Source of the DNA: a virus
Reading direction: 5' to 3' (one strand)
DNA: 58,269 bases
IMG/VR virus record: IMGVR_UViG_3300017728_000008
Coordinates: 1-58,269 of that record
In this document: in pieces, positions 1 to 58,269 of the stretch
How the letters are laid out: each line of letters opens with the position of its first letter
Numbering within the stretch: position 1 is the stretch's first letter
Program-made: the position numbers and the translations under genes
The notes under the pieces: model-generated
Database searches by the model: none
Told to the model about the DNA's origin: nothing
What the model saw: the letters and a program-made list of their open reading frames with translations, nothing else

Positions 1-350
1 ATAAAACAATACCTATCATATCCTTCCCATTTATTTTTTTTCTTATATGCAAAAAATTGGTCCGGGTCTAAAAAAAACATATTGTCTTTAAAAAAGCTCT
101 TACCACTTTGTCTACGTCCTCTCATATCATTATAGAACTTAAATACATTGTGATGTACTAATAATATATCTCCTTTAGAGATAGGTCCTGAATAATTTAT
201 AGGGGTTTCTAAAACTTTAGCTTGTCTATTTGAAGCGGAAACTTCTTCTTCGGATGTATTAACTATTAAATCTATACCGCCTATCTTTTTAGTATTGTTA
301 TATCTTGAAAGATTTAATGGCTCTACAATGAATTGATAAAGTGATTTCAT
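1..350 (-). CDS. Partial conserved phage protein, N-terminal part, cut by the left edge
   Basis: Starts with ATG at 348-350, overlapping the stop of the upstream gene as TAATG. About 116 codons run to base 1 without a stop. The visible protein begins MKSLYQFIVEPLN and contains GDILLVHHNVFKFYND and a SFFKDNMFFLDPDQFFAY stretch. From memory this pattern (a GD-x-VHHNVF motif, then FKDDxFF) belongs to a small beta-rich family common in marine phages and sometimes called GroES-like; its function is not established. The C-terminus is probably the fragment at 58189-58269. Confidence 0.75.
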   Translation of the reverse strand, partial: MKSLYQFIVEPLNLSRYNNTKKIGGIDLIVNTSEEEVSASNRQAKVLETPINYSGPISKGDILLVHHNVFKFYNDMRGRRQSGKSFFKDNMFFLDPDQFFAYKKKNKWEGYDRYCF

Positions 351-577
351 TAAAAGTTTATATTAAATTCTACAGAAACAGGAATGGTTGAGGTAAACTC
401 TTTCCAACACACAACAAGACCCTCTTGGTCTTCTATCCATATTTTATATGAATCGCTTTCTTCGTAGTATTTAATAAGATGAATAGAGTAAGAACCATTA
501 AGAACGGATTGACCTACTATATAGTGCATGGCACCTGATTTATAATCAGGACCAATAGAAATTTTTCTTATGTCCAT
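350..577 (-). CDS. Hypothetical protein, 75 aa
   Basis: Compact ORF beginning MDIRKISIGPDYKSG, rich in beta-prone and aromatic residues, with no signal peptide or membrane segment. Lies between the tail-fibre gene and the edge gene in the late leftward operon; its stop overlaps the next start (TAATG), which suggests translational coupling. I do not recognise the family. Likely virion- or tail-associated from position only. Confidence 0.7.
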   Translation of the reverse strand: MDIRKISIGPDYKSGAMHYIVGQSVLNGSYSIHLIKYYEESDSYKIWIEDQEGLVVCWKEFTSTIPVSVEFNINF

Positions 578-595
578 TTAATTTTAAATTAAATT

Positions 596-2641
596 TTAAT
601 TCTGTAACCAAGAATCAGAGGTAGGGTCATAATATTCTCCTTCAGAATTTATGGCATATCCCCAACAGTAATAAGTTTCTCCCGGGTCTAATCCTGTTAA
701 TCCTAATTCTGTAATTGCTCCTACCGCAAATGGTGCGTTAGGAATTGCTATCTTTTCATTAGAAGGGTCGTTATATACATCTACTTTTCCATAATAGAAC
801 CCACACTCCGTAATAGTATTATTACCGTCACTCTGTGCAAAAAATCTTAATGTAACATCTCCCGCAACATTATTAGCTACACTAAAGGTGCTAAGTATTG
901 GTGTGGTATTAGCTAAAGTTCCTGCCTGAATAGTTTGTCCTACGTATTCTACCCCATCACTTGTAGTGTAAAAAGTTGCGTAATATAGTGAGTTCGGAGT
1001 GGAACCAACTGTCGCTGAAACATTCATGATTAATGTCCCTATAGGAGGGGTTGTGGTTACTTGTGTTTTTGTGTTGTTAAGGTAATTAGAGGATTGACCA
1101 TAATAAAAACCTGTTGCCCCCATAGTTCCTTCTCCTGAAGAATATATTTGACCTCTTAACCTTTGTTGTGTTTGCTCAACTTGGTCCGGTTCTAATGTCT
1201 TTAATGTAGGTGGAGATAATCTACAAATTTTTACTACTCCATTGGTATGATATAAACCTCCTGCAAGTACACCACCGCTAACAGCCGCAGCATCATCTAC
1301 AAAATTCATAGTCAATAATGGCGGAAGATAAAACTGTGCTCTCAGATTGCTTCCGATACCATTGTCTTCAGTAATCATAAAAGCATTGGTACGAGAATTT
1401 CCTACAATTTGCGTGGTTGCAATTGCTATTTTTACATCACCCCTGTTTACTCCTTTTTGAGGATATTCATTAGGTTCATTTCTATAACCAAAAGCCATAG
1501 ATTCGTTTTCACCTTCTAAATCTCCTCCAATCATAAATGAATTACGAACGCTGCCAAAATTAGTATCATCATCAACTCGCTTAGTTAGATTGTTTCCAAA
1601 ACCTAAACAATAATTATCTAAATCTAATTCAAGCATTTGGTTTCGTGAACCAATGCAATATGTACCTGCTGCTGATGAAGATGTTACTGTGCCTGACATT
1701 TCTTCAGACCGTATGATGTTTTGGTTTCCTAAAACAAAGGCTCCATCAAAATTCATTGTTCTTGTTACAAAAGGAACCTGAGTAACAGAAGATGAACCAA
1801 CACTATTACCTTCTCCAAATACAAAACCTTCATTTACATTCCCACCTACATAATTGCTTCTACCTCCTATAATTGAATATAGCGAATTAAGTAGTGTGGT
1901 ATTGTTTCTACCCATCATTAAGGTATGTTGAGTGTCTATGAAGCCATATCCTGCGAAAGCACCTGTAGCTATTCCTGTTGAATTACCTGATGTAGAAATT
2001 ATGTTGTTTGTTGCACGTCCAAATCCATCACCTGCTCCAATTCTAAATGTTTGGTTGTTGGTTGCTCCAATTGTAAAAATATTACTTTCAAGGTTTCCAC
2101 GGTCAACAGGAGTTCCATTAAATCCTCCTATGGTTTCCAACACATCGCTAAGAGCGGTTTCGTTCTCATCTATAATATATATGTTTCCCTTGGAAATCGT
2201 ATCATATTTAATACTAACACCTTCAATGTCTCCGTTCCCTGCTGCCCAAGTTGGAGCGGGGGTTCCACCATCTGCAATAAGTTTTGCATCTATAGTTGGT
2301 GACGAATCAAATAACGATGTGCCTTTAACTTGTAAAGCATTAATTACATTATTAGGGTCACTATAACCAATTTCTATAGGTTCACTCGAGACTAAGGTTA
2401 AAGGAGTAAGTCCCGGAACAATTTCCATTGCCGTATCCACAAAAGAACTGCCGTTCCAATAAGGAACAAACCCATTTGTCATTTGTGCTCCCGGTGAAGG
2501 GAATATAGGTGCGGGGACTAAATCAATAATATCACCTAATGTATAATTCTTTGTTATGTTAGAATCGTTTACGTCAGTCCCAATAACTTTATCTGCTAAA
2601 GTTGGAGTTGCGTCTATTGCATAGGTGGATATTTTTGCCAT
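596..2641 (-). CDS. Putative tail fibre / receptor-binding protein
   Basis: 681 residues. The N-terminus (MAKISTYAIDATPTLADKV, then IGTDVNDSNITKNYTLGDI) matches a common adaptor-like start of fibre proteins in Bacteroidota phages. The middle is Gly/Asn/Ser-rich with repeated short beta motifs (for example NYCLGFGNNLTKR, SMAFGYRNEPNEY), like trimeric beta-helix or head-domain fibres. The C-terminus has two fibronectin-like units, each starting GFYYG (near residues 530 and 625). No enzymatic motif is seen. Expected to sit at the distal tail and contact the host surface. It lies beside the lysis genes in the late operon. The fibre assignment is inferred from composition and context. Confidence 0.75.
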   Translation of the reverse strand: MAKISTYAIDATPTLADKVIGTDVNDSNITKNYTLGDIIDLVPAPIFPSPGAQMTNGFVPYWNGSSFVDTAMEIVPGLTPLTLVSSEPIEIGYSDPNNVINALQVKGTSLFDSSPTIDAKLIADGGTPAPTWAAGNGDIEGVSIKYDTISKGNIYIIDENETALSDVLETIGGFNGTPVDRGNLESNIFTIGATNNQTFRIGAGDGFGRATNNIISTSGNSTGIATGAFAGYGFIDTQHTLMMGRNNTTLLNSLYSIIGGRSNYVGGNVNEGFVFGEGNSVGSSSVTQVPFVTRTMNFDGAFVLGNQNIIRSEEMSGTVTSSSAAGTYCIGSRNQMLELDLDNYCLGFGNNLTKRVDDDTNFGSVRNSFMIGGDLEGENESMAFGYRNEPNEYPQKGVNRGDVKIAIATTQIVGNSRTNAFMITEDNGIGSNLRAQFYLPPLLTMNFVDDAAAVSGGVLAGGLYHTNGVVKICRLSPPTLKTLEPDQVEQTQQRLRGQIYSSGEGTMGATGFYYGQSSNYLNNTKTQVTTTPPIGTLIMNVSATVGSTPNSLYYATFYTTSDGVEYVGQTIQAGTLANTTPILSTFSVANNVAGDVTLRFFAQSDGNNTITECGFYYGKVDVYNDPSNEKIAIPNAPFAVGAITELGLTGLDPGETYYCWGYAINSEGEYYDPTSDSWLQN

Positions 2642-2642
2642 T

Positions 2643-2876
2643 TTATTTCTTTTTTACTTCTCCTGTTTTAAGATTAATGACAGAATCTTTGCCATACTTC
2701 TCTATCAAGGAGGATTCCATTTGTGCGAACTGTTGGTGAAGCGAACTTACTTGACCAAACAAATCGAGTTTTTTTACTTCCATTTCGCCTAAAGCGAATT
2801 TTAATTTATTAATAGAATCAGAAAGTTTTTGTAATGTTTCTAATTCTTTTTCTTCAAGTGTTGCATTTTCTGCCAT
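2643..2876 (-). CDS. Small coiled-coil protein, 77 aa
   Basis: Begins MAENATLEEKELETLQ; heptad-like spacing of Leu/Ile through residues 8-60 predicts a coiled coil with a basic Lys tail. One base separates its stop from the tail-fibre ATG. It has its own -7 box (TATCTTTG at 2897-2904) 20 nt upstream. Could be a fibre chaperone or a small virion component; neither is demonstrated. Confidence 0.75.
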   Translation of the reverse strand: MAENATLEEKELETLQKLSDSINKLKFALGEMEVKKLDLFGQVSSLHQQFAQMESSLIEKYGKDSVINLKTGEVKKK

Positions 2877-2896
2877 TATATTATATTTAATTTATA

Positions 2897-2904
2897 CAAA
2901 GATA
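2897..2904 (-). promoter_or_regulatory. Bacteroidota -7 promoter box for the coiled-coil/tail-fibre genes
   Basis: Minus strand reads TATCTTTG, a perfect TAnnTTTG, 20 nt before the ATG at 2876. The matching -33 TTTG is not clear here, so strength is uncertain. Confidence 0.55.
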
Positions 2905-3306
2905 CTATTTTTTATTTTTAATTTTTTCCCAAGACCTTCCTCCAAAATAAGAAGCAATAACGGTTGCAAGAATTAACTGCAAAAGCGATATCCATTCTTC
3001 TTTAACTTCAAAATTAATTGACCCTGCTTCTATAAAAATCAAAAGCATTGTACAAACAATTAAAAAGATAAGTACCATGGGTCTTACGTTCTTCGAAAGC
3101 CAAGAATCTGAAGACATATCTTCCCTCCACCTTTCAGTAACATTTTTTTGCATATCAGCCTCAGCTTTTATAAAAGTTTCTGTTAACTCTTTTTCAAATC
3201 GAGCACGTTCTTCTTTGCTAAAAGTGTGAGTAGCTACTATATTGCTAATTTTTTCGGCTATTCCTCCACCTATCTTTCCAAATATTTTATTTAGTATTTC
3301 TTTCAT
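2905..3306 (-). CDS. Putative holin (3TM-like holin family)
   Basis: 133 residues. The N-terminal half is an amphipathic, charged helix (EKISNIVATHTFSKEERARF). Then comes SWLSKNVRPMVLIFLIVC with a first membrane segment (about residues 77-95) and a second (about 105-122, LLQLILATVIASYFGGRSW), ending in a Lys-rich tail. The WLxKNVRPMV pattern followed by two hydrophobic helices is typical of the GTA-type 3TM holins. The gene overlaps the amidase gene by 4 nt, forming a lysis cassette. It would form pores in the inner membrane to release the amidase. Confidence 0.8.
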   Translation of the reverse strand: MKEILNKIFGKIGGGIAEKISNIVATHTFSKEERARFEKELTETFIKAEADMQKNVTERWREDMSSDSWLSKNVRPMVLIFLIVCTMLLIFIEAGSINFEVKEEWISLLQLILATVIASYFGGRSWEKIKNKK

Positions 3307-3731
3307 AATGTAGAAAATTCACGTTGAACATCAAAACTTGGACAGGCTTTAGAAGAAAATTCATTATGTCCGTGTATTGTAGCTTTAGGAAATATTTTTT
3401 TAAGCAACCTAAGAAGTTCTAACATAGTTGCAATTTGAGCAGCAGTTCTTGTGTCTTTAGGAACCCATTCGCCTCGTTTGTTCTTTTCTTTTTCCACCCC
3501 TCCAATATAACAAATTCCTATAGAAGATTTATTCATACCCTTTACGTGAGCACCAACCTTGTCTATCATTCTGCCAAGTTCAATTTTGCCATTTATTAAA
3601 ATTACAAAATGATATCCTATACCTGCCCATCCTCTTGCTTTGTGCCAACGGTCAATTACCTTGGCATTAACAGAGTTATCTCCTTCACGAGTTGCTGAAC
3701 AATGTAATATAATTTTATCTATATCTCTCAT
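3303..3731 (-). CDS. Endolysin: N-acetylmuramoyl-L-alanine amidase (Amidase_2)
   Basis: 142 residues, single catalytic domain. Starts MRDIDKIILHCSATREGD; the first Zn-ligand His lies in IILHCSA, followed by WHKARGWAGIGYHFVILING, GAHVKGMNKSSIGICYIGG, and the C-terminal HGHNEFSSKACPSFD carrying the second His and the Cys ligand. This is the full motif set of the zinc-dependent peptidoglycan amidase family related to T7 lysozyme. It cleaves the lactoyl-alanine amide bond of peptidoglycan. No signal peptide, consistent with holin-dependent release. ATG overlaps the stop of the small upstream gene (ATGA). Confidence 0.93.
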   Translation of the reverse strand: MRDIDKIILHCSATREGDNSVNAKVIDRWHKARGWAGIGYHFVILINGKIELGRMIDKVGAHVKGMNKSSIGICYIGGVEKEKNKRGEWVPKDTRTAAQIATMLELLRLLKKIFPKATIHGHNEFSSKACPSFDVQREFSTL

Positions 3732-3853
3732 CTCCCCTGACCCCGATATTTTGATTTGTAACCGCTTTGACCTTTACTTGCGTTTTTAGAATGTACTCCG
3801 GGTCGTTTTTTTTTATGCTGAAAAGTATAATTGGCAAGAATAATTTTAGCCAC
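3728..3853 (-). CDS. Tiny basic protein, 41 aa (KKKRPGVHSKNASK type)
   Basis: GTG start at 3851-3853 overlapping the upstream stop as TAGTG; TGA stop overlapping the amidase ATG. The sequence contains FQHKKKRPGVHSKNASKGQS and ends KSKYRGQGR. The RPGxHSKxxSK...KYRGQGR pattern is one I have seen repeatedly in small marine phage proteins next to lysis genes; its function is unknown. Tight overlaps on both sides and the conserved-looking tail support it being real. Confidence 0.65.
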   Translation of the reverse strand: MAKIILANYTFQHKKKRPGVHSKNASKGQSGYKSKYRGQGR

Positions 3854-4011
3854 TATTCTTTATTTTTCTTGTAGTTGTCGTAAATTTTTTGCACCGTATA
3901 TATAAGCGTTGCAATTAATAATAATATTTTCAATGCCATTTCTATTTGGGAGAATGAAATTGCGAGAACGCTTGAGTTAATACCGTATATTTTTATATCT
4001 TCGAAGGACAT
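3853..4011 (-). CDS. Small membrane protein, 52 aa
   Basis: Reads MSFEDIKIYGINSSVLAISF, then a hydrophobic core (MALKILLLIATLIYTVQKI) and a charged tail NYKKNKE. One, perhaps two, membrane passes. An internal ATG at 3937-3939 would give a 28-residue form starting at the hydrophobic core. Upstream of the amidase and holin, so a holin partner or antiholin is plausible; that is inference from position and topology. Confidence 0.6.
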   Translation of the reverse strand: MSFEDIKIYGINSSVLAISFSQIEMALKILLLIATLIYTVQKIYDNYKKNKE

Positions 4012-4079
4012 TCTATGGTTTCGTAAATTACTTCTATTTCATTAATATCTAATGTAGTATCTAAAGTCCAATATTCCAT
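3993..4079 (-). CDS. Possible 28-aa acidic peptide
   Basis: ATG at 4077-4079, one base after the stop of the upstream structural gene; reads MEYWTLDTTLDINEIEV and ends ECPSKI. Overlaps the start of the membrane-protein gene by 19 nt. Supported only by spacing and the intact frame; it may be a leader peptide or a chance ORF. Confidence 0.35.
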   Translation of the reverse strand: MEYWTLDTTLDINEIEVIYETIECPSKI

Positions 4080-4080
4080 A

Positions 4081-4551
4081 TTACCAAAGAGCTACTATGT
4101 TTGTCGCAGTTGTTGTCGCAGTATCTAAAACCTTAGACACCATTATTGGAAGAACTGTTCCCGCTTGAACACCTGTCATAACTACCGCATCTCCTCCTGC
4201 AGTAATTATATCTAAATCTCCTGTTCCACCTACATATAATACAGGACCTATGTTTGGTTGAATGTTATAAACAATAAAGTCATCACCTATTACAAAGAAA
4301 ATATTATCATCTACGAATAATTTGTCATCTTCTATTCCAATAACATTCGCAACTTTATTTGTAGTGGTGTTGTATGCTACTGCTCCTGCAGTTACTTTAC
4401 CTAAAAATGTAGTTCCTGTGGGTGCAAGTAATACAGAAGCACCAATTGCTGCGGTTGTTCCACTTGCTACTTCACCTCCCGGCATGGGAATTACGCTATC
4501 ACTTGGGATAACCGTAATTGCTCTTAACTGTTGTAACTTTTGATATGCCAT
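4081..4551 (-). CDS. Putative virion structural protein, 156 aa
   Basis: Begins MAYQKLQQLRAITVIPSD, rich in Gly, Thr, Val and Ala, with alternating beta-prone segments and a pattern (VTAGAVAYNTTTNKVANV...DDNIFFVIGDDFIVY) resembling a small phage beta-barrel domain. The same type of domain, GVGVGDIVGNVTTQQVAKV, appears inside the adaptor-like protein at 48690-49634. The LRAITVIPSD start is common in Bacteroidota marine phages. A minor capsid or tail decoration role is inferred. Confidence 0.65.
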   Translation of the reverse strand: MAYQKLQQLRAITVIPSDSVIPMPGGEVASGTTAAIGASVLLAPTGTTFLGKVTAGAVAYNTTTNKVANVIGIEDDKLFVDDNIFFVIGDDFIVYNIQPNIGPVLYVGGTGDLDIITAGGDAVVMTGVQAGTVLPIMVSKVLDTATTTATNIVALW

Positions 4552-4557
4552 AACTTT

Positions 4558-4722
4558 TTATCTGTAGGGTATAATTCTATTTAAAGTATCTTGTCTTTTT
4601 CCGCACCCACAATCTTTTCCTACTTTTTTTGAGACCGTGTCTACTACAGACTTGATTCCTGTTATTCTTGTAACCTTAGCAACTGTATCGCCAAAGCCTC
4701 GTGATTTTTGATTTAACTTCAT
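4558..4722 (-). CDS. Small conserved-looking protein, 54 aa
   Basis: Missed by a 60-codon cutoff. Begins MKLNQKSRGFGDTVAKVTR and contains KKVGKDCGCGKRQDTLNRI. The GFGDTVxKxTxxTGIKxxVD...DCGCxxRxxxLN pattern recurs in many marine phage genomes in my memory, with unknown function; the CxC pair could bind metal. Its start overlaps the stop of the upstream gene by one base (TAATG). Confidence 0.75.
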   Translation of the reverse strand: MKLNQKSRGFGDTVAKVTRITGIKSVVDTVSKKVGKDCGCGKRQDTLNRIIPYR

Positions 4723-4859
4723 TACTTACACATACATTCCGCAACCGGACATTCTTTCACATTTATTATAAGTTTAGATATAATCCAATTCCATTTACAA
4801 CATAGTTTGCACCACATGTTTTGAATCCATAATCCTAATTTCACCAATGCTTTACCCAT
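4722..4859 (-). CDS. Cys/Trp-rich small protein, 45 aa
   Basis: Reads MGKALVKLGLWIQNMWCKLC, then Trp/Ile-rich sequence, and ends CPVAECMCK. Five Cys and four Trp in 45 residues; perhaps membrane-associated or zinc-binding. The TAATG overlap with the next gene and single-base spacing to the upstream gene fit the cluster. Function unknown. Confidence 0.6.
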   Translation of the reverse strand: MGKALVKLGLWIQNMWCKLCCKWNWIISKLIINVKECPVAECMCK

Positions 4860-4860
4860 A

Positions 4861-5070
4861 CTACTTCTTGATAAGTGAACCTAAATGACTATGTACGCTT
4901 TTCGGATAATGCTTATCCTCTTTCATTGAATGATTGCCACTATATGCGTGACCTGTCATTGCCTTAGCCATACCTTTAGATTCATCTCTACGAGATTTCA
5001 TTGATTGAGTTTTCTTTCCGTTCTTTGAACCTAAAGACTCATCTAATCTACTATTGTAACCTTGTCCCAT
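4861..5070 (-). CDS. Basic hydrophilic protein, 69 aa
   Basis: Lys/Ser/His-rich, disordered-looking; contains a duplicated RxDES motif (SRLDESLGSKNGKK and SRRDESKGMAK) and ends HSHLGSLIKK. The RRDESxG motif is frequent in small marine phage proteins. No catalytic motif. Possibly nucleic-acid-binding or packaged with DNA; this is inference from charge only. Confidence 0.7.
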   Translation of the reverse strand: MGQGYNSRLDESLGSKNGKKTQSMKSRRDESKGMAKAMTGHAYSGNHSMKEDKHYPKSVHSHLGSLIKK

Positions 5071-5079
5071 AATTTTAAT

Positions 5080-5268
5080 TTATTTGCTGCAGCCAAAGTT
5101 TTTAGCAAAATTTGCTTGTTTGACTATAGCGGGTTTATACTTCTTTGTATTCTTCATTACTGCACTTGCTGCAGCACATACCGTTTTACCCGGCATATTT
5201 TTTTTTGCCCACGCAGTAAACTTACCTTGATTGGACTTTTTAATTTCTATGTCTTGTTTTTTTGCCAT
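5080..5268 (-). CDS. Basic protein, 62 aa
   Basis: Begins MAKKQDIEIKKSNQGKFTAW, contains KKNMPGKTVCAAASAV and ends KQANFAKNFGCSK. The GKFTAWxKK...ANFAKN layout is one of the recurring small-protein types of marine phages. Its own -7 box (5284-5291) lies 15 nt upstream. Function unknown. Confidence 0.72.
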   Translation of the reverse strand: MAKKQDIEIKKSNQGKFTAWAKKNMPGKTVCAAASAVMKNTKKYKPAIVKQANFAKNFGCSK

Positions 5269-5283
5269 AACAAATTATTTATA

Positions 5284-5291
5284 CAAAGATA
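5284..5291 (-). promoter_or_regulatory. Bacteroidota -7 promoter box
   Basis: Minus strand reads TATCTTTG, 15 nt before the ATG at 5268. The -33 element is poor. It would start transcription into the lower half of the small-gene cluster and the lysis genes. Confidence 0.5.
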
Positions 5292-5305
5292 CTAATAATT
5301 TTGAA

Positions 5306-5596
5306 TTAATATTTTCCCTGTTTGCTTTTGGGACTTGACTTGGTTGAGCCACCTTTTCCTGCCCACAAATTCTTACATGCCCAATACCTTGCGGTTAATT
5401 TTGATTTGGCAGTATTACATTTGTGACGAGCCTTAAAACTTTTTCTTGCTGCGGCTGAATAGTTGTGTCCGTAACCTTTAGCTCCAAAATGAATTAGCTT
5501 TTCTTTTCCTCCTTCACAGGCTTTGACCATTTTCTTTTTCCCTGCTCTGTCACTTCGCATAACGACATTACATTTCATTTTAGATTTATCTGCCAT
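5306..5596 (-). CDS. Small basic conserved phage protein, 96 aa
   Basis: Contains KKKMVKACEGGKEKLIHFGA, then KSFKARHKCNTAKSKLTARY and WACKNLWAGKGG. The VKACxxGKEKLIxFG...SFKARHxCxxAKxKxxARYWAxKxLW layout is a widespread small family in cyanophages, pelagiphages and flavophages as I recall it, with conserved Cys and His that could bind zinc. The biochemical role is unknown. It starts inside the tail end of the 47-aa gene upstream (11-nt overlap). Confidence 0.82.
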   Translation of the reverse strand: MADKSKMKCNVVMRSDRAGKKKMVKACEGGKEKLIHFGAKGYGHNYSAAARKSFKARHKCNTAKSKLTARYWACKNLWAGKGGSTKSSPKSKQGKY

Positions 5597-5729
5597 TACT
5601 TCTTCTATTTAAACTATTCATTAATGCAATTAATTCCTCATAAGTATCGACCCAATCGTTAGGGGTTCTGTTACGGTTGTATTGTGTTACATACCATTCG
5701 TCACTATGCGTTTCTAACTCTTCCGGCAT
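5586..5729 (-). CDS. Small acidic protein, 47 aa
   Basis: Below the usual length cutoff. Reads MPEELETHSDEWYVTQYNRN, then RTPNDWVDTYEELIALMNSL and a basic end. It is the acidic exception among basic neighbours. The start overlaps the upstream gene by 26 nt and the stop overlaps the downstream gene by 11 nt. Function unknown. Confidence 0.6.
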   Translation of the reverse strand: MPEELETHSDEWYVTQYNRNRTPNDWVDTYEELIALMNSLNRRSNGR

Positions 5730-5943
5730 TGGTATTACTTACAAATTGTTTAGTGCGTCCATATTTTTTTTTCTTTTTAGCAGTAGCCGCCCTTTCACTT
5801 TTTGTCATTGAATTAGCTTTTGCTAAAGGCAAACATCTGTCAGGGTTTTTTTTATTCTTACTTGTACCACAAGCACCAAGAATAGAACCATCGGTTCCTA
5901 TACGCACCCATTTTTGGTCTCGCCATTTTTTAAGCTCACCCAT
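5704..5943 (-). CDS. Small basic protein, 79 aa
   Basis: Contains GELKKWRDQKWVRIGTDGSI, then LGACGTSKNKKNPDRCLPLA and a Ser/Lys-rich end with SMTKSERAATAKKKK. The WVxIGTDGxIxGxCG...RCLPxxKAxxMTKxERxA layout is a recurrent marine phage protein type; the two Cys may bind metal. Function unknown. The ATG overlaps the upstream stop by one base. Confidence 0.78.
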   Translation of the reverse strand: MGELKKWRDQKWVRIGTDGSILGACGTSKNKKNPDRCLPLAKANSMTKSERAATAKKKKKYGRTKQFVSNTNAGRVRNA

Positions 5944-6104
5944 TAGTAACCTCCTTCGGTCATTTTCTTGTTTGGATTGTTCTTCATAGAACCGCCCATA
6001 GTTTTTGCGAATGTGTGTGCCTGAGCCTTACCCATTGCATTGTATGGGAAAGTTTTTTTCATTTTCTTACCTGTATCAGGACAACTATAACTTACTGTTG
6101 GCAT
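5943..6104 (-). CDS. Small protein with a CPDTGKK motif, 53 aa
   Basis: Reads MPTVSYSCPDTGKKMKKTFP, then NAMGKAQAHTFAKTMGGSM and a Lys/Asn-rich end. It has a single Cys and no membrane segment. Its TAA overlaps the next ATG (TAATG). The start follows an A/T-rich leader, as for neighbouring genes. Function unknown. Confidence 0.65.
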   Translation of the reverse strand: MPTVSYSCPDTGKKMKKTFPYNAMGKAQAHTFAKTMGGSMKNNPNKKMTEGGY

Positions 6105-6119
6105 AATTTAATTTTTTTA

Positions 6120-6326
6120 TTATTGTCTTTTTTCGAACGTAACTTTAACTTTTGTAATTTTATCTTTAACTTTCTTTGCTGCATCCTTAATTTTTTTCTT
6201 ACCGATATTTAATAATCTATTATTACGGTCATTACGACATTTTCTTAAAGCAACTAATTCTTCTGAGTTGTAGTCTTTAACTTTTTTGTCACCACCTATT
6301 TGTGTTTTACAATTTTTTTTTGACAT
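6120..6326 (-). CDS. Lysine-rich protein, 68 aa
   Basis: Reads MSKKNCKTQIGGDKKVKDYN, then EELVALRKCRNDRNN and a very Lys-rich C-terminus (IGKKKIKDAAKKVKDKI). Strongly basic; may bind nucleic acid. Three bases separate it from the next tiny gene. No family recognised. Confidence 0.65.
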   Translation of the reverse strand: MSKKNCKTQIGGDKKVKDYNSEELVALRKCRNDRNNRLLNIGKKKIKDAAKKVKDKITKVKVTFEKRQ

Positions 6327-6329
6327 AAC

Positions 6330-6446
6330 TTATTTCTTTTTCTTCATTGATTTTAACATCTTATCAATTTTTGCAGCTTGACCTTTATGCATAGCTGATG
6401 CTTTTCTAAGTTCTGCAGCTATCGCTTTTAATTTTTTTGCATCCAT
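6330..6446 (-). CDS. Lysine/alanine-rich peptide, 38 aa
   Basis: Reads MDAKKLKAIAAELRKASAMH and ends KMLKSMKKKK: an uninterrupted amphipathic, very basic helix. ATG preceded by an A-rich stretch, stop three bases before the next start. Looks like a nucleic-acid-binding or condensing peptide, but only composition supports that. Confidence 0.55.
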   Translation of the reverse strand: MDAKKLKAIAAELRKASAMHKGQAAKIDKMLKSMKKKK

Positions 6447-6480
6447 AATTATTTCTTTTTCTTTTTACTGCCCTTGTTTT

Positions 6481-6693
6481 CTACATTTGAGTTTCACCTG
6501 TAGAAGAACTGCCTGTATACAATCCGTCTTTTATTCCGATAGTTGGTATATCTGTATTACGTTTGCTTCTTTGTTTTGGCAAAATATATCTTTTATATTC
6601 GTCACTTCTTTTGTCTAATTTCTTTTTTGTTCCGTCAGCAGTTGTAACAACAACATAACCTTTTCCGTTTCTGTCTTTGCCAAGTTTACTCAT
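6481..6693 (-). CDS. Small basic protein, 70 aa
   Basis: The start is set at the ATG MSKLGKDRNGKGYVVVTT (6691-6693). The longer frame would run through the neighbouring gene and has non-protein-like sequence. Contains DGTKKKLDKRSDEYKRYILP and a flexible Gly/Ser/Thr C-terminus. Sits directly after the stop of the 53-aa gene (1 nt). Function unknown. Confidence 0.68.
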   Translation of the reverse strand: MSKLGKDRNGKGYVVVTTADGTKKKLDKRSDEYKRYILPKQRSKRNTDIPTIGIKDGLYTGSSSTGETQM

Positions 6694-6694
6694 A

Positions 6695-6856
6695 CTATTT
6701 CTTTTTACTACTTTTAGCGTAATTAGGGTCTTTACAATATTTACTCGCAGCCATATTTGCATATGCTGATGGGTATCTATCAAAGGTTCTCTTTGCCCAC
6801 GCAATACCTGCGGGACATATCTTATTACCTTTTTTCTTTGCTCGACCCTTTGCCAT
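6695..6856 (-). CDS. Small conserved phage protein with CPAGIAWAKR motif, 53 aa
   Basis: Not visible at a 60-codon cutoff because a longer frame overlaps it. Reads MAKGRAKKKGNKICPAGIAW, then AKRTFDRYPSAYANMAASKY and CKDPNYAKSSKKK. The CPxGxAWAKRxFxxYPSAYANxxASxxCK pattern is one of the most recurrent small proteins of marine phages I know of; its function is unresolved. Two Cys and clustered aromatics suggest a compact, perhaps metal-binding fold. Confidence 0.82.
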   Translation of the reverse strand: MAKGRAKKKGNKICPAGIAWAKRTFDRYPSAYANMAASKYCKDPNYAKSSKKK

Positions 6857-6861
6857 TTATA

Positions 6862-7176
6862 TTACGGTGTGTCTTTTATAACCTGAGTTATAACGATATC
6901 TCCGTATTCAACAAATTGAGGTTGTTTAATGTTTCCTTGTTTCCATAGATACTCAGAAAGTATATCTACCAATTTAGAACCGTCACCTGCTTTATTTGTT
7001 TGAAATGTTACAAACTCTCCGGATGCTTCGCCATTATTAAAATGCACAGTCATGTTTTTGTTGTTAGCACTACCTGTACCAACTCCACCTTCGTGGACCA
7101 AAGTAATAAGGTCTGCGTTCATTGTTACTACAGGAACTGAATTTGCTGAAGTAAGAATTGTAAAAAATTTTGCCAT
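6862..7176 (-). CDS. Hypothetical beta-rich protein, 104 aa
   Basis: Begins MAKFFTILTSANSVPVVTMN; contains HEGGVGTGSANNKNMTVHF, and strands typical of a small beta sandwich. Promoter-like TAACTTTG box at 7209-7216. First gene of the small-gene run and adjacent, head to head, to the winged-helix gene. A small decoration or scaffold role is possible but unsupported. Confidence 0.7.
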   Translation of the reverse strand: MAKFFTILTSANSVPVVTMNADLITLVHEGGVGTGSANNKNMTVHFNNGEASGEFVTFQTNKAGDGSKLVDILSEYLWKQGNIKQPQFVEYGDIVITQVIKDTP

Positions 7177-7208
7177 TATTTATTTTTTTATAAATTATTA
7201 TATTTGTA

Positions 7209-7216
7209 CAAAGTTA
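7209..7216 (-). promoter_or_regulatory. Bacteroidota -7 promoter box at the divergent site
   Basis: Minus strand TAACTTTG (TAnnTTTG), 32 nt before the ATG at 7176. It lies 21 nt from the proposed start of the divergent winged-helix gene, so that protein could control this promoter. Confidence 0.55.
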
Positions 7217-7237
7217 CTAAATTTAATTTACTATATT

Positions 7238-7672
7238 TTGAAAGCAGACTTCCTAAAATATTGGAGAGTAATCCGCCAATATGTAAAAGTAAAATACGGC
7301 ATAACTCAGTCCGAACTTGATGTACTACTTTTTTTAAATTCAGAAAGTTATTTCTCTAAAGATAAGTTTGAAGAGTTCGACCGAATATTGTCTTGGGACG
7401 AGAATAGGTTTGATAAATTATTAAGAGATGGTTGGGTTGAGGTGTTTAGAAAAAGAAAGGGAAAAACAAAAGGACTTTATAATTTGTCGTATAAATCTAA
7501 AAGATTAATCACATCGGTATACAAAAAATTAAATGGCGAAGAGATGCCTACGTCTCCTTCGCAAAATCCTATGTTCTTAAGAAATGTATCTTACACTGAC
7601 CGCAGATATAGAGAAGCTATAAAAAATATGAATGCATTTATTCGACAACAACGACATCACGCTCCTGAATAA
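7238..7672 (+). CDS. Putative winged-helix (MarR-like) transcription regulator
   Basis: 144 residues from the TTG at 7238, which opens KADFLKYWRVIRQYVKVKYG. The frame continues further upstream, but that part lies antisense to the neighbouring gene and is not protein-like. Contains GITQSELDVLLFLNSESYFS (helix-turn-helix region), then a wing-like KRKGKTKGLYNLSYKSKRLI; the overall layout resembles MarR-type wHTH proteins. It is the only plus-strand gene among the late leftward genes and overlaps the GroES gene tail to tail by 35 nt. A switch protein for late transcription is plausible. The start codon is uncertain. Confidence 0.7.
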   Translation: MKADFLKYWRVIRQYVKVKYGITQSELDVLLFLNSESYFSKDKFEEFDRILSWDENRFDKLLRDGWVEVFRKRKGKTKGLYNLSYKSKRLITSVYKKLNGEEMPTSPSQNPMFLRNVSYTDRRYREAIKNMNAFIRQQRHHAPE

Positions 7673-7895
7673 TAGTAACCGTTTCGTTATTTATAATTAG
7701 TGAATAAGAATTACGAGTGTCATAATAAATTGAATCGTCTTTCTTTAAATGACAAACATCTGTTCCCGGTAGAATAATTTTACCCTTTTGATATCTAAAA
7801 GATTGAGCGTCTGAATTTGAAAGTAATATTCCGCTTTCAGTAGTAATCTGTTCTTCTATCTTTTGTATAATAATATTCTTACCTATTGCTTTCAT
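7638..7895 (-). CDS. groES: Phage co-chaperonin, GroES-like
   Basis: 85 residues. MKAIGKNIIIQKIEEQITTE matches the GroES N-terminus (I-x-x-x-x-D/N-x-I-I-I-x-K), followed by ESGILLSNSDAQ where the mobile loop lies, then GKIILPGTDVCHLKKDDSIY (the GxVVxxG...xxGDxVxY core) and a final RDVVVVE strand. Slightly shorter than the 95-residue bacterial protein, like phage gp31-type co-chaperonins. It should form the heptameric lid of the phage GroEL encoded two small genes upstream in the same operon, serving capsid or other virion protein folding. Confidence 0.88.
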   Translation of the reverse strand: MKAIGKNIIIQKIEEQITTESGILLSNSDAQSFRYQKGKIILPGTDVCHLKKDDSIYYDTRNSYSLIINNETVTIIQERDVVVVE

Positions 7896-8010
7896 AAGTA
7901 TCTTTTACTTTGGTTACTAAAAATCCTCTTTTAGTTAGGAATTTAATATACTTATCTTCTTTAGCTTTGTCTACTCTAAATGCTTCAAAAATTTGATTAT
8001 GTATTACCAT
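7879..8010 (-). CDS. Small protein between the chaperonin genes, 43 aa
   Basis: Too short for usual ORF tables. Reads MVIHNQIFEAFRVDKAKEDK, then KFLTKRGFLVTKVKD, and ends in a charged tail. Its stop overlaps the GroES start by 17 nt. No known domain. Position suggests co-expression with GroES. Confidence 0.6.
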   Translation of the reverse strand: MVIHNQIFEAFRVDKAKEDKYIKFLTKRGFLVTKVKDTYESNR

Positions 8011-8016
8011 TATAGT

Positions 8017-8139
8017 TTATTTTTCGTTAGTTTTATTTTTTTCGATTTTGGTTTTTTTTAATTCACCGCTAATCTCATCTTCTTTAAAAATTTTTTTTAA
8101 ATGCTTTTTCATTCCGGGTGTGTATTCTCTACTTCTCAT
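8017..8139 (-). CDS. Lysine-rich peptide after groEL, 40 aa
   Basis: Reads MRSREYTPGMKKHLKKIFKE, then a Lys/Glu-rich helix. ATG overlaps the GroEL stop (ATGA). The coupling and intact frame suggest it is translated; function unknown. Confidence 0.55.
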   Translation of the reverse strand: MRSREYTPGMKKHLKKIFKEDEISGELKKTKIEKNKTNEK

Positions 8140-9749
8140 TTGTTAGAGGTTTCATAACTACGTGCCATTGTCACGATAGCATTAGTTGATAGTATCGTTA
8201 CGGCAACTGAAACTGCATTTTGCAGAGCCTGTCTTGTTACTTTAACAGGGTCTATAACTCCAAGAGTCATTAAGTATCCGTATTTTTCTTTCTTAACATC
8301 ATAACCGTAATTGTTTCCTTTAACATCATGGTATATAGATTTAAAATCTAAACCTGCGTTATCTAAGATTTGAATTAACGGAGCTGACAAAGATTCAGCT
8401 AAAATTGCTAAAGCAATTTTTTTTGATAAATTTTCTTCTTTATTATATCTAATAGCACAAGATTTGCTATGATTAAATAGTGTTAATCCACCACCGGGCA
8501 ATATACCTTCTTCAAGAGCGGAGCGAACGGCACACACCGCATCATCCACTCTGTCATATAATTCTTTTTGTTCAAGGTCAGTATTCCCTCCTACATATAC
8601 CACTCCAATACCTCCTGTTAAAGAAGCAATTCTTTTGTTAAGAAATTCTTTATCATCTTTTCTTTTAGCTTCTTCAAGTGCTTCTTGTAGTTGGGTTATT
8701 CTATCAACAACCTCTTGGTTAGATTCCTTGTCGTCTTTAACGATGACAGTTGAGTCACGTCCAACTATCACCTTGGAACAATGACCCAAGTCGTTGAACT
8801 TAATCAAACTCAAATCATCGCCTGTCTTTTCGCTAAAATATGTAGCACCTACACTTATTGCAATATCCTGCATAAGCTCGTGTTGCCTGTATCCAAAATC
8901 CGGAGGAACTATGTTACAAATTTTTAATCCATTCTTTACTACGTTTGCAGCTAAGGTGTTTATTACATTGGTAGAGCACGGAGCAATAATTAAAAGTTTC
9001 TTACCCTCTTGTATGATTGGTTTTAATATATTTTCAATTTGAAGTATGTTATTAATCTCTCCATCACATACCAAAACGTAAGTGTCTTCAAGGACACATT
9101 CATCTCTTTTTTGGTCGTTTATAAACAAGCCTGAAGAATATCCTCTTTTTATTTTAATACCTTTTGTTGTTTCGTAATAGGTAGCGGAGGTTTTACTATT
9201 TTCAACAGTAACTACACCATCCTTGCCTACACTCTCATATACATCTGCAATAATGTCCCCAATAGTTTTATCATTGTTGGCTGAGATGACTGCAACATCA
9301 CGCAATCTTTTAGCGTCTAATTTTTTTCCTTTTACTTTTAAATCTTTTGATATCAATTTCGTTATGTCCACTAAATGCCTGAGCACTTCGGTTCTATTAA
9401 CTTTGTCGGTTATTAATTCGGTACCTGCATTAACTAAAGCCTCAGCAAGTACAATAGCCGTGGTAGTCCCATCTCCTGCTGAAGATGCGGTTCTGTCGGC
9501 TGCCTCTTTCATCATTCTAACCGCAAGGTTTTCTACCGGGTCTAATAATGAAATTGATTTCGCTACAGTCACACCATCCTTAGTTACCGTAATTCCATGT
9601 AAGTGTTCGGGTGATTCTATTAACACAGTATTACCTCGTGGTCCAAGTGTGGACTTTACTGCGTTTGCTATTTGTTTTATTCCTTGAATTAATTTGTTTC
9701 TTCCCTCATCGGAGAAATGAAGTTCTTTTGGATTGAATCCTTGTTGCAT
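8136..9749 (-). CDS. groEL: Phage-encoded chaperonin GroEL
   Basis: 537 residues, close to the bacterial 540-550. Hallmarks in order: VKSTLGPRGNTVLIE, GITVTKDGVTVAKSI, ASSAGDGTTTAIVLAEAL (ATP site), the apical domain, LTGGIGVVYVGG, DAVCAVRSALEEGILPGGGL, ending in YETSNK without the usual Gly-Gly-Met tail. It forms the double-ring folding machine with GroES; phage-encoded full-length GroEL is uncommon. It has its own promoter (TTTG-N17-TACCTTTG). A near-copy of the dispersed palindrome with one mismatch lies at 9082-9097, encoding VLEDT. Confidence 0.96.
   Translation of the reverse strand: MQQGFNPKELHFSDEGRNKLIQGIKQIANAVKSTLGPRGNTVLIESPEHLHGITVTKDGVTVAKSISLLDPVENLAVRMMKEAADRTASSAGDGTTTAIVLAEALVNAGTELITDKVNRTEVLRHLVDITKLISKDLKVKGKKLDAKRLRDVAVISANNDKTIGDIIADVYESVGKDGVVTVENSKTSATYYETTKGIKIKRGYSSGLFINDQKRDECVLEDTYVLVCDGEINNILQIENILKPIIQEGKKLLIIAPCSTNVINTLAANVVKNGLKICNIVPPDFGYRQHELMQDIAISVGATYFSEKTGDDLSLIKFNDLGHCSKVIVGRDSTVIVKDDKESNQEVVDRITQLQEALEEAKRKDDKEFLNKRIASLTGGIGVVYVGGNTDLEQKELYDRVDDAVCAVRSALEEGILPGGGLTLFNHSKSCAIRYNKEENLSKKIALAILAESLSAPLIQILDNAGLDFKSIYHDVKGNNYGYDVKKEKYGYLMTLGVIDPVKVTRQALQNAVSVAVTILSTNAIVTMARSYETSNK
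9082..9097. repeat. Imperfect copy of the dispersed palindrome inside groEL
   Basis: GTGTCTTCAAGGACAC: one substitution from the perfect 16-base palindrome. May be chance or a decayed copy, because VLEDT is a plausible GroEL sequence. Confidence 0.35.
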
Positions 9750-9773
9750 TTTGAATTGAATTTAATTGTTATG

Positions 9774-9802
9774 CAAAGGTAACAAAATAAATTTAAAACA
9801 AA
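9774..9802 (-). promoter_or_regulatory. Promoter of the chaperonin operon
   Basis: Minus strand shows TTTG (9799-9802), a 17-nt spacer and TACCTTTG (9774-9781), 24 nt before the groEL ATG. This matches the Bacteroidota -33/-7 pattern well. Confidence 0.7.
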
Positions 9803-9829
9803 TGCTCTGTTTTTGTGCTCCTATACTAC

Positions 9830-9986
9830 TACTACCTTTTTATGGTGAAATATATTTTTCTTAATACGAGGCTTTAAACTAAGCATTTTAAGCATTTTAT
9901 AATTAGTTAGTTGATAATCAATAAGTTATAAAAAAAAAGTAAGCATAAAGTTAACATTAACTAAGCATTAACTAAACACTATCCAT
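9830..9986. other. AT-rich gene-free stretch with TAAGCAT repeats; origin candidate
   Basis: No ORF. Contains four TAAGCAT-like words, TGATAATCAATAAG at 9912-9925 and AAAGTTAACAT at 9947-9957. The last two recur (the first with one change) in the gene-free region before the primase-helicase (19719-19732 and 19694-19704). Sharing between the only two AT-rich gene-free regions suggests a protein-binding or origin function. Confidence 0.4.
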
Positions 9987-10014
9987 AAAAAAAGAGGACT
10001 TATTGTCCCCTTTT
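9987..10014 (-). terminator. Intrinsic terminator after the 66-aa gene
   Basis: On the minus strand an AAAAGGGGAC / GTCCTCTTTT stem (one G-U pair) with loop AATAA, followed by a run of T. The plus orientation has an A-C mismatch, so it suits leftward transcripts ending after the gene at 10064. Confidence 0.75.
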
Positions 10015-10063
10015 CCCAATCAAACATCAAAATCTATAGCTTACGACACCTATAGTTTTTTAA

Positions 10064-10264
10064 TTATCTTTTAAATAAATCAATATTAGCCTTAGCTAAT
10101 TCATTTCCTTCTGCTATCATTTGTACTTTATCATACCTCTTGATGGCATTCTTCATTTTAATCAGCTTAGTAATTCCCATTTCAGGTGGAGGAGCGTCAT
10201 TGATTAAACGACCGTCCTTTACGTTGTATCCCTGCATAGAGGGTGGTATTTTCATTCCGTGCAT
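10064..10264 (-). CDS. Hypothetical protein, 66 aa
   Basis: Begins MHGMKIPPSMQGYNVKDGRL and ends in a helical, basic half (KLIKMKNAIKRYDKVQ). It is the first leftward gene from the divergent control region, with its own promoter 15 nt upstream and a terminator after it, so it is a single-gene transcription unit. That isolation is unusual here and may mark a regulatory or very abundant small protein. Family not recognised. Confidence 0.7.
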   Translation of the reverse strand: MHGMKIPPSMQGYNVKDGRLINDAPPPEMGITKLIKMKNAIKRYDKVQMIAEGNELAKANIDLFKR

Positions 10265-10279
10265 AACTAATTGTTTTTA

Positions 10280-10287
10280 CAAAGATA
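10280..10287 (-). promoter_or_regulatory. Leftward -7 promoter box of the divergent region
   Basis: Minus strand TATCTTTG, 15 nt before the ATG at 10264. Confidence 0.6.
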
Positions 10288-10310
10288 AGAAATTTTTATT
10301 AGATATCTGT

Positions 10311-10540
10311 AGTCATCGGGTCCCCCCCCGCCCTACGTGCACGACCCCGCTACCGGAACCGATTTTTTTTGTTGACCGGGGGTTGTGTTTTTCCTGCTGA
10401 GGTTCTGATTTTTTTGACTTTTTTTCTGTACCCTGTTACCCTCCTGTACCGCTCCGCATCCGCTCCGCTACCTGTATTCGTTTGACGTTACCGGTACCCC
10501 TGTTGACCCCTGTCCCCCTGTGTACCTTCCCCTGTTCCAC
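10311..10540. other. C-rich, gene-free block with quadruplex potential
   Basis: Sharp composition change: the plus strand is pyrimidine-rich with C8 at 10322-10329 and degenerate CCTGTACC/CTCCGC repeats. C tracts of 4, 4, 5 and 4 at 10497-10500, 10507-10510, 10514-10518 and 10529-10532 give four G tracts on the minus strand with loops of 6, 3 and 10 nt. A short dyad CCTGT-TCC-ACAGG follows. No credible ORF. Lies between leftward and rightward promoters; origin, regulatory or packaging roles are possible. Confidence 0.55.
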
Positions 10541-10561
10541 AGGTAAAGACAAAAGAGAGAA

Positions 10562-10577
10562 GTGTCTTCAAAGACAC
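10562..10577. repeat. Dispersed 16-base palindrome, copy 1 (intergenic)
   Basis: GTGTCTTCAAAGACAC, followed at once by a second small dyad (AAGAGA-GT-TCTCTT). Located upstream of the early rightward promoter, so it is outside the transcript predicted from that promoter; a protein-binding site would fit better than an mRNA element here. Confidence 0.85.
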
Positions 10578-10704
10578 CAAGAGAGTTCTCTTAACGTCCG
10601 GTCGATGAAAATTAAAGCATAATAAAACACAGGGAAAACACAAGAGTTAAACCATTGAACAAGAAAGAAAACAAACTAAAACGAAACAAAATGAAAAAAA
10701 ATAG

Positions 10705-10734
10705 TTGAAAATCAAATATGTTTTACTATATTTG
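10705..10734 (+). promoter_or_regulatory. Main early rightward promoter
   Basis: TTG at 10705-10707, 19-nt spacer, TATATTTG at 10727-10734: a full Bacteroidota promoter. Transcription would start near 10740, which rules out the upstream TTG/ATG starts of the following frame and supports the ATG at 10785. Confidence 0.75.
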
Positions 10735-10784
10735 AACCATTGATGGACAAGAGATGTACATCAGTTAACTTAAATTACATAAAA

Positions 10785-11420
10785 ATGAGAAATTTAATGC
10801 AAATCGAGGAAGACTTTTTAGCTTCCTCATCAGTAAGAACCGACATCAATTTTGGTTCAATTTTTAACTTACAATCATCAGTTGAGACTGCTAAGAAGTC
10901 AAAATTTGAGAATAGCTTGAAGTTATCGAAGTTGGTGGTTGCTTCTTGTGAGTGGTTCAAAAAACCGGAAACAAAAACTTTACTTGAAGACGAAGGTATC
11001 GAATGGACGAACCAAGAAGTATTTTTTAACAGGGTATTTGGATGGCAAAAATCATTTGGTCACAAGATGTTGAAAGCCGGAAAACTTGAGCCGTCAATCA
11101 TTACGAAGTTCAAGAGAGAGTGTACGAGAGCAGAGAACAACGGAGAAGATACGAACCGAAGTATCCAACAATTATTGAAATTCGCTAAACAAGAGGAAAG
11201 CGGAAACGAAGAAGCATCAGTTTCAACAGAGAAAACATTTGTTACGTTCTCAGTTGCTAAGGATGGTTTGAATGGGGACACCGGTTTCTCGATGAGATTA
11301 ACCGAGAGCGGTATCAAAATTAGTGGAGAGTTAGAAAGCGAAATCGTCAACAACAAAATACAGAGTTTATTTGCTGAGATGAAAGTAATGATAGAGAGAA
11401 TTAATCAAGAAAACCAATAA
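10785..11420 (+). CDS. Hypothetical early protein, 211 aa
   Basis: Start chosen at MRNLMQIEEDFLASSS because the promoter -7 box ends at 10734. The N-terminal half contains KLSKLVVASCEWFKKPETKT and EVFFNRVFGWQKSFGHKMLK. A middle charged stretch (KRECTRAENNGED) and a C-terminal beta-rich part (TFVTFSVAKDGLNGDTGFSM) follow. First gene of the early operon, so likely expressed immediately after infection; a host-takeover or DNA-binding role is possible. No family recognised. Its first 14 coding bases equal those of the gene at 12565. Confidence 0.8.
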   Translation: MRNLMQIEEDFLASSSVRTDINFGSIFNLQSSVETAKKSKFENSLKLSKLVVASCEWFKKPETKTLLEDEGIEWTNQEVFFNRVFGWQKSFGHKMLKAGKLEPSIITKFKRECTRAENNGEDTNRSIQQLLKFAKQEESGNEEASVSTEKTFVTFSVAKDGLNGDTGFSMRLTESGIKISGELESEIVNNKIQSLFAEMKVMIERINQENQ

Positions 11421-11424
11421 CAAC

Positions 11425-11440
11425 GTGTCTTCGAAGACAC
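11425..11440. repeat. Dispersed palindrome, copy 2 (intergenic, perfect dyad)
   Basis: GTGTCTTCGAAGACAC: the centre is CG instead of CA, making a fully self-complementary 16-mer. It lies 4 nt after the stop of the first early gene and 14 nt before the next ATG, so it is transcribed. A GTG inside it could open the amidoligase frame but is unlikely as a start. Confidence 0.85.
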
Positions 11441-11454
11441 CTAAAACAAAAAAA

Positions 11455-12459
11455 ATGAGAGATTTATCAAACAACGGAGTTCAGTTCACAACCTTAAACG
11501 ACACCACAAGACGTGGTCAAGTGAGCGGTTATCATTCTAAACCGGACCCAATTTTCAGAACCAAAGCAACCGCTCAAGACGTTAGCGGTTTAAAATCAGT
11601 TGACCGCAAGAACATTAGTTTTGATGGCACAGAGTACGAGAGCAATTTCAGAATTGGTTTCGAAGTAGAGAAAGCACGTCTTCACAGAGGAGCAGTTGAG
11701 GAGTATCCATTATTTTGTGGGTTCGAAACAGATTCTTCTTGTGGTTATGAAGCGGTTACTCACGTTTTACCTTTGGTAGCGAAGTCAATGTGGAGAACGA
11801 AAGTTTTCAACATGTTTCACCAAGCTAAGAAGATAATTGATGACGAGTACTCACCATCAGATGCTTCTTGTGGTGGTCATATGACTATCTCTGCTGAGGG
11901 TATGACCGGAGCTGAGTTGATGAGTAGAATTAGAAAATTCACACCAATCATCTTATCTATATTTCGTAAGAGGTTAACCAACAGATATTGCAATGGCAAT
12001 CCGCAGTTGTTACCAATGGGAGAGGGAGTTATGTCTTCCGGTTCATCGAAGTATGTTGTCTGTAAAGATACCGGTTTCGGTGTCGAGTTCAGAATACCAT
12101 CGAGAATTACATCTGTTAAACAGATGATAAGACGTTACGAGTTAATGTACATCTTGATGGACTTTGCAGTAAACCAACCGGATGCAACAACGAGAAAGTT
12201 TTACAATGCAGTTAAACCAATCCTGTTGAGTATGTACGAGAAAGACGAAGTGAAAGTTGAAAAGCTAATCACGTTAGCAAGAGATTTCGAGAAGTTCGTC
12301 AAGACCGGTAAAGTTGACCATACTACTGCCGGATGGCTCGAGGGGTGGTGGTCAAGTAGAAACTACTCTTTAGGTAAGTACAGAAATTACTACAAGAGAA
12401 ATTTCAGACCGGATAGCGATGTTGTGCTACAATGGAGAGGTTCAAATCGAATGTTCTAA
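11455..12459 (+). CDS. Amidoligase-family enzyme (COOH-NH2 ligase)
   Basis: 334 residues from ATG 11455. Motifs of the Amidoligase_2 family, which has a glutamine-synthetase/GCS-like fold: FRIGFEVEK (65-73, metal-binding Glu), ETDSSCGYEAVTH, CGGHMTIS (near 140-146) and GFGVEFRIPSRI (near 208-219). Such enzymes use ATP to join a carboxylate to an amine; in phages they are found with GAT-II and GGCT domains, as with the fusion at 13635. The substrate is unknown; a peptide tag, cell-wall or small-molecule product is possible. Followed by a hairpin and hammerhead ribozyme. GC is visibly higher than in the small early genes. Confidence 0.82.
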   Translation: MRDLSNNGVQFTTLNDTTRRGQVSGYHSKPDPIFRTKATAQDVSGLKSVDRKNISFDGTEYESNFRIGFEVEKARLHRGAVEEYPLFCGFETDSSCGYEAVTHVLPLVAKSMWRTKVFNMFHQAKKIIDDEYSPSDASCGGHMTISAEGMTGAELMSRIRKFTPIILSIFRKRLTNRYCNGNPQLLPMGEGVMSSGSSKYVVCKDTGFGVEFRIPSRITSVKQMIRRYELMYILMDFAVNQPDATTRKFYNAVKPILLSMYEKDEVKVEKLITLARDFEKFVKTGKVDHTTAGWLEGWWSSRNYSLGKYRNYYKRNFRPDSDVVLQWRGSNRMF

Positions 12460-12467
12460 TCCACATA

Positions 12468-12493
12468 GGGTGGTGTCTTCAAAGACACCATCC
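12468..12493 (+). repeat. Hairpin abutting ribozyme 1, containing palindrome copy 3
   Basis: GGGTGGTGTCTT-CA-AAGACACCATCC folds into a stem of about 11 bp with one G-U pair. Palindrome copy at 12473-12488. The next base (12494) is the first of ribozyme stem III, so the helices could stack. It begins 9 nt after the amidoligase stop and would cap the 3' end of the cleaved upstream mRNA. Confidence 0.85.
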
Positions 12494-12544
12494 TCTGTCG
12501 AGAGATGAGTGTCTCTCCTGATGAGTCCAAAAGGACGAAACAGA
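12494..12544 (+). ncRNA. Type III hammerhead ribozyme 1
   Basis: Stem III UCUGU (12494-12498) pairs with ACAGA (12540-12544). Cleavage is expected after C12499 (GUC). Stem I GAGAGA/UCUCUC (12500-12505, 12512-12517) with loop UGAGUG. Core CUGAUGA 12518-12524. Stem II GUCC-AAAA-GGAC (12525-12536). GAAA 12537-12540. All catalytic-core positions are intact. Lies between the amidoligase gene and the gene at 12565, so it should split the early mRNA. The 5'-OH product would begin with the stem I hairpin. Confidence 0.93.
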
Positions 12545-12564
12545 AACCTTTAAATAAAAATAAA

Positions 12565-12873
12565 ATGAGAAATTTAATTTTAAACAACACAGACATCAAA
12601 GAATACTTTGCTAACAATAGCTTTGATGAGATGCTCGTAACAACAGACTTAAAAGCATTTAACAATTTAGAAAACCACGATGACTTAGATTGGGAAGAAG
12701 TAGTTGAGTTTGGTGTGAAGAAAGTTGTAACGACTCCTTTTGCACACGAATATTCAACAATAGACTACGACAAAATTACTGCAGTATGCATTCGTTTCGA
12801 CAATGGTGTACACGATGACACAGAGATAGTAATAAATCACAACACAGAAGTTGGACCATTTAATAAAAACTAA
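12565..12873 (+). CDS. Acidic early protein, 102 aa
   Basis: Start at MRNLILNNTDIKEYFANN; the in-frame ATG at 12505 lies inside ribozyme stem I and is rejected. Acidic throughout (HDDLDWEEVVEFGVKK), one domain, no motif recognised. It is the first gene on the RNA made by cleavage at ribozyme 1; its leader is A-rich, as usual in Bacteroidota. Could be a small inhibitor-type protein; no evidence beyond size, charge and early position. Confidence 0.75.
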   Translation: MRNLILNNTDIKEYFANNSFDEMLVTTDLKAFNNLENHDDLDWEEVVEFGVKKVVTTPFAHEYSTIDYDKITAVCIRFDNGVHDDTEIVINHNTEVGPFNKN

Positions 12874-12877
12874 AACT

Positions 12878-13042
12878 ATGAAAACACCAAAACTTACATT
12901 AGAAAACTTAAACAAGTACGAAGTTCGTTCACTTGTTTATGCTCTCACGAAAGTTGCTAAAGAAACGACCGATGAGTTAACGAGAGACAATGCTTTAAAT
13001 TTATTAACCAAAATACAAAACGTAAAAAGATATGAAAACTAA
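12878..13042 (+). CDS. Small helical protein, 54 aa
   Basis: Start at ATG 12878 (MKTPKLTLENLNKYEVRSLV), five bases after the previous stop; the longer frame overlaps the previous gene. Predicted helical, with an acidic/basic pattern (KVAKETTDELTRDNALNLL). Overlaps the next gene by 11 nt. Function unknown. Confidence 0.7.
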   Translation: MKTPKLTLENLNKYEVRSLVYALTKVAKETTDELTRDNALNLLTKIQNVKRYEN

Positions 13043-13229
13043 AGTAGAATATTTTATCAGTATGAAAAGTTGCTACGGCAATTACACAAGATTCAAAAAG
13101 GAGTTCAATGACGAACGTCACTTTGAAAATTGGTACGACTTTATGTCCAACAAGGGACATAAGATAATCGGAGTAGAAAAAATCAAATCAAACTTAGACA
13201 GGGTAAAAGATAAATTTGGTTATGTCTAA
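13032..13229 (+). CDS. Hypothetical early protein, 65 aa
   Basis: Reads MKTKVEYFISMKSCYGNYTR, rich in aromatic residues (HFENWYDFMSNKGHKIIGVE). No domain recognised. The ATG overlaps the previous stop region by 11 nt. Likely small, soluble and early. Confidence 0.72.
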   Translation: MKTKVEYFISMKSCYGNYTRFKKEFNDERHFENWYDFMSNKGHKIIGVEKIKSNLDRVKDKFGYV

Positions 13230-13246
13230 ATTTTGTCTTACCTTTG
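13215..13246 (+). promoter_or_regulatory. Promoter for the small membrane-protein gene
   Basis: TTTG at 13215-13218, 20-nt spacer, TACCTTTG at 13239-13246, 43 nt before the ATG at 13290. Allows the downstream part of the operon, including ribozymes 2 and 3, to be transcribed separately. Confidence 0.65.
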
Positions 13247-13289
13247 TTTAAATCAATTATTATTTTAACTTAATTATAAAACTATTATT

Positions 13290-13505
13290 ATGAAACTTTC
13301 AAACATTATTCAAAACACAATCCTTTCAATCGTAACATTATTTGTAATCGCATCAAGCGTAAGACTGCTAATTCATATCGCAGTAACTGAGCAATTTGGT
13401 TTGCCTCAGTTCCTCGCATTCGGATTAGTATTCGGCTTCATCGGTTTCTTATACTCTCTTATCATTGGAATCGTAGTGAACGAGTGGAAGTCATCAATGG
13501 CTTAG
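13290..13505 (+). CDS. Small inner-membrane protein, 71 aa
   Basis: Two hydrophobic segments (about residues 8-30, ILSIVTLFVIASSVRLLIHI, and 40-64, FLAFGLVFGFIGFLYSLIIG) separated by a short polar turn with EQFG; no cleavable signal peptide. Sits between the amidoligase and GAT-II/GGCT genes and is followed by hairpin plus ribozyme 2. It could anchor the modification system at the membrane or exclude superinfecting phage; both are guesses from topology and context. Confidence 0.75.
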   Translation: MKLSNIIQNTILSIVTLFVIASSVRLLIHIAVTEQFGLPQFLAFGLVFGFIGFLYSLIIGIVVNEWKSSMA

Positions 13506-13515
13506 ACTCTACTAA

Positions 13516-13538
13516 GGGTGGTGTATCTCACACCATCC
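13516..13538 (+). repeat. Variant hairpin abutting ribozyme 2
   Basis: GGGTGGTGT-ATCTC-ACACCATCC: same basal stem as the other two ribozyme hairpins (9 bp, one G-U), but the apical CTTCAAAG is replaced by ATCTC. Shows that the base of the hairpin belongs to the ribozyme cassette while the apex can vary. Confidence 0.8.
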
Positions 13539-13587
13539 TCGTATCGAGATGTGTATCTCGACTGATGATACCAAAAGGTTGAAACGG
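13539..13587 (+). ncRNA. Type III hammerhead ribozyme 2
   Basis: Stem III UCGU/ACGG (13539-13542, 13584-13587, one G-U), cleavage after A13543 (GUA). Stem I UCGAGAU/AUCUCGA (13544-13550, 13555-13561) with loop GUGU. Core CUGAUGA 13562-13568. Stem II UACC-AAAA-GGUU with a U-U at its base. GAAA 13581-13584. Stem I shares no sequence with ribozyme 1 yet pairs fully, so pairing is conserved while sequence is not. Stem III is weak, so activity may be slower. Confidence 0.85.
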
Positions 13588-13599
13588 AAACAGAGTTCG

Positions 13600-13615
13600 G
13601 TGTCTTCAAAGACAC
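13600..13615. repeat. Dispersed palindrome, copy 4 (after ribozyme 2)
   Basis: GTGTCTTCAAAGACAC flanked by CG...CG, extending the stem to 18-20 bases. Lies in the leader of the GAT-II/GGCT gene, 19 nt before its ATG, so a folded hairpin could restrict ribosome access. Confidence 0.85.
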
Positions 13616-13634
13616 CGCTCACAATTCAAACATT

Positions 13635-14741
13635 ATGTGTATAATTATTATCAAACAAAAAGGCAAAGATGTGCCAAGAGAAGTTCTCAAAACATCTTCC
13701 AAAATCAATCCTCACGGATTAGGTATTGTATGGCTCGACACGTTCGAGGTTACATATCACAAGTCAAAAGAGTTCGGTGTGTTGGATAACGACAGACCCT
13801 ACATCGCTCACTTTAGGTATGCTACAATAGGTAAAGTTTGCAAGGCAAACACACACCCATTTGTATGTGGCAGAAATACAGACGAGTTACTAATGATGAA
13901 CGGAACGATTAAAGGTTATGGTAGTCCAACAATGACAGACACCGAAGACCTTGCAATCAAGTTGGGTTCAACACCAAGGCATGGTTGGAAACAATCGCTA
14001 TCTAAATTCGATGCAAGGTTTGTTTCAATCAACAAAAGAACACGTTCGTTTCAAATCTACAACAAGAACCTGTTCACTATTCGGGATGGAGTTTGGTACT
14101 CCAAGAACAATGTACTGCAAGACAATCTTATGGCGGTCTATGGTACATTAAGAAAAGGCGGTAGCAATTACTATCGGCATCTAAAAAACGAAAAGCATTT
14201 AGGCACCGGAAAGACCACAGATAAATACCCTATGGTTTCTAATGGTATACCTTACTTGCTTGAGAAAAGAGGCGAAGGAGACAATGTGGTGGTTGATGTT
14301 TTTAAAGTCAGCGATATGGCGATGAATAAAATAGATATTCTTGAGGGACATCCGGAGTGGTACCGCAGAAAGAAAGTTGACATAAGTTTAAAAGGAAAAG
14401 TATACCCCTGTTGGATATACTTTAACGAGGGTGCAGAGACAATGTGGAACAAACAGAACCACATAGCAGACTACCAAGCGATACGAACGATTAGTTCGTT
14501 TGGCATAAAACGAACGTATGATACGTTTGAAGACCTTGAGACCACGTGGATTGATGATGTACCTACGTGTACTCAATTAGAGTTTGCAGACTTAGAGGTA
14601 GAGGAGTTCAATAAAGAGAACGAGTCCCCGGTCTGTATAGATTGTTGTCACGACTTAGAGTACGATGGTTTTTCTCATTACCATTGTAATGGTTGTGATG
14701 GTTGGTTCTCCTATAACGAAGTGATGCACTTTCAAGGATAG
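13635..14741 (+). CDS. Class-II glutamine amidotransferase / GGCT (AIG2) / zinc-ribbon fusion
   Basis: 368 residues. N-terminal Ntn-type amidotransferase: MCIIIIKQKG places the nucleophile Cys at position 2, followed by GLGIVW, AHFRYATIGKVCKANTHPF and LMMNGTIKGYG. From about 165 comes a gamma-glutamylcyclotransferase-like domain: LMAVYGTLRKGGSNYYRHL and IDILEGHPEWYRRKKVDI. The C-terminus is a four-Cys ribbon, CIDCCHDLEYDG...YHCNGCDGWF. GAT-II would release or transfer ammonia from glutamine, and GGCT would cleave gamma-glutamyl-type bonds. Paired with the amidoligase at 11455 and enclosed by ribozymes 2 and 3. The combination and the zinc ribbon suggest a dedicated conjugation/deconjugation system; the target is unknown. 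Confidence 0.85.
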   Translation: MCIIIIKQKGKDVPREVLKTSSKINPHGLGIVWLDTFEVTYHKSKEFGVLDNDRPYIAHFRYATIGKVCKANTHPFVCGRNTDELLMMNGTIKGYGSPTMTDTEDLAIKLGSTPRHGWKQSLSKFDARFVSINKRTRSFQIYNKNLFTIRDGVWYSKNNVLQDNLMAVYGTLRKGGSNYYRHLKNEKHLGTGKTTDKYPMVSNGIPYLLEKRGEGDNVVVDVFKVSDMAMNKIDILEGHPEWYRRKKVDISLKGKVYPCWIYFNEGAETMWNKQNHIADYQAIRTISSFGIKRTYDTFEDLETTWIDDVPTCTQLEFADLEVEEFNKENESPVCIDCCHDLEYDGFSHYHCNGCDGWFSYNEVMHFQG

Positions 14742-14748
14742 CCACAAA

Positions 14749-14774
14749 GGGTGGTGTCTTCAAAGACACCATCC
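14749..14774 (+). repeat. Hairpin abutting ribozyme 3, containing palindrome copy 5
   Basis: Same 26-base hairpin as at 12468 (GGGTGGTGTCTT-CA-AAGACACCATCC); palindrome copy at 14754-14769. Begins 7 nt after the stop of the GAT-II/GGCT gene and runs straight into ribozyme stem III. Confidence 0.87.
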
Positions 14775-14825
14775 TCTGTTCACGGATGTGTGTCCGTGCT
14801 GATGAAGTCAAAAGACAGAAACAGG
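14775..14825 (+). ncRNA. Type III hammerhead ribozyme 3
   Basis: Stem III UCUGU/ACAGG (14775-14779, 14821-14825, one U-G), cleavage after U14780 (GUU). Stem I CACGGA/UCCGUG (14781-14786, 14793-14798), loop UGUGUG. Core CUGAUGA 14799-14805. Stem II AGUC-AAAA-GACA with an A-A at its base. GAAA 14818-14821. The loop I (UGUGUG) and loop II (AAAA) sequences resemble those of the other two copies, which fits loop-loop contacts needed for fast cleavage. Confidence 0.9.
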
Positions 14826-14847
14826 AACTTAAATTAAAATTAAAATT

Positions 14848-15051
14848 ATGAAAGCAAATGAATTATTAAAATTTTTAAAAAGTGTAGAACAACAAGTACA
14901 AGGTTACGGAAAAACCTTAGAAGACGTTGAAGTAAATTTCAGAAGAACAGATGACTCTGACATTGAACCAACCGACTCTGTAGGTGTAGACTTATTTGAT
15001 GCAGAGTCAAATAAAATTGTAGAAAGTATAGTATTAATGGGTAAATATTAA
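14848..15051 (+). CDS. Acidic hypothetical protein, 67 aa
   Basis: Reads MKANELLKFLKSVEQQVQGY; net acidic with DDSDIEPTDSVGVDLFD. First gene on the RNA product downstream of ribozyme 3. Leader is AT-rich (TTAAATTAAAATTAAAATT). Family not recognised. Confidence 0.72.
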   Translation: MKANELLKFLKSVEQQVQGYGKTLEDVEVNFRRTDDSDIEPTDSVGVDLFDAESNKIVESIVLMGKY

Positions 15052-15070
15052 ATCAATAAAAATTAAAATT

Positions 15071-15382
15071 ATGAAAATAAAAATTCAACAAAGAAGTATC
15101 TACCACAAATTTGCTGAGGTAGAAATATATGTAGACCCTGTCGCATATGAACATTGGAAACTTGACAATGGTAAGTACGCAAGTCTTCAAGAATTTCTCA
15201 ATGAGAACGAAGACTTATATGTAGATAAGATAGACGAGGCAATGGACAAAACAACATACGAGTTTGGCTTTGGTACAGACTCAGATGCTAATTCACATTA
15301 CAATTCTTCTATGAACGAACCTGAATCAGAATCTGAATGGAGATACGAATGTGACGAATTAAAAACCGGAGGGCATTTATAA
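15071..15382 (+). CDS. Acidic hypothetical protein, 103 aa
   Basis: MKIKIQQRSIYHKFAEVEIY followed by a strongly acidic second half (DSDANSHYNSSMNEPESESE). No motif recognised. Start preceded by AATAAAAATTAAAATT, a leader nearly identical to that of the previous gene, suggesting a copied translation-initiation region. Confidence 0.72.
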   Translation: MKIKIQQRSIYHKFAEVEIYVDPVAYEHWKLDNGKYASLQEFLNENEDLYVDKIDEAMDKTTYEFGFGTDSDANSHYNSSMNEPESESEWRYECDELKTGGHL

Positions 15383-15383
15383 T

Positions 15384-15734
15384 ATGGAAACAAAAGTAAT
15401 AGTAACAGACGACAAATTTATTTGGTTGGACATTACTGATGTATTGTCAGTCCACCAAAAAAGAGAATCAAAAGAATCGGTATACTCCTCTTGGATGACG
15501 CACACTCTGTATGTTCTGTATGACGATGGAACCGAAGAGACAATAGAAAGTGTAGACGAAATAGATGAAGCCATTAACCTAAAGCTAAGAGTAGCAATCG
15601 AAGTTGGATACCTACCGAAGTACAACGGAACAAGCAAAGGTGTCTTCAAAGACACTTGGTTTCATAAGGCAGACAAAATTCTAAAGAACGGATATTGGTA
15701 TGCAAAGATAAACGATATAAAGTTTGGGAATTAA
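15384..15734 (+). CDS. Hypothetical protein, 116 aa, carrying a palindrome copy
   Basis: METKVIVTDDKFIWLDITDV, then a beta-rich N-terminal half with LYVLYDDGTEETIESVDEID. The palindrome at 15640-15655 encodes G-V-F-K-D-T near residues 86-91. No domain recognised. Closely follows the acidic gene (1 nt), so co-translated. Confidence 0.72.
   Translation: METKVIVTDDKFIWLDITDVLSVHQKRESKESVYSSWMTHTLYVLYDDGTEETIESVDEIDEAINLKLRVAIEVGYLPKYNGTSKGVFKDTWFHKADKILKNGYWYAKINDIKFGN
15640..15655. repeat. Dispersed palindrome, copy 6 (in CDS, codon phase 2)
   Basis: GTGTCTTCAAAGACAC within the 116-aa gene, read as G-V-F-K-D-T. Confidence 0.85.
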
Positions 15735-15754
15735 ATCTGAATGTACTATATTTG
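15723..15754 (+). promoter_or_regulatory. Internal early promoter
   Basis: TTTG at 15723-15726, 20-nt spacer, TATATTTG at 15747-15754; starts 36 nt before the ATG at 15791. Overlaps the end of the preceding gene. Confidence 0.68.
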
Positions 15755-15790
15755 TACAAGCAATGAACACTAATAATTAAATTTAATCTT

Positions 15791-15988
15791 ATGAAAAATC
15801 AATTCAACGAAATCTTACCTGCACAAAACGTGCAGGTTTCCACAGGCGAAACTCCCCGCATAGTTGCGTGGTGTGTTGAGGTTAAGTGGGACGACAATTC
15901 AACAGAGAAGTTAGCGGACGTGCCTACTTATGTAAGTAGAAACATAGACGCATGGCTTGATGAGGTTGAGGAATCTAACAAAGAATAG
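15791..15988 (+). CDS. Hypothetical protein, 65 aa
   Basis: MKNQFNEILPAQNVQVSTGE, then PRIVAWCVEVKWDDNSTEKL and an acidic C-terminus. Single-domain, no membrane segment. First gene after a promoter. Two bases separate its stop from the DUF3846-like gene, so they are probably co-expressed. Not recognised. Confidence 0.7.
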   Translation: MKNQFNEILPAQNVQVSTGETPRIVAWCVEVKWDDNSTEKLADVPTYVSRNIDAWLDEVEESNKE

Positions 15989-15990
15989 TT

Positions 15991-16245
15991 ATGGCAACAC
16001 TAATCAAAGCAAGTGGTCAACACGTTGGCGACTTTAAATCTGAAACCTTAGAGCAAATGCAACAGGCAGTAGGAGGATACATTGAACCGGTCTACACAAA
16101 CAACAAGGTAGTTATAGTAGACGAACAAGGTTTGTTAAAAAATTTACCTTTAAACATTGAGGTCTCTGCAATGGTAGGGAAGATGATAGTAGGAGATGCT
16201 ATTGTCTTTACCCCAAAAGAATGGAGAGACCGCAACAAAATTTAA
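15991..16245 (+). CDS. DUF3846-like protein, 84 aa
   Basis: MATLIKASGQHVGDFKSETL, then LEQMQQAVGGYIEPVY, VIVDEQGLLKNLPLNIEVSA and a final VGDAIVFTPKEW. The GGYIE...VDExGxLxxLPxN...xGDxVxF series is the DUF3846 pattern, found in phages and plasmids with no settled function (often near anti-restriction genes). Start preceded by AGAATAGTT, with the upstream gene ending 2 nt before. Confidence 0.72.
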   Translation: MATLIKASGQHVGDFKSETLEQMQQAVGGYIEPVYTNNKVVIVDEQGLLKNLPLNIEVSAMVGKMIVGDAIVFTPKEWRDRNKI

Positions 16246-16249
16246 TCTT

Positions 16250-16618
16250 ATGAAATCAATATATTTAAAAGAGGCATCAGCCGAAAAACTCAGACCAACA
16301 CACGAAAAAGGATACATCCAAAGGATGCAAAATCTTGCGGAGAAAGACGAACCTTTTACACTTGCAGTTTTCCAAAACACCGGACGAATTATGACCCGTT
16401 TTGATTATGAGAAAGACCAAGGAAATTTTTGTGGTCACGAACTACAAGAAGACACCAAGTCAATTATTCTTTACATCAATTGCACAATCATAGAGTGTAA
16501 CTTTGATGGGATATGGACTCTACAATTAGGTAGTGATTTATTTTCAAGTGCAGACGTAGTTGCTATGGAAATAAAATTACACAAGTGGTTGTCTAAAGAA
16601 TTAAAAGTACAGAACTAA
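16250..16618 (+). CDS. Hypothetical protein, 122 aa
   Basis: Start at ATG 16250 (MKSIYLKEASAEKLRPTHEK); the longer frame overlaps the DUF3846 gene and is not needed. Beta-rich in the C-terminal half (SIILYINCTIIECNFDGI). Stop and the next start overlap as TAATG. Not recognised. Confidence 0.72.
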   Translation: MKSIYLKEASAEKLRPTHEKGYIQRMQNLAEKDEPFTLAVFQNTGRIMTRFDYEKDQGNFCGHELQEDTKSIILYINCTIIECNFDGIWTLQLGSDLFSSADVVAMEIKLHKWLSKELKVQN

Positions 16619-16935
16619 TGGAAACATCTGAACTTATAACAGATGAGGCAAGAAAAATAGTATTGCTTCTTCTTGAAAAAAACAAATCTTATGGAGACAC
16701 CGCAAACAATCCACCTAAAATATTTAGTAAGTTAGATGCGGTCGAGGGGTTGTGTGCAAGAATAGACGACAAACTTTCTCGTATACAGAACAAAGGAATA
16801 ACCGATTTAACTGAGGATACGATATCTGATTTAATTGGATATCTAATTCTTCTTAAAGTACAGAAGCGTAAGCAAGACGACTTAATAAGAGACAAACTTA
16901 TTGCCAAGAAAAACGCAGTAAAATTTGGACAATAA
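16618..16935 (+). CDS. Nmad1-like protein (DUF1599 family)
   Basis: 105 residues: LLLEKNKSYGDTANNPPKIF (the K-x-x-x-YGD...P-x-x-IF motif), then GLCARIDDKLSRIQNKGITD and LTEDTISDLIGYLILLKVQK. This is the nucleotide-modification-associated domain 1 pattern, all-helical and related to MazG-type folds. Members are linked by context to modified nucleotide metabolism or phage DNA modification. No base-modifying enzyme is obvious nearby, so its role here is open. Confidence 0.8.
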   Translation: METSELITDEARKIVLLLLEKNKSYGDTANNPPKIFSKLDAVEGLCARIDDKLSRIQNKGITDLTEDTISDLIGYLILLKVQKRKQDDLIRDKLIAKKNAVKFGQ

Positions 16936-16955
16936 ATAAACATTGATTATATTTA
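16924..16955 (+). promoter_or_regulatory. Possible internal promoter
   Basis: TTTG at 16924-16927, 20-nt spacer, TATATTTA at 16948-16955 (last base off consensus), 19 nt before the ATG at 16975. Confidence 0.45.
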
Positions 16956-16974
16956 CTCATCAAAATCTAATAAA

Positions 16975-17145
16975 ATGAATTACGAAAACGACAGGTCTAA
17001 TGACCATATTGACGATGAATACAGATACGAAAGTTGGATGCGTCAATTAAACAAGAAAAGCAAAAACACAAAATCAAACTCAGCCAAAAAGGAACTCGAT
17101 GATTTATTTGAAACTTTCGGGAGAATCTTTGGCAACTTAAATTAA
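16975..17145 (+). CDS. Small charged protein, 56 aa
   Basis: Below the 60-codon cutoff. MNYENDRSNDHIDDEYRYES, then a basic middle (RQLNKKSKNTKSNSAKKELD) and an amphipathic end with LFETFGRIFG. Has its own promoter-like element and a leader typical of this genome. Five bases before the DnaA-like gene, so probably co-translated. Confidence 0.65.
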   Translation: MNYENDRSNDHIDDEYRYESWMRQLNKKSKNTKSNSAKKELDDLFETFGRIFGNLN

Positions 17146-17150
17146 AACAA

Positions 17151-17438
17151 ATGAAAAACTTAGCATTCGATGGGTACGTCAGTAAGGTTTGTGACGTATT
17201 CGATATAACTAAAAAAGAATTATTTACCAAATCAAAACGAAGAGACATTGTAGACGCAAGGCATCTATTATATTTTTTATGTTTTAAAAGACCAATGCAA
17301 ATTCGATACATCCAAGAATATATGGGTAACAAAGGATATAAGGTTGGGCATTCTTCAATCATTCACGGAATCGAACAAGTGGAAGGCAAGATAACAACAG
17401 ACAATGACTATGAACGTGTATTTCAACAACTTGCATAA
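17151..17438 (+). CDS. Stand-alone DnaA domain IV-like DNA-binding protein
   Basis: 95 residues. FTKSKRRDIVDARHLLYFLC aligns with the DnaA C-terminal signature (SKxRxxxxARHxxxYL), then YIQEYMGNKGYKVGHSSIIH, with GHSSIIHG matching the DHSTVxHA helix-turn-helix signature. There is no AAA+ domain, so it can bind but not melt DNA alone. It may recognise the phage origin or regulate early genes. A second protein of this type is at 24557. Confidence 0.8.
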   Translation: MKNLAFDGYVSKVCDVFDITKKELFTKSKRRDIVDARHLLYFLCFKRPMQIRYIQEYMGNKGYKVGHSSIIHGIEQVEGKITTDNDYERVFQQLA

Positions 17439-17877
17439 TTATTATTGTCATCAGGACGTTATGGAACAAGCTATGGCAGATGAATATGCAGTAGACATTG
17501 GAGGTAACGGATATCAGGCAAGAATATTATATGGGTGCAAGATATCAATGGATGATGAAACGCAAGAAGTTACAATACAAAATACATCAAGAGGAGGAGA
17601 GTGGTACAAGCCGGTCTCTTATGAGGAGGAGGAAGTTTTTTTAAATAAAGGTTGGAGAATTGGAGTATATGAATTATCTTTGTCTAACTATCGTATAAAA
17701 CTTGATAGGATAGAGCAGAGCATAAAGAGTGAAGTTAACGGCAGAAAAAACCCGAAACAAATTCAGTCTTTAAAAAATTCAAGAGAAAACATCTTGAATC
17801 GTTATAGTAAAATTAAATCTAAATTAAATCAAATATCAAATTATGACAAAGTTAAAAACCGTAAACATCAAAGGTAA
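17404..17877 (+). CDS. Hypothetical protein with C-terminal coiled coil, 157 aa
   Basis: MTMNVYFNNLHNYYCHQDVM at the long start (17404); ATGs at 17410 and 17461 are alternatives, the last avoiding overlap with the DnaA-like gene. The middle is beta-rich (GGEWYKPVSYEEEEVFLNKG). The C-terminal 60 residues are a Lys/Asn/Arg-rich coiled coil (RLDRIEQSIKSEVNGRKNPK). Overlaps the annealing-protein gene by 35 nt, suggesting a link to recombination. Confidence 0.7.
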   Translation: MTMNVYFNNLHNYYCHQDVMEQAMADEYAVDIGGNGYQARILYGCKISMDDETQEVTIQNTSRGGEWYKPVSYEEEEVFLNKGWRIGVYELSLSNYRIKLDRIEQSIKSEVNGRKNPKQIQSLKNSRENILNRYSKIKSKLNQISNYDKVKNRKHQR

Positions 17878-18385
17878 AGAGTATGTTGAAGTAAATGAGA
17901 GACTTATTTATTTCAGAAAAAACTTTCCAAACTATTCACTAACATCAGAGGTGTTAGAGAAGACAGACAAATCAATACTAATCCTTGCTACTATTTCAAA
18001 CGATGAAGGTAAAGTAATCGCAACAGGAATGGCAGAAGAAGTTAAAGGTAGCACGTTTATCAATAAGACATCTTATGTAGAGAACTGCGAGACATCTGCG
18101 TGGGGTAGAGCATTGGCTAATTTCGGTATTGGTCTTGACACGTCAGTTGCCTCAGCAGATGAAGTCAAAAACGCAGTAGCTAATCAAAGCAATGCAGGTC
18201 AGACAGAAAAACCTGCTAAAGTTTTATTAGAGTTAGGCACTACTAATTGGGTAAAGGCTAAGAAATGGATAGAAGCCAACAAAAATAAAGGCGAAGCATC
18301 TATATTGAAAACTTTAAAGATTAGGTACCAAGTGGATGACACAATAGTTAAAGAGGTCTCAGTCATTTGTAAAAAAAAGAAATAA
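17843..18385 (+). CDS. Putative single-strand annealing recombination protein
   Basis: 180 residues. YVEVNERLIYFRKNFPNYSL, ILATISNDEGKVIATGMAEE, STFINKTSYVENCETSAWGR and ALANFGIGLDTSVASADEV. The ENCETSAxGRALxxxGIGxDxSxASADEV block is a hallmark of small phage proteins next to exonuclease and SSB genes, which I take as ERF/Rad52-superfamily-like annealing proteins. The C-terminus is basic. It would pair complementary strands during replication or recombination. The family assignment is from memory and context. Confidence 0.68.
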   Translation: MTKLKTVNIKGKEYVEVNERLIYFRKNFPNYSLTSEVLEKTDKSILILATISNDEGKVIATGMAEEVKGSTFINKTSYVENCETSAWGRALANFGIGLDTSVASADEVKNAVANQSNAGQTEKPAKVLLELGTTNWVKAKKWIEANKNKGEASILKTLKIRYQVDDTIVKEVSVICKKKK

Positions 18386-18386
18386 G

Positions 18387-19139
18387 ATGACAAACGAGAT
18401 ACTTGAAAAACTAAAAGACGACAACGAATATTATAATGGTGTCGGACGAAAGTACCTATCGAACTCAGACATAGGTAGCTTATTAAAAAACCCAAAAGAA
18501 TTTGGTGTAAAGAGAGACGACACTCCTGTATTTGCTATGGGAAGATACTTTCATCAATTGTTTCTTGAACCGGACAAAGCAAAGGAATGGGACTTTGTAG
18601 ATGTTTCTTCCCGCAACACCAAGAAATATAAAGAATATGTTGCAGAGTTACAGGCAGATAGTAAAAGACCAAGAGACTTTGCTTTATTGCTAAAAGAAAA
18701 ACGCAATGTAGAATATTGGGTGGAAGCAATGAAAACTAACATAGACTTTTTTGACCGAATATATGCAGACACAAATAGATTTGAAGTTCCGGAAGTAATG
18801 GAACTTGAAGGCGAAATGTGGAAAGGTAAAGCTGATATAGTTGGAGAAGATTATGTATATGATTTAAAAACGACAGGAAACATTAACGACTTTCGTTGGA
18901 ACTTTCGTAAGTATAATTACGATAGTCAAGCATATATATATTCACAATTATTCAGCCGACCTATGATGTTTCTTGTTATAGATAAGACAAGTTATATGAT
19001 GGGTGCCTATACTGTATCTCCTGAATCATTAGAACGAGGCAGACAAAAGGTAGAAAAAGCAGTTGAAGTGTACCGAACATTCTTCGGAGACAATCCGCAA
19101 GAGGATATTAATCAATATTATTTCAATGAAGAGATTTAA
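18387..19139 (+). CDS. PDDEXK exonuclease (RecE/YqaJ-like)
   Basis: 250 residues. RKYLSNSDIGSLLKNPKEF, FAMGRYFHQLFLEPDKAKEW, then the catalytic set GKADIVGEDYVYDLKTTGNI (D...DxK) and the QxxxY helix DSQAYIYSQLF. This is the layout of RecE-type (DUF3799-like) 5'-3' exonucleases. One base separates it from the annealing-protein gene, so the two likely act together in strand resection and annealing. The 3' end overlaps the next small gene by 14 nt. Confidence 0.85.
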   Translation: MTNEILEKLKDDNEYYNGVGRKYLSNSDIGSLLKNPKEFGVKRDDTPVFAMGRYFHQLFLEPDKAKEWDFVDVSSRNTKKYKEYVAELQADSKRPRDFALLLKEKRNVEYWVEAMKTNIDFFDRIYADTNRFEVPEVMELEGEMWKGKADIVGEDYVYDLKTTGNINDFRWNFRKYNYDSQAYIYSQLFSRPMMFLVIDKTSYMMGAYTVSPESLERGRQKVEKAVEVYRTFFGDNPQEDINQYYFNEEI

Positions 19140-19290
19140 AAAATGGATAGTGTCTTTGAAGACACGTATATTTAACCCTAAACGTATTCACATAGTTGAA
19201 GTTCCAATGGCTTGTGAATCTCGTGCAGAAAAAAGAGTAATCATTTCTGCGACCAAAAAAATATTGGAGCAAATAATAATAATAAATTAA
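19126..19290 (+). CDS. Small basic protein, 54 aa, carrying a palindrome copy
   Basis: Start at ATG 19126 (MKRFKKWIVSLKTRIFNPKR); the longer frame lies inside the exonuclease gene. The palindrome at 19150-19165 encodes V-S-L-K-T. Contains VPMACESRAEKRVIISATKK. Followed 2 nt later by the SSB gene. The basic N-terminus may bind DNA. Not recognised. Confidence 0.6.
   Translation: MKRFKKWIVSLKTRIFNPKRIHIVEVPMACESRAEKRVIISATKKILEQIIIIN
19150..19165. repeat. Dispersed palindrome, copy 7 (in CDS, codon phase 1)
   Basis: GTGTCTTTGAAGACAC, here in reverse-complement orientation; read as V-S-L-K-T in the 54-aa gene. Confidence 0.85.
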
Positions 19291-19292
19291 TT

Positions 19293-19562
19293 ATGGCAGA
19301 TAATAATGCACAAACAGACAAAATCTTTGCAGACGGCTTTTCATTTAAAAAGCAAGAAAACTCTCCCGACTTTGTAGTTGGTAGAGTATCAGTAAAGTGT
19401 GATGAAGCAGTTTCATTTATGAAAACGCATCAGAAGAATGGTTGGATAAACCTAAACATCAAATACGCTAAGAGCGGTAATCCTTACATGGAACTTGATA
19501 CATGGGAGCCTCCCAAAAAACAAGAGGCAGTAGCAGAAGAAGGAGACGGACTACCCTTTTAA
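19293..19562 (+). CDS. Small single-stranded DNA-binding protein
   Basis: 89 residues. FADGFSFKKQENSPDFVVGR, VSVKCDEAVSFMKTHQKNGW, LNIKYAKSGNPYMELDTWEP, then an acidic tail ending EEGDGLPF, which imitates the SSB C-terminal tip (DDDIPF) that recruits partner proteins. Likely a minimal OB-fold protein coating ssDNA for the annealing protein and exonuclease encoded just upstream. Last gene before a strong terminator. Confidence 0.78.
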   Translation: MADNNAQTDKIFADGFSFKKQENSPDFVVGRVSVKCDEAVSFMKTHQKNGWINLNIKYAKSGNPYMELDTWEPPKKQEAVAEEGDGLPF

Positions 19563-19580
19563 TTTGTTGTACGAAATTAT

Positions 19581-19609
19581 AGGGGGGACTATAATCCTCC
19601 CTTTTTTTT
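19581..19609 (+). terminator. Intrinsic terminator of the early operon
   Basis: Stem AGGGGGGA / TCCTCCCT (8 bp, one G-U) with loop CTATAA, followed by eight T. Lies 18 nt after the SSB stop. Confidence 0.88.
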
Positions 19610-19613
19610 GTGC

Positions 19614-19778
19614 CATAGAATGCTGAGTTATTTTCCTTATATATATTATTATTGTTTTATTTTATTTTATTATTTTTTTTAATACAAGAGTAAAAAGTTA
19701 ACATAGTAAGCAACAGGCTGATAATCAACAAGAAAGAAAGCACAAACCAAGCACAATACAAACACAAACATTAGAATT
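19614..19778. other. AT-rich gene-free stretch before the primase-helicase; origin candidate
   Basis: No ORF. Long A/T runs, then AAAGTTAACAT (19694-19704) and TGATAATCAACAAG (19719-19732), shared with the region at 9912-9957 in opposite order, and AAGCA words. Located directly upstream of the initiator-type gene, a common place for a replication origin. Confidence 0.4.
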
Positions 19779-22193
19779 ATGACATCGACAATAACAATTT
19801 TTAGAAACATAAAAGAGACTGATACTCCTTTTCACAGAGGGGTGGAGCATATTATAGAAAGAATAAAGAATGGAGCAAGTAAAGAGTTAGTTAAAAGAAT
19901 AAGATTAGAGCAGAAGAAGGCAGAGAGAAATGAGTTAAAGAAAAAACTTCCCGCTATATGTTTTTCAGGAAAGTTTATAAAAAGAAACGACTCTTCAATT
20001 CAGGAACATTCGGGGTTAATATGTTTAGACTTTGATGGTTACGAAAAGAACAAGGAACTATTACAAGACAAAGAAAACATTACCAAGTCTCCATATACTT
20101 ATTCTGTATTTATCTCACCAAGCGGGAAAGGATTAAAAGTTTTAGTTAAGATACCACAGGACATAGACAATCACGTAAATTATTTTAATAGTTTACAGAA
20201 TCATTTTAATAACGATAAGTTTGATGTGACTTGTAAAAACCTTTCACGTGTATGCTACGAAAGTTATGACCCACTAATTTACCACAACGAAAACTCATCA
20301 GTATGGGATAAAATAGAGGAGAAAGAATACACAGAAAAACATCAATACAGAGACGCACACACTATACCAATCACAGATGAAAACAGAATTGTAGAAATAC
20401 TTTCAGTATGGTGGCAGAAAAAATACCCAATGAATGAAGGACAGAGAAATCACAACTGCTACGTTCTTGCATCTGCGTTCAATGATTTTGGAATAAATAA
20501 ATCTTTAGCAGGTTATATCTTGTCTAACTATCAAACATCTGATTTTAATGAGGCAGAGATTAACAGGACTATAAATAGTGCTTACTCAAACACTCAAAAC
20601 TTTGGGACTAAGTATTATGAAGATGAAGACCGACTGAACAATTTAAAAATAAAACTTAAAAGAGGCACATCAAAAAAAGAAATCCGCTCCCAATTAGCAG
20701 AGACAGATATGGAGAGCGAGGTAATAGATGCCGTTCTCACTCGTATAGATGAAGAAGCACAGGAGACTCAGTTTTGGACTAAGAATGAAAAGGGAACGAT
20801 TAAAATAATCCACGTTCTTTTTAAACAATTTTTAGAAGACAACGGCTTTTACAAATACTGCCCGGAAGGAGGAAAGAATTATGTCTTTGTAAAAGTAACT
20901 AACAACTTGATAGACCACACGGATGAGAAATCTATTAAAGATTTTATTTTAAATTATCTTCTTGAATTAGACGACTTAAGTATTTACAATTACTTTGCCG
21001 ACCAAACAAGATTTTTTAGAGAAGAATTTTTGACCCTATTATCTACCATCGACATATACTTTATTGAAGACAATAAAGACACATCTTACTTATACTTTAG
21101 AAACTGTGCAGTCAAGGTAACTAAAAAGGAAATAACAATAATAGACTACATTGATTTAGGTGGGTATGTGTGGAAAGACCACGTTATAAATAGAAATTTT
21201 ACCACTTGCAATGATGACACAGACTACAAAGTATTTATCTTTAACATATGTAAAGGCGAGGAAGACCGAAAACTTTCTATGGAAAGTACAATCGGTTTTA
21301 TGATGCATGGTCATAAAAATTTATCTTACTGCCCGGCAGTAATTTTAAATGATGAAGTTATATCCGACAATCCTGAAGGAGGTACAGGCAAGGGAATATT
21401 TATGAATGCATTGAGCCAAATGAAAAAAGTGGTCACCATTGATGGTAAGGCATTTGCTTTTGAAAGAAGTTTTGCTTATCAACTTGTTTCTGCCGACACG
21501 CAGATACTTGTATTTGATGATGTAAAAAAACATTTTGATTTTGAAAGACTATTTAGTGTTGTAACAGAAGGTATGACGCTCGAAAAGAAAAACAAAGATG
21601 CAATTAAAATACCCTTTAGCAAATCACCTAAGATAGCCATCACTACTAATTATGCAATAAAAGGAAGTGGTAATTCTTTTGCGAGGAGAAAATGGGAACT
21701 TGAACTACACCAACACTACAACAAAAACAATACACCTTTAGACGAGTTTAATAAATTATTCTTTGGAGATTGGAATGATGATGAGTGGTGTGCGTTTGAC
21801 AACTATATGATTAACTGCCTACAAGGATATCTCAACACAGGATTAGTACAAAGTAAATTTGTTAATCTTAAAAAGAGGCAACTATCTGCAGAAACTTGTC
21901 ACGACTTTATTGAATGGTGTGGTCTCTTAAATGGAAGTGAGGCTAACTTAAACCTTAGAGTAGATACTAAAATTAATCTACAATCTTGCTACATAGATTT
22001 CATAGAACATTATCCGGATTACGGACCGAAGGCTAAGTTAACTATAAGCAGAATAAGGTTTAACAAATGGATGGTAGCTTTTGCTATATTTAAAACAGGA
22101 GTATCACCCGAGCAGGGTAGAGACTCTGCGGGAAAATGGATGAGGATGTTAAGGAACGATGAGATTAACCCACAAGCAAGATTAAATGTCTGA
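19779..22193 (+). CDS. Primase-helicase (VirE-N/BT4734-like plus D5-type ATPase)
   Basis: 804 residues. N-terminal 200: FRNIKETDTPFHRGVEHIIE, PAICFSGKF, HSGLICLDFDGYEKNKE and VFISPSGKGLKVLVKIPQD, the BT4734/VirE-N type seen in Bacteroidota mobile elements, which resembles primase-polymerase cores. Middle: a PriCT-like helical part (GQRNHNCYVLASAFNDFGIN). C-terminal: an SF3-like ATPase with Walker A DNPEGGTGKGIFMNA (about 530) and Walker B QILVFDDVKKHFDFE (about 576), then AITTNYAIKGSGNSFARR. Acts as the phage replicative primase-helicase. Starts a separate unit after the terminator and AT-rich region. Confidence 0.85.
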   Translation: MTSTITIFRNIKETDTPFHRGVEHIIERIKNGASKELVKRIRLEQKKAERNELKKKLPAICFSGKFIKRNDSSIQEHSGLICLDFDGYEKNKELLQDKENITKSPYTYSVFISPSGKGLKVLVKIPQDIDNHVNYFNSLQNHFNNDKFDVTCKNLSRVCYESYDPLIYHNENSSVWDKIEEKEYTEKHQYRDAHTIPITDENRIVEILSVWWQKKYPMNEGQRNHNCYVLASAFNDFGINKSLAGYILSNYQTSDFNEAEINRTINSAYSNTQNFGTKYYEDEDRLNNLKIKLKRGTSKKEIRSQLAETDMESEVIDAVLTRIDEEAQETQFWTKNEKGTIKIIHVLFKQFLEDNGFYKYCPEGGKNYVFVKVTNNLIDHTDEKSIKDFILNYLLELDDLSIYNYFADQTRFFREEFLTLLSTIDIYFIEDNKDTSYLYFRNCAVKVTKKEITIIDYIDLGGYVWKDHVINRNFTTCNDDTDYKVFIFNICKGEEDRKLSMESTIGFMMHGHKNLSYCPAVILNDEVISDNPEGGTGKGIFMNALSQMKKVVTIDGKAFAFERSFAYQLVSADTQILVFDDVKKHFDFERLFSVVTEGMTLEKKNKDAIKIPFSKSPKIAITTNYAIKGSGNSFARRKWELELHQHYNKNNTPLDEFNKLFFGDWNDDEWCAFDNYMINCLQGYLNTGLVQSKFVNLKKRQLSAETCHDFIEWCGLLNGSEANLNLRVDTKINLQSCYIDFIEHYPDYGPKAKLTISRIRFNKWMVAFAIFKTGVSPEQGRDSAGKWMRMLRNDEINPQARLNV

Positions 22194-22428
22194 CTTAAAC
22201 CGAGCAATGATTAACACATTAAATGTCTTCAACGGTCATACGACTGTTGAGGCATTAATTATTGCAGAGGAAGGTTGGTTCGTTTATAATCCCGAAAAAA
22301 AAGTTACTTTAAAAACTCTTGAAAGTATGTTGCAATATTTTCAGGATGTTGAGGATTACAAAAGATGCGAACAAGTATTAAAACTTATACAAGATGGTAA
22401 AATTATTGGAAAAGACTTCAGGCTATAA
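22186..22428 (+). CDS. Hypothetical protein, 80 aa
   Basis: MSDLNRAMINTLNVFNGHTT, VEALIIAEEGWFVYNPEKKV, helical with an acidic/basic pattern. Overlaps the primase-helicase gene by 8 nt, so it may be translated with it and act as a helicase accessory. Not recognised. Confidence 0.7.
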   Translation: MSDLNRAMINTLNVFNGHTTVEALIIAEEGWFVYNPEKKVTLKTLESMLQYFQDVEDYKRCEQVLKLIQDGKIIGKDFRL

Positions 22429-22639
22429 TGATTGCGAGTATCTTAAACAACTTGACGTACTTAAAAATGTAATGTTCAGAACTCAATCTATTAAAACAGG
22501 CAGGGGGAAAAAAGCTAAGTACCACGAGGAATACATATATAATTCAGAAGGAGACAATGAAGTAAGAGAAACAATTTTAAATTCAATCAAACACTACAAA
22601 GAACAATGTTTAAATTCCGAGAATACCAAACAGATATAA
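22394..22639 (+). CDS. Hypothetical protein, 81 aa
   Basis: MVKLLEKTSGYNDCEYLKQL, then VMFRTQSIKTGRGKKAKYHE. Overlaps the previous gene by 35 nt and the helicase gene by 34 nt; the start is uncertain, and a shorter form from the ATG near 22471 is possible. Not recognised. Confidence 0.62.
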   Translation: MVKLLEKTSGYNDCEYLKQLDVLKNVMFRTQSIKTGRGKKAKYHEEYIYNSEGDNEVRETILNSIKHYKEQCLNSENTKQI

Positions 22640-23850
22640 TTGACCAAGCGACAAAAATTTGTAACACACACAGATTTGTTTACCTCACAATGGAGGTAAG
22701 AACAGGAAAGACCTTAACAAGTTTAGGCATAGCAGATAAACTAAAGTGTTCCAATGTTTTGTTTGTAACCAAAAAGAAAGCCATTAGTTCTATTGACTTT
22801 GATTATAAATTACTTAACCCCTCTTTTAAAATTACAATTATTAACTATGAATCTTTGCACAAGGTAGATAGCAAACCAAGTAATAGATTTGATTTTATTG
22901 TGGTTGATGAAGCACATTCTCTTGGTGCATTTCCCAAACCAAGCAAAAGAGCAAAAGATATTAAAACCTTTATTCAAAAAAATAACAATCCCTTTGTTTG
23001 TTTGATGTCGGGAACACCAACACCTGAAAGTTACAGTCAAATGTTTCATCAGGTGTATGGTATTCCTACTAACCCTTTTAAAAAATTTGTTAGCTTCTAT
23101 AAATTTGCACGTCAGTATGTTAATGTTACTCAACGTGTTATAAATTCAATGTACATCAACGACTACTCCAAAGGATTGATTTCTATTTTAGATGAAATGA
23201 AACCTTACACTATTAGCTTTACACAGAAAGAAGCGGGATTCATAAATACCATAGACGAAGAAATAATTATAGTAGAGATGAAGCCAACAACTTATAATGT
23301 TGCTAATAAACTTTCTAAAGACAAAGTAGTAGAAGGCGAGACGCATCTTGTTATGGCGGACACTCCTGCTAAGATGATGCAAAAGCTACACCAAATATAT
23401 TCAGGAACTATTATTTCCGAAAGCGGTACTGCTATTACAATAGATGATTCAAAAGCTACTTACATAAAACAAAAATTTAAAAACAAAAAGATAGCTATCT
23501 TTTATAAATTTAAACAAGAATATAAACTATTAAAAAGTGTCTTTGAAGACACCGTTTGTAACACCATCGAAGAGTTCAGTAACACAGACAAAAGTATTGC
23601 ATTACAAATTGTAAGCGGTCGGGAAGGAATAAGTTTAAAAGAAGCCGAGGCTATTGTTTATTTTAACATAGATTTTTCTGCCACTTCATATTGGCAAAGC
23701 CGTGATAGAATGACAACTAAAGACCGAAGGCATAGCAAGGTTTATTGGGTCTTTGCGAAGAAAGGTATCGAAAAAGAAATATATAAAACCGTCATTAGAA
23801 AAAAGGATTATACGGTAAGACACTTCAAAAGAGATTTATTAACTTTGTAA
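22606..23850 (+). CDS. SF2 DNA helicase (DEAD/SNF2-like)
   Basis: 414 residues. MFKFREYQTDIIDQATKIC (Q-motif-like), Walker A variant TMEVRTGKTLTSLG, motif II FDFIVVDEAHSLG, motif III CLMSGTPTPESY, and a second RecA lobe with IVSGREGISLKEAEAIVYFN and YWQSRDRMTTKDRRHSKVYW (motifs V-VI). The complete motif set supports an active ATPase translocase for phage replication, recombination or repair. The palindrome at 23537-23552 encodes S-V-F-E-D-T between the lobes. Confidence 0.88.
   Translation: MFKFREYQTDIIDQATKICNTHRFVYLTMEVRTGKTLTSLGIADKLKCSNVLFVTKKKAISSIDFDYKLLNPSFKITIINYESLHKVDSKPSNRFDFIVVDEAHSLGAFPKPSKRAKDIKTFIQKNNNPFVCLMSGTPTPESYSQMFHQVYGIPTNPFKKFVSFYKFARQYVNVTQRVINSMYINDYSKGLISILDEMKPYTISFTQKEAGFINTIDEEIIIVEMKPTTYNVANKLSKDKVVEGETHLVMADTPAKMMQKLHQIYSGTIISESGTAITIDDSKATYIKQKFKNKKIAIFYKFKQEYKLLKSVFEDTVCNTIEEFSNTDKSIALQIVSGREGISLKEAEAIVYFNIDFSATSYWQSRDRMTTKDRRHSKVYWVFAKKGIEKEIYKTVIRKKDYTVRHFKRDLLTL
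23537..23552. repeat. Dispersed palindrome, copy 8 (in helicase CDS, codon phase 2)
   Basis: GTGTCTTTGAAGACAC, read as S-V-F-E-D-T in the C-terminal lobe of the SF2 helicase, outside its conserved motifs. Confidence 0.85.
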
Positions 23851-23851
23851 A

Positions 23852-24067
23852 ATGAGGTTTCTAAAGTTCTTGCTTGTTTGGATAAGTCAAAATTTAGCTA
23901 TACCTTTTTGGATTGTGGGACATATACATTTGTCTGTACATAGTTTTCACGACCTCTACGAGTTGCTCTGTTCTGTAGGAATGAATTTAATTGTAGCCGT
24001 AGGATTTATAATCGACTACAATAATGACGGAACAAGAGATACAAAAGAAAAGAATAATACAACTTGA
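23852..24067 (+). CDS. Small membrane protein, 71 aa
   Basis: Two hydrophobic spans (about 4-24, FLKFLLVWISQNLAIPFWIV, and 37-53, LLCSVGMNLIVAVGFIIDY) with His-rich sequence between, and a charged C-terminus. Overlaps the VRR-NUC gene by 44 nt. Function unknown; membrane location inferred from hydrophobicity. Confidence 0.65.
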   Translation: MRFLKFLLVWISQNLAIPFWIVGHIHLSVHSFHDLYELLCSVGMNLIVAVGFIIDYNNDGTRDTKEKNNTT

Positions 24068-24263
24068 AAGTGAAGGTTATTATGTGATAAAACTCATCAA
24101 CACAAACAAGAATGGTATCCCTGATTTGATTGCGATACCTCCTAACTCTAATGTTTTGTTTAGTGAGATTAAAAAACCCAACGGAAAAGTTTCTAAGCTA
24201 CAAGAGTTTAGATTAAAAGAATTAAAAAACCATGGGTGTAAAACAGAGATTTTTAGAGGCTGA
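24024..24263 (+). CDS. VRR-NUC domain nuclease, 79 aa
   Basis: Stand-alone VRR-NUC: EQEIQKKRIIQLESEGYYVI (E at the start helix), KLINTNKNGIPDLIAIPPNS (the GIPDL catalytic Asp), VLFSEIKKPNGKVSKLQEFR (ExK, then the S-x-LQ helix). PDDEXK-fold nucleases of this type occur in many phages and process branched or Holliday-type DNA. Full-length for the family. Confidence 0.9.
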   Translation: MTEQEIQKKRIIQLESEGYYVIKLINTNKNGIPDLIAIPPNSNVLFSEIKKPNGKVSKLQEFRLKELKNHGCKTEIFRG

Positions 24264-24600
24264 CCTTTACTATGAAGTAGATGATTTTTTTGTAAGTAAA
24301 CTAAAAGATTTTCCAAGAAACGTAGGAATAGATATAGCCTCACAGGTAAATGTGTCGTACGAAGACCTACCCACAAGGTCCGGATGGACCCAAACAATAG
24401 GTGGGGTGTGTAACGAAACAAACCCTGCTCTGTTTTTTGAAGTAGAGTATTTGAATCAAGACGAGGAGCCTCCTTTGTTCCTTGATGTAAACCCAATTGA
24501 CTCGGATGATTATCTTGATTACATCCTTGAAAAAAATATATTAAAATCAAAATCAAATGCAAAAAGCCAAACAACTACAAACAAAAGAAGTTTTAGCTAA
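24232..24600 (+). CDS. Hypothetical protein, 122 aa
   Basis: MGVKQRFLEADLYYEVDDFF, VNVSYEDLPTRSGWTQTIGG, then an acidic stretch (NPIDSDDYLDYILEKN) and a Ser/Lys/Asn-rich end. No motif recognised. Overlaps both neighbours (32 and 44 nt), so translation is probably coupled. Confidence 0.68.
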   Translation: MGVKQRFLEADLYYEVDDFFVSKLKDFPRNVGIDIASQVNVSYEDLPTRSGWTQTIGGVCNETNPALFFEVEYLNQDEEPPLFLDVNPIDSDDYLDYILEKNILKSKSNAKSQTTTNKRSFS

Positions 24601-25078
24601 CATAATAAACCAAACCTTTGACATCAGCATTTCTTCACAATCAAGAAAAAGAGAGCATGTTCAAGGGAGAATGATATATTATAAAATACTTAGAGACTTG
24701 GGGTACGGACTATCATACATTGCAAAAAGCATTGATAAAAACCACGCAACTGTTATACACGGACTAAAACAATTTCAAGATTTATGGGAGGTGGAACCTG
24801 AAGTTAGGTTTGAATACAACTTAATTAGAGACTTGTTCTTTAACCTTGATGTACAGAACACAGAAGATGTATTAAAAAAATCTGCAATCTTTAAACACCT
24901 AAAGTCTTTGGAAAATCAAAATAAAAGTTTAACTTTGGAAGTACAAGCGTTGAAGAATAGTCTAAAAAAAGTACATAGATACAATGATTTAATAGACCTT
25001 CTAAACCAACGCACCTTAAGCAAAGAACAATTAGACAGGACAAGAATTAGATTAAATGCATTTTTAAATGGTCTATAA
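24557..25078 (+). CDS. Second DnaA domain IV-like protein with coiled coil
   Basis: 173 residues. SSQSRKREHVQGRMIYYKIL, then YGLSYIAKSIDKNHATVIHG: the KNHATVIHG helix-turn-helix segment matches DnaA domain IV (DHSTVxHA). After about residue 95 comes a coiled coil (KHLKSLENQNKSLTLEVQAL), absent from the shorter paralogue at 17151, probably for oligomerisation. There is no ATPase domain. Candidate origin-binding protein or regulator at the end of the early region. Confidence 0.78.
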   Translation: MQKAKQLQTKEVLANIINQTFDISISSQSRKREHVQGRMIYYKILRDLGYGLSYIAKSIDKNHATVIHGLKQFQDLWEVEPEVRFEYNLIRDLFFNLDVQNTEDVLKKSAIFKHLKSLENQNKSLTLEVQALKNSLKKVHRYNDLIDLLNQRTLSKEQLDRTRIRLNAFLNGL

Positions 25079-25096
25079 AAAACATATAATAAATTA

Positions 25097-25288
25097 ATGG
25101 TTGGTTTTTCATCCATAGACGCAGAGCGAATAAAGCACGTCAACTATCTAATGGATGGATTAAATAACCGACTCACAGAACTATATGAAGAACTTGCAGA
25201 TAGAGAGACAGACCAAGCAAAAAAAGTTGTAAAAATATTAATTGAGGAGCTGAAGACCCTTCACGATTCGATGGAGGATGCGCTCTAA
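25097..25288 (+). CDS. Small helical protein, 63 aa
   Basis: MVGFSSIDAERIKHVNYLMD, heptad-like helix with RLTELYEELADRETDQAKKV. Likely a small coiled-coil oligomer. Overlaps the HNH gene by 11 nt. Not recognised. Confidence 0.65.
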   Translation: MVGFSSIDAERIKHVNYLMDGLNNRLTELYEELADRETDQAKKVVKILIEELKTLHDSMEDAL

Positions 25289-25664
25289 GAAATGTAGTGT
25301 TTGCCAAACCATCTATCCTATAAGTGAATATTATTTCACCGGCAGATATACGAAAGCAGGTAAAAACATTCGAAGAGCTAAATGCAAAAAGTGTGTAAAG
25401 AAAGTAAAATCAGATAGACGTAACAACATACGAGCGTGGCTTAAACAATATAAAAGAAACGGATGTTGTGCGATATGTGGATACTCAAAAGAAACACATG
25501 CAAATTTTAAATATCAAGCATTAGAGTTTCATCATCCCCAAAACAATAAAGCCTTTGCCGTAGGAGAAGCGGCTTCAAGAGGAATGGCAATAGGAAAAAT
25601 TAAAAAAGAAATTGACAAATGTGTTATATTGTGCTCACGTTGTCACACCGAAATACATCATTAA
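25278..25664 (+). CDS. HNH endonuclease-type protein, 128 aa
   Basis: N-terminal zinc ribbon CSVCQTIYPISEYYF...CKKCVKK (two CxxC), then a second pair CCAICGYSKETH, the LEFHHPQNNKAF core His, and CVILCSRCHTEIHH. The CxxC...EFHH...CxxCHxxxH order is that of HNH nucleases. Free-standing HNH enzymes in phages act as homing or packaging-linked nucleases; position among other nuclease genes fits a DNA-processing role. Confidence 0.85.
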   Translation: MRSKKCSVCQTIYPISEYYFTGRYTKAGKNIRRAKCKKCVKKVKSDRRNNIRAWLKQYKRNGCCAICGYSKETHANFKYQALEFHHPQNNKAFAVGEAASRGMAIGKIKKEIDKCVILCSRCHTEIHH

Positions 25665-26075
25665 ATGAGATTCGAATCTAATAAAGATTTAAAAAGAGAA
25701 AAGAAAGCAATAGAAAAGTTTGTAAGCAAGTTCAAAGGCACCTATAAGAAACTTGGAGAAAACGATGTGGACTACAGGGTCTTTGATGGAAATGGAAAAC
25801 TAATAGCTTACGTTGAGGTAAAGGGAAGATACCGTACAATTAATGATGCATACCCGCTGCCGGTGGCAGCAAGAAAAGTTGTAAAGCTCTGCGATAAAAG
25901 ACTGAACCCTGTAATGATTTGGGCATGTGAAGACGGCATCATATACGGACTTCCATCTGAAATTAAGGGTGAAGTACGATGGGGAGGCAGAAAGCCACGA
26001 GAGGGTGCTTATAATGACGAAGAGCTTATGATATACTATCCCAAACAAAAAGCATTCAGGTATTTTAAATATTAG
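25665..26075 (+). CDS. PDDEXK-like nuclease, 136 aa
   Basis: KREKKAIEKFVSKFKGTYKK, then NDVDYRVFDGNGKLIAYVEV and KGR give the D...(9-13)...ExK catalytic pattern of restriction-like nucleases, followed by PVAARKVVKLCDKRLNPVMI. Last early gene; its stop overlaps the end of the convergent 3187-residue gene by 4 nt. No terminator is seen between the two operons. Substrate unknown. Confidence 0.72.
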   Translation: MRFESNKDLKREKKAIEKFVSKFKGTYKKLGENDVDYRVFDGNGKLIAYVEVKGRYRTINDAYPLPVAARKVVKLCDKRLNPVMIWACEDGIIYGLPSEIKGEVRWGGRKPREGAYNDEELMIYYPKQKAFRYFKY

Positions 26076-29000
26076 TCAATAGGGTATAGCTTACCACCGA
26101 TTTCTTTGTAACCCATATCTTTTAGCATTTGTTTACGCATCTCATTTCGTTCTTTTCTAAGCCTATCTCTTTCTCCATACTTTAGCTCATACATTTCAGG
26201 GTCATACCTTTTTAAATCCTGCTTAGTTCTAATACCACCTTGAGGAATTACACCCTCATATTCTCCTTTTTTCTGAGGACGATAAGACGGAGTAACACCT
26301 AAAAAGTCATATACATTATCGTAAAACTCTTCTTGATTTGTCCCTTCAAAGATTCCTGTTTTTAATGAATTATAAAAGCCTATGAATGGGTCTACCTGAG
26401 CACCTAAACCTAATTCTATGACAGGTACTATATTCTTCATAAACCAATTGTCAGGGTATTTTTTTGCGTTTCTATTCATTTTACTAATTGCAGAACGGAA
26501 AGGATTGGTTACGTCATCTACAGGTCTTCTTATTCCTCTTGACTTATTTATTAATCCCTCAACCTCTGAACCGATATAAGGAAGTTGATATAGTAAATTT
26601 AAACCTAACATTGCATCTTTTATCTTTCTATAAAAAGCATCTCTATCCTCATCATCTCCTCGTGTTAGTAGTGCAAGATTAGATACTCCTACAAACAATG
26701 CGTTGGCTACTGCAAAGTTTAAATAGAATCCTCTTATGTCTTCCTTGTTAGGCATTTTGCCTTCCTTAAATGAACGAGAAATGTTTGTAGCTTTTTGCAT
26801 TACTTTATTTATTTGTAAAAATAATGTACTGCCGAACATAGTAAAACCTCTTGACGCAAAATCACCTCTTAACTGCAAAGGTATTTTTTCAGTAGCTCTT
26901 CGTGTTTGCTGAGTAGAATTGTAATCATTAAATGCTTCCAATGCTGCAGCTTCGCTCATGCCGTTTGCAATATTACGTTTGTAATTAGCGTAATAACCCA
27001 TAACCCCCATTATATCTCCTATTATGGTTGGACGAGCAGACAGTCTTTTAAATTTATCAACAAACCTTTTAAATAATCCTGTTCCTTTTCCGGCTTGTTT
27101 AAATGTCTGTGAACCGGACTCAAGACCATACACATCACCTTCCAAACCTTCAATCATACGTTGGTCAAATTGTGCGGACATCTTTCTTGCCTTAGCTATT
27201 GCACCTTCTTTACCAATTAAATCCGGAGCCATTTCAAACAACACACCTACAGTATCTACTGCAAACATAGCCATATCAATAGCTGATTGGATAGGTCTTG
27301 GTAAATTAGAATTTTTAGTGTATTCATATTGTTCAAACGCATTAATAAAAGAAGTTGCTTGTTTAGGAATCTGTACTAATTTAAAAGATAAAGCAAACCC
27401 TGTAAATAATCTTTGTATTTTTTCTAAAAACCCTGCACCTATTCCATCTGATGCTGCAGCAGACTGAGGGGCAATACTTGCGTTCACTAAAGTTTTCATT
27501 AGTTTTTTTACACCCGCTACTTCTATTAAAGTATTTACTGCCGGGATATTAAAGAAGCTATTTAGTTGTTGTACCCCTACTGCCATGGCTTTATATTTTT
27601 CCATTGTCTCAATATGGTTTAACATTACCTCTGAAAATGCCCCCTCTTTAAGGTTTATATCACTTGTTTCATCTACTCTTTCTTTAAAAGCAGGTGCAGT
27701 CTCTGCAGAAAAAATACCATTAAAGTCTCCGTCTTCTAAAAGTTTAGCATCTACTTTTTGAGCTACGGTTTTAGTAGGGAAGTAGTTCTCTACAAAGCCT
27801 AAGTTGACCCCATTAACTTGTTTATACACTGCGTTGGTTTCATTGAAATACTCTGTGCTAAAATAATTAACTATCTTGTCTGCAAACTGAGTAAGCTGAG
27901 GACCTAACTCTGTCTCTATGTCTGCTAATACTTCTGAGGTTATTCCTTGTTTTTCAAGTTTAGCTCTCTGTATAGGATTCTTGCTTAAAGCATATAATCT
28001 TAATAGTTGGTTAGCACTAAATTTAGATTTATATTTTCTACCTGTTTTTGAAGTAATTAAATCTAATGTAATTGTATTCGGACTACCTAATTTATTTACT
28101 CCGAGAGCTCTGTTAATTGCAACCTCAACATCTTCAAATGATTCAAACCCAACTTCTCGTGCAAAGTCATCAATTTTATAACGCATCTTACGTTTGTTTT
28201 GTAAGACCACCTCTTCCATTCTATTTAGTTTTCGATAAACATTATCAGTAAATAAAGTTATTTTTTTTGCCTTATTATCTAAAAAGTTAGTTATGGTTCC
28301 TAAATGAGAAAGCATATTTTTAAAATTGGTTAACAAACCCGGACTCTTACCATCCTTTGTAGACCTGCCAAATATACTATTGACAACCGCATTGGTTATT
28401 TTTTTTCTTAAACCTCCAATAGAATTATCACCTTCTATTGCATCCCTGTCTTCATTAAGTTCGTTTTCATTTTTTAAAGAACCATCTTCATTGAATAATT
28501 CAGGATTAGTTTCCTTTATCTGCTCAGTAGCTTGTTGTCTTTTAGCTTCTGCATCAGCAGCTTTTTGCAATCTTCTATTATTAAATCTTAATATAGATTC
28601 TTTTTTCTGTTGTTTTACATCTTCAAGCAACGCTTGAGCTACCTCTAAAGAAGATTCTTGTAAATCTCCAAATTGGTCATAAGCTAACTGTAATTGTAAC
28701 AAACTTTCTTCCCTTAAAGTAAGTTCTTCATTATTTAAAACTTTTTGCGAAGACTCGTTAATTGTAACCCTGTTACTATCAAGTTTGTTCTGAATGTCTT
28801 TTAAGGCTTGTTGTCTTAGTTCCGGATTAGTAATAGAAACTGCATCTAATACTTCTTTGATATTAGCAAATGTAACTTGACCAATAGCATCAATACCTTT
28901 TGCTCTTGGCTTCCCTGATTGTTTTCTTGGACTTGCCTTAGCTTTAACTATTTTATAGATATCTTTAATTACATCTCTCTTTATTTTAGCACGTTGCTGC

Positions 29001-32000
29001 TCTACCACAGATAATATTTTTTCTTTTTGTGCTTGAAAATTATCTACAGTTGTTTTAGTAACTGCCGTCAAGAGCCTGTTAAGTTGAGCCTGAGTATACT
29101 TATCTGACTTAGGCAACATTGTTCTTATAAAGTTTTTTAATTGTAGTTGGACTTGTTTAATATTATCTCTTCCTACTTTTTTATCACTTAAAGATTGTCT
29201 TATGTTTGCCAACTCTTGAGATACATTTTTATTTCCTCTATATCCAAGGCTTCTGTCAAATCCAATTTGTAACTCTTGTTGTACTTGTTCCGGTTGAGCT
29301 TGAAAAATAGGATTAGCCTTTAATAGTTCTTGTGCTTTTTCACGAATCTCTGAGAAACTTTTTACTCTTTGCCCATCTTTTATTGAGAAGTCTTGAAGAG
29401 CTACGTTTATTTCATTAAATAATTGAGCAGCTTTTTGAACACCACCCTCAACTCTACTAAACTCTGTTGGCATGTTTTGTGCTCCATCAATTTGTACAGT
29501 CATAGCTTCTTTAATTTGAGAAACTAAATAACCTCTTCCTTTCAGAACTTCTTTTATTGATGCATCTGAAAACCCATTCTCTCTACCTACACGTACTATA
29601 TCTCCAATACTTTCGTCAGTTCTAAACATAGCGTTAGCTAAGTTGTCAGTTAGAGTTGTGAGTTGTTTGTCTGTCATTTTAACAGGAGCACCACCAAGTA
29701 TATCAGCTAATGCAGTTCCTAAGAACTCATCCATTGTTAGATTTTGAATTTCCTCTACAGTTAAATCTTTTGAAAGTTTAAATTTATTTTTGACATAAGA
29801 CCACACGGATGCTATCCAATCCTTTATTTTTTGTTTTAATCCTGCCTCTACTACAGACTCTCCTTTGTTTCCTATAAGCGTTGCCATTGTTTCATCAACT
29901 GCTTTAGTCACATCTCCATCAAACTTCTTTAAAAACTTCTTATACGTTTCTGTTTGTTTTACAAGAGCCTCACCTTTTGCATATATCTTTTTGCCCTGTG
30001 GTGTTAATTTTAAATTCTCAACCCATATGTGACCCATCTCGTGAATTGCAGTATTATACAATTCGCTCTCGGTATTATGAACTTCAGAATTAATAAATAT
30101 TTTTCCATCTTGTGTAAGACCATATACTACCTGCCCTTCTTTTAAGTAAGGTGTAACAAATGGACTTGATAAAACTCGGTCCATTGTTTGTTGGTCCGTT
30201 GATATGGTTACAAAAGGGAAACTACGATTTAAGAAATCCATAAATCTACCTGCGTTATCCATTCCCACTTTGCTTCCGGTAAACTCAAGATTACTTAATC
30301 CTGTTTGAACAGGAACCGTTTGTGACAATCTTTGTTTAGATGTACGCTTAGGTCTTGAACCTTCCAACTCTTGCTCTTGTCCTAATACAACATTATTCAT
30401 TGCACTTGGGAAAAGCTCCACAATTGATTGAGGCTGCTCTATAATACCCATTACTTTACCTCTCGGTCCAACAGGGTAATTAGGATGAGTAGTTTTTTCT
30501 AAACCGGGATTTAATACATCCACACCTACCACCATATAAGCAGACCTTTGTGGGGTATTGGCTAATTGAGGTTCAGTTAATATGTCAGTAATAGCTCCTT
30601 TATTTAGTTTACTTCTTTCCTCAATAGATGGATTATCACCTAATAAAAACTTAGCCACCATTGAGGTAGGTCCGGGTTTACCGGGCACCGGCTTCTTGGT
30701 TAATGTAGGACTATTGGTTTTCCCATAGGTTATGGCATCAACAATTTTGTTTACAGATGCAAGAGTTTTTAATTGGGACAATGCTTCGGGTCTTACAATA
30801 TCTGCTATAGTAGCTGCTTCAATATTGTCAACCATTGCTTGTATGTCAGATATTTCAGAAATGTCTTTATTATAATTTCTTATAGTCATCTTAGAAAGAG
30901 GCTTACCTGTTTTTTCGCTAACTCCTTTTTCAATCCTTGTTATTAAACTTTCTTTTTGTTTTGCAAGAGTTTGCATAAACAAATTTAAAGCCTCTCTTTT
31001 TACTTCAGCAGGAAAAGATTCAAGGTTATCTGCTAACACTCTAACAACTGCTTCATTACTTAATATGGATTTAGATTCCATTTTAGTTATAACCATAGGG
31101 ACAAGACCATTATATTCAGGATTCTTGCTCCACCATGTATCAAAAAACTGTTTGTTATTGTCATATACTCTATTGGCTCTTGCAATTTGTGACTTAACTG
31201 AACCTTCGTCTATACTTGCCCAAGCAATATTTTGATGACCTTCTACTCCGGGAAACCCGAGTCCTCCTTTTAAGTTGTCAATTACATTACCTGTACTTGG
31301 ATTTACTATGTCTCCTGTTCTAAGTTGGTCCGAGATATTAAATATCACCGGTACTCCATCAATCACTTTCCACTCAATAGTTGGGATAGGATTATCAGTA
31401 CGACTGTTTAGTTCTTCTACATCAATCTTCGGTGAATCAGGATTTGTTTCTTCTACTGCCTCTATATCCACAGTAATAGCTTCGTTCTGAGCATTCATTT
31501 CCGCTACAATATCCTCCACAACTCCTGCACCTTCGGTGCTTAAATCTTCTTTCAGTCTGAAGTTCACCTCACCTGACTCAATTTGAGTACGCTCTGCGTT
31601 TAGTTCTTGAATCAATGCAGCCTTGGTTGCTCTGTTTCTTTTAGAAGCTCTTATTTCTTTTATTTTAGCGTCTATCTCTGCTAATCTTTTTTTCTTCTTA
31701 GCAGGAGTCAACCCTTTTACTTTTGCTTTAGGTTTTGCTTTAGGTTTTGCTTTAGGTTTTGCTTTAGGTTTTGCTTTAACTTTAGGTGGAAGTTTTACTC
31801 CTGATTCTTGTAGTGTTGCTTCTAAGTCTGACACCTCAGCTTCATCAACCACTACTTCTTCAGTTGGTGTCTTCAAAGACACCTCATTAGTTTCTGTTAC
31901 AGTTTCTACAGACACCTCTTCTTTTACAGGTAATCCGGCAGCTTTACGTTGTCTGTTAGACATTTTGTTTTCCGTCTTAGGATTTCTTACAGTTGTAATG

Positions 32001-35000
32001 TCTACCTCTTCTGTGGTTTGTATATCTCCTGCGGCATTAGTTAAATATTCTTCATTAGACAAGGTATTGTCTTTAGATATTTTTTCAGTAGTGAAGGCGG
32101 TCCCCTCATTATCGGTAAGCCTCATTACTCTACTACCATCAAGATTTGTAGTCATAGTAGCATTAAAGGTTTCCCCGTTAGGGTCTGTATATGTAAACGC
32201 CTGTTGTTTGACAGGGATTCGACTATCGTTTAATGTTTCTACTTCATTCTCCTGAGTGGTCGTAGTCCCCCCGGCTTCTTCGTTGTTCCGTATCTCTGTG
32301 TCCACCGCTTGTATATTTCCGGTTTGTTTATTTTCAAATAATCCTCTTGTTTTTTGCTCTTGAATGGCATCTGTTCCAAATTTATCGTTAATAATTTTTG
32401 CTACATCTTGGTCGTTATCTACTTGTATCTTGGCTTTCTTAAAAGAACTTAGAGACATATCTCCAATTCTTTTTAAGAACTTAGATTTAGTTATACTCTT
32501 TCCGTCAATATTGTAAGAAGCCTTAACATCGCTTCGAATATCTGTTGAGGTGTTTTGTCTCCCTAATCCTGCAATTTGTAAAAATGTTTGTTTGTCGGTT
32601 GGTCTTACTTTTTTTGTTTCAGCTAACTCTGCTAACTCTGCTTTTACTTCAGAAATCTTAGAACTGAATACTGACTTTCTGTTTGCAGTAGATTCAAGTT
32701 CATTCTTAGCAGCCATCAATTCCATAGTTCTATTTAGAACTTCTTTATTGACACCGCCTTCAGTAGCATTTAAAACATTTAAAGCATCTTGTCTTAAGCC
32801 AAGATTTTTTTGAATACGTTGGTTTACATCTGTGCTTATCTGACCAAGACGCTCCATGTTGTTAGACCAATTAGAAACTTTCTCAGGAGTAACACTCATT
32901 TTAAATCCGAGCTCTTTATTTATTCCTTGTATAGTTGTTAGGTCATTTGCAATTGTGACATTGTTTTGACCTCTCATATCAAGAGCCATATTTAAAGCAG
33001 CAAATGGAGCGTTGTTTCCTAACCCTCCAATACCTTCAGCAAAAATTTCCTTCCAATCTATTTCATCTCCCGCATTTAATTGAGCCATTAATTCTCCTGT
33101 AGATTCAGCAAGAGGGTCAAACACAATACGCTCACCAACTCCTGTCAAAGCTCTTCTTCCTAAAGATGTGGTTTTTCCAACTTGAAACAATCTACCCGCA
33201 AGACCTGCGGATAGCATATCAACAATTGCAATAGGAATACCCCTTGCAGTTCCTCTTTTCCCGCCTTCAGACCACACGTTCTCATCCTGTAAAGCCATTT
33301 TCATTTCTTCAGGATTCATTATGTTATACCCATTATCTCTTGCGGCATCCATAATTGAGTTGGTATATTCTAATGCAAAGCCTGTTGCAGAAAACCCTGT
33401 TCTAAGACCCCAACTAAAACCGGTTAAGGCACCTCCCGCAGTTGTTACTACACCACCGGGTCCTGAAACAAAACCTGTCGCACCTATACCTGCTCCTATA
33501 CCTGTTCCTGTTGCTGCAGAACTACCAATAATCTTCCACCCATAAGGTAGCATTTGAGAGATACTATTACCTGCCATACTAACTGCAAGTTCTGCCGGAT
33601 TGTCTTTAAAGGCATTCCAAGACTCTCTAAAACCTTTTGCTTGGTGCCAACGTGCCATAGCTCGACTTGTCTTTCCGGTGTTTCCGGCTTCCATATAATC
33701 AACAATTGCTGAAGCAACATCTGATGTGTCTGAATCGCTATCAATATCTTTTAAACCAAGAGCTAATTTTAATATTTCATTTCCTGCCTTACCTCTATAC
33801 CATCCTTGCTCAATTTCATTAGACATTCCTGCCCAATTTTCTACTATCTCTCCACGCAGGTTTTCATCATACTTACTGTCTAAATAGGTTTGTGCTACCT
33901 CGTAAGTGTTGGCAGCTTGTTGAGCCAAATCTTTTGATGCTTTGTATGTTGTTAATATAGAGTCTTTCAGTTTTACTCCTTCTGCATCATCGGGAACATA
34001 ATCATTAAGCTCATCTAATGTTACACCAAACTCACTAAGCGATTTAGTTAATAATTCATTTTCTACATATTGCACAGAAGCATTTTGCATAACTGCTTCT
34101 TTGGTAATTTTCTGATATTTTTTATCTATGTATACATCATAATCTTCCCGAACTTCTTGCAAGTCATCGTCTTCATAAAAATCATATAGGTTATCTACTT
34201 TGTTTTGAGTTACCTCTAATATATCAGGTAAGTCGCCTCGAACAAATCCATCTTTACCGTAAAAATCTTTATATAATTCTTGCTCTTCAGAAGATAAGTC
34301 TTTAAACTCTCTTGGGTTATCTAACACATCCTCTATAAAAAGCACTTGGTCACGAGCAGTTTCATAGTCGTTAAAGTTTCGTGTCATTTCTAAGTAATCA
34401 TAACCACGTTCTGAGAAAAAAGCATCTCCTTCAACATCCGCATTTCTAACTTCCTTCCAACTTCCTTTTGCAAAATCATCCGCCTTTTTAGCATCTTCAA
34501 ACACAAACAACTCACCTCTTTTTACTGCTTCATTGTAAGCCTCCATGCCGGAAAGCTCCACCCAATAATCCGGATTGTTAGTTTGAATAGATGGGTTCTT
34601 AGGGAAAAGAGTAGGGTAAACCACATCTTTACCATCTATGTTTGCTGATTCAAATAATACAGTAGATTCAGTTCCGTCAGCATTTAATCTTGGAGTTTTT
34701 CTTAAATTTTTTGCACGAAGTGAAGATTGCATAAAATTGCTTTCCACTTCTTCCCTTCTTTCTTCAGGCTTACGTGCATACTTTGTAACAAAATCTTTGA
34801 CTTTTTGAGATTCCCCTACTGCTCCTTTATTAGTAAAGGTGTCAAGGTCTATAGTTTCTGATACTACTTCTCCATTAGGTAAAACAGTAGACATTTTCAT
34901 TGCATCACCGAGTCCTGTTTTTACAAAAGTAAATCCATATTTAGCATATAGATTATTAAAGTAAGCAACTCCTTCATCTTCCTCTAAACCAATCGCTTCT

Positions 35001-35635
35001 GCCGTGGTATAGTCTAATGCGTCTATAAATTCCTTAGAGTTTATAATGTCTTTTCTGTTTGCTTCTTCTAATGCAACTTGTTCTGCTGCTTTTTGTTTTT
35101 CTTGTGATTGTGAAAATTTAAGATTTTCTAATTCTTTATCCGCATTTTTTCCGGTAATACTAATATCCGCAAACCTTTGTGACTGTGCTCGGTCTACACG
35201 GTCTTGGTCGGGATACATACCGAGTTGAGACATAGGGTCTCGATATCCTGTAGTTCTCGTATCTTGTCCTGTAACATTAGATGGTGAAAAATCAAATTTT
35301 AGTTTTCCATTTTCATCAACTTGAATTTCAGAAATATCTCCTTGTAAATCTTGTTTAGGTTTTTGAGAGTCCAAAGAACCATCCCCCGATGGAGAATCCA
35401 AACTTGGTTGAGCCTTGTCTTTTTTTTTTACCGTACCTATGGAATCTAAAAAATCTATAACTGATACATCTGTTTTGTATGATGGGTCTAATTCTCCCAT
35501 ATAGCCATAAATTTGAGACGCATATTGTTGGCTACCCATTTCAGTAATAAAATCTTCAAATACCACGTCTTGCTCAAACCCGGCATCATTTGATACTATG
35601 TAGTCATATACTTGTCTTAAATATTCCTCATTCAT
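26072..35635 (-). CDS. Giant internal virion protein (polyvalent-type) with zincin motif
   Basis: 3187 residues, the largest gene. N-terminal 120 residues form two short repeats resembling LRQVYDYIVSNDAG and ASQIYGYMGELDPS. A Gly-rich hydrophobic stretch (about 695-760, SSAATGTGIGAGIGATGF) could insert into membrane. A five-fold KPKA linker lies at about 1285-1305. The metalloprotease motif is NTAIHEMGHIWVEN, His-Glu at 1865-1866 and His 1869. Long Gln/Lys-rich helical regions follow (about 2000-2400). The C-terminal part resembles T7-type ejected proteins. I infer a protein injected with DNA, cutting peptidoglycan-linked or host protein targets. Contains palindrome copy 9 at 31867-31882. Confidence 0.75.
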   Translation of the reverse strand: MNEEYLRQVYDYIVSNDAGFEQDVVFEDFITEMGSQQYASQIYGYMGELDPSYKTDVSVIDFLDSIGTVKKKDKAQPSLDSPSGDGSLDSQKPKQDLQGDISEIQVDENGKLKFDFSPSNVTGQDTRTTGYRDPMSQLGMYPDQDRVDRAQSQRFADISITGKNADKELENLKFSQSQEKQKAAEQVALEEANRKDIINSKEFIDALDYTTAEAIGLEEDEGVAYFNNLYAKYGFTFVKTGLGDAMKMSTVLPNGEVVSETIDLDTFTNKGAVGESQKVKDFVTKYARKPEERREEVESNFMQSSLRAKNLRKTPRLNADGTESTVLFESANIDGKDVVYPTLFPKNPSIQTNNPDYWVELSGMEAYNEAVKRGELFVFEDAKKADDFAKGSWKEVRNADVEGDAFFSERGYDYLEMTRNFNDYETARDQVLFIEDVLDNPREFKDLSSEEQELYKDFYGKDGFVRGDLPDILEVTQNKVDNLYDFYEDDDLQEVREDYDVYIDKKYQKITKEAVMQNASVQYVENELLTKSLSEFGVTLDELNDYVPDDAEGVKLKDSILTTYKASKDLAQQAANTYEVAQTYLDSKYDENLRGEIVENWAGMSNEIEQGWYRGKAGNEILKLALGLKDIDSDSDTSDVASAIVDYMEAGNTGKTSRAMARWHQAKGFRESWNAFKDNPAELAVSMAGNSISQMLPYGWKIIGSSAATGTGIGAGIGATGFVSGPGGVVTTAGGALTGFSWGLRTGFSATGFALEYTNSIMDAARDNGYNIMNPEEMKMALQDENVWSEGGKRGTARGIPIAIVDMLSAGLAGRLFQVGKTTSLGRRALTGVGERIVFDPLAESTGELMAQLNAGDEIDWKEIFAEGIGGLGNNAPFAALNMALDMRGQNNVTIANDLTTIQGINKELGFKMSVTPEKVSNWSNNMERLGQISTDVNQRIQKNLGLRQDALNVLNATEGGVNKEVLNRTMELMAAKNELESTANRKSVFSSKISEVKAELAELAETKKVRPTDKQTFLQIAGLGRQNTSTDIRSDVKASYNIDGKSITKSKFLKRIGDMSLSSFKKAKIQVDNDQDVAKIINDKFGTDAIQEQKTRGLFENKQTGNIQAVDTEIRNNEEAGGTTTTQENEVETLNDSRIPVKQQAFTYTDPNGETFNATMTTNLDGSRVMRLTDNEGTAFTTEKISKDNTLSNEEYLTNAAGDIQTTEEVDITTVRNPKTENKMSNRQRKAAGLPVKEEVSVETVTETNEVSLKTPTEEVVVDEAEVSDLEATLQESGVKLPPKVKAKPKAKPKAKPKAKPKAKVKGLTPAKKKKRLAEIDAKIKEIRASKRNRATKAALIQELNAERTQIESGEVNFRLKEDLSTEGAGVVEDIVAEMNAQNEAITVDIEAVEETNPDSPKIDVEELNSRTDNPIPTIEWKVIDGVPVIFNISDQLRTGDIVNPSTGNVIDNLKGGLGFPGVEGHQNIAWASIDEGSVKSQIARANRVYDNNKQFFDTWWSKNPEYNGLVPMVITKMESKSILSNEAVVRVLADNLESFPAEVKREALNLFMQTLAKQKESLITRIEKGVSEKTGKPLSKMTIRNYNKDISEISDIQAMVDNIEAATIADIVRPEALSQLKTLASVNKIVDAITYGKTNSPTLTKKPVPGKPGPTSMVAKFLLGDNPSIEERSKLNKGAITDILTEPQLANTPQRSAYMVVGVDVLNPGLEKTTHPNYPVGPRGKVMGIIEQPQSIVELFPSAMNNVVLGQEQELEGSRPKRTSKQRLSQTVPVQTGLSNLEFTGSKVGMDNAGRFMDFLNRSFPFVTISTDQQTMDRVLSSPFVTPYLKEGQVVYGLTQDGKIFINSEVHNTESELYNTAIHEMGHIWVENLKLTPQGKKIYAKGEALVKQTETYKKFLKKFDGDVTKAVDETMATLIGNKGESVVEAGLKQKIKDWIASVWSYVKNKFKLSKDLTVEEIQNLTMDEFLGTALADILGGAPVKMTDKQLTTLTDNLANAMFRTDESIGDIVRVGRENGFSDASIKEVLKGRGYLVSQIKEAMTVQIDGAQNMPTEFSRVEGGVQKAAQLFNEINVALQDFSIKDGQRVKSFSEIREKAQELLKANPIFQAQPEQVQQELQIGFDRSLGYRGNKNVSQELANIRQSLSDKKVGRDNIKQVQLQLKNFIRTMLPKSDKYTQAQLNRLLTAVTKTTVDNFQAQKEKILSVVEQQRAKIKRDVIKDIYKIVKAKASPRKQSGKPRAKGIDAIGQVTFANIKEVLDAVSITNPELRQQALKDIQNKLDSNRVTINESSQKVLNNEELTLREESLLQLQLAYDQFGDLQESSLEVAQALLEDVKQQKKESILRFNNRRLQKAADAEAKRQQATEQIKETNPELFNEDGSLKNENELNEDRDAIEGDNSIGGLRKKITNAVVNSIFGRSTKDGKSPGLLTNFKNMLSHLGTITNFLDNKAKKITLFTDNVYRKLNRMEEVVLQNKRKMRYKIDDFAREVGFESFEDVEVAINRALGVNKLGSPNTITLDLITSKTGRKYKSKFSANQLLRLYALSKNPIQRAKLEKQGITSEVLADIETELGPQLTQFADKIVNYFSTEYFNETNAVYKQVNGVNLGFVENYFPTKTVAQKVDAKLLEDGDFNGIFSAETAPAFKERVDETSDINLKEGAFSEVMLNHIETMEKYKAMAVGVQQLNSFFNIPAVNTLIEVAGVKKLMKTLVNASIAPQSAAASDGIGAGFLEKIQRLFTGFALSFKLVQIPKQATSFINAFEQYEYTKNSNLPRPIQSAIDMAMFAVDTVGVLFEMAPDLIGKEGAIAKARKMSAQFDQRMIEGLEGDVYGLESGSQTFKQAGKGTGLFKRFVDKFKRLSARPTIIGDIMGVMGYYANYKRNIANGMSEAAALEAFNDYNSTQQTRRATEKIPLQLRGDFASRGFTMFGSTLFLQINKVMQKATNISRSFKEGKMPNKEDIRGFYLNFAVANALFVGVSNLALLTRGDDEDRDAFYRKIKDAMLGLNLLYQLPYIGSEVEGLINKSRGIRRPVDDVTNPFRSAISKMNRNAKKYPDNWFMKNIVPVIELGLGAQVDPFIGFYNSLKTGIFEGTNQEEFYDNVYDFLGVTPSYRPQKKGEYEGVIPQGGIRTKQDLKRYDPEMYELKYGERDRLRKERNEMRKQMLKDMGYKEIGGKLYPID
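31721..31780 (-). repeat. Five-copy 12-bp tandem repeat encoding KPKA
   Basis: Unit TTTTGCTTTAGG on the plus strand repeated five times, encoding a Lys/Pro/Ala linker. Such runs change length by slippage. Confidence 0.85.
31867..31882. repeat. Dispersed palindrome, copy 9 (in the giant CDS, codon phase 1)
   Basis: GTGTCTTCAAAGACAC on the plus strand; read on the minus strand as V-S-L-K-T. Lies in a low-complexity acidic region near the KPKA linker, where extra residues are likely tolerated. Confidence 0.85.
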
Positions 35636-35654
35636 AATCGAGTCTTATTAATAA

Positions 35655-37541
35655 TTAACCCCCGGGTCTTGGAGCACCACCGCCTCCTGCAACTGTTTTC
35701 TTTGTTTTCTGTTCCTTACGCTTACCATAATCATCAGAATATTTTTTCTTTCCGTCTTCATCTAAAAGCATTTTTTGTTGTTCTAAAGACTTGTTAAGTA
35801 TTTGTTGATATATAGCTTCTAATTCAGTTTGAGCCGTATTCCCATTCTTCAAATTAACTTCACCAATTTTCTTACCGTTCTTATCTTGAATATAAATTCC
35901 TCTACCCGCATTAAATGTTCTAACTTTTATATCAGACATTCCCGGTAAAGAAGATAACTGTGCTTTTACGGTGGCAACCGCAGCTTTTTCTTGGTCTTTA
36001 GTAATTGCAGGTCCTGCATCTACGAGTGCGTCAGCAGGTTTTAATTTAGCACCTTCGTTTTCTTTGTATGCTTCATCAAATGGTAATGTAACTGTTTTTT
36101 GTCCACGTGAACTAAAGTCATATTCAGTACCCGACAACACAGGCTTGGTAAGGTCTAATTTACCTCTTGTAATCACTTGATTAATGTCAGCAATTTTGTT
36201 TTTGTCAGGCAAGACAAAGTTCATACCCGCTTCAACAAAGTCGGTTTGATTATCACCAAACGTAATTGTTTCACTTGCTCTTCCATCATTAAATGATATT
36301 GAAACACCTAAGCCGTCTTCAGTTAAATTTATTTCTTCTACGTTAGGATTGAATGCTCGTAATGAATCTGCCGCTTTTTGTTTCTGCTCTTTAGTACCAT
36401 AGTATAATTGAGAGAAATTACTAACAACACTTACTTGTTGGTCTTCAGCATTTCCTTGGTCAACTTTTGCAGGTGGTTCATATGGTGTAGTACCTGCAGA
36501 TTTGGTTTTTTCAGTTTCATCTATTCGTGCACGTATTGCAGTTCTCATTCTTTCTTTCACAACTTCTTCTTGGTCACCTGCAAACTGAACTTTACCCGCA
36601 GCATTCTCACTACGGTCAATGTACATTAAATTTCCGTCTTTTCCTTGTTTGTCAAATTCATCCTTGTCGTAGGTAAAAGTATATTTTTTACCATTAGGTG
36701 CATTTAACACACGGTCGGTAAGTACAGAAGATATATTGTTTGGGTTCTTCATCATTGCTCCAACTTGGTCGTCTTCCCATGCCCTATAGTTAGAAACAAA
36801 ATCCTCATCTTCTTGAGAATAATCCCCTGTTTTAGCGTCTACTTTTTGAACAATTGTATTTAGGTTACCCTCCGATGCATATTTAACTACAGAAGTTTCA
36901 ATAGCACCTAAGCTACCGGCTGCATTTATTGCTGCGGCATCAAGGTCAAACCTATCGTATTGAGACTTGAGTCTCCCTCTTAATTCAGGAACTGTAGCAA
37001 AATCACTTGGGTTGCTTGAAATTTGACCGTTAACTCTTTTGCCTACACTTATAACTCCATTAGTAGGGTTTATATATCCACCCACATTACGAAGGTTTCC
37101 AAGACCTTCTGACTGCTCCATTTCCCATACCTCTCTGAATGATGATTCGTCTCCTTCCCATCGTGACATTTTGGTCTTATATTCTTCTTGATATTCTTTT
37201 GCAAGGTCAAACATTTGAGATGTTCCTGACATTCCGTTTTGTCTATTTCTTGTGTAATCTCTAAGAGAAAGTTCTCCGGACTGTAGCAAACGGTCTTGCA
37301 TTAATCTGTATTCTTGCATTCCATTAGAAAAATCTGCAATAAAAGTGTTACCTTGGTCGTAGTCACCGGTGGGAGCATTAGAAAGTTCTTCCCCAAATTT
37401 TCGAGAGGCATCTTTTATCTCTTCTTTCTTTTTAAACCTTGCTGCAGTTTCAGCCTTAAGCATGTCTGTAACACCCTTGCCAACTTCTGCCCAATTTATT
37501 TGGTCCTCTACTTCACGCTTTACATATTTATAATAAGTCAT
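35655..37541 (-). CDS. Internal virion protein, 628 aa
   Basis: MTYYKYVKREVEDQINWAEV, then a helical N-terminal part rich in Glu, Gln and Lys, and a C-terminal half with VRTFNAGRGIYIQDKNGKKI. The tail (KKTVAGGGGAPRPGG) is Gly/Pro-rich. Together with the neighbours at 26072 and 37545 it forms a three-gene block resembling the ejection proteins of T7-like podoviruses. No catalytic motif recognised. Assigned by position and composition. Confidence 0.65.
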   Translation of the reverse strand: MTYYKYVKREVEDQINWAEVGKGVTDMLKAETAARFKKKEEIKDASRKFGEELSNAPTGDYDQGNTFIADFSNGMQEYRLMQDRLLQSGELSLRDYTRNRQNGMSGTSQMFDLAKEYQEEYKTKMSRWEGDESSFREVWEMEQSEGLGNLRNVGGYINPTNGVISVGKRVNGQISSNPSDFATVPELRGRLKSQYDRFDLDAAAINAAGSLGAIETSVVKYASEGNLNTIVQKVDAKTGDYSQEDEDFVSNYRAWEDDQVGAMMKNPNNISSVLTDRVLNAPNGKKYTFTYDKDEFDKQGKDGNLMYIDRSENAAGKVQFAGDQEEVVKERMRTAIRARIDETEKTKSAGTTPYEPPAKVDQGNAEDQQVSVVSNFSQLYYGTKEQKQKAADSLRAFNPNVEEINLTEDGLGVSISFNDGRASETITFGDNQTDFVEAGMNFVLPDKNKIADINQVITRGKLDLTKPVLSGTEYDFSSRGQKTVTLPFDEAYKENEGAKLKPADALVDAGPAITKDQEKAAVATVKAQLSSLPGMSDIKVRTFNAGRGIYIQDKNGKKIGEVNLKNGNTAQTELEAIYQQILNKSLEQQKMLLDEDGKKKYSDDYGKRKEQKTKKTVAGGGGAPRPGG

Positions 37542-37544
37542 ACT

Positions 37545-38411
37545 CTAATTTCCTTGAGATTTTTTCCAATCTAAAAACTGTTGATACTCAGAGTTCATCG
37601 ACCCGGCTCCATATTCCATACCAAAAGCATTGTTAAATTGTTTAGGTGCATATGATGCATAAGCAGTTTCATAAGCATCACTTCCAAAAATCTGCCCTTT
37701 TTCTGCACCTGATAATCCCGATTTAAACCTTCTGAAATCTCTATTTTTATAATTTGAAAAATCTATATTTTTTAACTGTGTGTCTCCTACTTTTATATTG
37801 TCAAATGATTTATCAGAAAAGTCCATGTCAGCTACTGCTTTTCTTTGACCTCCTATGTTTTGACTAAATAACGGAACCATTGACAACCCTTGTTGTAATG
37901 CGGCACCTGCCGATTGAATACCTTGCATCTTAGCAGCCTCGGCTCGTCTACCTGCGTCTGCCGCAGCCATTTGAGCACCTTCGACTTCTTGTAAATCTAA
38001 TTTGACGTTCATATCTCTTAAACGAGAATCTTCATCTGCTTGTAATTTTTCGAGTTTATTGACTTCCTGTTCTTGTGCGGCACGAATTTTACCTTGACCT
38101 TCTTGTGTGGCTAATTGAACTCTTCCTACTCCGGCTGCAGCTCCTCGCTCATCACCTTCCACTACTGCTTGAGTTGCACCTGCCGCTTGTTCTAATATTT
38201 TTTCTCTTTCAATATTATATACTTCTTTGTTGACACTTAATTCATCAAAAACATTGACTTCAAGTTTCTTTCTTGCTTCTGCCATCATTTTTTCCGCCCT
38301 AAGTTGAGCTGCCTCTCGTTCTCTTCTTGCGGCTCCGGCTTGTCCAAACGACATCGCAGATGAACCAATGGATACTGCTAAACCACCAATACCTAAAAAT
38401 AATCCTGACAT
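37545..38411 (-). CDS. Internal virion / ejection protein, 288 aa
   Basis: Starts with a hydrophobic Gly-rich helix (MSGLFLGIGGLAVSIGSSAM), then a long Ala/Glu/Gln/Lys helix (KKLEVNVFDELSVNKEVYNI, GAAAGVGRVQLATQEGQGKI), typical of T7 gp14-type proteins that cross the outer membrane. The C-terminal third is Asp/Asn/Phe-rich. Overlaps the cupin gene by 19 nt. Role in DNA ejection inferred. Confidence 0.7.
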   Translation of the reverse strand: MSGLFLGIGGLAVSIGSSAMSFGQAGAARREREAAQLRAEKMMAEARKKLEVNVFDELSVNKEVYNIEREKILEQAAGATQAVVEGDERGAAAGVGRVQLATQEGQGKIRAAQEQEVNKLEKLQADEDSRLRDMNVKLDLQEVEGAQMAAADAGRRAEAAKMQGIQSAGAALQQGLSMVPLFSQNIGGQRKAVADMDFSDKSFDNIKVGDTQLKNIDFSNYKNRDFRRFKSGLSGAEKGQIFGSDAYETAYASYAPKQFNNAFGMEYGAGSMNSEYQQFLDWKKSQGN

Positions 38412-38932
38412 AATAACTTTTCTTTTTTAATTACACTTATGGGTAAAGTTTTATAATCTTCCGTGTATACATCTGCTTCTGCATCTTCAAAGGTTTTAGC
38501 CTCGGTTTTATACACACAACACCACTTAGTATCTTCATGCATATACAATACTCTTTGAGTTCCTATCTGAGTAAAAATAATGTGAGGTGCTTTTATTGTT
38601 ACAAGTTCCCCACTATCAGTCAAATATGACACTTTACCTTCAAGCAAAAAAGATGGGTGTTGTTGTTTGTGAATCATAGATATTATAAAATGTCCCTTTG
38701 GAATAAACATCTGTCTTGTATACAAACCACCCTCTAAAGTTTGTTTAATTGGGTATACTTGTTTACAAATTTCACTTTGTTCTTCACCACACTTATGCGT
38801 AATTGCTTGGTCAAACTTACTCAAATCCTCTCTAAAGGTTTCTATTCTTTCCCAAAGCATTCCCCTGTTTTGATTTACATAATTTAATATGCTTTCAGGT
38901 TTATACTCCTGAACCTCTACAGAATCTTGCAT
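38393..38932 (-). CDS. Cupin-like protein in the tail module, 179 aa
   Basis: Contains a compact beta-barrel segment: TRQMFIPKGHFIISMIHKQQ, HPSFLLEGKVSYLTDSGELV, TIKAPHIIFTQIGTQRVLYM, HEDTKWCCVYKTE. This is the two-motif cupin pattern (H-x-H-type site weak: HKQQHP). The N-terminus is helical. Similar cupins sit among virion genes in Bacteroidota phages as I recall. Enzyme or structural role is unknown. Own promoter 18 nt upstream. Confidence 0.72.
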   Translation of the reverse strand: MQDSVEVQEYKPESILNYVNQNRGMLWERIETFREDLSKFDQAITHKCGEEQSEICKQVYPIKQTLEGGLYTRQMFIPKGHFIISMIHKQQHPSFLLEGKVSYLTDSGELVTIKAPHIIFTQIGTQRVLYMHEDTKWCCVYKTEAKTFEDAEADVYTEDYKTLPISVIKKEKLLCQDYF

Positions 38933-38950
38933 ATAATTAAATTTTATTTA

Positions 38951-38958
38951 CAAAGATA
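38951..38958 (-). promoter_or_regulatory. Bacteroidota -7 promoter box before the cupin gene
   Basis: Minus strand TATCTTTG, 18 nt before the ATG at 38932; begins a unit of cupin plus ejection proteins. Confidence 0.6.
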
Positions 38959-38965
38959 GTAAAAT

Positions 38966-39796
38966 TTAAGGGAAAGATTTCATCACTTCAGATTCAACCG
39001 CAAACAGTTCTGAAGGATTAATGGCAATAGTTTTGTCTAAAGTAAGAGTAAACTCACAGTAATGCCCCAAAATACCATGTGATTCTGCTATAGGATTCTT
39101 AATATAAAGAAAATAAGCATCATTTATAGGGACAGGATAAGTAGTACCCGCCACCGTAGTAGTGTCAATTACTAATTGATTTATGCCATTTACTTTATCT
39201 ACTTGGATATCAGTAATTACACCCGCAAATTGAGGGGTGTCGTAGGGAGGTACTGAAAAATAAAGATAATCTCCAACACTAACGATACTTCCAATATTAA
39301 CATTCAAATTAAAAAGTATTTCATATGCTGCAGCAGGACCGTTTTCGGACACACTTCTGCCTATTCCATTTAAAGAACGTAATTCAAAAGCACCTTGCGT
39401 TACACCTGCACCTGTATTGTTATTGGTTCTTATAAAAGCAAACCAATCTCCCTCTTTTCGCTCATACCAATTTTCTGTTGGACCTGCGGTAATATATCCA
39501 TTGTTTTGAATGTCAGTATTACCATTAAAACTCCAAGCATCATCACTTTCTAAATTAATAGTTTTAAATATTTTATTTTGTAAAGGTTGCTCATTAAATA
39601 CTGTAGAGATAGTAGAGTCGTAAGTGGTTCCATAAAAAGTATTATAGTTACTATTGACATTGTGTCTAAACAAATTACCACCTTTAAAGGTGTAAAAGTA
39701 TTGATTCATTCCTATCATATAATCAGGAAAGTAAGAGTAAAAAGATGGAAATCCTTTTGAACCTTCGCTATATGTTAATGTATAATTTTCGGGCAT
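38966..39796 (-). CDS. Tail structural protein, 276 aa
   Basis: Contains SEGSKGFPSFYSYFPDYMIG and MNQYFYTFKGGNLFRHNVN, a motif I associate with tail-tube/stabilisation proteins of crAss-like phages, then a long beta-rich region. No signal peptide. Two bases before the 309-aa protein gene, in the tail operon. Likely in the tail tip or hub. Confidence 0.7.
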   Translation of the reverse strand: MPENYTLTYSEGSKGFPSFYSYFPDYMIGMNQYFYTFKGGNLFRHNVNSNYNTFYGTTYDSTISTVFNEQPLQNKIFKTINLESDDAWSFNGNTDIQNNGYITAGPTENWYERKEGDWFAFIRTNNNTGAGVTQGAFELRSLNGIGRSVSENGPAAAYEILFNLNVNIGSIVSVGDYLYFSVPPYDTPQFAGVITDIQVDKVNGINQLVIDTTTVAGTTYPVPINDAYFLYIKNPIAESHGILGHYCEFTLTLDKTIAINPSELFAVESEVMKSFP

Positions 39797-39798
39797 AA

Positions 39799-40728
39799 TT
39801 AACAGTTTGTTAGTGAGTTTATAATACCATCTCCATCGACAACCATTGTCTTTCTAATTACACCTACCTGTATATAGTAAGTTCCTTGAGATGCTTTTAC
39901 AGAGCCGTTAGGGTCTACAACGCAAAATTCATTTACTGCAGGGTCCCCTGCAAGTCCTCCTGAATTTGGAACATTAAAATAAGTATTAGGCAAGTTAGCG
40001 GTTAAGCAATCCGTTCCTCCGGTAACAAGGTTGGATGTTGAAAACCCTGTCAATTGAACCGGACAGTTAATACCAAGAGTCCACCCTGTGTTAGCACAAG
40101 GACCAAATATCTCAACACTTACAACTTCCGGAGTTTGAAGTGGTTTAGGTATATACAAAGTGACCGGACCCGGAGACGGAATAGTTAATCGAACATCACC
40201 GCCATTACCGGTAACTACACCATTTGACCCTGTTGGGTCAAAATTTGCACCGTTAAAGTTAAAAGTATTTTCTCCTGAATATCCTCCACCATTTAAAGTT
40301 TGTGCAATATTACAATCGCTATTTATATTTCCAACAAAAGTATAATGTCCATTGGTGTTTGAGGATAAATATCCTTGAGTTGCACTTGTTGTCTCGTTAT
40401 AGAACTGATTATTGTATTGTACCCTTATACCATCGGGTATTGCAGATACATTAAAATATAAAATAATAGCACCTACTGAACTTCCTGTCCCAAAATTCAC
40501 GGTATAAATTCCACCACCACCACCGGCATTAATAGAAGTATTACAGGGTAAAACACATGAAGGACAAATAACAACTGCTAACAACACTCCACCTACTTGT
40601 TCTCTTGAAATGACAGAGTTTGAATAAAATCCATCAGGTGCAGGTGTAGTTAGGGTGGCATCTGTAAATACTGCAGTAGCAGTCTCTAAAGTTGAACCGT
40701 CTATAAAATAATTTCCAAAAACTCCCAT
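39799..40728 (-). CDS. Tail-associated beta-rich protein, 309 aa
   Basis: MGVFGNYFIDGSTLETATAV, then Gly/Asn/Thr-rich beta sequence with several Cys (CPSCVLPCNTS). The composition resembles the Cys-rich modules of the adjacent 2338-residue protein. No catalytic motif. Probably an outer tail or fibre-attachment component; assignment by neighbours. Confidence 0.65.
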   Translation of the reverse strand: MGVFGNYFIDGSTLETATAVFTDATLTTPAPDGFYSNSVISREQVGGVLLAVVICPSCVLPCNTSINAGGGGGIYTVNFGTGSSVGAIILYFNVSAIPDGIRVQYNNQFYNETTSATQGYLSSNTNGHYTFVGNINSDCNIAQTLNGGGYSGENTFNFNGANFDPTGSNGVVTGNGGDVRLTIPSPGPVTLYIPKPLQTPEVVSVEIFGPCANTGWTLGINCPVQLTGFSTSNLVTGGTDCLTANLPNTYFNVPNSGGLAGDPAVNEFCVVDPNGSVKASQGTYYIQVGVIRKTMVVDGDGIINSLTNC

Positions 40729-40740
40729 ATCTAAATTTTA

Positions 40741-43700
40741 TTAAGGTATTTGATTTGAACACTCACAATCAACCAATTCCACATCAATGTTAGGGTCTGC
40801 AAAAACCTCGGTTGCACATATTGCAACTGACCCAAATCCGGGTACATCAATTTGAGAAGGTTTTATGCAATCCACATAAAAGAATGTTATTGTGTTTTGC
40901 GTATTGTTTATCAAATTATATTCTTGACAAACTTGTATACAATTAGACACCAATGATATTCCTGTTATAGTATCTTGTGCCACTCCGCTCCCTGATGTGT
41001 TTACTACTTCGTAAATACACCCGTCTTGCAAAGTTACAAAACTCCCAACAAATACCGTAAAGCCTCCGTCATTTACCGGGAATGATGGTTGAACATCACC
41101 TCCACAGTTTTGAACTGTAACTAATTGAGGTGAAGGAGTTAGGTTGCAATCACAATCTCCAACTTCAGTAATTATTAATGCAGGGTCATATGGTTGTATG
41201 TCTTTTGCACAAGTAGGGAAAACAACTATATCTTGTGGACCAACTGTAAGCGTGTTGGTACTGCCATCACATTGGACATACGTTATTGTTTCTGAAACAT
41301 TTGTCGGATTTTCTATTCTATATTCTTGACATACCTCATTACAATCAGTAATAGTAAGTATGTTAGTAATAACTTCCCCTGTTCCTGTTAGTGGGTCACT
41401 TGTTGTATTCATTACTTCAAACACACAATTATCTTCACTCCAAGATACAAAATCGCCTACCTGAGCATTTTGCCCGAAAGGAACTATATGAGTCTCATCA
41501 ACAGTTTGTAATGAACATTTTTTAATTAATAAATTGCTTGGTTGACAACTTACTAAAACTTTGGATACGCCGGTAGCAGAAGTTAAATCTGTAGCAGCTA
41601 TGGTAACTGTTGCTCCATTAGCAATTGGAATAAAAGAAGCTACACCTGAACAATCTGTGTATTGATATAATATAGGTGAGCCTGAAGCATTAGTTATTTC
41701 ATACTCTTGACACACATCTAAACAAGACGATTCGCTTTCTACTTGATTTATTGTTTGAGTTGGTGTTAAACTTGTTAAAGCTAACACTTCCCATCTACAA
41801 TCTGTATTTGACAATATACTTACAATGTCGCCTACTTTAGCACTTGTAGACCCTTGAGATATTGTTTCCAAAGGAACAATTGCTCCGTCAGCTCTACATT
41901 GTTGAATGCGGAAGTTAAGCGGAGTGTTACACTCGCATCCACTATATTGAAGCGTTAAGTCCGCATCTAATGAAACCTGCCCCCCTGTTAAACATATAAT
42001 ATTAGAAGAAGCCGGTGGGATAGTTTGGCTTTGTTGTTGGAATAAGCAATCAAAATAAATTATAGTTCTGAAAAGAGTAGAGCTTGTATTAGTAACGATG
42101 TATTCACTACACTTAGAACTACAATTAAAGTTTGAAGAGAAACTATCTATAGTTGTCCCGCTCCCTGTTGCTGAAACAACAGATGTTATTTCGTAAGCAC
42201 ATCCATTAACAAAAACAAAGAATCCAATACTTAGATTTCCTGCTGAATCCAATACCGTAATTGTTTCAGGTATTGAAGCAGGGGTAGTAGTGACCGCAGA
42301 GTTTTGGCATAATTCTGCCTCATAGTAAATTTGATTACAAACACAGTCTATTAGCGTAACATTAAAATTACCGAGACTACCGGTCCAATTTGTAATTTCT
42401 CGAGCACATAATTCTATAGTAGTTTCGTCATTAATAAATAATGTCTGAACAATACCATCGCAGTCCGTATACGTTAGGTCACCCCCACCTTCTTTTTCTG
42501 CACTATTTTCTATTTCATATCGTTGACAGACCTCAGAACAATCAGTAAATGAAGAAGCACCTAACATATTAAAGGTTGCTACTTGAGAAACATCAACTTG
42601 TAATACTTCCCAAACACATTGTTGATTGCTACCGTCAGTTATTGTTATTAAATCACCAACTGTTACATTAAATCCTGTAGTATCCGCATATCCTATTTGT
42701 GGGTAAGTTAAACTTTCATAAGAACTTTCACATCTTCTTACTTCCGACACAATTGTCGGAGGTAAAACAGTACAATCACAATCAATTAAAGTAAGCGTTA
42801 CATCACCTACCAATGTAGAAATAGTTTTAGCACAAATGGTTTCGGTATTTCCAATACCAAGACTTATTGTTATACTATCATCGTCACAATCAACATATGT
42901 GACATCGTAAGCGGTATCAGGACTTGTATTTGTAACTTCATATGTTTGACAAACATCTGAGCAGTCTGTAATATCAGTTCTAATTGTTGTTACTACTGCG
43001 TTAAGAGGGTCTTGTGTTTGTTGTACTACTTGATAAACACAATCATCATCACCTACACTAAGCTCTACAAAGTCCCCTATTATTAAACCACCTGCTTCAG
43101 TTATTATATATTCTACTACAGGGTCTGTGGTGCTTAAGTTACATTTCTGAACTCTTAAGTTATCTCCTGTTTCACAATCACAACACACATCAAATGGGTC
43201 AATATTGCCATAACATAATTCCACTTCTGTTGGTCTTCTATAATCGTATATTAAATACAAATATTCTTCGTTTGTATTTGGCATAGGAAACTCTACTTGA
43301 TAAGTGTTTGGACCACCTGTTATAGGAGTTCCATTAACTGAGGCTGCCATTAAAGCTGCCATATCATTTGGAGTGTTTGCATAAAAAGTATTACTTCTTA
43401 AGTATCTCAACTCATCTAAAGATGGGTCAAACACATAGTCATCAATAGGTAAGATTCTATTAGAAATTATTCTAACAGAAGCCGTATTAGCCGGTATAAA
43501 GCCTCCACCTTGAGGACCGCTTAATTGAGTATACTGAGATATTAAAGGATTTTGTGTTCCCGCAACGAGCTCTACTTGTTCGCTATGTAAAGGAGAAATA
43601 AAAGCTCCATCAGTCCATCGGTATTCATTGTGAATAAACTTGTCCGCATCGGCACTAAGAGAATAACAAACTTGAATTATAGTTATTTCCGTGACCGCAG

Positions 43701-46700
43701 GGCAATTAACAGTTACTTCTAAGGTGGTGGTACCTGAACTTTGAATAGACACTTCTACGGTATCCTCTGCTACAGAGTTTTTATCAACTATTAAAGTACC
43801 TGAAACAGTTGTATTACCTGTACTCACAGTTGTATTGTCGTATTCTGCATCAATGTTAAATGATGGAGTAACTCCAATTACATTGTAATCTATACTTACA
43901 TCACCTACTAAATTTCCTACGTCAACGCAGAAATTTGAAGATGAGTTAGATGTAATAATTATTGTTCGAGTTATACCACAATCAATACAAACAGGTGTTG
44001 TAGGTAGTAATTCAGAAGTAGCACTTAATACGTATTCATTCATGTAAGGGTCATATCCGCCAAGTTTCTGAGTTCCAAAAGAACCTAAGAATAAGTCTCT
44101 AAACCAAGACCTCATTCCTGCTTCTGATATTACAGTTAACCTTTCGCTTTGACCTGATGTCCCTGTTAATTGAATTACCGCTCCTCTTTTTGCGTCAGTA
44201 AAAAATTTATTAGGTCCCCATTTTGCATAACTTTCCGGGTTAAAGCTAATACCATATTCTTCAATCCGAGAAATTTGCGTACCCAAAACTTCAGGGATAG
44301 AAGCGATAGAGCCTCCGCCTGTTGAGTCAGATAAAAGGTTTTTACCTTGAAGCACATAAGAAATTTTATCCTCTTGTAATGTGAGTATGTCTGTTTCTCT
44401 TCCGTCTATTTTAAATATAGGTCCAAAGTTTTCTTCAATAGGTTTAAAGTTTAGTAATCCAAGATTAAATTCATTTAGCTTATTAACATTAGATTCATCA
44501 TTAAACACACCACTATAAGTTAAGTCAGCAAACCTTCTTACTTGCTGATAGTCTTGAGCTGATGTCGTAAATATTCTGTTTCCTAATTCAAGAGTTTTCC
44601 CTTTTATAGAGTCACGTGCTTGATAGCTTTCAACTCCATTACCAAAAGAATAACAATTAAAAAATTCTGTAGAAATAATTGCAGGAATACTTCCGGTTTG
44701 GTTTTGAATGTTTCCTGTATGCGTCCCCTCAGTTAAAGGTGAGCTATTAATCGTAACGTCTGCAGGAAACTGCGGAGGTGTTGAAGGGTTTATTGTAACT
44801 GAATTACAAACTCCAATTACATCTACTATGTTATTGTCATTTTGTACAATAATAGAAGATGATTGATTATTTATATCTAAATAGTCAAACTGAATAGGTG
44901 CATTATTTGTGTCTACCTGTAATTTAAAAAGACATTTGTTGTTTCCCTGAATAATTGGGTAAGAGACAGAACTCTCAAACCATACATCAGGTAAAGCATC
45001 TTGAGTTGGGGTTTCAAATGCAATGAAAGATGTGCTTCTAATAACCTCAATAGTCACTTGAAGTGTTGTCTTTTTTCTACTATTTCCACTATATCCTTTT
45101 GAGCTCTTCCAACTAAAAAACGTACGTCCATTACTTGTTGTAAATTGACAAGAGATTTGTCCTGCACTACATCCTTGAAGAAAACCTCCATTAAGAATTG
45201 GATTGTAATTTATAGCACCTACACCTGACCCTTCATCTGAACCTTGAGCCTCTAATATACCTGCAATGTTACTATTATCAAACCATTCTTTGAAATTATC
45301 ATACTCTTGGTCAACAGTAAAAGTTTGGTTTACTGACCATTTTTTAAAAGGCACTCGTCTAATTCCTCTACGTTGATTTAATATTTCAATTCTTACTCTA
45401 CTACCTGCCGGAAGAGAGTAATCTACATAGGTCCCCGGGTTAGCACTATCTTCAATATCTACAGGATAGCTTACAACTCTACAACCTGAACCATTACTAC
45501 TAATTAAACCGTAATTTACGACAGGATTATCTCCTACATCTGTATTAAATTCATTTGCTCTTATTTTCATATAAGTTCCTGTAGGTACAGGAATTTCTGC
45601 TCCGTTTAAATCGAGAGGAGCAGGATTAAGAAAATCCCTTGGTTGAGATTTTTTTTCTAATACTGTAGCAAATGCACATCTATTTACCGGTCCTGTTGCA
45701 TCACTCTTAACTTTAAGAATATCTCCTTCTTCAACCTTCGTAGAGTTCTCACCGTCAAGTAAAAAATAATCAGCTCCCGTAGAAGGGTCTGTAAAAAAGA
45801 ATGTAGTAAAAACATTAAAACCTCCCTCTTGGTCTTGTTTAATACAAAACTTATATCGTGTTGCAAAAGCAGGTGCAATTTGTTCAGGTGGTATTGTTAT
45901 TTGTATTTTGTTTTGTAATTCACTATTGGCACACGGAACAGATATTGTGTTGTTTGGACTTACAAGAGCAGTTGTTGCACGATTAAAATCATCCATATAA
46001 ATAATACCAACTTCGTATGTTCTATCACTATGTAAACTTGTTGGGTTACCTATTTCTAAAAAAGTAAAATCTGCACCTGTAATTTCATAGTATTCGTAAA
46101 CACTAACTGTAATAGCCGCTCCTGTAGGGTCGTCAACAAATCGCATAGCGGGTAATACAAAACCAATATTGTTAGAACCGGGAGAAGCCTCTATCCTAAT
46201 CGGTTGTCCTGCCGTTGATATACCACTTTCAAGTTTAGTTAAGTTGCCTAAATTATTATTTATAATACAATTAAATTCATCGGTAAAAGTGGTTCCATCA
46301 CACGCATCAACTACAGGTTCTATGTTTGTTATACTACCAACTGCATCTATAAAAGAAACACTTGTAGCGAGTTCGTATACACTATTGTAATCTTGCGGTA
46401 ATATAAAACCAAATGATATTTCAGCACTTTGCGTGGTTACATTAGGGAAGTCCGCAGGATTACCTGAAAACTGACTGTGTGTAAAAAATATTTGAATAGA
46501 GATAGAAGCTCCTGCTTTAAGCTCTAAATCCCCAACGTCTATAAAAGCAACTTGAGATTGATTAACTGCTACCACCCCATCTATGGTATAAACTGTAGCA
46601 AATAGTTCTTCTTCAATATCTTTTAATCCAATTATATTAGCTTCTAAATCTGCCGTATATTCTAATTGCGTAGGAAATCCACCTGCAGTTACAATATCTC

Positions 46701-47757
46701 TTTGTTCTAAATAATTTGCATAAATTAATCTATTACCCATTATAGTTTGAGCAGTAGATAATAAAGGTACGTTGTCGTATAATCTTAAAATTTCACTTGA
46801 TGGTAGTATTGTAAATATTTTTTGGTCACTAAATGTGTAAGTATATTCTGTGTTATTAAAAAGTCCTAAGTCTTCTTTGTTTAGTTTTTCAATAACTTTA
46901 ATAGTACCGGAGTTCATGTCTTTGAATAGCAAATCAACACCCACTACTAATTCACTTCCGGAGTTGTATGTTATTTCAGCTTGATTCCCAAGGTTTAACA
47001 TTCCATCATTTAAGCCTTTTGCAAAACTAAATTGAAAAGGACTTGGTATAAAAGCAGGTGCAGAAAATTGTGAGGTTGCGGAGTATTCACTATCAGCGTA
47101 TTTATACCTGTATGCAAAACTTATAAACTTATCTTCTAAAAAATTATTTTGCCCTGAAGTTGGTAAAGTTTTAACAAGCGGAGAATTTAATGGTGGCTTC
47201 TTAATTACAAGAATAGATTCAGCAGTAAAAGCATCAATTGCTGCTTGAGGATTAGGATAGTCTCTTTCTGTGTTTATAAATCTTGGAGGATTATAATTAT
47301 CAGTAAAAAACAATAACTTTGAATCTACTAAGTTTACACCGTTAATTAAGTAATCTTCGTTAAAATTTAAAGTAGTATTTATATTACCACCATCATTAAC
47401 ACTAATAACGTGGTATGTTAAGATGTTTGTTAAAACATTAAGAGAAACAATAAGGTCTAATTTGTTTGTAACTTGAGAAGTAAAACCGGGGTCCGTAACA
47501 AACCAATATATAGTTTCATTCGCACCATCCTCAAATGCACCTATACATTTTGCTTGACCCGACAAAGGTATACCTTCGTATTCAAGACTTGTTAAAGCAA
47601 CATTCCCTTTTGCATTTTCTACAGAGCCAATTTCTGTTTCTTCTGTAGAACCTAACCTTACGTTTAAGGCATCAGTATATTGCCCATTAGGAATAAGTCT
47701 CTCATCGAGACCTTTGTTCATAATACCCGCAATAAAATTTCTCTGTGTATTCGCCAT
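40741..47757 (-). CDS. Tail nozzle-like giant protein with C-terminal Cys-rich modules
   Basis: 2338 residues. The N-terminus (RNFIAGIMNKGLDERLIPNG, then TDALNVRLGSTEETEIGSVE) is the pattern of podoviral nozzle/stabilisation proteins (T7 gp12-like, crAss-like). A long beta-rich middle follows. From about residue 1550 come six imperfect repeats of about 125-140 residues, each with a C-x-Y-E/Q-V strand and a VCQEYxIxN motif (centred near 1600, 1740, 1880, 2015, 2140, 2275) and paired Cys (DCDCT, DCVCN, DCDCN). The modules probably form receptor-binding or glycan-binding domains. No enzymatic motif. Confidence 0.72.
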   Translation of the reverse strand: MANTQRNFIAGIMNKGLDERLIPNGQYTDALNVRLGSTEETEIGSVENAKGNVALTSLEYEGIPLSGQAKCIGAFEDGANETIYWFVTDPGFTSQVTNKLDLIVSLNVLTNILTYHVISVNDGGNINTTLNFNEDYLINGVNLVDSKLLFFTDNYNPPRFINTERDYPNPQAAIDAFTAESILVIKKPPLNSPLVKTLPTSGQNNFLEDKFISFAYRYKYADSEYSATSQFSAPAFIPSPFQFSFAKGLNDGMLNLGNQAEITYNSGSELVVGVDLLFKDMNSGTIKVIEKLNKEDLGLFNNTEYTYTFSDQKIFTILPSSEILRLYDNVPLLSTAQTIMGNRLIYANYLEQRDIVTAGGFPTQLEYTADLEANIIGLKDIEEELFATVYTIDGVVAVNQSQVAFIDVGDLELKAGASISIQIFFTHSQFSGNPADFPNVTTQSAEISFGFILPQDYNSVYELATSVSFIDAVGSITNIEPVVDACDGTTFTDEFNCIINNNLGNLTKLESGISTAGQPIRIEASPGSNNIGFVLPAMRFVDDPTGAAITVSVYEYYEITGADFTFLEIGNPTSLHSDRTYEVGIIYMDDFNRATTALVSPNNTISVPCANSELQNKIQITIPPEQIAPAFATRYKFCIKQDQEGGFNVFTTFFFTDPSTGADYFLLDGENSTKVEEGDILKVKSDATGPVNRCAFATVLEKKSQPRDFLNPAPLDLNGAEIPVPTGTYMKIRANEFNTDVGDNPVVNYGLISSNGSGCRVVSYPVDIEDSANPGTYVDYSLPAGSRVRIEILNQRRGIRRVPFKKWSVNQTFTVDQEYDNFKEWFDNSNIAGILEAQGSDEGSGVGAINYNPILNGGFLQGCSAGQISCQFTTSNGRTFFSWKSSKGYSGNSRKKTTLQVTIEVIRSTSFIAFETPTQDALPDVWFESSVSYPIIQGNNKCLFKLQVDTNNAPIQFDYLDINNQSSSIIVQNDNNIVDVIGVCNSVTINPSTPPQFPADVTINSSPLTEGTHTGNIQNQTGSIPAIISTEFFNCYSFGNGVESYQARDSIKGKTLELGNRIFTTSAQDYQQVRRFADLTYSGVFNDESNVNKLNEFNLGLLNFKPIEENFGPIFKIDGRETDILTLQEDKISYVLQGKNLLSDSTGGGSIASIPEVLGTQISRIEEYGISFNPESYAKWGPNKFFTDAKRGAVIQLTGTSGQSERLTVISEAGMRSWFRDLFLGSFGTQKLGGYDPYMNEYVLSATSELLPTTPVCIDCGITRTIIITSNSSSNFCVDVGNLVGDVSIDYNVIGVTPSFNIDAEYDNTTVSTGNTTVSGTLIVDKNSVAEDTVEVSIQSSGTTTLEVTVNCPAVTEITIIQVCYSLSADADKFIHNEYRWTDGAFISPLHSEQVELVAGTQNPLISQYTQLSGPQGGGFIPANTASVRIISNRILPIDDYVFDPSLDELRYLRSNTFYANTPNDMAALMAASVNGTPITGGPNTYQVEFPMPNTNEEYLYLIYDYRRPTEVELCYGNIDPFDVCCDCETGDNLRVQKCNLSTTDPVVEYIITEAGGLIIGDFVELSVGDDDCVYQVVQQTQDPLNAVVTTIRTDITDCSDVCQTYEVTNTSPDTAYDVTYVDCDDDSITISLGIGNTETICAKTISTLVGDVTLTLIDCDCTVLPPTIVSEVRRCESSYESLTYPQIGYADTTGFNVTVGDLITITDGSNQQCVWEVLQVDVSQVATFNMLGASSFTDCSEVCQRYEIENSAEKEGGGDLTYTDCDGIVQTLFINDETTIELCAREITNWTGSLGNFNVTLIDCVCNQIYYEAELCQNSAVTTTPASIPETITVLDSAGNLSIGFFVFVNGCAYEITSVVSATGSGTTIDSFSSNFNCSSKCSEYIVTNTSSTLFRTIIYFDCLFQQQSQTIPPASSNIICLTGGQVSLDADLTLQYSGCECNTPLNFRIQQCRADGAIVPLETISQGSTSAKVGDIVSILSNTDCRWEVLALTSLTPTQTINQVESESSCLDVCQEYEITNASGSPILYQYTDCSGVASFIPIANGATVTIAATDLTSATGVSKVLVSCQPSNLLIKKCSLQTVDETHIVPFGQNAQVGDFVSWSEDNCVFEVMNTTSDPLTGTGEVITNILTITDCNEVCQEYRIENPTNVSETITYVQCDGSTNTLTVGPQDIVVFPTCAKDIQPYDPALIITEVGDCDCNLTPSPQLVTVQNCGGDVQPSFPVNDGGFTVFVGSFVTLQDGCIYEVVNTSGSGVAQDTITGISLVSNCIQVCQEYNLINNTQNTITFFYVDCIKPSQIDVPGFGSVAICATEVFADPNIDVELVDCECSNQIP

Positions 47758-47759
47758 TT

Positions 47760-48683
47760 TTATTTAAGCCATTTATCCTTGCCTCTTAAATTCATAAGTA
47801 AACGACCCGGATGTATATTACTTATTCTAATTTTTGCATTACGCAATAAAGCACTTTTTCTTTTACGAGCTCGTGCGATAATATATTCTTGAGTCATTGC
47901 TTTAGAGTTAAGTATTGCATACTCGATATAAGCATAAATATAATCTTCAAATAATTTATTAACACTAATTTCTGTATTGTCTCCACCCTCCATTCCATCT
48001 GAAACATACTCAAGAACTATGCTTTGATTTGCTAAATCAGAACTAAAGTTTATTACTCCTCCTTTTTTGTTTATACTAAAAGTAGGATTAGAGTTGGCGG
48101 TTTCTGTATTTAAACCATACCGAGCTCCTATTGAATAATCAAAATACCACAAACCATCACAACAATACCCCTCCAATCCATTAAAAGGACTATTAGAGTT
48201 TAAATAAATCGACCTTGTACTTCCTTTAATTCTATCTATATCTAACTCTGAGAATTGAGGACTTAACGCATTTCCTTCATGGTCAAATAATATCCTACAA
48301 TTATTGTCTTGCAAATATGCATCAGACCAATTTGTTTGAATGTTTTCAGTTAAAGGGTAAAGCATTCCATTTTTATAAATAGAAATACGGACCCAATTTA
48401 CATAATCAGATGGTAAAACAAATCTCAATGAATTACAAATAGTTAATTGTAAAATTTTTATTTCTTTAAATGCATCGTAATTTAATTCCTGTATACCTCG
48501 TTTAGCGTGAAACAAAACTTTATATCTTTCCTCGTTGTTTATCAAGTTATGATTACCTGCATACATTAACATAAAATTGTTTACGATATCATACAATGAC
48601 ACGTATTGGTAAGAACCCCAATTAGCATCTTCGGGTTGGTTCCCATTGTTTTCATAATATTCGTATTGTGATATATATGGCAT
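47760..48683 (-). CDS. Head-tail adaptor / tail-hub protein, 307 aa
   Basis: MPYISQYEYYENNGNQPEDA, then NNFMLMYAGNHNLINNEERY, KVLFHAKRGIQELNYDAFKE and VLPSDYVNWVRISIYKNG. The RGIQELNYD...LPxDYVxWVRxxxxxxG pattern is shared by ring/adaptor proteins of crAss-like phages. Located between the nozzle-like and a second adaptor-like gene. Confidence 0.75.
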   Translation of the reverse strand: MPYISQYEYYENNGNQPEDANWGSYQYVSLYDIVNNFMLMYAGNHNLINNEERYKVLFHAKRGIQELNYDAFKEIKILQLTICNSLRFVLPSDYVNWVRISIYKNGMLYPLTENIQTNWSDAYLQDNNCRILFDHEGNALSPQFSELDIDRIKGSTRSIYLNSNSPFNGLEGYCCDGLWYFDYSIGARYGLNTETANSNPTFSINKKGGVINFSSDLANQSIVLEYVSDGMEGGDNTEISVNKLFEDYIYAYIEYAILNSKAMTQEYIIARARKRKSALLRNAKIRISNIHPGRLLMNLRGKDKWLK

Positions 48684-48689
48684 AATCTA

Positions 48690-49634
48690 TTATTTTTCGT
48701 CTGTGTCTTCTTTTGTTTCTAAGCCTTGTGCAAACTGTACGGCTCCTACTTCTCTAATTGACATACCTGCATATTGTAAAATTTTTAAAACTAAAGTTGG
48801 CTCATCAGAAATTGATAATTCAAAATCTTGAAAGTCAGATTGAGTTTGGTCAAACGAAGGTTCGCCTCCTAACAAGGTAACATATGTCCATTTAGGGTCA
48901 TTAGGATATCTTATGTATTGACATTCTACGGCACCGATAGTGTTTATACTTGCAGGAAACAAACTTAAATTAGGTTCCTGTTGAGTATATGCCGGAAACA
49001 TAGTTGAGGGTGCAGTAAGCAAAGAATTATTAAGCATAGTAATTTTGCTTTGTGTAACTTTTTCTGCTTCATTTACAACACCATCGTCATAAATAACATA
49101 GTTTTGTGGAAACACCGTAAATATATCTGCATTAAGTTGAAGCGTGGTAGGGTTTACTACACTTACAACTTTAGCAACTTGTTGTGTTGTAACATTTCCA
49201 ACAATATCTCCAACACCAACACCGGCTGCAATAAAGTCTGAAGAGTTATCTTCAAGACCATTTACCACCGCATTCGTGTTTACACCTGAAGCCAATAAAC
49301 GAGTGTAAGCTAATACTTTATTTAACAAGTAATAATTATCGTTTGTTGTACTTGGACTTGGGGTAAAAAACTCATTATTAACATTATGTAATAAAAAGTT
49401 AGTTTTGGAAAATATATTTATTACTTCCTCGTATCCTTTTTTGATATCGGCATATCCTGTCCCTGATGCTCTTGCATTTTCTTTATTTATTTGATAGTTG
49501 TACTGATAAAAATAATCTTCAAAAATATCTAACTGTGCCTGTTTAGCAAATAAATTAAAGTCAGAGGGTGAGATGTACCCATAATTATTTTTATTTAGTA
49601 CAGACAATACCGTATTTCTTACCGAATTAATCAT
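48690..49634 (-). CDS. Head-tail adaptor-like protein, 314 aa
   Basis: Start set at ATG 49632-49634 (MINSVRNTVLSVLNKNNYGY); the longer ORF start lies across the promoter box. Contains YISPSDFNLFAKQAQLDIFE (typical of portal-distal adaptor proteins), then a beta domain GVGVGDIVGNVTTQQVAKVV. Likely joins portal and tail. Function inferred from order and sequence pattern. Confidence 0.72.
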   Translation of the reverse strand: MINSVRNTVLSVLNKNNYGYISPSDFNLFAKQAQLDIFEDYFYQYNYQINKENARASGTGYADIKKGYEEVINIFSKTNFLLHNVNNEFFTPSPSTTNDNYYLLNKVLAYTRLLASGVNTNAVVNGLEDNSSDFIAAGVGVGDIVGNVTTQQVAKVVSVVNPTTLQLNADIFTVFPQNYVIYDDGVVNEAEKVTQSKITMLNNSLLTAPSTMFPAYTQQEPNLSLFPASINTIGAVECQYIRYPNDPKWTYVTLLGGEPSFDQTQSDFQDFELSISDEPTLVLKILQYAGMSIREVGAVQFAQGLETKEDTDEK

Positions 49635-49651
49635 TCCTAAAATGTTTAATA

Positions 49652-49659
49652 CAAAGATA
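49652..49659 (-). promoter_or_regulatory. Bacteroidota -7 promoter box before the adaptor gene
   Basis: Minus strand TATCTTTG, 17 nt before the chosen ATG; directly follows the terminator of the capsid-side operon. Confidence 0.65.
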
Positions 49660-49662
49660 CAC

Positions 49663-49690
49663 AAAAAAAAAGAGGGTAGTTAAACCCTCT
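49663..49690 (-). terminator. Intrinsic terminator after the 246-aa gene
   Basis: Minus strand AGAGGG-TTTAACTA-CCCTCT with a run of eight or more T. Ends the head operon before the next promoter. Confidence 0.88.
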
Positions 49691-49714
49691 CTTCCTATTA
49701 TTATGATTAAAAAC

Positions 49715-49737
49715 CAACACACCTTTCACACGTGTTG
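49715..49737. repeat. Small inverted repeat between gene and terminator
   Basis: CAACAC ... GTGTTG with an 11-nt loop in the 90-nt gene-free stretch. May extend the 3' structure of the head mRNA. Low significance alone. Confidence 0.4.
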
Positions 49738-49754
49738 AGCCTACAATATACAAA

Positions 49755-50495
49755 TTACATTTGACTTTCCAAATATTTTAATTGGTCTATTCCATCTTCA
49801 CTCTTAAACCAATCTGCTAAAAATTCTTGTGGGTCAACCCCAAATGGAATTGAAGTCATTCTTTTTTTATTTCCCTCCATATTAAAATAAACATCTTTTC
49901 TTTTATTTCTATAACTCAATAATTTATTGTCAAAAAATAATTGAACTTGAGATTGCAATTTAACATTAGGGTCATTTATAAGGTTTAAAAAACCTTGTGG
50001 ATTTCTCTTTGCAAATATTAATATATCTCTTTTTAATTCAGAGCTACTCAATTTACTGACATCCGTATTAAAAACCACTCGAGCAATATTTTCCATCTGC
50101 TCTATGGATAAAGATTTAGCCTCTACTAATGCATCAACCTCTGCAGTTAACACCTCTACTTCAGCAGCAGCATCTTTTTTGTGGTCCACTTCAACAAACT
50201 TTTTTCCATTTAAAGGGTGATAGTGTAAAAACTCCTGTAGTATAGGATTCTTTTTAGACACCCTAAGCATTCCATCTTCAAAAATTACAGGAGTAACAAC
50301 TACGTTACCATCTTGTTCATCTACAAATGGACTTCTTTGGTTTATTGAAAATCTTAATTCTCTATTAATCCCTTTATCTTCGTCAAAGTATAACAAAGCT
50401 GCATTACGGGAACTTCTTGAAGGAATGATGCACGACAATGGTGCTCTATCTCTTGTGAGTTTATAAACTCTATCTTTTAATTCTGCTTTTTTCAT
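49755..50495 (-). CDS. Capsid-associated protein, 246 aa
   Basis: MKKAELKDRVYKLTRDRAPL, SCIIPSRSSRNAALLYFDED, then a helical middle with KKDAAAEVEVLTAEVDALVE and VDPQEFLADWFKSEDG. Helical and acidic/basic in blocks. Follows the major capsid gene after the palindrome-type terminator, so possibly an abundant head protein. Not recognised. Confidence 0.65.
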   Translation of the reverse strand: MKKAELKDRVYKLTRDRAPLSCIIPSRSSRNAALLYFDEDKGINRELRFSINQRSPFVDEQDGNVVVTPVIFEDGMLRVSKKNPILQEFLHYHPLNGKKFVEVDHKKDAAAEVEVLTAEVDALVEAKSLSIEQMENIARVVFNTDVSKLSSSELKRDILIFAKRNPQGFLNLINDPNVKLQSQVQLFFDNKLLSYRNKRKDVYFNMEGNKKRMTSIPFGVDPQEFLADWFKSEDGIDQLKYLESQM

Positions 50496-50534
50496 TTTTA
50501 AATAATTTAATTTTAATTCAATTTATAATAAAAG

Positions 50535-50566
50535 GAGAGGTGTCTTTGAAGACACCTCCCTTTTAA
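50535..50566 (-). terminator. Palindrome-type terminator after the major capsid gene
   Basis: The dispersed palindrome (50540-50555) with added flanks: on the minus strand GGGAGGTGTCTT-CA-AAGACACCTC-TCC, then TTTTATTATAA. A strong hairpin plus T run right after the capsid stop. Likely lowers readthrough so that the capsid is made in excess of the downstream gene. Confidence 0.8.
50540..50555. repeat. Dispersed palindrome, copy 10 (in terminator)
   Basis: GTGTCTTTGAAGACAC in the hairpin of the capsid terminator. Confidence 0.88.
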
Positions 50567-50574
50567 ATTCAATA

Positions 50575-52065
50575 TTAGTCTTCGAAAAGGACGAAGTTGT
50601 TCGCACCCATTGTACAAACACATCTTTCTGATAAGAAGTGTACCTCCATAGCATCTAAGCTACTTGTAGCTGCACCACCTGCAGAACCTGTAATCCAAGT
50701 CTTATATCTTCGGTCTTCAGTTTCTGAAGCTCTATATCTTACGTGTAGATAAGGTCTCTTAGCATTTTTGCCAAGAACTTGGTCGTACACAGATGTAGAA
50801 CCTGCAGGAACAAGAAGTCCATTGATTGAACCGGAACCACCGACACCGGCTGCTCCTACTGCTAAACCACCTCTCATTGTAGGGTCGTTTAAGTATTTCC
50901 AATCAGTTTTATAGAAATCATATCCTCTACGGAATCCTGAGAATCCTAAGTTAAGAGCCATTTCCTCATCGTTGTCAAATAGTCCGTAAGACGTACCACC
51001 TCCACCGTAAGAGTTCTGTGCTGCTAACATATCATCAATAGCGAATCCGAAATCTCTATCTAAGAAGATAACATTTTCTTCAATTGCACCTTGAGCATCA
51101 AGTCTTCCGATGATTGCATCGAAATCTCCTAAAGCGTCAGGTACACCACCTGTCCATAGGTTACCTCTGTTTTGAACAGTATAGAATATACCTTCAGAAC
51201 CTTTGTTACCATAGTCAGGGTTGTCAGCCGGAGTAGCCGCACCTGAACCTGCTTCTGCAGGAACCGCTTCTACCATAGCCGTTTCAAGATAGTCATCAAA
51301 TCTTAAACGAGTTTCGTGTTCAGATTTCATGTACCATAAATAACCACTTGCTCCATTTTCAGTAGTAACTTCTACCCATCCAATTTGAGCCATATCAGAA
51401 CCTGATACTGCGTACTTATCTTTGATAATGATTGGCGAATTTTCAAAGATGAAGTCATCAGATTCTAAAGAACCATTCATACCTACTGTACCTTTTTTAA
51501 ATTCTGAACCATAAATAAAGATTGTCACATCTGCATTACCTGCACCTGTTCCTGCCGTTACAAGACCACCTGCTTCATAGAAAGCGACTGTAGCTTGTAT
51601 TGGAGAAACGGTTAAGTCAACCGCAGTTACGATACCTTTATTTTCACCTGAACCATCATTTTGGTGAACCACAACAGTTTGCCCTTCTCTTAAAGCTATA
51701 CCGCCTTGAGCTGAAAAAGGATTCTGTCCTGTGATTACTTGACCTGCAGGACCTGCAGGGTCATTGATTTGAAATGTTGCAACGTCAGCACCTTGTGCTG
51801 CAGCCGTGCCTACTTGAGTATACTTCACGTGAAGTCTACCTTGTTCTGCCCATTTCACTAAATCTGAGTTAGAAGGAAGCTCTGCTCCAACTAATCTTAA
51901 GAACGAACCAATCGTTCTGTTTCCATATCTCTCAAATTCCTTTTCATAAGTATCGGGTAGATACTGATTTAAGAAATCAAAGTTTTGGATGTAGTTTGTT
52001 GCCAACGGCACTTGTTGTGCGGACGGCTGAAGGTCAAAACCGGGACCTGTAAAATTTCCTGCCAT
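50575..52065 (-). CDS. Major capsid protein
   Basis: 496 residues, close to the length of crAss-like capsid proteins. LPDTYEKEFERYGNRTIGSF and SDLVKWAEQGRLHVKYTQVG match the N-arm/P-domain pattern of that group, which is HK97-like. GNLWTGGVPDALGDFDAI and MRGGLAVGAAGVGGSGSI follow. Ends AMEVHFLSERCVCTMGANNF. Sits between the scaffold gene and the palindrome-type terminator. Probably the most abundant virion protein and a likely client of the phage GroEL/GroES. Confidence 0.85.
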   Translation of the reverse strand: MAGNFTGPGFDLQPSAQQVPLATNYIQNFDFLNQYLPDTYEKEFERYGNRTIGSFLRLVGAELPSNSDLVKWAEQGRLHVKYTQVGTAAAQGADVATFQINDPAGPAGQVITGQNPFSAQGGIALREGQTVVVHQNDGSGENKGIVTAVDLTVSPIQATVAFYEAGGLVTAGTGAGNADVTIFIYGSEFKKGTVGMNGSLESDDFIFENSPIIIKDKYAVSGSDMAQIGWVEVTTENGASGYLWYMKSEHETRLRFDDYLETAMVEAVPAEAGSGAATPADNPDYGNKGSEGIFYTVQNRGNLWTGGVPDALGDFDAIIGRLDAQGAIEENVIFLDRDFGFAIDDMLAAQNSYGGGGTSYGLFDNDEEMALNLGFSGFRRGYDFYKTDWKYLNDPTMRGGLAVGAAGVGGSGSINGLLVPAGSTSVYDQVLGKNAKRPYLHVRYRASETEDRRYKTWITGSAGGAATSSLDAMEVHFLSERCVCTMGANNFVLFED

Positions 52066-52091
52066 TACTTTTAATTTTTAAAATTGTTAAA

Positions 52092-53228
52092 TTACTTTTT
52101 ATTACTTTTTATTTTTAAGCCTCTTCCACTCGAAGTAGATAAAGACCTAATTTGCAATCCATCCTTCCTGCTCCCTACTTGAGGTGACTTACGCTCTGTC
52201 ATATCGACATTTTTCATTTTGCGTGTCACATCTTCAGTTGCATCAGACTTGCCTTGTTCATAAAAGAACTGAGCAAATTTTTCCGGATTCATTGCTACGG
52301 CTAATGCTCTGTGGTATCCTTCAGCATTATTAAGTAATCCTGTATCTTGGTCTATATACTTTTTTACAAAAGTAGAAGAATCAAGTTGAGATTCTCTAAT
52401 TCTACTGCTATCACCGGGATTATAATTTAAAGTAGTATCTCCAATCTTGAAATCAAAACCTTTGAAATCTTGAAACACTTCATTGGTTTTATCAACAAAC
52501 CAATTTCTTTTTCTTTTTAATTCCTCGTCACTATTTTTAGCCTCTGCTAAATATTGCTTAAAATCATTAAGTTCTTTTTGTTGCTCTTCAGAAACTCCAA
52601 CCGTACTTGACTCAAGGGGTTGTTTGTACATTTCTTTTTGCTCCTTTAAGAACTTTTTGGCTTTCGCAATAGTTTTCTTTTTTGCCAACTTTTTTTTCTT
52701 TACATCTCTTTCCTCGTCAAGCTCTTCATCGTAAGTATAGTCATCCATAAGGACATCTATATCTTCTTCATCGGTAGCCTCTCCTGAAGAAAGAAAATAC
52801 TCAGATAATAATTGGTCTTCAGACAGAGTAGAAAAATCTCGGTTTAGTTTAACATAATCCTCAATGGTTCTACCTGTTTTCTTTTTATACTCAAAATAAC
52901 CTTTTACGTCTTCAGGCAATTCTTCGTTGTCCTTTTGTTGGTCGAAGATTTGGTCTACAGACGTAAACTCTTTTTCATATCTATTCTTAATAAATGAAAG
53001 AACGTCATCCTCTTTTAACTCAGAGGTTTGAGTTGTTTCTTTTGGTGTATCAGTATTTTCTTCTACACTTTCTTGCTTTTTTGTTTCCTGTTGTGCTTCA
53101 ACAGTTGTAGTTTCTGCTTCCACATTAGTATTAGAGTTTTTAGCCTCTGCTACCTTTAATAGTTTTTCCTCTATTTCTGCTTGGGATTTTTGTTCAGCTC
53201 CCTCTACTGCTCTTACTTTTAATTCCAT
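52092..53228 (-). CDS. Scaffold-like acidic protein, 378 aa
   Basis: MELKVRAVEGAEQKSQAEIE, then long Glu/Lys/Gln-rich coiled-coil stretches, an acidic DEEDIDVLMDDYTYDEELDE, and helical KKKLAKKKTIAKAKKFLKEQ. Low aromatic content and high helix propensity are typical of head scaffolds encoded just before the capsid gene. Own promoter 15 nt upstream. No protease motif. Confidence 0.72.
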   Translation of the reverse strand: MELKVRAVEGAEQKSQAEIEEKLLKVAEAKNSNTNVEAETTTVEAQQETKKQESVEENTDTPKETTQTSELKEDDVLSFIKNRYEKEFTSVDQIFDQQKDNEELPEDVKGYFEYKKKTGRTIEDYVKLNRDFSTLSEDQLLSEYFLSSGEATDEEDIDVLMDDYTYDEELDEERDVKKKKLAKKKTIAKAKKFLKEQKEMYKQPLESSTVGVSEEQQKELNDFKQYLAEAKNSDEELKRKRNWFVDKTNEVFQDFKGFDFKIGDTTLNYNPGDSSRIRESQLDSSTFVKKYIDQDTGLLNNAEGYHRALAVAMNPEKFAQFFYEQGKSDATEDVTRKMKNVDMTERKSPQVGSRKDGLQIRSLSTSSGRGLKIKSNKK

Positions 53229-53243
53229 TTGATTTAATTTTTA

Positions 53244-53251
53244 CAAAGTTA
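53244..53251 (-). promoter_or_regulatory. Bacteroidota -7 promoter box before scaffold/capsid
   Basis: Minus strand TAACTTTG, 15 nt before the scaffold ATG at 53228. Would drive scaffold and capsid independently of the portal. Confidence 0.6.
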
Positions 53252-53279
53252 ATAAATAAATTCCGTTCAAATTATTCAC

Positions 53280-55715
53280 TTATTTAGGTGAAAATTCTGC
53301 TAAGTCAAACCCGTCTAAACTATCCTCGTTGGATTCAAATCTTTGAGGAGGTAAGTTGTTTTTACGTTGGTTTATAAGTTTAGATTGTTGGGTATTCTGT
53401 TGGTCTATGCGTGAAGACTTTGCGTCTTCTCTTTGTGACTCTCTTGATTTTAAAGCCTCTTCAGAAATATTTCTTAATTGCTGATTATAATTAAATTCTT
53501 CAGCCATTAATTGTGATTTCAATTGTGCTTCATTATTCATTTTTTCAATCTCAAAAGCTATCTCTGCTTGTTTAAGTTGCATCTTGCCTTGCATTTCTTG
53601 TTGTTGTTTTTGCATAGCAACTTGTGCAGCCATTTGTTGAGACTTCATATTTTGTTGAGCGACCATTGCTTGTTTTTGCATTTCCAATTGGTCTTCTCTT
53701 TCTTGCTTTTGTTTACGTTTAAGTTTCAATAACTGATTAGCAAGTTTAATATTTTTAAGTTCTCTAATATATATAGCATCTTCTAAGTTTATATCTTGTT
53801 TAGAAAGAGCCATTTGAATGTTTTGCTCAAGTTTTGCTTTTGCTTCTTCATCCGGTGAGACTTCAATAAATATTCCAAAATCATATATATATAAATCTTT
53901 TATTTGGTCAAGAATAGATACATTATATTTTCCTATTTTGTTTGCAAAATCATCTGCAAAATCAGCGTACTCTAAAATGTCTGCCACCCTATAAGTTAAT
54001 GCTTCTCCTAAAGAGCGATATATATAAAGACTTCCGTCAAGAATATGACGTGTAGCTACATTAGAGTTTAATGCTGCAAGTTTTTGTAAACCGACCAACG
54101 AATTAGGGTCAGGTATACTTGCGTCTCTTGCTTCATTTAAACCTGTAACAGTTCTAATCATATTCAAATAATGATTATAATTAGTAAGAAGCATTTGAGT
54201 TTTACTTGCACCTGAACTTGATTGTAGTTCTTTAATAGGAACTTTACCTTGATTATATTCTCCGTCTTGCGTATAGCTTCTACCTATAACACTACCTGTT
54301 TGGAAATACAACCTAAGAGCATCTTCCGGATTATAAGCATTACCTGTGCCAAGGTCAACTTCGTTTAAGCCGTCAGCATCTATATATACTCCATCAGGAA
54401 CTACTCTTGATATTACTTGTTGTAGTTTTAAATGAGTCATTTGAATTAAATCCGCAAAAGGTATCATTCTGCGAACCAACGATTCTAATACACCTTTATA
54501 CATACGAGGTGCAACCGCTATATAATTTGGTAAAGCATGTTGAGAAGCCGATTTAGGTCTAACCATATTATGAGCTAATTCCCATTTTAATAGAATATTA
54601 GTACCCATTACCATTACACCATCGTACCAAACATCAATAGTTTTTTCAAACTTTTCAAAGTTACCCTCTTCCATAACTTCAGTTGGAGGATTAAATTGGT
54701 CATCTTTTTCTATTACCTTATTGCCTCCTGTTGCCATAATTTTTTTCTTATAAACCATCTTCTGAGTGGTCTTATAATTAAAATACATTAAGGTCACAGT
54801 ATCTCTATAAAAAACATCGTTCTCATAAAATTGTGCAACATTATAGTAGTCATACCAAGACTGACTGTATTTTGAAATTTCTTCTAAGTCTGACGTAGTA
54901 AGTGTGGGGTCGATTTTTATAAGCTCTGTAATCGGTAGGGTTTTCACTTCTCCCCAATAAAAGCAATCTTTAAAGTGTGGGTCTTCCGTATAGCTATAAA
55001 CTATATTTGCAGGGTCCACATATGAAATTTTTACACCTGAACCTTTTAAAAACTCGTGTTTAGCAACACCTATTCCTAAAACAGTTAAATCGTAATCAAA
55101 TCTTTTTCGTAAATCAACATAATGGTTTTCATCAAAAATAGTATTGATAGCTTCTTCTTCTGCTATCTCAATAGATGGTTTGTAATTTAATTGCATATAC
55201 AAAGAAAGCTCTTCGTCTGACTCAGGTAGTTCACCTTTATCTACAACAAAAGGGTCATAGTTGCCCTTTTTTTCTATAATTTCTAATACCGGTTTTGCAG
55301 CCATTTGCCCTTCTATCATATCTTGATATTTAGAACGCTTGGCTTGAGACATAGCATCCTGTGCATATGCCTTAACTCTAAAAAGTCTATCTGACATACC
55401 GTTTACTACAATATCTACAAACTTAGGAATAATAGGAACCGGAGTCCAATCTAAATTAAGATAAGATAAATCTCCATCAATGGCTAATTCATTCTTGTAT
55501 TTTTTAATTGATTGTTCTCCCCTTGCATATAATTTCAACCTATGGAACTCTCTCCATTGGTCATAAAATCTGCATCCGTTTCCATCTTTACGGAACCACT
55601 CATATTGAATAGCCTGTCCAATCATCAATCCATACTCATCAGTTGCTTTTTCTGCATCTGAAACAAATTGACTTGGAAACCCCGCAGATGAAATATTTAT
55701 TTTTACGTCTTTCAT
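53280..55715 (-). CDS. Portal protein
   Basis: 811 residues, in the size range of crAss-like portals. PVPIIPKFVDIVVNGMSDRL and FRVKAYAQDAMSQAKRSKYQ near residues 93-135, EEEAINTIFDENHYVDLRKR, VRRMIPFADLIQMTHLKLQQ, then a Gln/Lys-rich C-terminal coiled coil (QKQAMVAQQNMKSQQMAAQV). It forms the dodecameric ring through which DNA is packed. Overlaps the terminase gene by 4 nt. Confidence 0.85.
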   Translation of the reverse strand: MKDVKINISSAGFPSQFVSDAEKATDEYGLMIGQAIQYEWFRKDGNGCRFYDQWREFHRLKLYARGEQSIKKYKNELAIDGDLSYLNLDWTPVPIIPKFVDIVVNGMSDRLFRVKAYAQDAMSQAKRSKYQDMIEGQMAAKPVLEIIEKKGNYDPFVVDKGELPESDEELSLYMQLNYKPSIEIAEEEAINTIFDENHYVDLRKRFDYDLTVLGIGVAKHEFLKGSGVKISYVDPANIVYSYTEDPHFKDCFYWGEVKTLPITELIKIDPTLTTSDLEEISKYSQSWYDYYNVAQFYENDVFYRDTVTLMYFNYKTTQKMVYKKKIMATGGNKVIEKDDQFNPPTEVMEEGNFEKFEKTIDVWYDGVMVMGTNILLKWELAHNMVRPKSASQHALPNYIAVAPRMYKGVLESLVRRMIPFADLIQMTHLKLQQVISRVVPDGVYIDADGLNEVDLGTGNAYNPEDALRLYFQTGSVIGRSYTQDGEYNQGKVPIKELQSSSGASKTQMLLTNYNHYLNMIRTVTGLNEARDASIPDPNSLVGLQKLAALNSNVATRHILDGSLYIYRSLGEALTYRVADILEYADFADDFANKIGKYNVSILDQIKDLYIYDFGIFIEVSPDEEAKAKLEQNIQMALSKQDINLEDAIYIRELKNIKLANQLLKLKRKQKQEREDQLEMQKQAMVAQQNMKSQQMAAQVAMQKQQQEMQGKMQLKQAEIAFEIEKMNNEAQLKSQLMAEEFNYNQQLRNISEEALKSRESQREDAKSSRIDQQNTQQSKLINQRKNNLPPQRFESNEDSLDGFDLAEFSPK

Positions 55716-57139
55716 CTAATTATTTGACTTATATTGCCGGTATTAGTATACCTTGCAAAGTTAATCTTTATTTTTGACTCTTTTTGTTCAGGTTGATATA
55801 GATGTTTTTGACAAGCCATTGCTGCTAATCCGGAACTAATTGATGCATCATACTTAGTTCTATTACTTATATCAAATCTCGCCCAATCTTCTAAGGTACG
55901 ATTAAAGCTAATATTCCCCATATCTCCATTTTCTTGTAGTCCCACATATTTTTCAATATAAGACTCAATAGCGGCAGCGTGTGCTTGTTTAACATCTTCG
56001 CTTGAGTTTGGTATCCCTCCTAATTCTTTTTCTGTCTTAGATAGTTTTATAAATTTTTTATCAGGACGATTCATACATAAACCTCTATATCCTCTATTTT
56101 TAAAATGATATAATAATCTTGGTTTGTTATTTTCAATTAATATTGGCATACCATAAAACACACATGCCATTAAAACATCTTCAAAAAATATTTCAGCAGT
56201 TTGAGGTCTTGCAATATATTCTAAGAAAAATTCATTACTTGGTGCTTCCTCCATACTAAACTTAGTAAGACCGTGTAAAGAACCGTTTGAACCTACTCCT
56301 CCAACAGTTCCGCTTATGTCATAAGAGTCACAACCGAATGCACCAATATGTTCGTTTCCGGGATATTTAATTCCATTTTTACTTAAAATGTTATTTTGCA
56401 AATTTTTATTTGGAACCCAAGTTATAAAAAACCTACCTCTATTGTCAGGTGAGAATATTACTTTACCATCTTTAATTCCATCCACCCAAGAAAATGTACC
56501 TCTACTTACGTGGTGGTCGGTTATCATTGCATCATTGTAATCTATTTGTTGATAGATTTTAGTTAAATTAAATAAAGACTGTTTACTCTCATCTCTAAAT
56601 GCATGAGATTCAGTTCTTGGAAATTGTCTGTAATATTCGTTCAATGCATCAGGGTCTTTTTTTAAAGAATCTACTTCATTCTCCCAATAATTAATCGCAC
56701 CTACTTTGATTAATTCATTATCTATTCCTAATACAGGTTTTTTTGTTTCAAAAACCGGATATCCATAGCGGTCAATAAATCCTTCCATATTCCATTCCAT
56801 TGGGATGAAAAGTGAATACATACCACTTTTAGTTTGACCATTAGCGTTTCTTGTTCTTACATCTGAATCATAGAATAATTGTTTAAAATTATTACCACCT
56901 TTATTTAAAGCATTAGAAGTAGAACCCATCATACACTTTCCAATTATCTTACTACCTAATCTTAAACACGTTTTAGTAACTCTCCAATTATTTAAAATAT
57001 TATTAGGCTTTAACCACTTGCCACTTTCATCGTGCACTAACAATAAAAGTTTTTCCCCATCATAAGAGTTGTCATCAGTATTTTTCCAATCTATAGTTGT
57101 GTCCAACCCTTCTATTTCATCGTCATCAAGATTGTACAT
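55712..57139 (-). CDS. Large terminase, C-terminal part (ATPase motif II and nuclease)
   Basis: 475 residues opening MYNLDDDEIEGLDTTIDWKN. Walker B LLLLVHDESGKW (Asp-Glu at about 37-38), then the nuclease domain with HIGAFGCDSYDISGTVGG (candidate catalytic Asp in CDSYD) and NKPRLLYHFKNRGYRGLCMN. Its frame joins the N-terminal part by a -1 shift in an A run at about 57145-57152; with it the protein is about 742 residues. It could also start at its own ATG, but then it would lack the Walker A region. Confidence 0.85.
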   Translation of the reverse strand: MYNLDDDEIEGLDTTIDWKNTDDNSYDGEKLLLLVHDESGKWLKPNNILNNWRVTKTCLRLGSKIIGKCMMGSTSNALNKGGNNFKQLFYDSDVRTRNANGQTKSGMYSLFIPMEWNMEGFIDRYGYPVFETKKPVLGIDNELIKVGAINYWENEVDSLKKDPDALNEYYRQFPRTESHAFRDESKQSLFNLTKIYQQIDYNDAMITDHHVSRGTFSWVDGIKDGKVIFSPDNRGRFFITWVPNKNLQNNILSKNGIKYPGNEHIGAFGCDSYDISGTVGGVGSNGSLHGLTKFSMEEAPSNEFFLEYIARPQTAEIFFEDVLMACVFYGMPILIENNKPRLLYHFKNRGYRGLCMNRPDKKFIKLSKTEKELGGIPNSSEDVKQAHAAAIESYIEKYVGLQENGDMGNISFNRTLEDWARFDISNRTKYDASISSGLAAMACQKHLYQPEQKESKIKINFARYTNTGNISQIIR

Positions 57140-57939
57140 ATTTTTTTTGTAATCTTAGACGCAGGAACTCTGTATGCTAATTCAGTTTTAGGCTTATCCA
57201 TTCCATCCATAATAGGTCTAAAGAAAAATGGCAACCTACTATTTATAGGGACAACTTTGTCGGTAAACATTTTTTTAGCATCAGACCCTGTTTTAGACAA
57301 TATACCCACACGTGAATCTTTGACAAGAGTAGCAGTATTAACACACTCAGAAGAAGACATAAAAGAAAAACCTGAACGTCTTATTTTTAAATATATCATT
57401 CCAAAACTTCGATAGTCTGCTTTACAAGCCTCCCAAAAAAGATATAGTATTCTATTAGCTTCTCTATAGTCCGGATATCCTACGTCAATTTGTGTCCATT
57501 GCAAATACATATAGTGAGCACCTGTAATGTATGTGGGTTTTCCATTATTTTTAAACCAATATCCATACTCTCTATAATCAAATTCTTTTTCAATGTAATC
57601 TACCCATGAGTTTTTAAAAGCCTTGGGCATTTCATTCCATTGAAATATAGAGTTTATTTTAGACAAACTTTTAGGTATTGATTTTCTTTCCCAATATTGT
57701 TTGTCTTTATTGTCGTGTCTTTGAAGACACGTGTTTGGGGGTTTGGGTAAAGCTATGATTAATCCATTTATAGAGATGATATCTTGAATCTGACCTGATT
57801 TTGAAATGACTATAACATCATATTTTTCGTTATAACCATATAACCAAGATTTATTTCTGTTTTTAGTTGAAATAACATTCTTAGGTATATAATCTTTAAG
57901 TGATTTATACAATTCGTTATTTAGAGTTTCTTTCTGCAA
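57112..57939 (-). CDS. Large terminase, N-terminal part (ATPase)
   Basis: 275 residues. YWFKNNGKPTYITGAHYMYL and YPDYREANRILYLFWEACKA, then a degenerate Walker A, LKIRRSGFSFMSSSECVN, and VGILSKTGSDAKKMFTDKVV, the TerL layout of crAss-like and related phages. After ASKITKK the zero frame adds nine unrelated residues (ICTILMTMK) and stops, while the -1 frame continues as the conserved terminase. Contains palindrome copy 11 at 57715-57730 (T-C-L-Q-R-H). Overlaps the small-terminase gene. Confidence 0.85.
   Translation of the reverse strand: MQKETLNNELYKSLKDYIPKNVISTKNRNKSWLYGYNEKYDVIVISKSGQIQDIISINGLIIALPKPPNTCLQRHDNKDKQYWERKSIPKSLSKINSIFQWNEMPKAFKNSWVDYIEKEFDYREYGYWFKNNGKPTYITGAHYMYLQWTQIDVGYPDYREANRILYLFWEACKADYRSFGMIYLKIRRSGFSFMSSSECVNTATLVKDSRVGILSKTGSDAKKMFTDKVVPINSRLPFFFRPIMDGMDKPKTELAYRVPASKITKKICTILMTMK
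57715..57730. repeat. Dispersed palindrome, copy 11 (in TerL CDS, codon phase 3)
   Basis: GTGTCTTTGAAGACAC on plus; read on minus as T-C-L-Q-R-H near residue 72, in the N-terminal part before the ATPase motifs. Confidence 0.85.
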
Positions 57940-58192
57940 AGCCTTGTTTTGTATCTGTATTTGAACTTCCTAATGCTTCTAAATTTTCTTTTTCTTCTTC
58001 AATTTTTTTTATTATTTCAAACGCATCAAATATGCATAATTTCTTAGAAGCAGCAGCGTTTTTTAATCTGTCTGCCGCAAGGTCGTCCTCAGGGTCAGGT
58101 TTAATTATTTTTTCTTTAGCAACCTTAATCAGTTGCTCGACCGCTTGATAACCTGCTTCTATTATTTTTGTTTTTAACTCATTTGATTTCAT
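57917..58192 (-). CDS. Putative small terminase subunit, 91 aa
   Basis: Start at the ATG of MKSNELKTKIIEAGYQAVEQ (58190-58192); the longer frame is not needed. Contains IKPDPEDDLAADRLKNAAAS and a Glu-rich helix IKKIEEEKENLEALGS. Helical, with a possible DNA-binding N-terminus. Immediately upstream of the large terminase and overlapping it by 23 nt, as usual for TerS. Sequence identity is low, so the call is from order and size. Confidence 0.6.
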   Translation of the reverse strand: MKSNELKTKIIEAGYQAVEQLIKVAKEKIIKPDPEDDLAADRLKNAAASKKLCIFDAFEIIKKIEEEKENLEALGSSNTDTKQGFAERNSK

Positions 58193-58269
58193 AAAACTAA
58201 AGTTATACAATGGTCATACATTCTCCAAAGTTTTTCTCCATCAACTTCAAATTCATATTCTTGATTAGG
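58189..58269 (-). CDS. Partial gene, C-terminal fragment at the right edge
   Basis: 27 codons ending TGA: PNQEYEFEVDGEKLWRMYDH, then CITLVL and stop; the stop overlaps the terminase-small ATG (ATGA). Cut by the right edge. Probably the C-terminus of the edge gene at 1-350, because order, strand and overlap style agree. Confidence 0.55.
   Translation of the reverse strand, partial: PNQEYEFEVDGEKLWRMYDHCITLVL

Follow-up and report, generated by a model that had tools for sequence, protein, structure and literature searches.

Serial hammerhead ribozymes (HHRs) that flank genes in phages and prophages, together with the idea that they process transcripts, were published in 2011 (Perreault et al., PMC3088659). 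One example is an Agrobacterium tumefaciens prophage with a triple HHR around its ardA gene, and some of the published ribozymes cleave in vitro and in E. coli (PMC3088659). What hammerheads do in bacteria and phages has been described as an open question (PMC6155905), and in 2023 it was still unknown why they are associated with genes (PMC10085705). Here we analyse a viral sequence of 58,269 nt (IMG/VR record IMGVR_UViG_3300017728_000008, referred to as the window) which, like the 2011 arrays, has several coding-strand HHRs that flank genes or gene blocks. Of the type III ribozymes studied here, nearly all have a hairpin flush with their stem III. The main text of PMC3088659 describes no hairpin partner and does not mention 'terminator' or 'stem-loop', and we did not find a fixed hairpin partner in the literature searched. 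The novelty proposed in the first-pass annotation of this DNA was anticipated as regards serial ribozymes and, within the papers searched, stands as regards the obligatory hairpin.

The window ribozymes resemble Rfam RF00008 (Hammerhead_3) in topology, core and cleavage-site rule, and differ from it in having U.U or A.A at positions 10.1/11.1 and in a geometry that is fixed and very short (stem-loop I of 18 nt, stem-loop II of 12 nt). The closest experimentally active relative of the second window ribozyme is the hammerhead of PaP3 (Bruynoghevirus), one of the active core variants in PMC3088659, with which it shares A17, U.U at 10.1/11.1 and near-identical loops (GTCGTATCGGGATGTGTGTCCCGGCTGATGATTCCTAAAGGATGAAACGAC); our ribozyme search gave one match in PaP3 and none in LUZ24. 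However, the PaP3 hammerhead is not intergenic, sitting immediately 5' of the start codon with which its transcript's first gene opens, and the hairpin upstream of it, of 6 bp, does not abut stem III. Cis-cleavage within a bacterial mRNA, as predicted here, is also a property of glmS and 5'-UTR ribozymes, but the window cassettes are intergenic, lack a ligand and form no 5'-UTR switch.

Three hammerhead ribozymes in one operon

Three type III HHRs, all on the + strand, lie between genes of a single phage operon. Ribozyme 1 (12494..12544) has C17 and G-C at 10.1/11.1, with cleavage predicted after C12499; ribozyme 2 (13539..13587) has A17 and U.U, with cleavage predicted after A13543; and ribozyme 3 (14775..14825) has U17 and A.A, with cleavage predicted after T14780 (U14780 in RNA). 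These intergenic positions and predicted sites are those proposed at first pass. All three copies contain the conserved core C3UGANGA9, G12A13A14, A15.1-U16.1 and H17 in the correct order, and the core pattern CTGATGA-N5-AAA-N4-GAAAC occurs three times in the window against 0.33 expected, three occurrences being found in 0 of 100 shuffles. The 10.1/11.1 forms of ribozymes 2 and 3 are non-canonical, which counts against the 3'-end function proposed below; the U.U mismatch is tolerated (PMC3088659). Rfam by itself misses two of the three ribozymes, as RF00008 reports copy 1 alone, at 47.6 bits and just below the gathering threshold of 48.5, and copies 2 and 3 are absent from its matches. A purpose-built model, R1, scores copies 1 to 3 at 73.6, 65.8 and 68.8 bits respectively, these copies belonging to its training set. 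We know of no tested relative with the A.A form of ribozyme 3.

The gene upstream of ribozyme 1 (11455..12459, +; 334 aa from the ATG at 11455) is a putative amidoligase. This identity, given in the first-pass annotation, finds no match in Pfam or PHROGs, and is suggested by a G-F-E-V-E motif region conserved in four homologues and by phage C75C1, where an annotated amidoligase lies upstream of the homologous gene in the matching place. Between ribozymes 1 and 2 are four small ORFs spanning 12565..13505 on the + strand (12565-12873, 12878-13042, 13032-13229 and 13290-13505). Ribozyme 2 is followed by a 368 aa fusion of a class II glutamine amidotransferase-like (GAT) and a gamma-glutamyl cyclotransferase (GGACT) domain (13635..14741, +; PF06094 at E=2.2e-20, weak GATase_6/GATase_4 matches at E 0.001-0.002, PHROG 2520). 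The first gene 3' of ribozyme 3 (14848..15051, +; 67 aa, no assigned function) has its ATG 22 nt past the ribozyme.

A hairpin partner flush with stem III

Each ribozyme is preceded by a + strand hairpin that is flush with its stem III. Hairpin 1 (12467..12494) has 12 bp and a UCAA tetraloop, and begins 7 nt past the stop at 12459; hairpin 2 (13515..13539) has 10 bp, with the common basal stem and a differing apex, 9 nt past the stop at 13505; and hairpin 3 (14748..14775), of 12 bp and identical in sequence to hairpin 1, begins 6 nt past the stop at 14741. The basal stem AGGGTGGTGT...ACACCATCCT is present in all three, as had been claimed together with the zero-base spacing, and the hairpins do start near stop codons, at 6-9 nt instead of the 7-11 nt first given. 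When hairpin and ribozyme are folded together both sets of stems form at 3/3 sites (z -5.4, -3.2 and -4.2). An extra hairpin, CGGTGTCTTCAAAGACACCG (13598..13617, +), lies between ribozyme 2 and the GAT start.

We collected 54 relatives through the downstream gene, nearly all of which have HHRs, every one on the coding strand. The GAT family holds 107 HHRs in 57 loci, with coding-strand orientation throughout, and reversed-sequence controls gave 1 match; no ribozyme match was obtained in L393 and L394, the two relatives of the GAT gene that are annotated. A stable hairpin flush with stem III accompanies 85% of the family type III HHRs, against 8% for random and 5% for shuffled controls, and under a strict score the family values are 78% at HHRs and 0% at a site 60 nt downstream. 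Absence of such co-occurrence in relatives, named beforehand in the first-pass annotation as one refuting outcome, is decisively contradicted. Hairpins start a median of 7 nt past the stop codon, and the pairing is seen at 79% in independently sampled unrelated viral contigs and at 72% in bacterial contigs, mostly Patescibacteria. These sequence comparisons support the proposal that hairpin and ribozyme form a reusable module placed at gene junctions, whose conservation extends well past this phage. In several relatives a junction has the hairpin only, or the homologous place lacks a ribozyme, so that cutting would be dispensable in some phages, which counts against the 3'-end function proposed below; the relative L036 has a hairpin before GAT at the site matching 13598-13617, without a ribozyme. 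A hairpin-only pattern search gave 71 matches, nearly all due to chance, L036 being the one true relative.

Anatomy, position, covariation, generality and selection on the hairpin at the RNA level can all be read directly from these sequences. The ribozyme stems (I and II closed, III open) are 97.1% paired with 294 double-change cells (0/500 shuffles), and all nine hairpin pairs covary in a set of hairpins that were selected for pairing. The apical 16 nt, GTGTCTTCAAAGACAC, recur as a dispersed element, about 12 times in the window and in some cases within ORFs, and this part of the hairpin is therefore not ribozyme-specific. The hairpin sequence overlaps a separate element, a genome-specific palindrome of 16 bp with dispersed copies; other family genomes each have a repeated palindrome of their own. 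Palindrome copies that lie at ribozymes are lengthened to form hairpins, with G·U pairs that are strand-specific: the outer arms of HHR-linked hairpins are 91% paired, with 34 G.U against 4 A.C (p=6e-7), whereas the arms of 195 palindrome copies away from HHRs are 42% paired, with G.U and A.C at 81:86. This strand-specific bias argues for selection at the RNA level. We rejected a possible switch, hinted at by folds, in which bases before the hairpin are complementary to the stem III strand: the mean helix of 3.30, against 3.06 permuted, is a small difference confounded by kinship.

The upstream 3' end and alternative readings

The type I HHRs of these phages have the hairpin as their own stem III (at least 8 bp in 13 of 18), so that both topologies would leave a 3' hairpin on the upstream product, in agreement with the first-pass prediction for that end. 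A 5' stem I hairpin on the downstream product, predicted at the same time, is probably not what the cassettes have in common, since the type I HHRs do not leave it. We lean, with moderate confidence, towards the cassette being a device for forming terminator-like 3' ends while transcription runs on. In outline, a stable hairpin near the stop codon is almost directly adjoined by a type III HHR that would fold as RNA polymerase passes and cut 4-7 nt beyond the hairpin base, this being the tail to the predicted cleavage site in about 90% of cases. From hammerhead chemistry, the upstream message would end in the hairpin, a short tail and a 2',3'-cyclic phosphate, and this terminator-like end would be expected to withstand 3'-5' exonucleases. 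Transcription would go on and the downstream message would start with a 5'-OH. The early polycistronic RNA might in this way fall into parts each with a stability of its own (amidoligase, small genes, GAT-GGCT and next genes), with possible effects on stability and expression.

The predicted 3' end is like that of an intrinsic (Rho-independent) terminator in having a hairpin and short tail soon after a stop codon, and the G+C-rich window hairpins of 10-12 bp are of the kind expected of such terminators, but it would arise by cleavage and carry a 2',3'-cyclic phosphate. A TTTT run follows 0/56 family hairpins, and transcription should therefore continue past the cassette; no intrinsic terminator is listed on the + strand at the three window sites, and a terminator-like site was found nearby at 19581-19602. 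RNase II is reported to stall 5-7 nt ahead of a duplex and RNase R to require 5 nt or more of 3' overhang (PMC10240344), values in keeping with a protective role of the 4-7 nt tail. A tail of 5-6 nt satisfies the overhang reported for RNase R, which counts against a 3'-end device.

It is rather unlikely that the hairpin is instead a folding aid that speeds ribozyme folding through coaxial stacking on stem III, which is short and open, and by shielding this stem from the upstream coding sequence, with 3' protection incidental. The linker is mostly 0 nt and stem III just 4-5 bp, a flush abutment that also suits such stacking and to that extent counts against a 3'-end device, and ribozymes 2 and 3 folded alone have z of -1.1 and -1.6 against -3.2 and -4.2 with the hairpin, although most of this is the hairpin's own contribution. 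However, hairpin strength does not rise as stem III shortens (Spearman -0.11, +0.36 and -0.04 in three samples), their 10-14 bp exceed what stacking requires, hairpin-only junctions occur, and in the majority of the family the type I stem III, closed anyway, is extended to 8-12 bp.

We consider it improbable that the cassettes are modular boundary sequences, either recombination or mobile spacer elements, spread by homology without selection for cleavage. The outer hairpin arms are identical in 3/3 window cassettes and the presence of a ribozyme varies at homologous junctions, but strong compensatory change in all ribozyme stems, and a core that is intact in almost every copy, require that folding be under selection. 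Hairpin likeness within and between genomes does not differ significantly (p=0.19), and within-genome homogenisation of hairpins was rejected on this result. More doubtful still is a hairpin that is primarily a DNA operator, the 16-bp palindrome being bound by a phage protein in a stoperator-like manner and the ribozyme incidental; about 12 window copies of GTGTCTTCRAAGACAC, within and between genes, and the repeated palindromes of other family genomes would suit it, but many HHR-linked hairpins lack their genome's palindrome (for example GGGGCGGGAAACCGCCCC and GAGGAGGGCAAACCTCCTC, and likewise TAGGGGCTTCGGCCCCTA in unrelated phages) and the extended G.U-biased arms occur in HHR-linked copies only. 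We give equally little credence to ligation of inter-ribozyme fragments into circular or spliced RNAs, since although three serial ribozymes would free 1044-nt and 1237-nt fragments with the right 5'-OH and 2',3'-cyclic phosphate ends, an RtcB or RNA_ligase family member is found in 0/30 phage records (a host ligase is possible; a T4 Rnl1 search without positive control gave no match and is uninformative), Perreault et al. sought such products and found none (PMC3088659), and ligation does not need the hairpin.

Returning to the formation of 3' ends, the pairing is common to dozens of related and many unrelated phages, and suggests that cutting leaves protected, hairpin-capped upstream 3' ends. 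Conservation of the hairpin partner across unrelated phages and bacteria, on the same side of the cut in both topologies, makes the upstream 3' end the likely product under selection, and the cassette would be a compact part for splitting operons without terminators. More tentatively, and with somewhat more doubt than conviction, we propose that hairpin and hammerhead may be a general device, in phages and in the chromosomes of Patescibacteria, that gives mRNAs stable 3' ends without termination, which would be a second, RNA-catalysed route to such ends and the main function of prokaryotic hammerheads.

Anatomy of the three cassettes

Type III hammerheads lie on the + strand of gene spacers at 12494-12544, 13539-13587 and 14775-14825; their core pattern occurs three times in the window against 0.33 expected. 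A hairpin of 10-12 bp, beginning 6-9 nt past a stop codon, lies 5' of each ribozyme and flush with stem III, and folding recovers both elements at 3 of 3 sites. The first-pass annotation was correct as to the coordinates of the cassettes and the expected cleavage positions (after C12499, A13543 and T14780). Rfam reports ribozyme 1 alone, whose score of 47.6 bits falls just short of the 48.5 threshold. At position 10.1/11.1 the G-C pair is replaced by U·U in copy 2 and by A·A in copy 3. We also see covariation of this position with base 17, the cleavage-site base (window 13543/13569/13580 and 14780; columns 5, 31 and 42 of our alignment A1), such that C17 is nearly always found with G-C and never with U·U, A17 mostly with U·U, and U17 with A·A (Fisher p about 1e-11, without correction for kinship). 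The PaP3 hammerhead record has A17 with U·U like window ribozyme 2, and PaP3 is among the active core variants of Perreault et al. 2011 (PMC3088659).

The window, a single virus record of 58,269 bases, encodes GroEL (8136-9749, - strand; PF00118, E=2.5e-59) as well as a primase-type protein resembling BT4734, and has a weak match to a P22-type portal; this content would fit a podovirus of Bacteroidota. GroEL is likewise annotated beside the corresponding operon of MW202828. The gene upstream of hairpin 1 (11455-12459, + strand) had been called an amidoligase, a name without support in Pfam or PHROGs but likely nonetheless, because phage C75C1 has an annotated amidoligase at the same place upstream of its GAT homologue and the G-F-E-V-E region is conserved. 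As to the proposed GAT-II/GGCT fusion (13635-14741, + strand), the product is a GGACT-domain protein (E=2e-20), the class II amidotransferase part being only a weak match.

Coupling of hairpin and ribozyme

With the GAT protein, 54 related viral loci were retrieved. Across 57 loci, a regular-expression and pairing scan gave 107 hammerheads, of which 88 are type III and 19 type I; every one is on the coding strand, and reversed-sequence controls gave one match. A covariance model built on 71 type III members separates cleanly (96 matches have E<1e-10 and the next best has 0.03; all are + strand), with matches in 42 of 50 virus records and one clustered region per genome. The ribozyme stems covary strongly, being 97.1% paired with double changes in 294 cells versus 89 in shuffles. 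Two cassettes are apparently decaying: one ribozyme (L094:7147-7195) has CCGATGA replacing CTGATGA, and near 3092-3140 of locus L085 a hairpin precedes a ribozyme-like remnant.

Hairpin and ribozyme are coupled. Co-occurrence in related phages, on which the proposal had been staked beforehand, was found at 85% of 72 distinct family type III ribozymes, where the hairpin ends flush with stem III, compared with 8% at random sites and 5% with shuffled upstream sequence. A stricter score gave 78% of 81 ribozymes, versus 0.7% after shuffling and 0% for control positions 60 nt further 3', and several apparent exceptions have hairpins that are bulged or placed further away. The suggested reusable module extends beyond the family: in two independent samples selected on the ribozyme core only, the hairpin is present at 37 of 47 ribozymes (79%) in viral contigs outside the family and at 72% in contigs from bacteria, a large share of which are Patescibacteria, with controls at 5-10%. 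These hairpins have other sequences, commonly with UUCG or GNRA-type caps. Candidate Patescibacteria contigs (L275-L354; e.g. L308, L324, L326, L333, L350) hold many type III hammerheads with the hairpin 5', and a GUUCUUU-like motif lies just 3' of 27 of 63 ribozymes (4% background).

Selection on the transcribed strand

The hairpin apex (16 bases) is a dispersed palindrome, GTGTCTTCRAAGACAC, with about 12 copies between and inside genes of the window, at 9082 (1 mismatch), 10562, 11425, 12473, 13600, 14754, 15640, 19150, 23537, 31867, 50540 and 57715. The repeated palindrome differs by genome (GTCTGTTNNAACAGAC in genome G038, GGGGGTTCAAACCCCC in G043) and looks like a co-evolving DNA site; those of related genomes also lie within similar-sized ORFs (one of ~415 aa, one of ~537 aa and a giant ORF). 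Some ribozyme hairpins lack the genome's palindrome, which shows that the ribozyme requires a hairpin and not this palindrome.

Among 19 cassettes of equal geometry, both-sided changes are seen at 9 of 9 hairpin pairs and most ribozyme pairs. As these hairpins were picked for pairing, a strand test carries more weight: G·U on one strand reads as A·C on the opposite strand. Where the palindrome accompanies a type III ribozyme (39 copies), 91% of outer-arm cells are paired, and G·U occurs 34 times against 4 for A·C (p=6e-7). In the other 195 copies 42% are paired, and the corresponding counts are 81 (G·U) and 86 (A·C). This shows selection at the RNA level, on the transcribed strand, only at ribozyme-linked copies.

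The upstream 3' end as the probable selected product

With either topology the upstream product would finish as a hairpin plus a short tail. Type I ribozymes in these phages use stem III itself as the hairpin (at least 8 pairs in 13 of 18), and only type III would give a downstream product that begins with a hairpin, so that the upstream 3' end is probably the feature common to both. The hairpins are not intrinsic terminators, as TTTT follows none of 56, and a true terminator-like site was detected nearby at 19581-19602. A cyclic phosphate end is expected from hammerhead chemistry. About 90% of type III ribozymes have 4-7 nt of tail between hairpin and cut; as RNase II reportedly stalls 5-7 nt short of a duplex and RNase R requires an overhang of at least 5 nt (PMC10240344), such a tail would be a borderline substrate for exonucleases.

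A hairpin directly abutting stem III also fits a folding aid acting through coaxial stacking, although shorter stems III are not matched by stronger hairpins and type I stems, already closed, are lengthened as well. Modular spread of cassettes is visible, the junction downstream of GAT carrying a ribozyme in 19 of 54 loci and a hairpin alone in 17, but it leaves the compensatory changes unexplained. A ribozyme-free hairpin at 13598-13617, immediately before the GAT start and at the same place as one in locus L036, suggests that pre-existing hairpin junctions gain or lose ribozymes. Circularisation of the cut RNA is disfavoured, as no phage ligase was found in 30 phage records and its products were not seen in earlier work (PMC3088659).

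Hammerhead clusters around prophage genes, and a suggested role in processing long phage transcripts, were published by Perreault et al. 2011 (PMC3088659), in whose main text we found no hairpin partner; nor did we find one described elsewhere in the open-access literature searched. Of the novelty first claimed for the whole cassette, only the coupling to a hairpin is thus left. The anatomy and selection of the cassette are well supported; cleavage, and its effect on messages, we infer. The hairpin-hammerhead architecture is real and widespread, and from it prokaryotic hammerheads gain a concrete, testable function.

Follow-up and report, generated by a model that had tools for sequence, protein, structure and literature searches.

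Clustered hammerhead ribozymes that flank phage and prophage genes have been described by Perreault 2011 (PMC3088659), where processing of polycistronic RNAs into single-gene or operon-length mRNAs was proposed as their role. According to the text of that work, such clusters cleave polycistronic RNAs of ~2 kb in vitro, one triple array also does so in E. coli, and in a halovirus only 13 nt separate the hammerhead from a start codon, with a mapped 5′ end at most 3 nt away. The same text reports an active variant whose stem II begins with a U10.1-U11.1 mismatch, so that the U·U mismatch, which we had considered as a possible novelty, was already reported in 2011; it also states that a hit with mispaired 10.1-11.1 is normally rejected unless activity has been measured (PMC3088659). 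The supplement lists the hammerhead of Pseudomonas phage PaP3 among the active variants. In PaP3 and related bruynogheviruses, our own scan revealed one type III hammerhead per phage, immediately before an early-block gene, with loop I UGUGUG or UGCGUG and, as in the second hammerhead described below, U10.1·U11.1 and A17. The purpose of phage hammerheads is a long-standing open question.

The locus analyzed here is a 58,269-base IMG/VR virus record, referred to in its entirety as the window, which carries three hammerheads (HHR1, HHR2 and HHR3) together with the features collected in Table 1. Its large terminase subunit shares 74% identity with that of MW202828.1 and 50% with those of Flavobacterium elemoviruses, and we assign the carrier to a flavobacterial podovirus-like phage. 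GroEL, the portal protein and large structural genes are encoded on the minus strand, and all three hammerheads reside in a plus-strand block whose later members include exonuclease, primase-like and helicase genes; judging from its gene content, this rightward block is probably expressed early in infection. As in the arrays of Perreault 2011, several hammerheads lie between genes of one phage transcript, and this inter-gene ribozyme architecture is, going by the text of that work, already published (PMC3088659). The window differs from the arrays presented there in belonging to a flavobacterial clade, in mixing C17/G-C, A17/U·U and U17/A·A states within one array, and in a hairpin that immediately precedes the ribozyme and is not mentioned in that text. 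A related phage group with a cultured host, the Flavobacterium phages vB_FspP_elemo (Elemovirus), likewise possesses a type III hammerhead immediately ahead of a gene (18098-18152 in locus L070), in a region conserved in 68 records, but there it is a single copy with a low score (39 bits) and A17 combined with G-C.

Table 1. Features of the 58,269-base window and their positions
Feature	Coordinates	Strand	Description
C-rich stretch	10310-10540		CCCCCCCCGCCC; recurring CCGCT/CCTGT words
334-aa gene	11455-12459	+	upstream of HHR1; possible glutamine-synthetase-like amidoligase
Hairpin	12468-12493	+	GGGTGGTGTCTTCAAAGACACCATCC; abuts HHR1 on its 5′ side, no gap
HHR1	12494-12544	+	type III hammerhead; C17; G10.1-C11.1; predicted cut 12499^12500
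HHR1 stem III	12494-12498/12540-12544	+	UCUGU/ACAGA; 5 bp
HHR1 stem I	12500-12505/12512-12517	+	GAGAGA/UCUCUC; 6-7 bp; loop UGAGUG
HHR1 stem II	12525-12528/12533-12536	+	GUCC/GGAC; 4 bp; loop AAAA
HHR1 core	12518-12524; 12537-12539	+	CUGAUGA; GAA
ATG	12505-12507	+	where stem I meets loop I; shares the frame of the next gene; probably a false start
102-aa gene	12565-12873	+	after HHR1; unknown; A-rich leader ahead of ATG
Hairpin	13516-13538	+	GGGTGGTGTATCTCACACCATCC; directly 5′ of HHR2
HHR2	13539-13587	+	type III hammerhead variant; A17 (13543); U10.1·U11.1 mismatch (13569/13580); predicted cut 13543^13544
Palindrome hairpin	13599-13616	+	GGTGTCTTCAAAGACACC; between HHR2 and next start codon
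Amidotransferase/cyclotransferase gene	13635-14741	+	between HHR2 and HHR3; glutamine amidotransferase-like N-part, gamma-glutamyl cyclotransferase (GGACT) domain
Hairpin	14749-14774	+	GGGTGGTGTCTTCAAAGACACCATCC; directly 5′ of HHR3
HHR3	14775-14825	+	type III hammerhead variant; U17 (14780); A10.1·A11.1 mismatch (14806/14817); predicted cut 14780^14781
67-aa gene	14848-15051	+	after HHR3; unknown
Dispersed palindrome	10562, 11425, 12473, 13600, 14754, 15640, 19150, 23537, 31867, 50540, 57715		GTGTCTTYRAAGACAC
Split terminase large subunit	55712-57939	-	two overlapping ORFs

On sequence grounds, HHR1 is a genuine type III hammerhead, followed in the window by two more. Its RNA, UCUGU-C-GAGAGA-UGAGUG-UCUCUC-CUGAUGA-GUCC-AAAA-GGAC-GAA-ACAGA, contains CUGANGA, GAA, the A15.1-U16.1 pair and H at position 17, and forms three stems of which I and II are capped by loops and III is the open one, which defines type III; self-cleavage is predicted after position 17, that is, after C12499. 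The original prediction had placed a hammerhead numbered 1, with a canonical core, fully paired stems I and II and a 5-bp stem III, at exactly this position. Each of these points proved correct, the stems showing covariation in relatives and the number being apt in view of the two further hammerheads downstream. It had also warned that an in-frame ATG in stem I would be mistaken for a gene start, and the mechanical ORF 12505-12873 indeed begins at that ATG; ATG 12565 is the likelier start of the 102-aa gene, and an in-frame ATG falls within the motif in 47 of 299 distinct relatives among the matches listed.

The Infernal search that had been proposed as a check gave a divided answer. Using cmscan, the type III model RF00008 (Hammerhead_3) aligned to HHR1 over its full length, with the same topology and core (E 2.1e-7), but the score of 47.6 bits lies formally below the Rfam gathering score of 48.5, by 0.9 bits, so that a search at this threshold lists nothing in the window. 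The gathering score is a search cut-off and no structural feature. Considering the E-value and the comparative data, the sub-threshold score is a cut-off artefact, and a score below threshold, which had been named beforehand as evidence against the ribozyme, is uninformative here. Our own structural descriptor retrieved three motifs from the real window and one match in total from 300 dinucleotide shuffles. For HHR1 and HHR2, the lowest-energy fold, computed with tertiary contacts ignored, has a CUG/CAG pairing in place of stem III. Loop I UGNGUR and loop II NAAA are strongly conserved in the relatives, a conservation at the sequence level that bears on the loop I-loop II tertiary contact.

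HHR2 and HHR3 share the core of HHR1 and possess loop I UGUGUR and loop II AAAA. All core letters, stems I and III and H17 are present in both, and stem I differs in sequence among the three hammerheads while being fully paired in each. Where the canonical consensus has a Watson-Crick 10.1-11.1 pair, HHR2 carries U·U and HHR3 carries A·A; Rfam reports neither at E≤1, and with the G10.1-C11.1 pair missing, both could be slow or dead. Covariance model R1, built from 41 sequences including HHR1 and HHR2 and excluding HHR3, scored HHR2 (a training sequence) at 66.9 bits and HHR3 (not a training sequence) at 68.6 bits.

To place these motifs among relatives, we assembled a locus set of 633 kb, consisting of 54 loci around the cyclotransferase gene, four around the 334-aa gene, and the window. 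It contained 91 motifs, of which 79 are distinct; every one lies on the same strand as the genes, and ten shuffled versions yielded 0, 0, 0, 0, 0, 0, 0, 0, 0 and 1 motifs. Searching whole records with R1 revealed one to four copies in 33 of 43; many relatives carry a single copy, and in many others two or more flank the same gene. In the R1 alignment 91.8% of cells are paired, with 232 double-changed cells (71.5 when shuffled), a covariation score of 0.866 (0.222 when shuffled) and changes on both sides in 14 of 16 stem pairs; since the descriptor that chose the sequences demands pairing, the evidence lies in the variety of pair types and not in the paired percentage. No hammerhead in 13 related loci passed the Rfam gathering score, and in five of these loci Rfam gave 36-47 bits for G-C members and 29 for one U·U member, with no A·A member listed. 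The Rfam cut-off and the customary rejection of mispaired 10.1-11.1 conceal this hammerhead set from annotation. Mostly A17/U·U hammerheads were also observed in two viral contigs (L401 and L309), where they share an operon with genes for a MoxR-like AAA ATPase and a DUF2201 metallopeptidase-like protein.

The identity of base 17 proved to be coupled to that of 10.1/11.1. In the locus set, whose choice did not depend on these positions, C17 occurs with G-C in 43 motifs and with A·A in 2, A17 with U·U in 21 and with G-C in 7, and U17 with A·A in 5 and with U·U in 1. The sample was enlarged by three pattern scans of viral contigs in which 10.1/11.1 was fixed and position 17 left free, giving at least 299 distinct motifs that cover only the fixed 10.1/11.1 combinations. 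Among the 299 listed, C17 is accompanied by G-C (124), U·U (4), A·A (3) or U/C (3), A17 by U·U (109), G-C (27) or others (3), and U17 by U·U (13), A·A (11) or G-C (2). At least three U·U motifs came from a scan of bacterial genomes, with A17 in all those listed. The coupled states are C17 with G-C, A17 with U·U, and U17 with U·U or A·A. The dependence is asymmetric: where U·U is present, A or U at position 17 is strongly implied, while A17 tolerates G-C.

Because relatedness inflates such counts, two kinship controls were applied. Pairs of nearest neighbours, defined by flanking DNA, showed joint changes in 10 cases, a change only at 17 in 10, only at 10.1/11.1 in 9 and neither in 83 (Fisher p 1.3e-4). 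With one state counted per component (65 connected components), the G-C/U·U/A·A numbers were 32/2/1 for C, 10/32/0 for A and 2/8/4 for U (p 4e-12). A phylogenetic artefact was rejected as the source of the coupling: the signal was reduced, yet it persisted under both controls. In weighted mutual information (effective number ~15), 17-11.1 and 17-10.1 rank right after the 14 helix pairs and are the top non-helix pairs. C17 was found in 43 of 64 motifs after the 334-aa gene family versus 6 of 33 after the amidotransferase/cyclotransferase gene (p 5e-6, among the matches listed), a site preference to which shared descent contributes and which fits a model of different states at different boundaries.

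Watson-Crick pairing of base 17 with 10.1 suits most of these cases (C-G, A-U and U-A), not A17/G-C or U17/U·U, and is absent from the known fold. G12 adjoins the 10.1-11.1 pair. One crystal structure of a hammerhead shows G12 stacked against the base on the 5′ side of the scissile phosphate (PMC11300833). Base 17, G12 and 10.1-11.1 would accordingly form one stack, a possible structural basis for the coupling. It is conceivable, if rather doubtful, that base 17 and the 10.1·11.1 layer under G12·A9 are co-selected and that phages place particular states at particular boundaries, giving a set of ribozymes with unequal processing rates. For a ribozyme that ranks among the best studied, the coupling yields a simple prediction of how structure relates to function. 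Like the A·A state, the coupling appears to be new: no report of either was found in the open-access literature, subscription papers lying outside this scope, so novelty is provisional. What the set contributes is the A·A variant, the 17-10.1/11.1 rule and a cassette of hairpin and ribozyme.

All three hammerheads of the window sit between a stop codon and the next start codon, and this position is general: for the 299 distinct flanked motifs among the matches listed, the next ATG lies at a median of 22 nt 3′ of the motif and the nearest upstream stop at a median of 34 nt 5′ of it. The hairpins on the 5′ side have stems of 11-12 bp before HHR1 and HHR3 and of 9 bp before HHR2. A perfect stem of at least 7 bp whose end is no more than 8 nt from stem III accompanies 170 of 284 motifs listed, compared with 59 of 851 positions drawn at random from these loci; among the matches listed, the hairpin abuts stem III in 136 of 178 cases, and the 178 hairpins include 146 different sequences. 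We read the order hairpin, ribozyme, leader, gene as a cassette. The hairpins are not intrinsic terminators, as a T-run follows none of the 178 listed. Viral contigs scanned for the exact cassette, a hairpin end joined to CTGATGA, gave 67 matches, none of which came through the structural filter. The core of many hairpins adjoining hammerheads is the dispersed palindrome GTGTCTTYRAAGACAC, present in 11 copies within and between genes of the window and found 3-16 times each in 13 of the 19 further records examined, the reversed control giving 0. The palindrome is possibly a DNA- or RNA-binding site, and its occurrence elsewhere, including in coding sequence, means that the role of the hairpin may differ from that of an mRNA-end structure.

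The best explanation for these arrangements, and one we hold to be likely, is co-transcriptional self-cleavage that divides a polycistronic early mRNA into units. Each hammerhead would fold in the nascent transcript and cut itself after nucleotide 17. The upstream mRNA would then end in a 2′,3′-cyclic phosphate a few nucleotides past a stable hairpin, which should slow 3′-5′ exonucleases, and the downstream mRNA would begin with a 5′-OH and the folded remainder of the ribozyme shortly ahead of its start codon. Four units would result: one up to the 334-aa gene, one of four small genes, the amidotransferase/cyclotransferase gene, and the later small genes; the differing base-17/10.1-11.1 states may set the cleavage rates of the individual members. 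This likely function, the cutting of mRNA into units with defined ends, has previously been put forward in general terms.

Cleavage might instead serve mainly for translational control, removing upstream RNA that hides or weakens the start region of the next gene. The distance of ~22 nt seen throughout between motif and start codon would suit this role, as would three of four bruynogheviruses, PaP4, phiIBB-PAA2 and 1KM, in which the A17/U·U state is conserved and the annotated start codon of the adjacent gene forms part of the 3′ strand of stem III (L627 285-287, L628 385-387 and L629 387-389, respectively), just after which it is found in PaP3; there, to judge from the sequences, self-cleavage could free the start codon and switch on translation. 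In the window, however, the start codon lies 20 nt past the motif in unstructured A-rich RNA, so nothing is hidden, and the hairpin on the 5′ side is left unexplained; we consider translational control an unlikely main purpose.

That the motifs are kept merely as structured RNA, for instance for stability or for binding a regulator, with HHR2 and HHR3 in particular being dead, would agree with the loss of the most conserved stem II pair from these two. Position 17 is never G in the 299 motifs listed, even though the descriptor left it free, which fits selection for cleavage, and the supplementary listing of PaP3, U·U and A17 by our scan, among active variants (PMC3088659) points the same way; we regard this possibility as quite improbable. 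Slightly more improbable still is that successive hammerheads free internal fragments, of 1,044 nt for HHR1-HHR2 and 1,237 nt for HHR2-HHR3, which an RtcB-type ligase then closes into circular mRNAs. In many relatives a single gene is flanked by two or more hammerheads, and the chemistry of 5′-OH and 2′,3′-cyclic phosphate ends suits RtcB, but many other relatives have a single copy, and circles or splicing were sought in similar arrays and, as far as the text of that study reports, not found (PMC3088659). Chance resemblance in an AT-rich genome, which the score under the gathering cut-off could be taken to favour, is refuted by the shuffles, the covariation and the conserved site and strand.

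On the question of what phage hammerheads are for, this clade offers arrays at conserved positions, the hairpin-ribozyme cassette and cultured relatives (Flavobacterium elemoviruses and the Pseudomonas PaP3 group) for direct mapping of 5′-OH ends.

The 334-aa protein encoded upstream of HHR1 has no Pfam or PHROG match. Its assignment to Amidoligase_2 by sequence was rejected, with no Pfam match and a non-significant hhalign comparison to the PaP3 amidoligase. It contains the conserved motifs IGFEVEK, DSSCGYEA, CGGH and EFR, and a fold search with its weak AlphaFold model (pLDDT 63) retrieved glutamine synthetases, YbdK and PafA (best E 4e-4), which suggests a glutamine-synthetase-like amidoligase beside the amidotransferase/cyclotransferase gene. 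Two further features of the window were observed. The two overlapping ORFs of the terminase large subunit each correspond to one half of a single PHROG, possibly through a frameshift, a sequencing error or an insertion. The odd C-rich stretch immediately ahead of the rightward gene block is a possible origin or promoter region.

Follow-up and report, generated by a model that had tools for sequence, protein, structure and literature searches.

The window analysed here is the whole of IMG/VR virus record IMGVR_UViG_3300017728_000008 (58,269 nt, positions 1 to 58,269). In a structural scan for type III hammerhead ribozymes (HHRs), three + strand sites emerged: HH1 at 12494-12544, HH2 at 13539-13587 and HH3 at 14775-14825, in tandem at a spacing of 1.0–1.2 kb. 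The second, a complete 49-nt motif, had been proposed in a first-pass annotation; the independent scan returned identical coordinates and the same GUA site, on the + strand. The features of the region are:

11455..12459 (+): 334-aa gene upstream of HH1 (22 homologues)
12468..12493 (+): 11-bp hairpin directly before HH1 (z -5.2)
12494..12544 (+): HH1, GUC site, G-C at 10.1-11.1, after gene 11455-12459 (Rfam, scan, model R1)
13215..13246 (+): promoter-like match of the Bacteroidota type, ahead of the 71-aa gene (evidence weak)
13290..13505 (+): 71-aa gene upstream of HH2 (ORF; homologues in loci L083, L003 and others)
13516..13538 (+): hairpin GGGUGGUGUAUCUCACACCAUCC ending directly before HH2 stem III (-14.4 kcal/mol, z -4.8)
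13539..13587 (+): HH2, type III HHR (scan; model R1, 67.9 bits; orthologues in L083 and L003)
13539-13542 (+): HH2 stem III, 5' strand, UCGU
13543 (+): HH2 A17 (GUA site)
13543..13544 (+): HH2 cleavage site expected from hammerhead chemistry, A17/U1.1
13544-13549/13556-13561 (+): HH2 stem I, UCGAGA/UCUCGA, 6/6 paired
13550-13555 (+): HH2 loop I, UGUGUA
13562-13568 (+): HH2 core, CUGAUGA
13569-13580 (+): HH2 stem II, U10.1 (13569) and U11.1 (13580), then ACC/GGU, loop AAAA
13581-13584 (+): HH2 GAAA
13584-13587 (+): HH2 stem III, 3' strand, ACGG
13598..13617 (+): CGGUGUCUUCAAAGACACCG, second hairpin, within the leader that separates HH2 from the GGCT start
13635..14741 (+): GGCT (AIG2-like) gene downstream of HH2 (GGACT, PF06094, E 2e-20)
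14749..14774 (+): 11-bp hairpin directly before HH3 (z -6.3)
14775..14825 (+): HH3, GUU site, stem II beginning with A·A then G-C; follows the GGCT gene (scan, model R1)

HH2 does lie where first annotated, between the two co-directional genes that were described there as membrane-protein and GAT-II/GGCT genes. The 71-aa protein is hydrophobic, judged by eye, with no match in a Pfam search; the downstream protein adds weak GATase matches to PF06094 (GATase_6, E 0.0014, below its cut-off), and its N-terminus is possibly a class II amidotransferase domain. The 334-aa protein is a possible amidoligase relative, with GxExEK, CGGH and ExR motifs invariant in 22 homologues and an Amidoligase_2 match (E 0.006) in one member only.

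On fold and comparison, HH2 is a type III hammerhead. Both parts of its core, C3UGANGA9 (CTGATGA in the DNA) and G12AAA15.1, are intact, the U16.1-A15.1 pair is present and H17 is not G; loops I and II are closed and stem III is open, as in the type III layout. The earlier description of the stems also held. Stem I is fully complementary, as are those of HH1 (GAGAGA/UCUCUC) and HH3 (CACGGA/UCCGUG), with other sequences; the 3–4 bp attributed to stem III are three Watson-Crick pairs and one G·U; and the U-U noted at the base of stem II is U10.1·U11.1, followed by three pairs. It replaces the nearly invariant G10.1-C11.1, which is a usual but not a required feature of type III HHRs. Compared with the type III family (RF00008), the window HHRs share the core CUGANGA/GAAA, the three stems (I and II closed by loops, III open) and an NUH site, and differ in the U10.1·U11.1 of HH2, the A·A of HH3 in place of G-C, and very small loops.

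Rfam at gathering level gave no match in the window, and a dedicated structural scan and covariance model were therefore used. RF00008 scored HH1 at 47.6 bits (E 1e-8), 0.9 bit short of the 48.5 cut-off, which is a detection threshold and not a structural requirement; HH2 and HH3 were unlisted even at E up to 10. The scanner had no matches in 20 shuffled windows or in 2.19 Mb of shuffled loci. Covariance model R1, trained on 90 HHRs including the three from the window, gave those three 67.9–78.7 bits, with the next best at 11.5.

Related hammerheads and their gene borders

About 130 IMG/VR loci were gathered by protein searches, in which HHR presence was no criterion. Ninety distinct HHRs (three from the window), mostly from related ~60-kb virus contigs, align without gaps, and loop I UGWGUR and loop II AAAA or GAAA recur among the HHRs found. 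In this alignment 95.1% of cells are paired, compared with 70.2% when shuffled, a percentage that is partly by construction because the scanner required stems, although the variety of pairs is not. Covariation is 0.734, against 0.242 for shuffled alignments and 0.05–0.12 for slid pairings, with double changes at all six stem I pairs. Together with two orthologues of the HH2 site, this bears out the suggestion that stem I carries compensatory evidence. Of 50 related virus records, 35 had one to four HHRs by the covariance model (weakest E 2.4e-11), and the other 15, including MW202828, had no match at E 0.01; a search of six related HHR-less loci with Rfam found no other RNA family.

The strand of the HHR is that of the neighbouring marker gene in all 141 comparable cases. 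Two borders recur, that after the homologue of gene 11455-12459 (58 of the 141; HH1 in the window) and that after the GGCT gene (30; HH3). At the HH2 border, orthologous HHRs follow the 71-aa gene in L083 (56% identity) and L003 (48%); both keep A17 and U·U, and their stem I changes are compensated.

The hairpin before the ribozyme abuts stem III, with no nucleotide between them, in 125 of 155 HHRs, and the 45 nt upstream of HHRs fold with a mean of -15.1 kcal/mol (-7.3 shuffled). Contigs without any of the 13 window proteins searched also have an upstream hairpin (-13.3 vs. -6.7 kcal/mol shuffled), with abutment present and less strict. Since many HHR leaders in these contigs have a Shine-Dalgarno-like GGAG, the arrangement is not confined to a single host group. 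The first ATG is at a median of 21–22 nt after the HHR. A + strand terminator search found no terminator-like site and no T-run after any of the three window hairpins; an intrinsic terminator at 13516-13538 was considered and rejected on the T-run criterion. Similar small HHRs with a preceding hairpin, often with GTTCTTT next, were seen among the genome contigs (loci L289-L408) in many Patescibacteria assemblies.

MW202828 is the nearest phage in GenBank (terminase identity 74%); elemo phages of Flavobacterium and other flavobacterial phages come next, with identities of about 50% or less, and the host of the window's virus is therefore likely to belong to the Bacteroidota. No GenBank phage matched the HH1 or the HH2 module in similarity searches. 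A cultured Flavobacterium elemo phage does carry an HHR (MT497078.1, 28912-28968, - strand; 39 bits), with A17 and G-C, 14 nt ahead of a minus-strand gene. Altogether 68 records of cultured Flavobacterium sp. BAL314 elemo phages contain the stretch at no less than 99% identity, which provides a laboratory system.

Position 17 and the base of stem II

The identity of H17 goes with that of the 10.1-11.1 pair in four sets of HHRs, with Fisher p-values that ignore relatedness:

Related contigs: A/UU 34, A/GC 13, C/UU 1, C/GC 78 (p 7e-19)
Other virus contigs: A/UU 40, A/GC 7, C/UU 4, C/GC 26 (p 3e-10)
Genome contigs: A/UU 4, A/GC 5, C/UU 0, C/GC 46 (p 4e-4)
Type I HHRs: A/UU 5, A/GC 4, C/UU 0, C/GC 50 (p 3e-5)

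When H17 was permuted within contigs, a mean of 117.5 and a maximum of 136 HHRs were concordant in 20,000 permutations, compared with 146 observed, and 22 of 24 informative contigs are fully concordant. In the related contigs, 10.1 and 11.1 by far exceed all other positions in mutual information with position 17; the signal is weaker or non-significant in the other two contig sets. Tree tests gave no significance, with too few independent pairs and almost none in the opposite direction, so the case for coupling rests on the four sample sets and the within-contig permutation.

A17 with U·U thus looks like a recurrent alternative core and not like decay, since the association of A17 with U·U, and that of C17 with G-C, is seen in each of the four sets. 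A natural U10.1-U11.1 was reported by Perreault et al. (2011; PMC3088659), who called it the best tolerated mismatch at that pair; the passages of that paper considered here make no mention of its coupling to A17. With this recurrence, and with its retention in the L083 and L003 orthologues, the U·U of HH2 should not be taken for damage. Where A·A occupies 10.1-11.1 the next pair is always G-C (17/17), compared with 7 of 183 in G-C types, so the A·A may be an insertion beneath the usual G-C pair.

Other RNA elements at the same borders

Where relatives lack a type III HHR at a border, its place may be taken by a type I HHR or by a minimal tRNA-like element. Type I HHRs number 61 distinct examples anywhere in the loci (0.7 in shuffles). 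Their own stem III is a hairpin just 5' of the cut, and the upstream stop codon is directly before C3 in 17 of 57. Five loci (L243, L249, L284, L121 and L211) have many of them at gene borders, up to eight per locus, and the 5' strand of stem I often ends in TAA right before CTGATGA.

The tRNA-like elements consist of a 7-bp acceptor, a short linker usually with a D-loop-like AUGGU, and a T-arm with UUCGANU, often with a CUAA tail; there is no anticodon arm. The results rest on strict scans only, one with 39 matches (1 in shuffles), nine of those among the matches listed having the short linker, and another with 20 distinct matches (2.7 in shuffles). A loose scan was discarded (63 matches vs. 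62.5 in shuffles). ARAGORN and Rfam did not call these elements in the loci checked. They lie a few bases past stop codons on the coding strand, for example at L131:3104-3148, L130:2961-3002, L110:7139-7179, L017:3050-3090 (also given as 3050-3095), L019:999-1039 and others.

Counts at the two recurrent borders, in which the numbers of exchanges are small, are:

After the 11455-12459 homologue: type III HHR 64, type I HHR 1, tRNA-like element 4, HHR-like core 3, hairpin only 12, none 4
After the GGCT gene: type III HHR 33, type I HHR 1, tRNA-like element 3, HHR-like core 0, hairpin only 26, none 27

HHR-like cores with an extra U between A9 and G10.1 (for example CTGATGAT-GACTC..GAGTC-GAAA) follow the 11455 homologue in L087, L235, L136 and L089, and were overlooked by the strict scan.

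Such exchange is what would be expected if cutting were selected. The strongest case for this is that dissimilar RNAs, with being cut as their one shared property, substitute for one another at a single position. The tRNA-like elements are, we infer, cut by host RNase P. Overall, the pattern suggests that phages of the HH2 lineage punctuate their messages with RNA elements at gene borders. A fuller reading could go either way: operons would be punctuated by interchangeable cutting elements (a type III HHR behind a hairpin, a type I HHR with its own, or a tRNA-like element), with hammerhead cores in which position 17 is coupled to 10.1-11.1, including a U17 that often accompanies A·A.

Similar modes of processing are familiar elsewhere. 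In phage T7 the host protein RNase III cuts the early polycistronic RNA at sites between early genes, leaving mRNAs whose 3' ends are hairpins; the window RNA would resemble it in mode and in its hairpin ends but would cut itself, and no membership in that system is claimed. Mitochondrial transcripts are punctuated by tRNAs, and the tRNA-like elements of the relatives likewise occupy borders where others have an HHR, although these lack the anticodon arm, their processing by RNase P is an extrapolation, and the window has none.

HH2 as a putative mRNA border

HH2 is probably (at roughly three chances in four) a self-cleaving type III hammerhead working as an mRNA border, cleavage being predicted from its structure and conservation. 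The polycistronic transcript would cleave itself after A13543. The mRNA of the 71-aa gene would then end in a stable hairpin, five further nucleotides (UCGUA) and a 2',3'-cyclic phosphate; such a hairpin 3' end would follow from cleavage directly behind a hairpin without a T-run and would presumably stabilise the message. The GGCT mRNA would gain its own 5'-OH start on the stem I hairpin. HH1, HH2 and HH3 together could divide the operon at three points, with no protein nuclease involved. A precedent is the Agrobacterium triple HHR, which was cleaved when transcribed in E. coli (PMC3088659). Counting against this reading, HH2 is among the weakest predicted folds, and the stem III 5' strand is paired with the core in its predicted minimum free energy (MFE) fold; moreover, the group can do without the cut, given the 15 records without a match and the many hairpin-only or empty junctions.

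The first-pass view that its stems are weak is borne out by a predicted native secondary structure of -7.4 kcal/mol, the 257th most stable of 268, and HH2 might for that reason cut more slowly. If, as the first annotation proposed, it were slower than HH1 and HH3, part of the transcripts would keep the 71-aa and GGCT genes joined and expression would be tuned. The short stem III, whose G·U is unique among the 90 aligned HHRs, and the competing MFE fold are consistent with this. However, the cleavage rate of natural HHRs is set by tertiary loop contacts, which lie outside the energy score, and the A17/U·U core is recurrent and orthologously kept, so that graded processing is a tentative suggestion, clearly weaker than the border reading. 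A more drastic version would make HH2 a decaying passenger beside a hairpin that is itself the functional part, as terminator or attenuator. Many HHR-less borders do keep a similar hairpin, and the predicted stability of HH2 is low, but the + strand hairpins have no T-run, the core is intact and stem changes are compensated in the orthologues; this seems improbable.

Control of cleavage by a ligand, a protein or the ribosome, with the HHR as a 5'-leader device for GGCT translation, would fit the short distance from HHRs to the first ATG and the second hairpin between HH2 and GGCT. It is nevertheless unlikely: loops of 6 and 4 nt leave scant room for an aptamer, the genes that follow HHRs are unrelated to each other, and these genes are retained in relatives without an HHR. 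HHRs can also ligate, and three in tandem 1.0–1.2 kb apart could in principle release RNAs that are then religated into circles. This is very improbable, as many relatives have a single HHR and circular or spliced products were looked for with published tandem bacterial HHRs and went undetected (PMC3088659).

For the border reading itself there is a clear antecedent. Perreault et al. (2011; PMC3088659) described clustered prophage HHRs that flank single genes (e.g., the Agrobacterium ardA triple) and proposed that they process long phage transcripts to mRNAs of gene length. With clusters, U10.1-U11.1 and the processing idea already described there, HH2 alone is a new hammerhead with known variation. 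The window resembles those clusters in having several HHRs flanking single genes and U10.1-U11.1; it differs in belonging to a large phage lineage with orthologous sites, a hairpin abutting each, and borders that may instead carry type I HHRs or tRNA-like elements. Neither the adjoining hairpin nor the replacement by tRNA-like elements nor the H17 coupling was found in the open-access literature searched; within it, what appears to be new is the border module, in which a hairpin abuts the ribozyme and the latter can be exchanged for a type I HHR or a tRNA-like element. The role of small ribozymes in bacteria and phages is still termed unclear (PMC7151607; PMC10085705). Cutters at orthologous borders, mostly by a 3' hairpin and sometimes tRNA-like instead, make the mRNA-processing idea directly testable, and the coupling of position 17 to 10.1-11.1 could be tested at the bench with four short RNAs.

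Some other features of the window may be noted. The pattern behind the promoter-like match before the 71-aa gene has nine matches in the window where 4.5 are expected, only twice chance; a Bacteroidota-type match is also found at 9774-9802, ahead of a GroEL-like phage gene (8136-9749, - strand). Copies of a near-palindrome, GTGTCTTCAAAGACAC, are scattered over the genome, some at the ends of genes and others within them, and relatives have it too; in the window it is found at 9080, 10560, 11423, 12471, 13598, 14752, 15638, 19148, 23535, 31865, 50538 and 57713.
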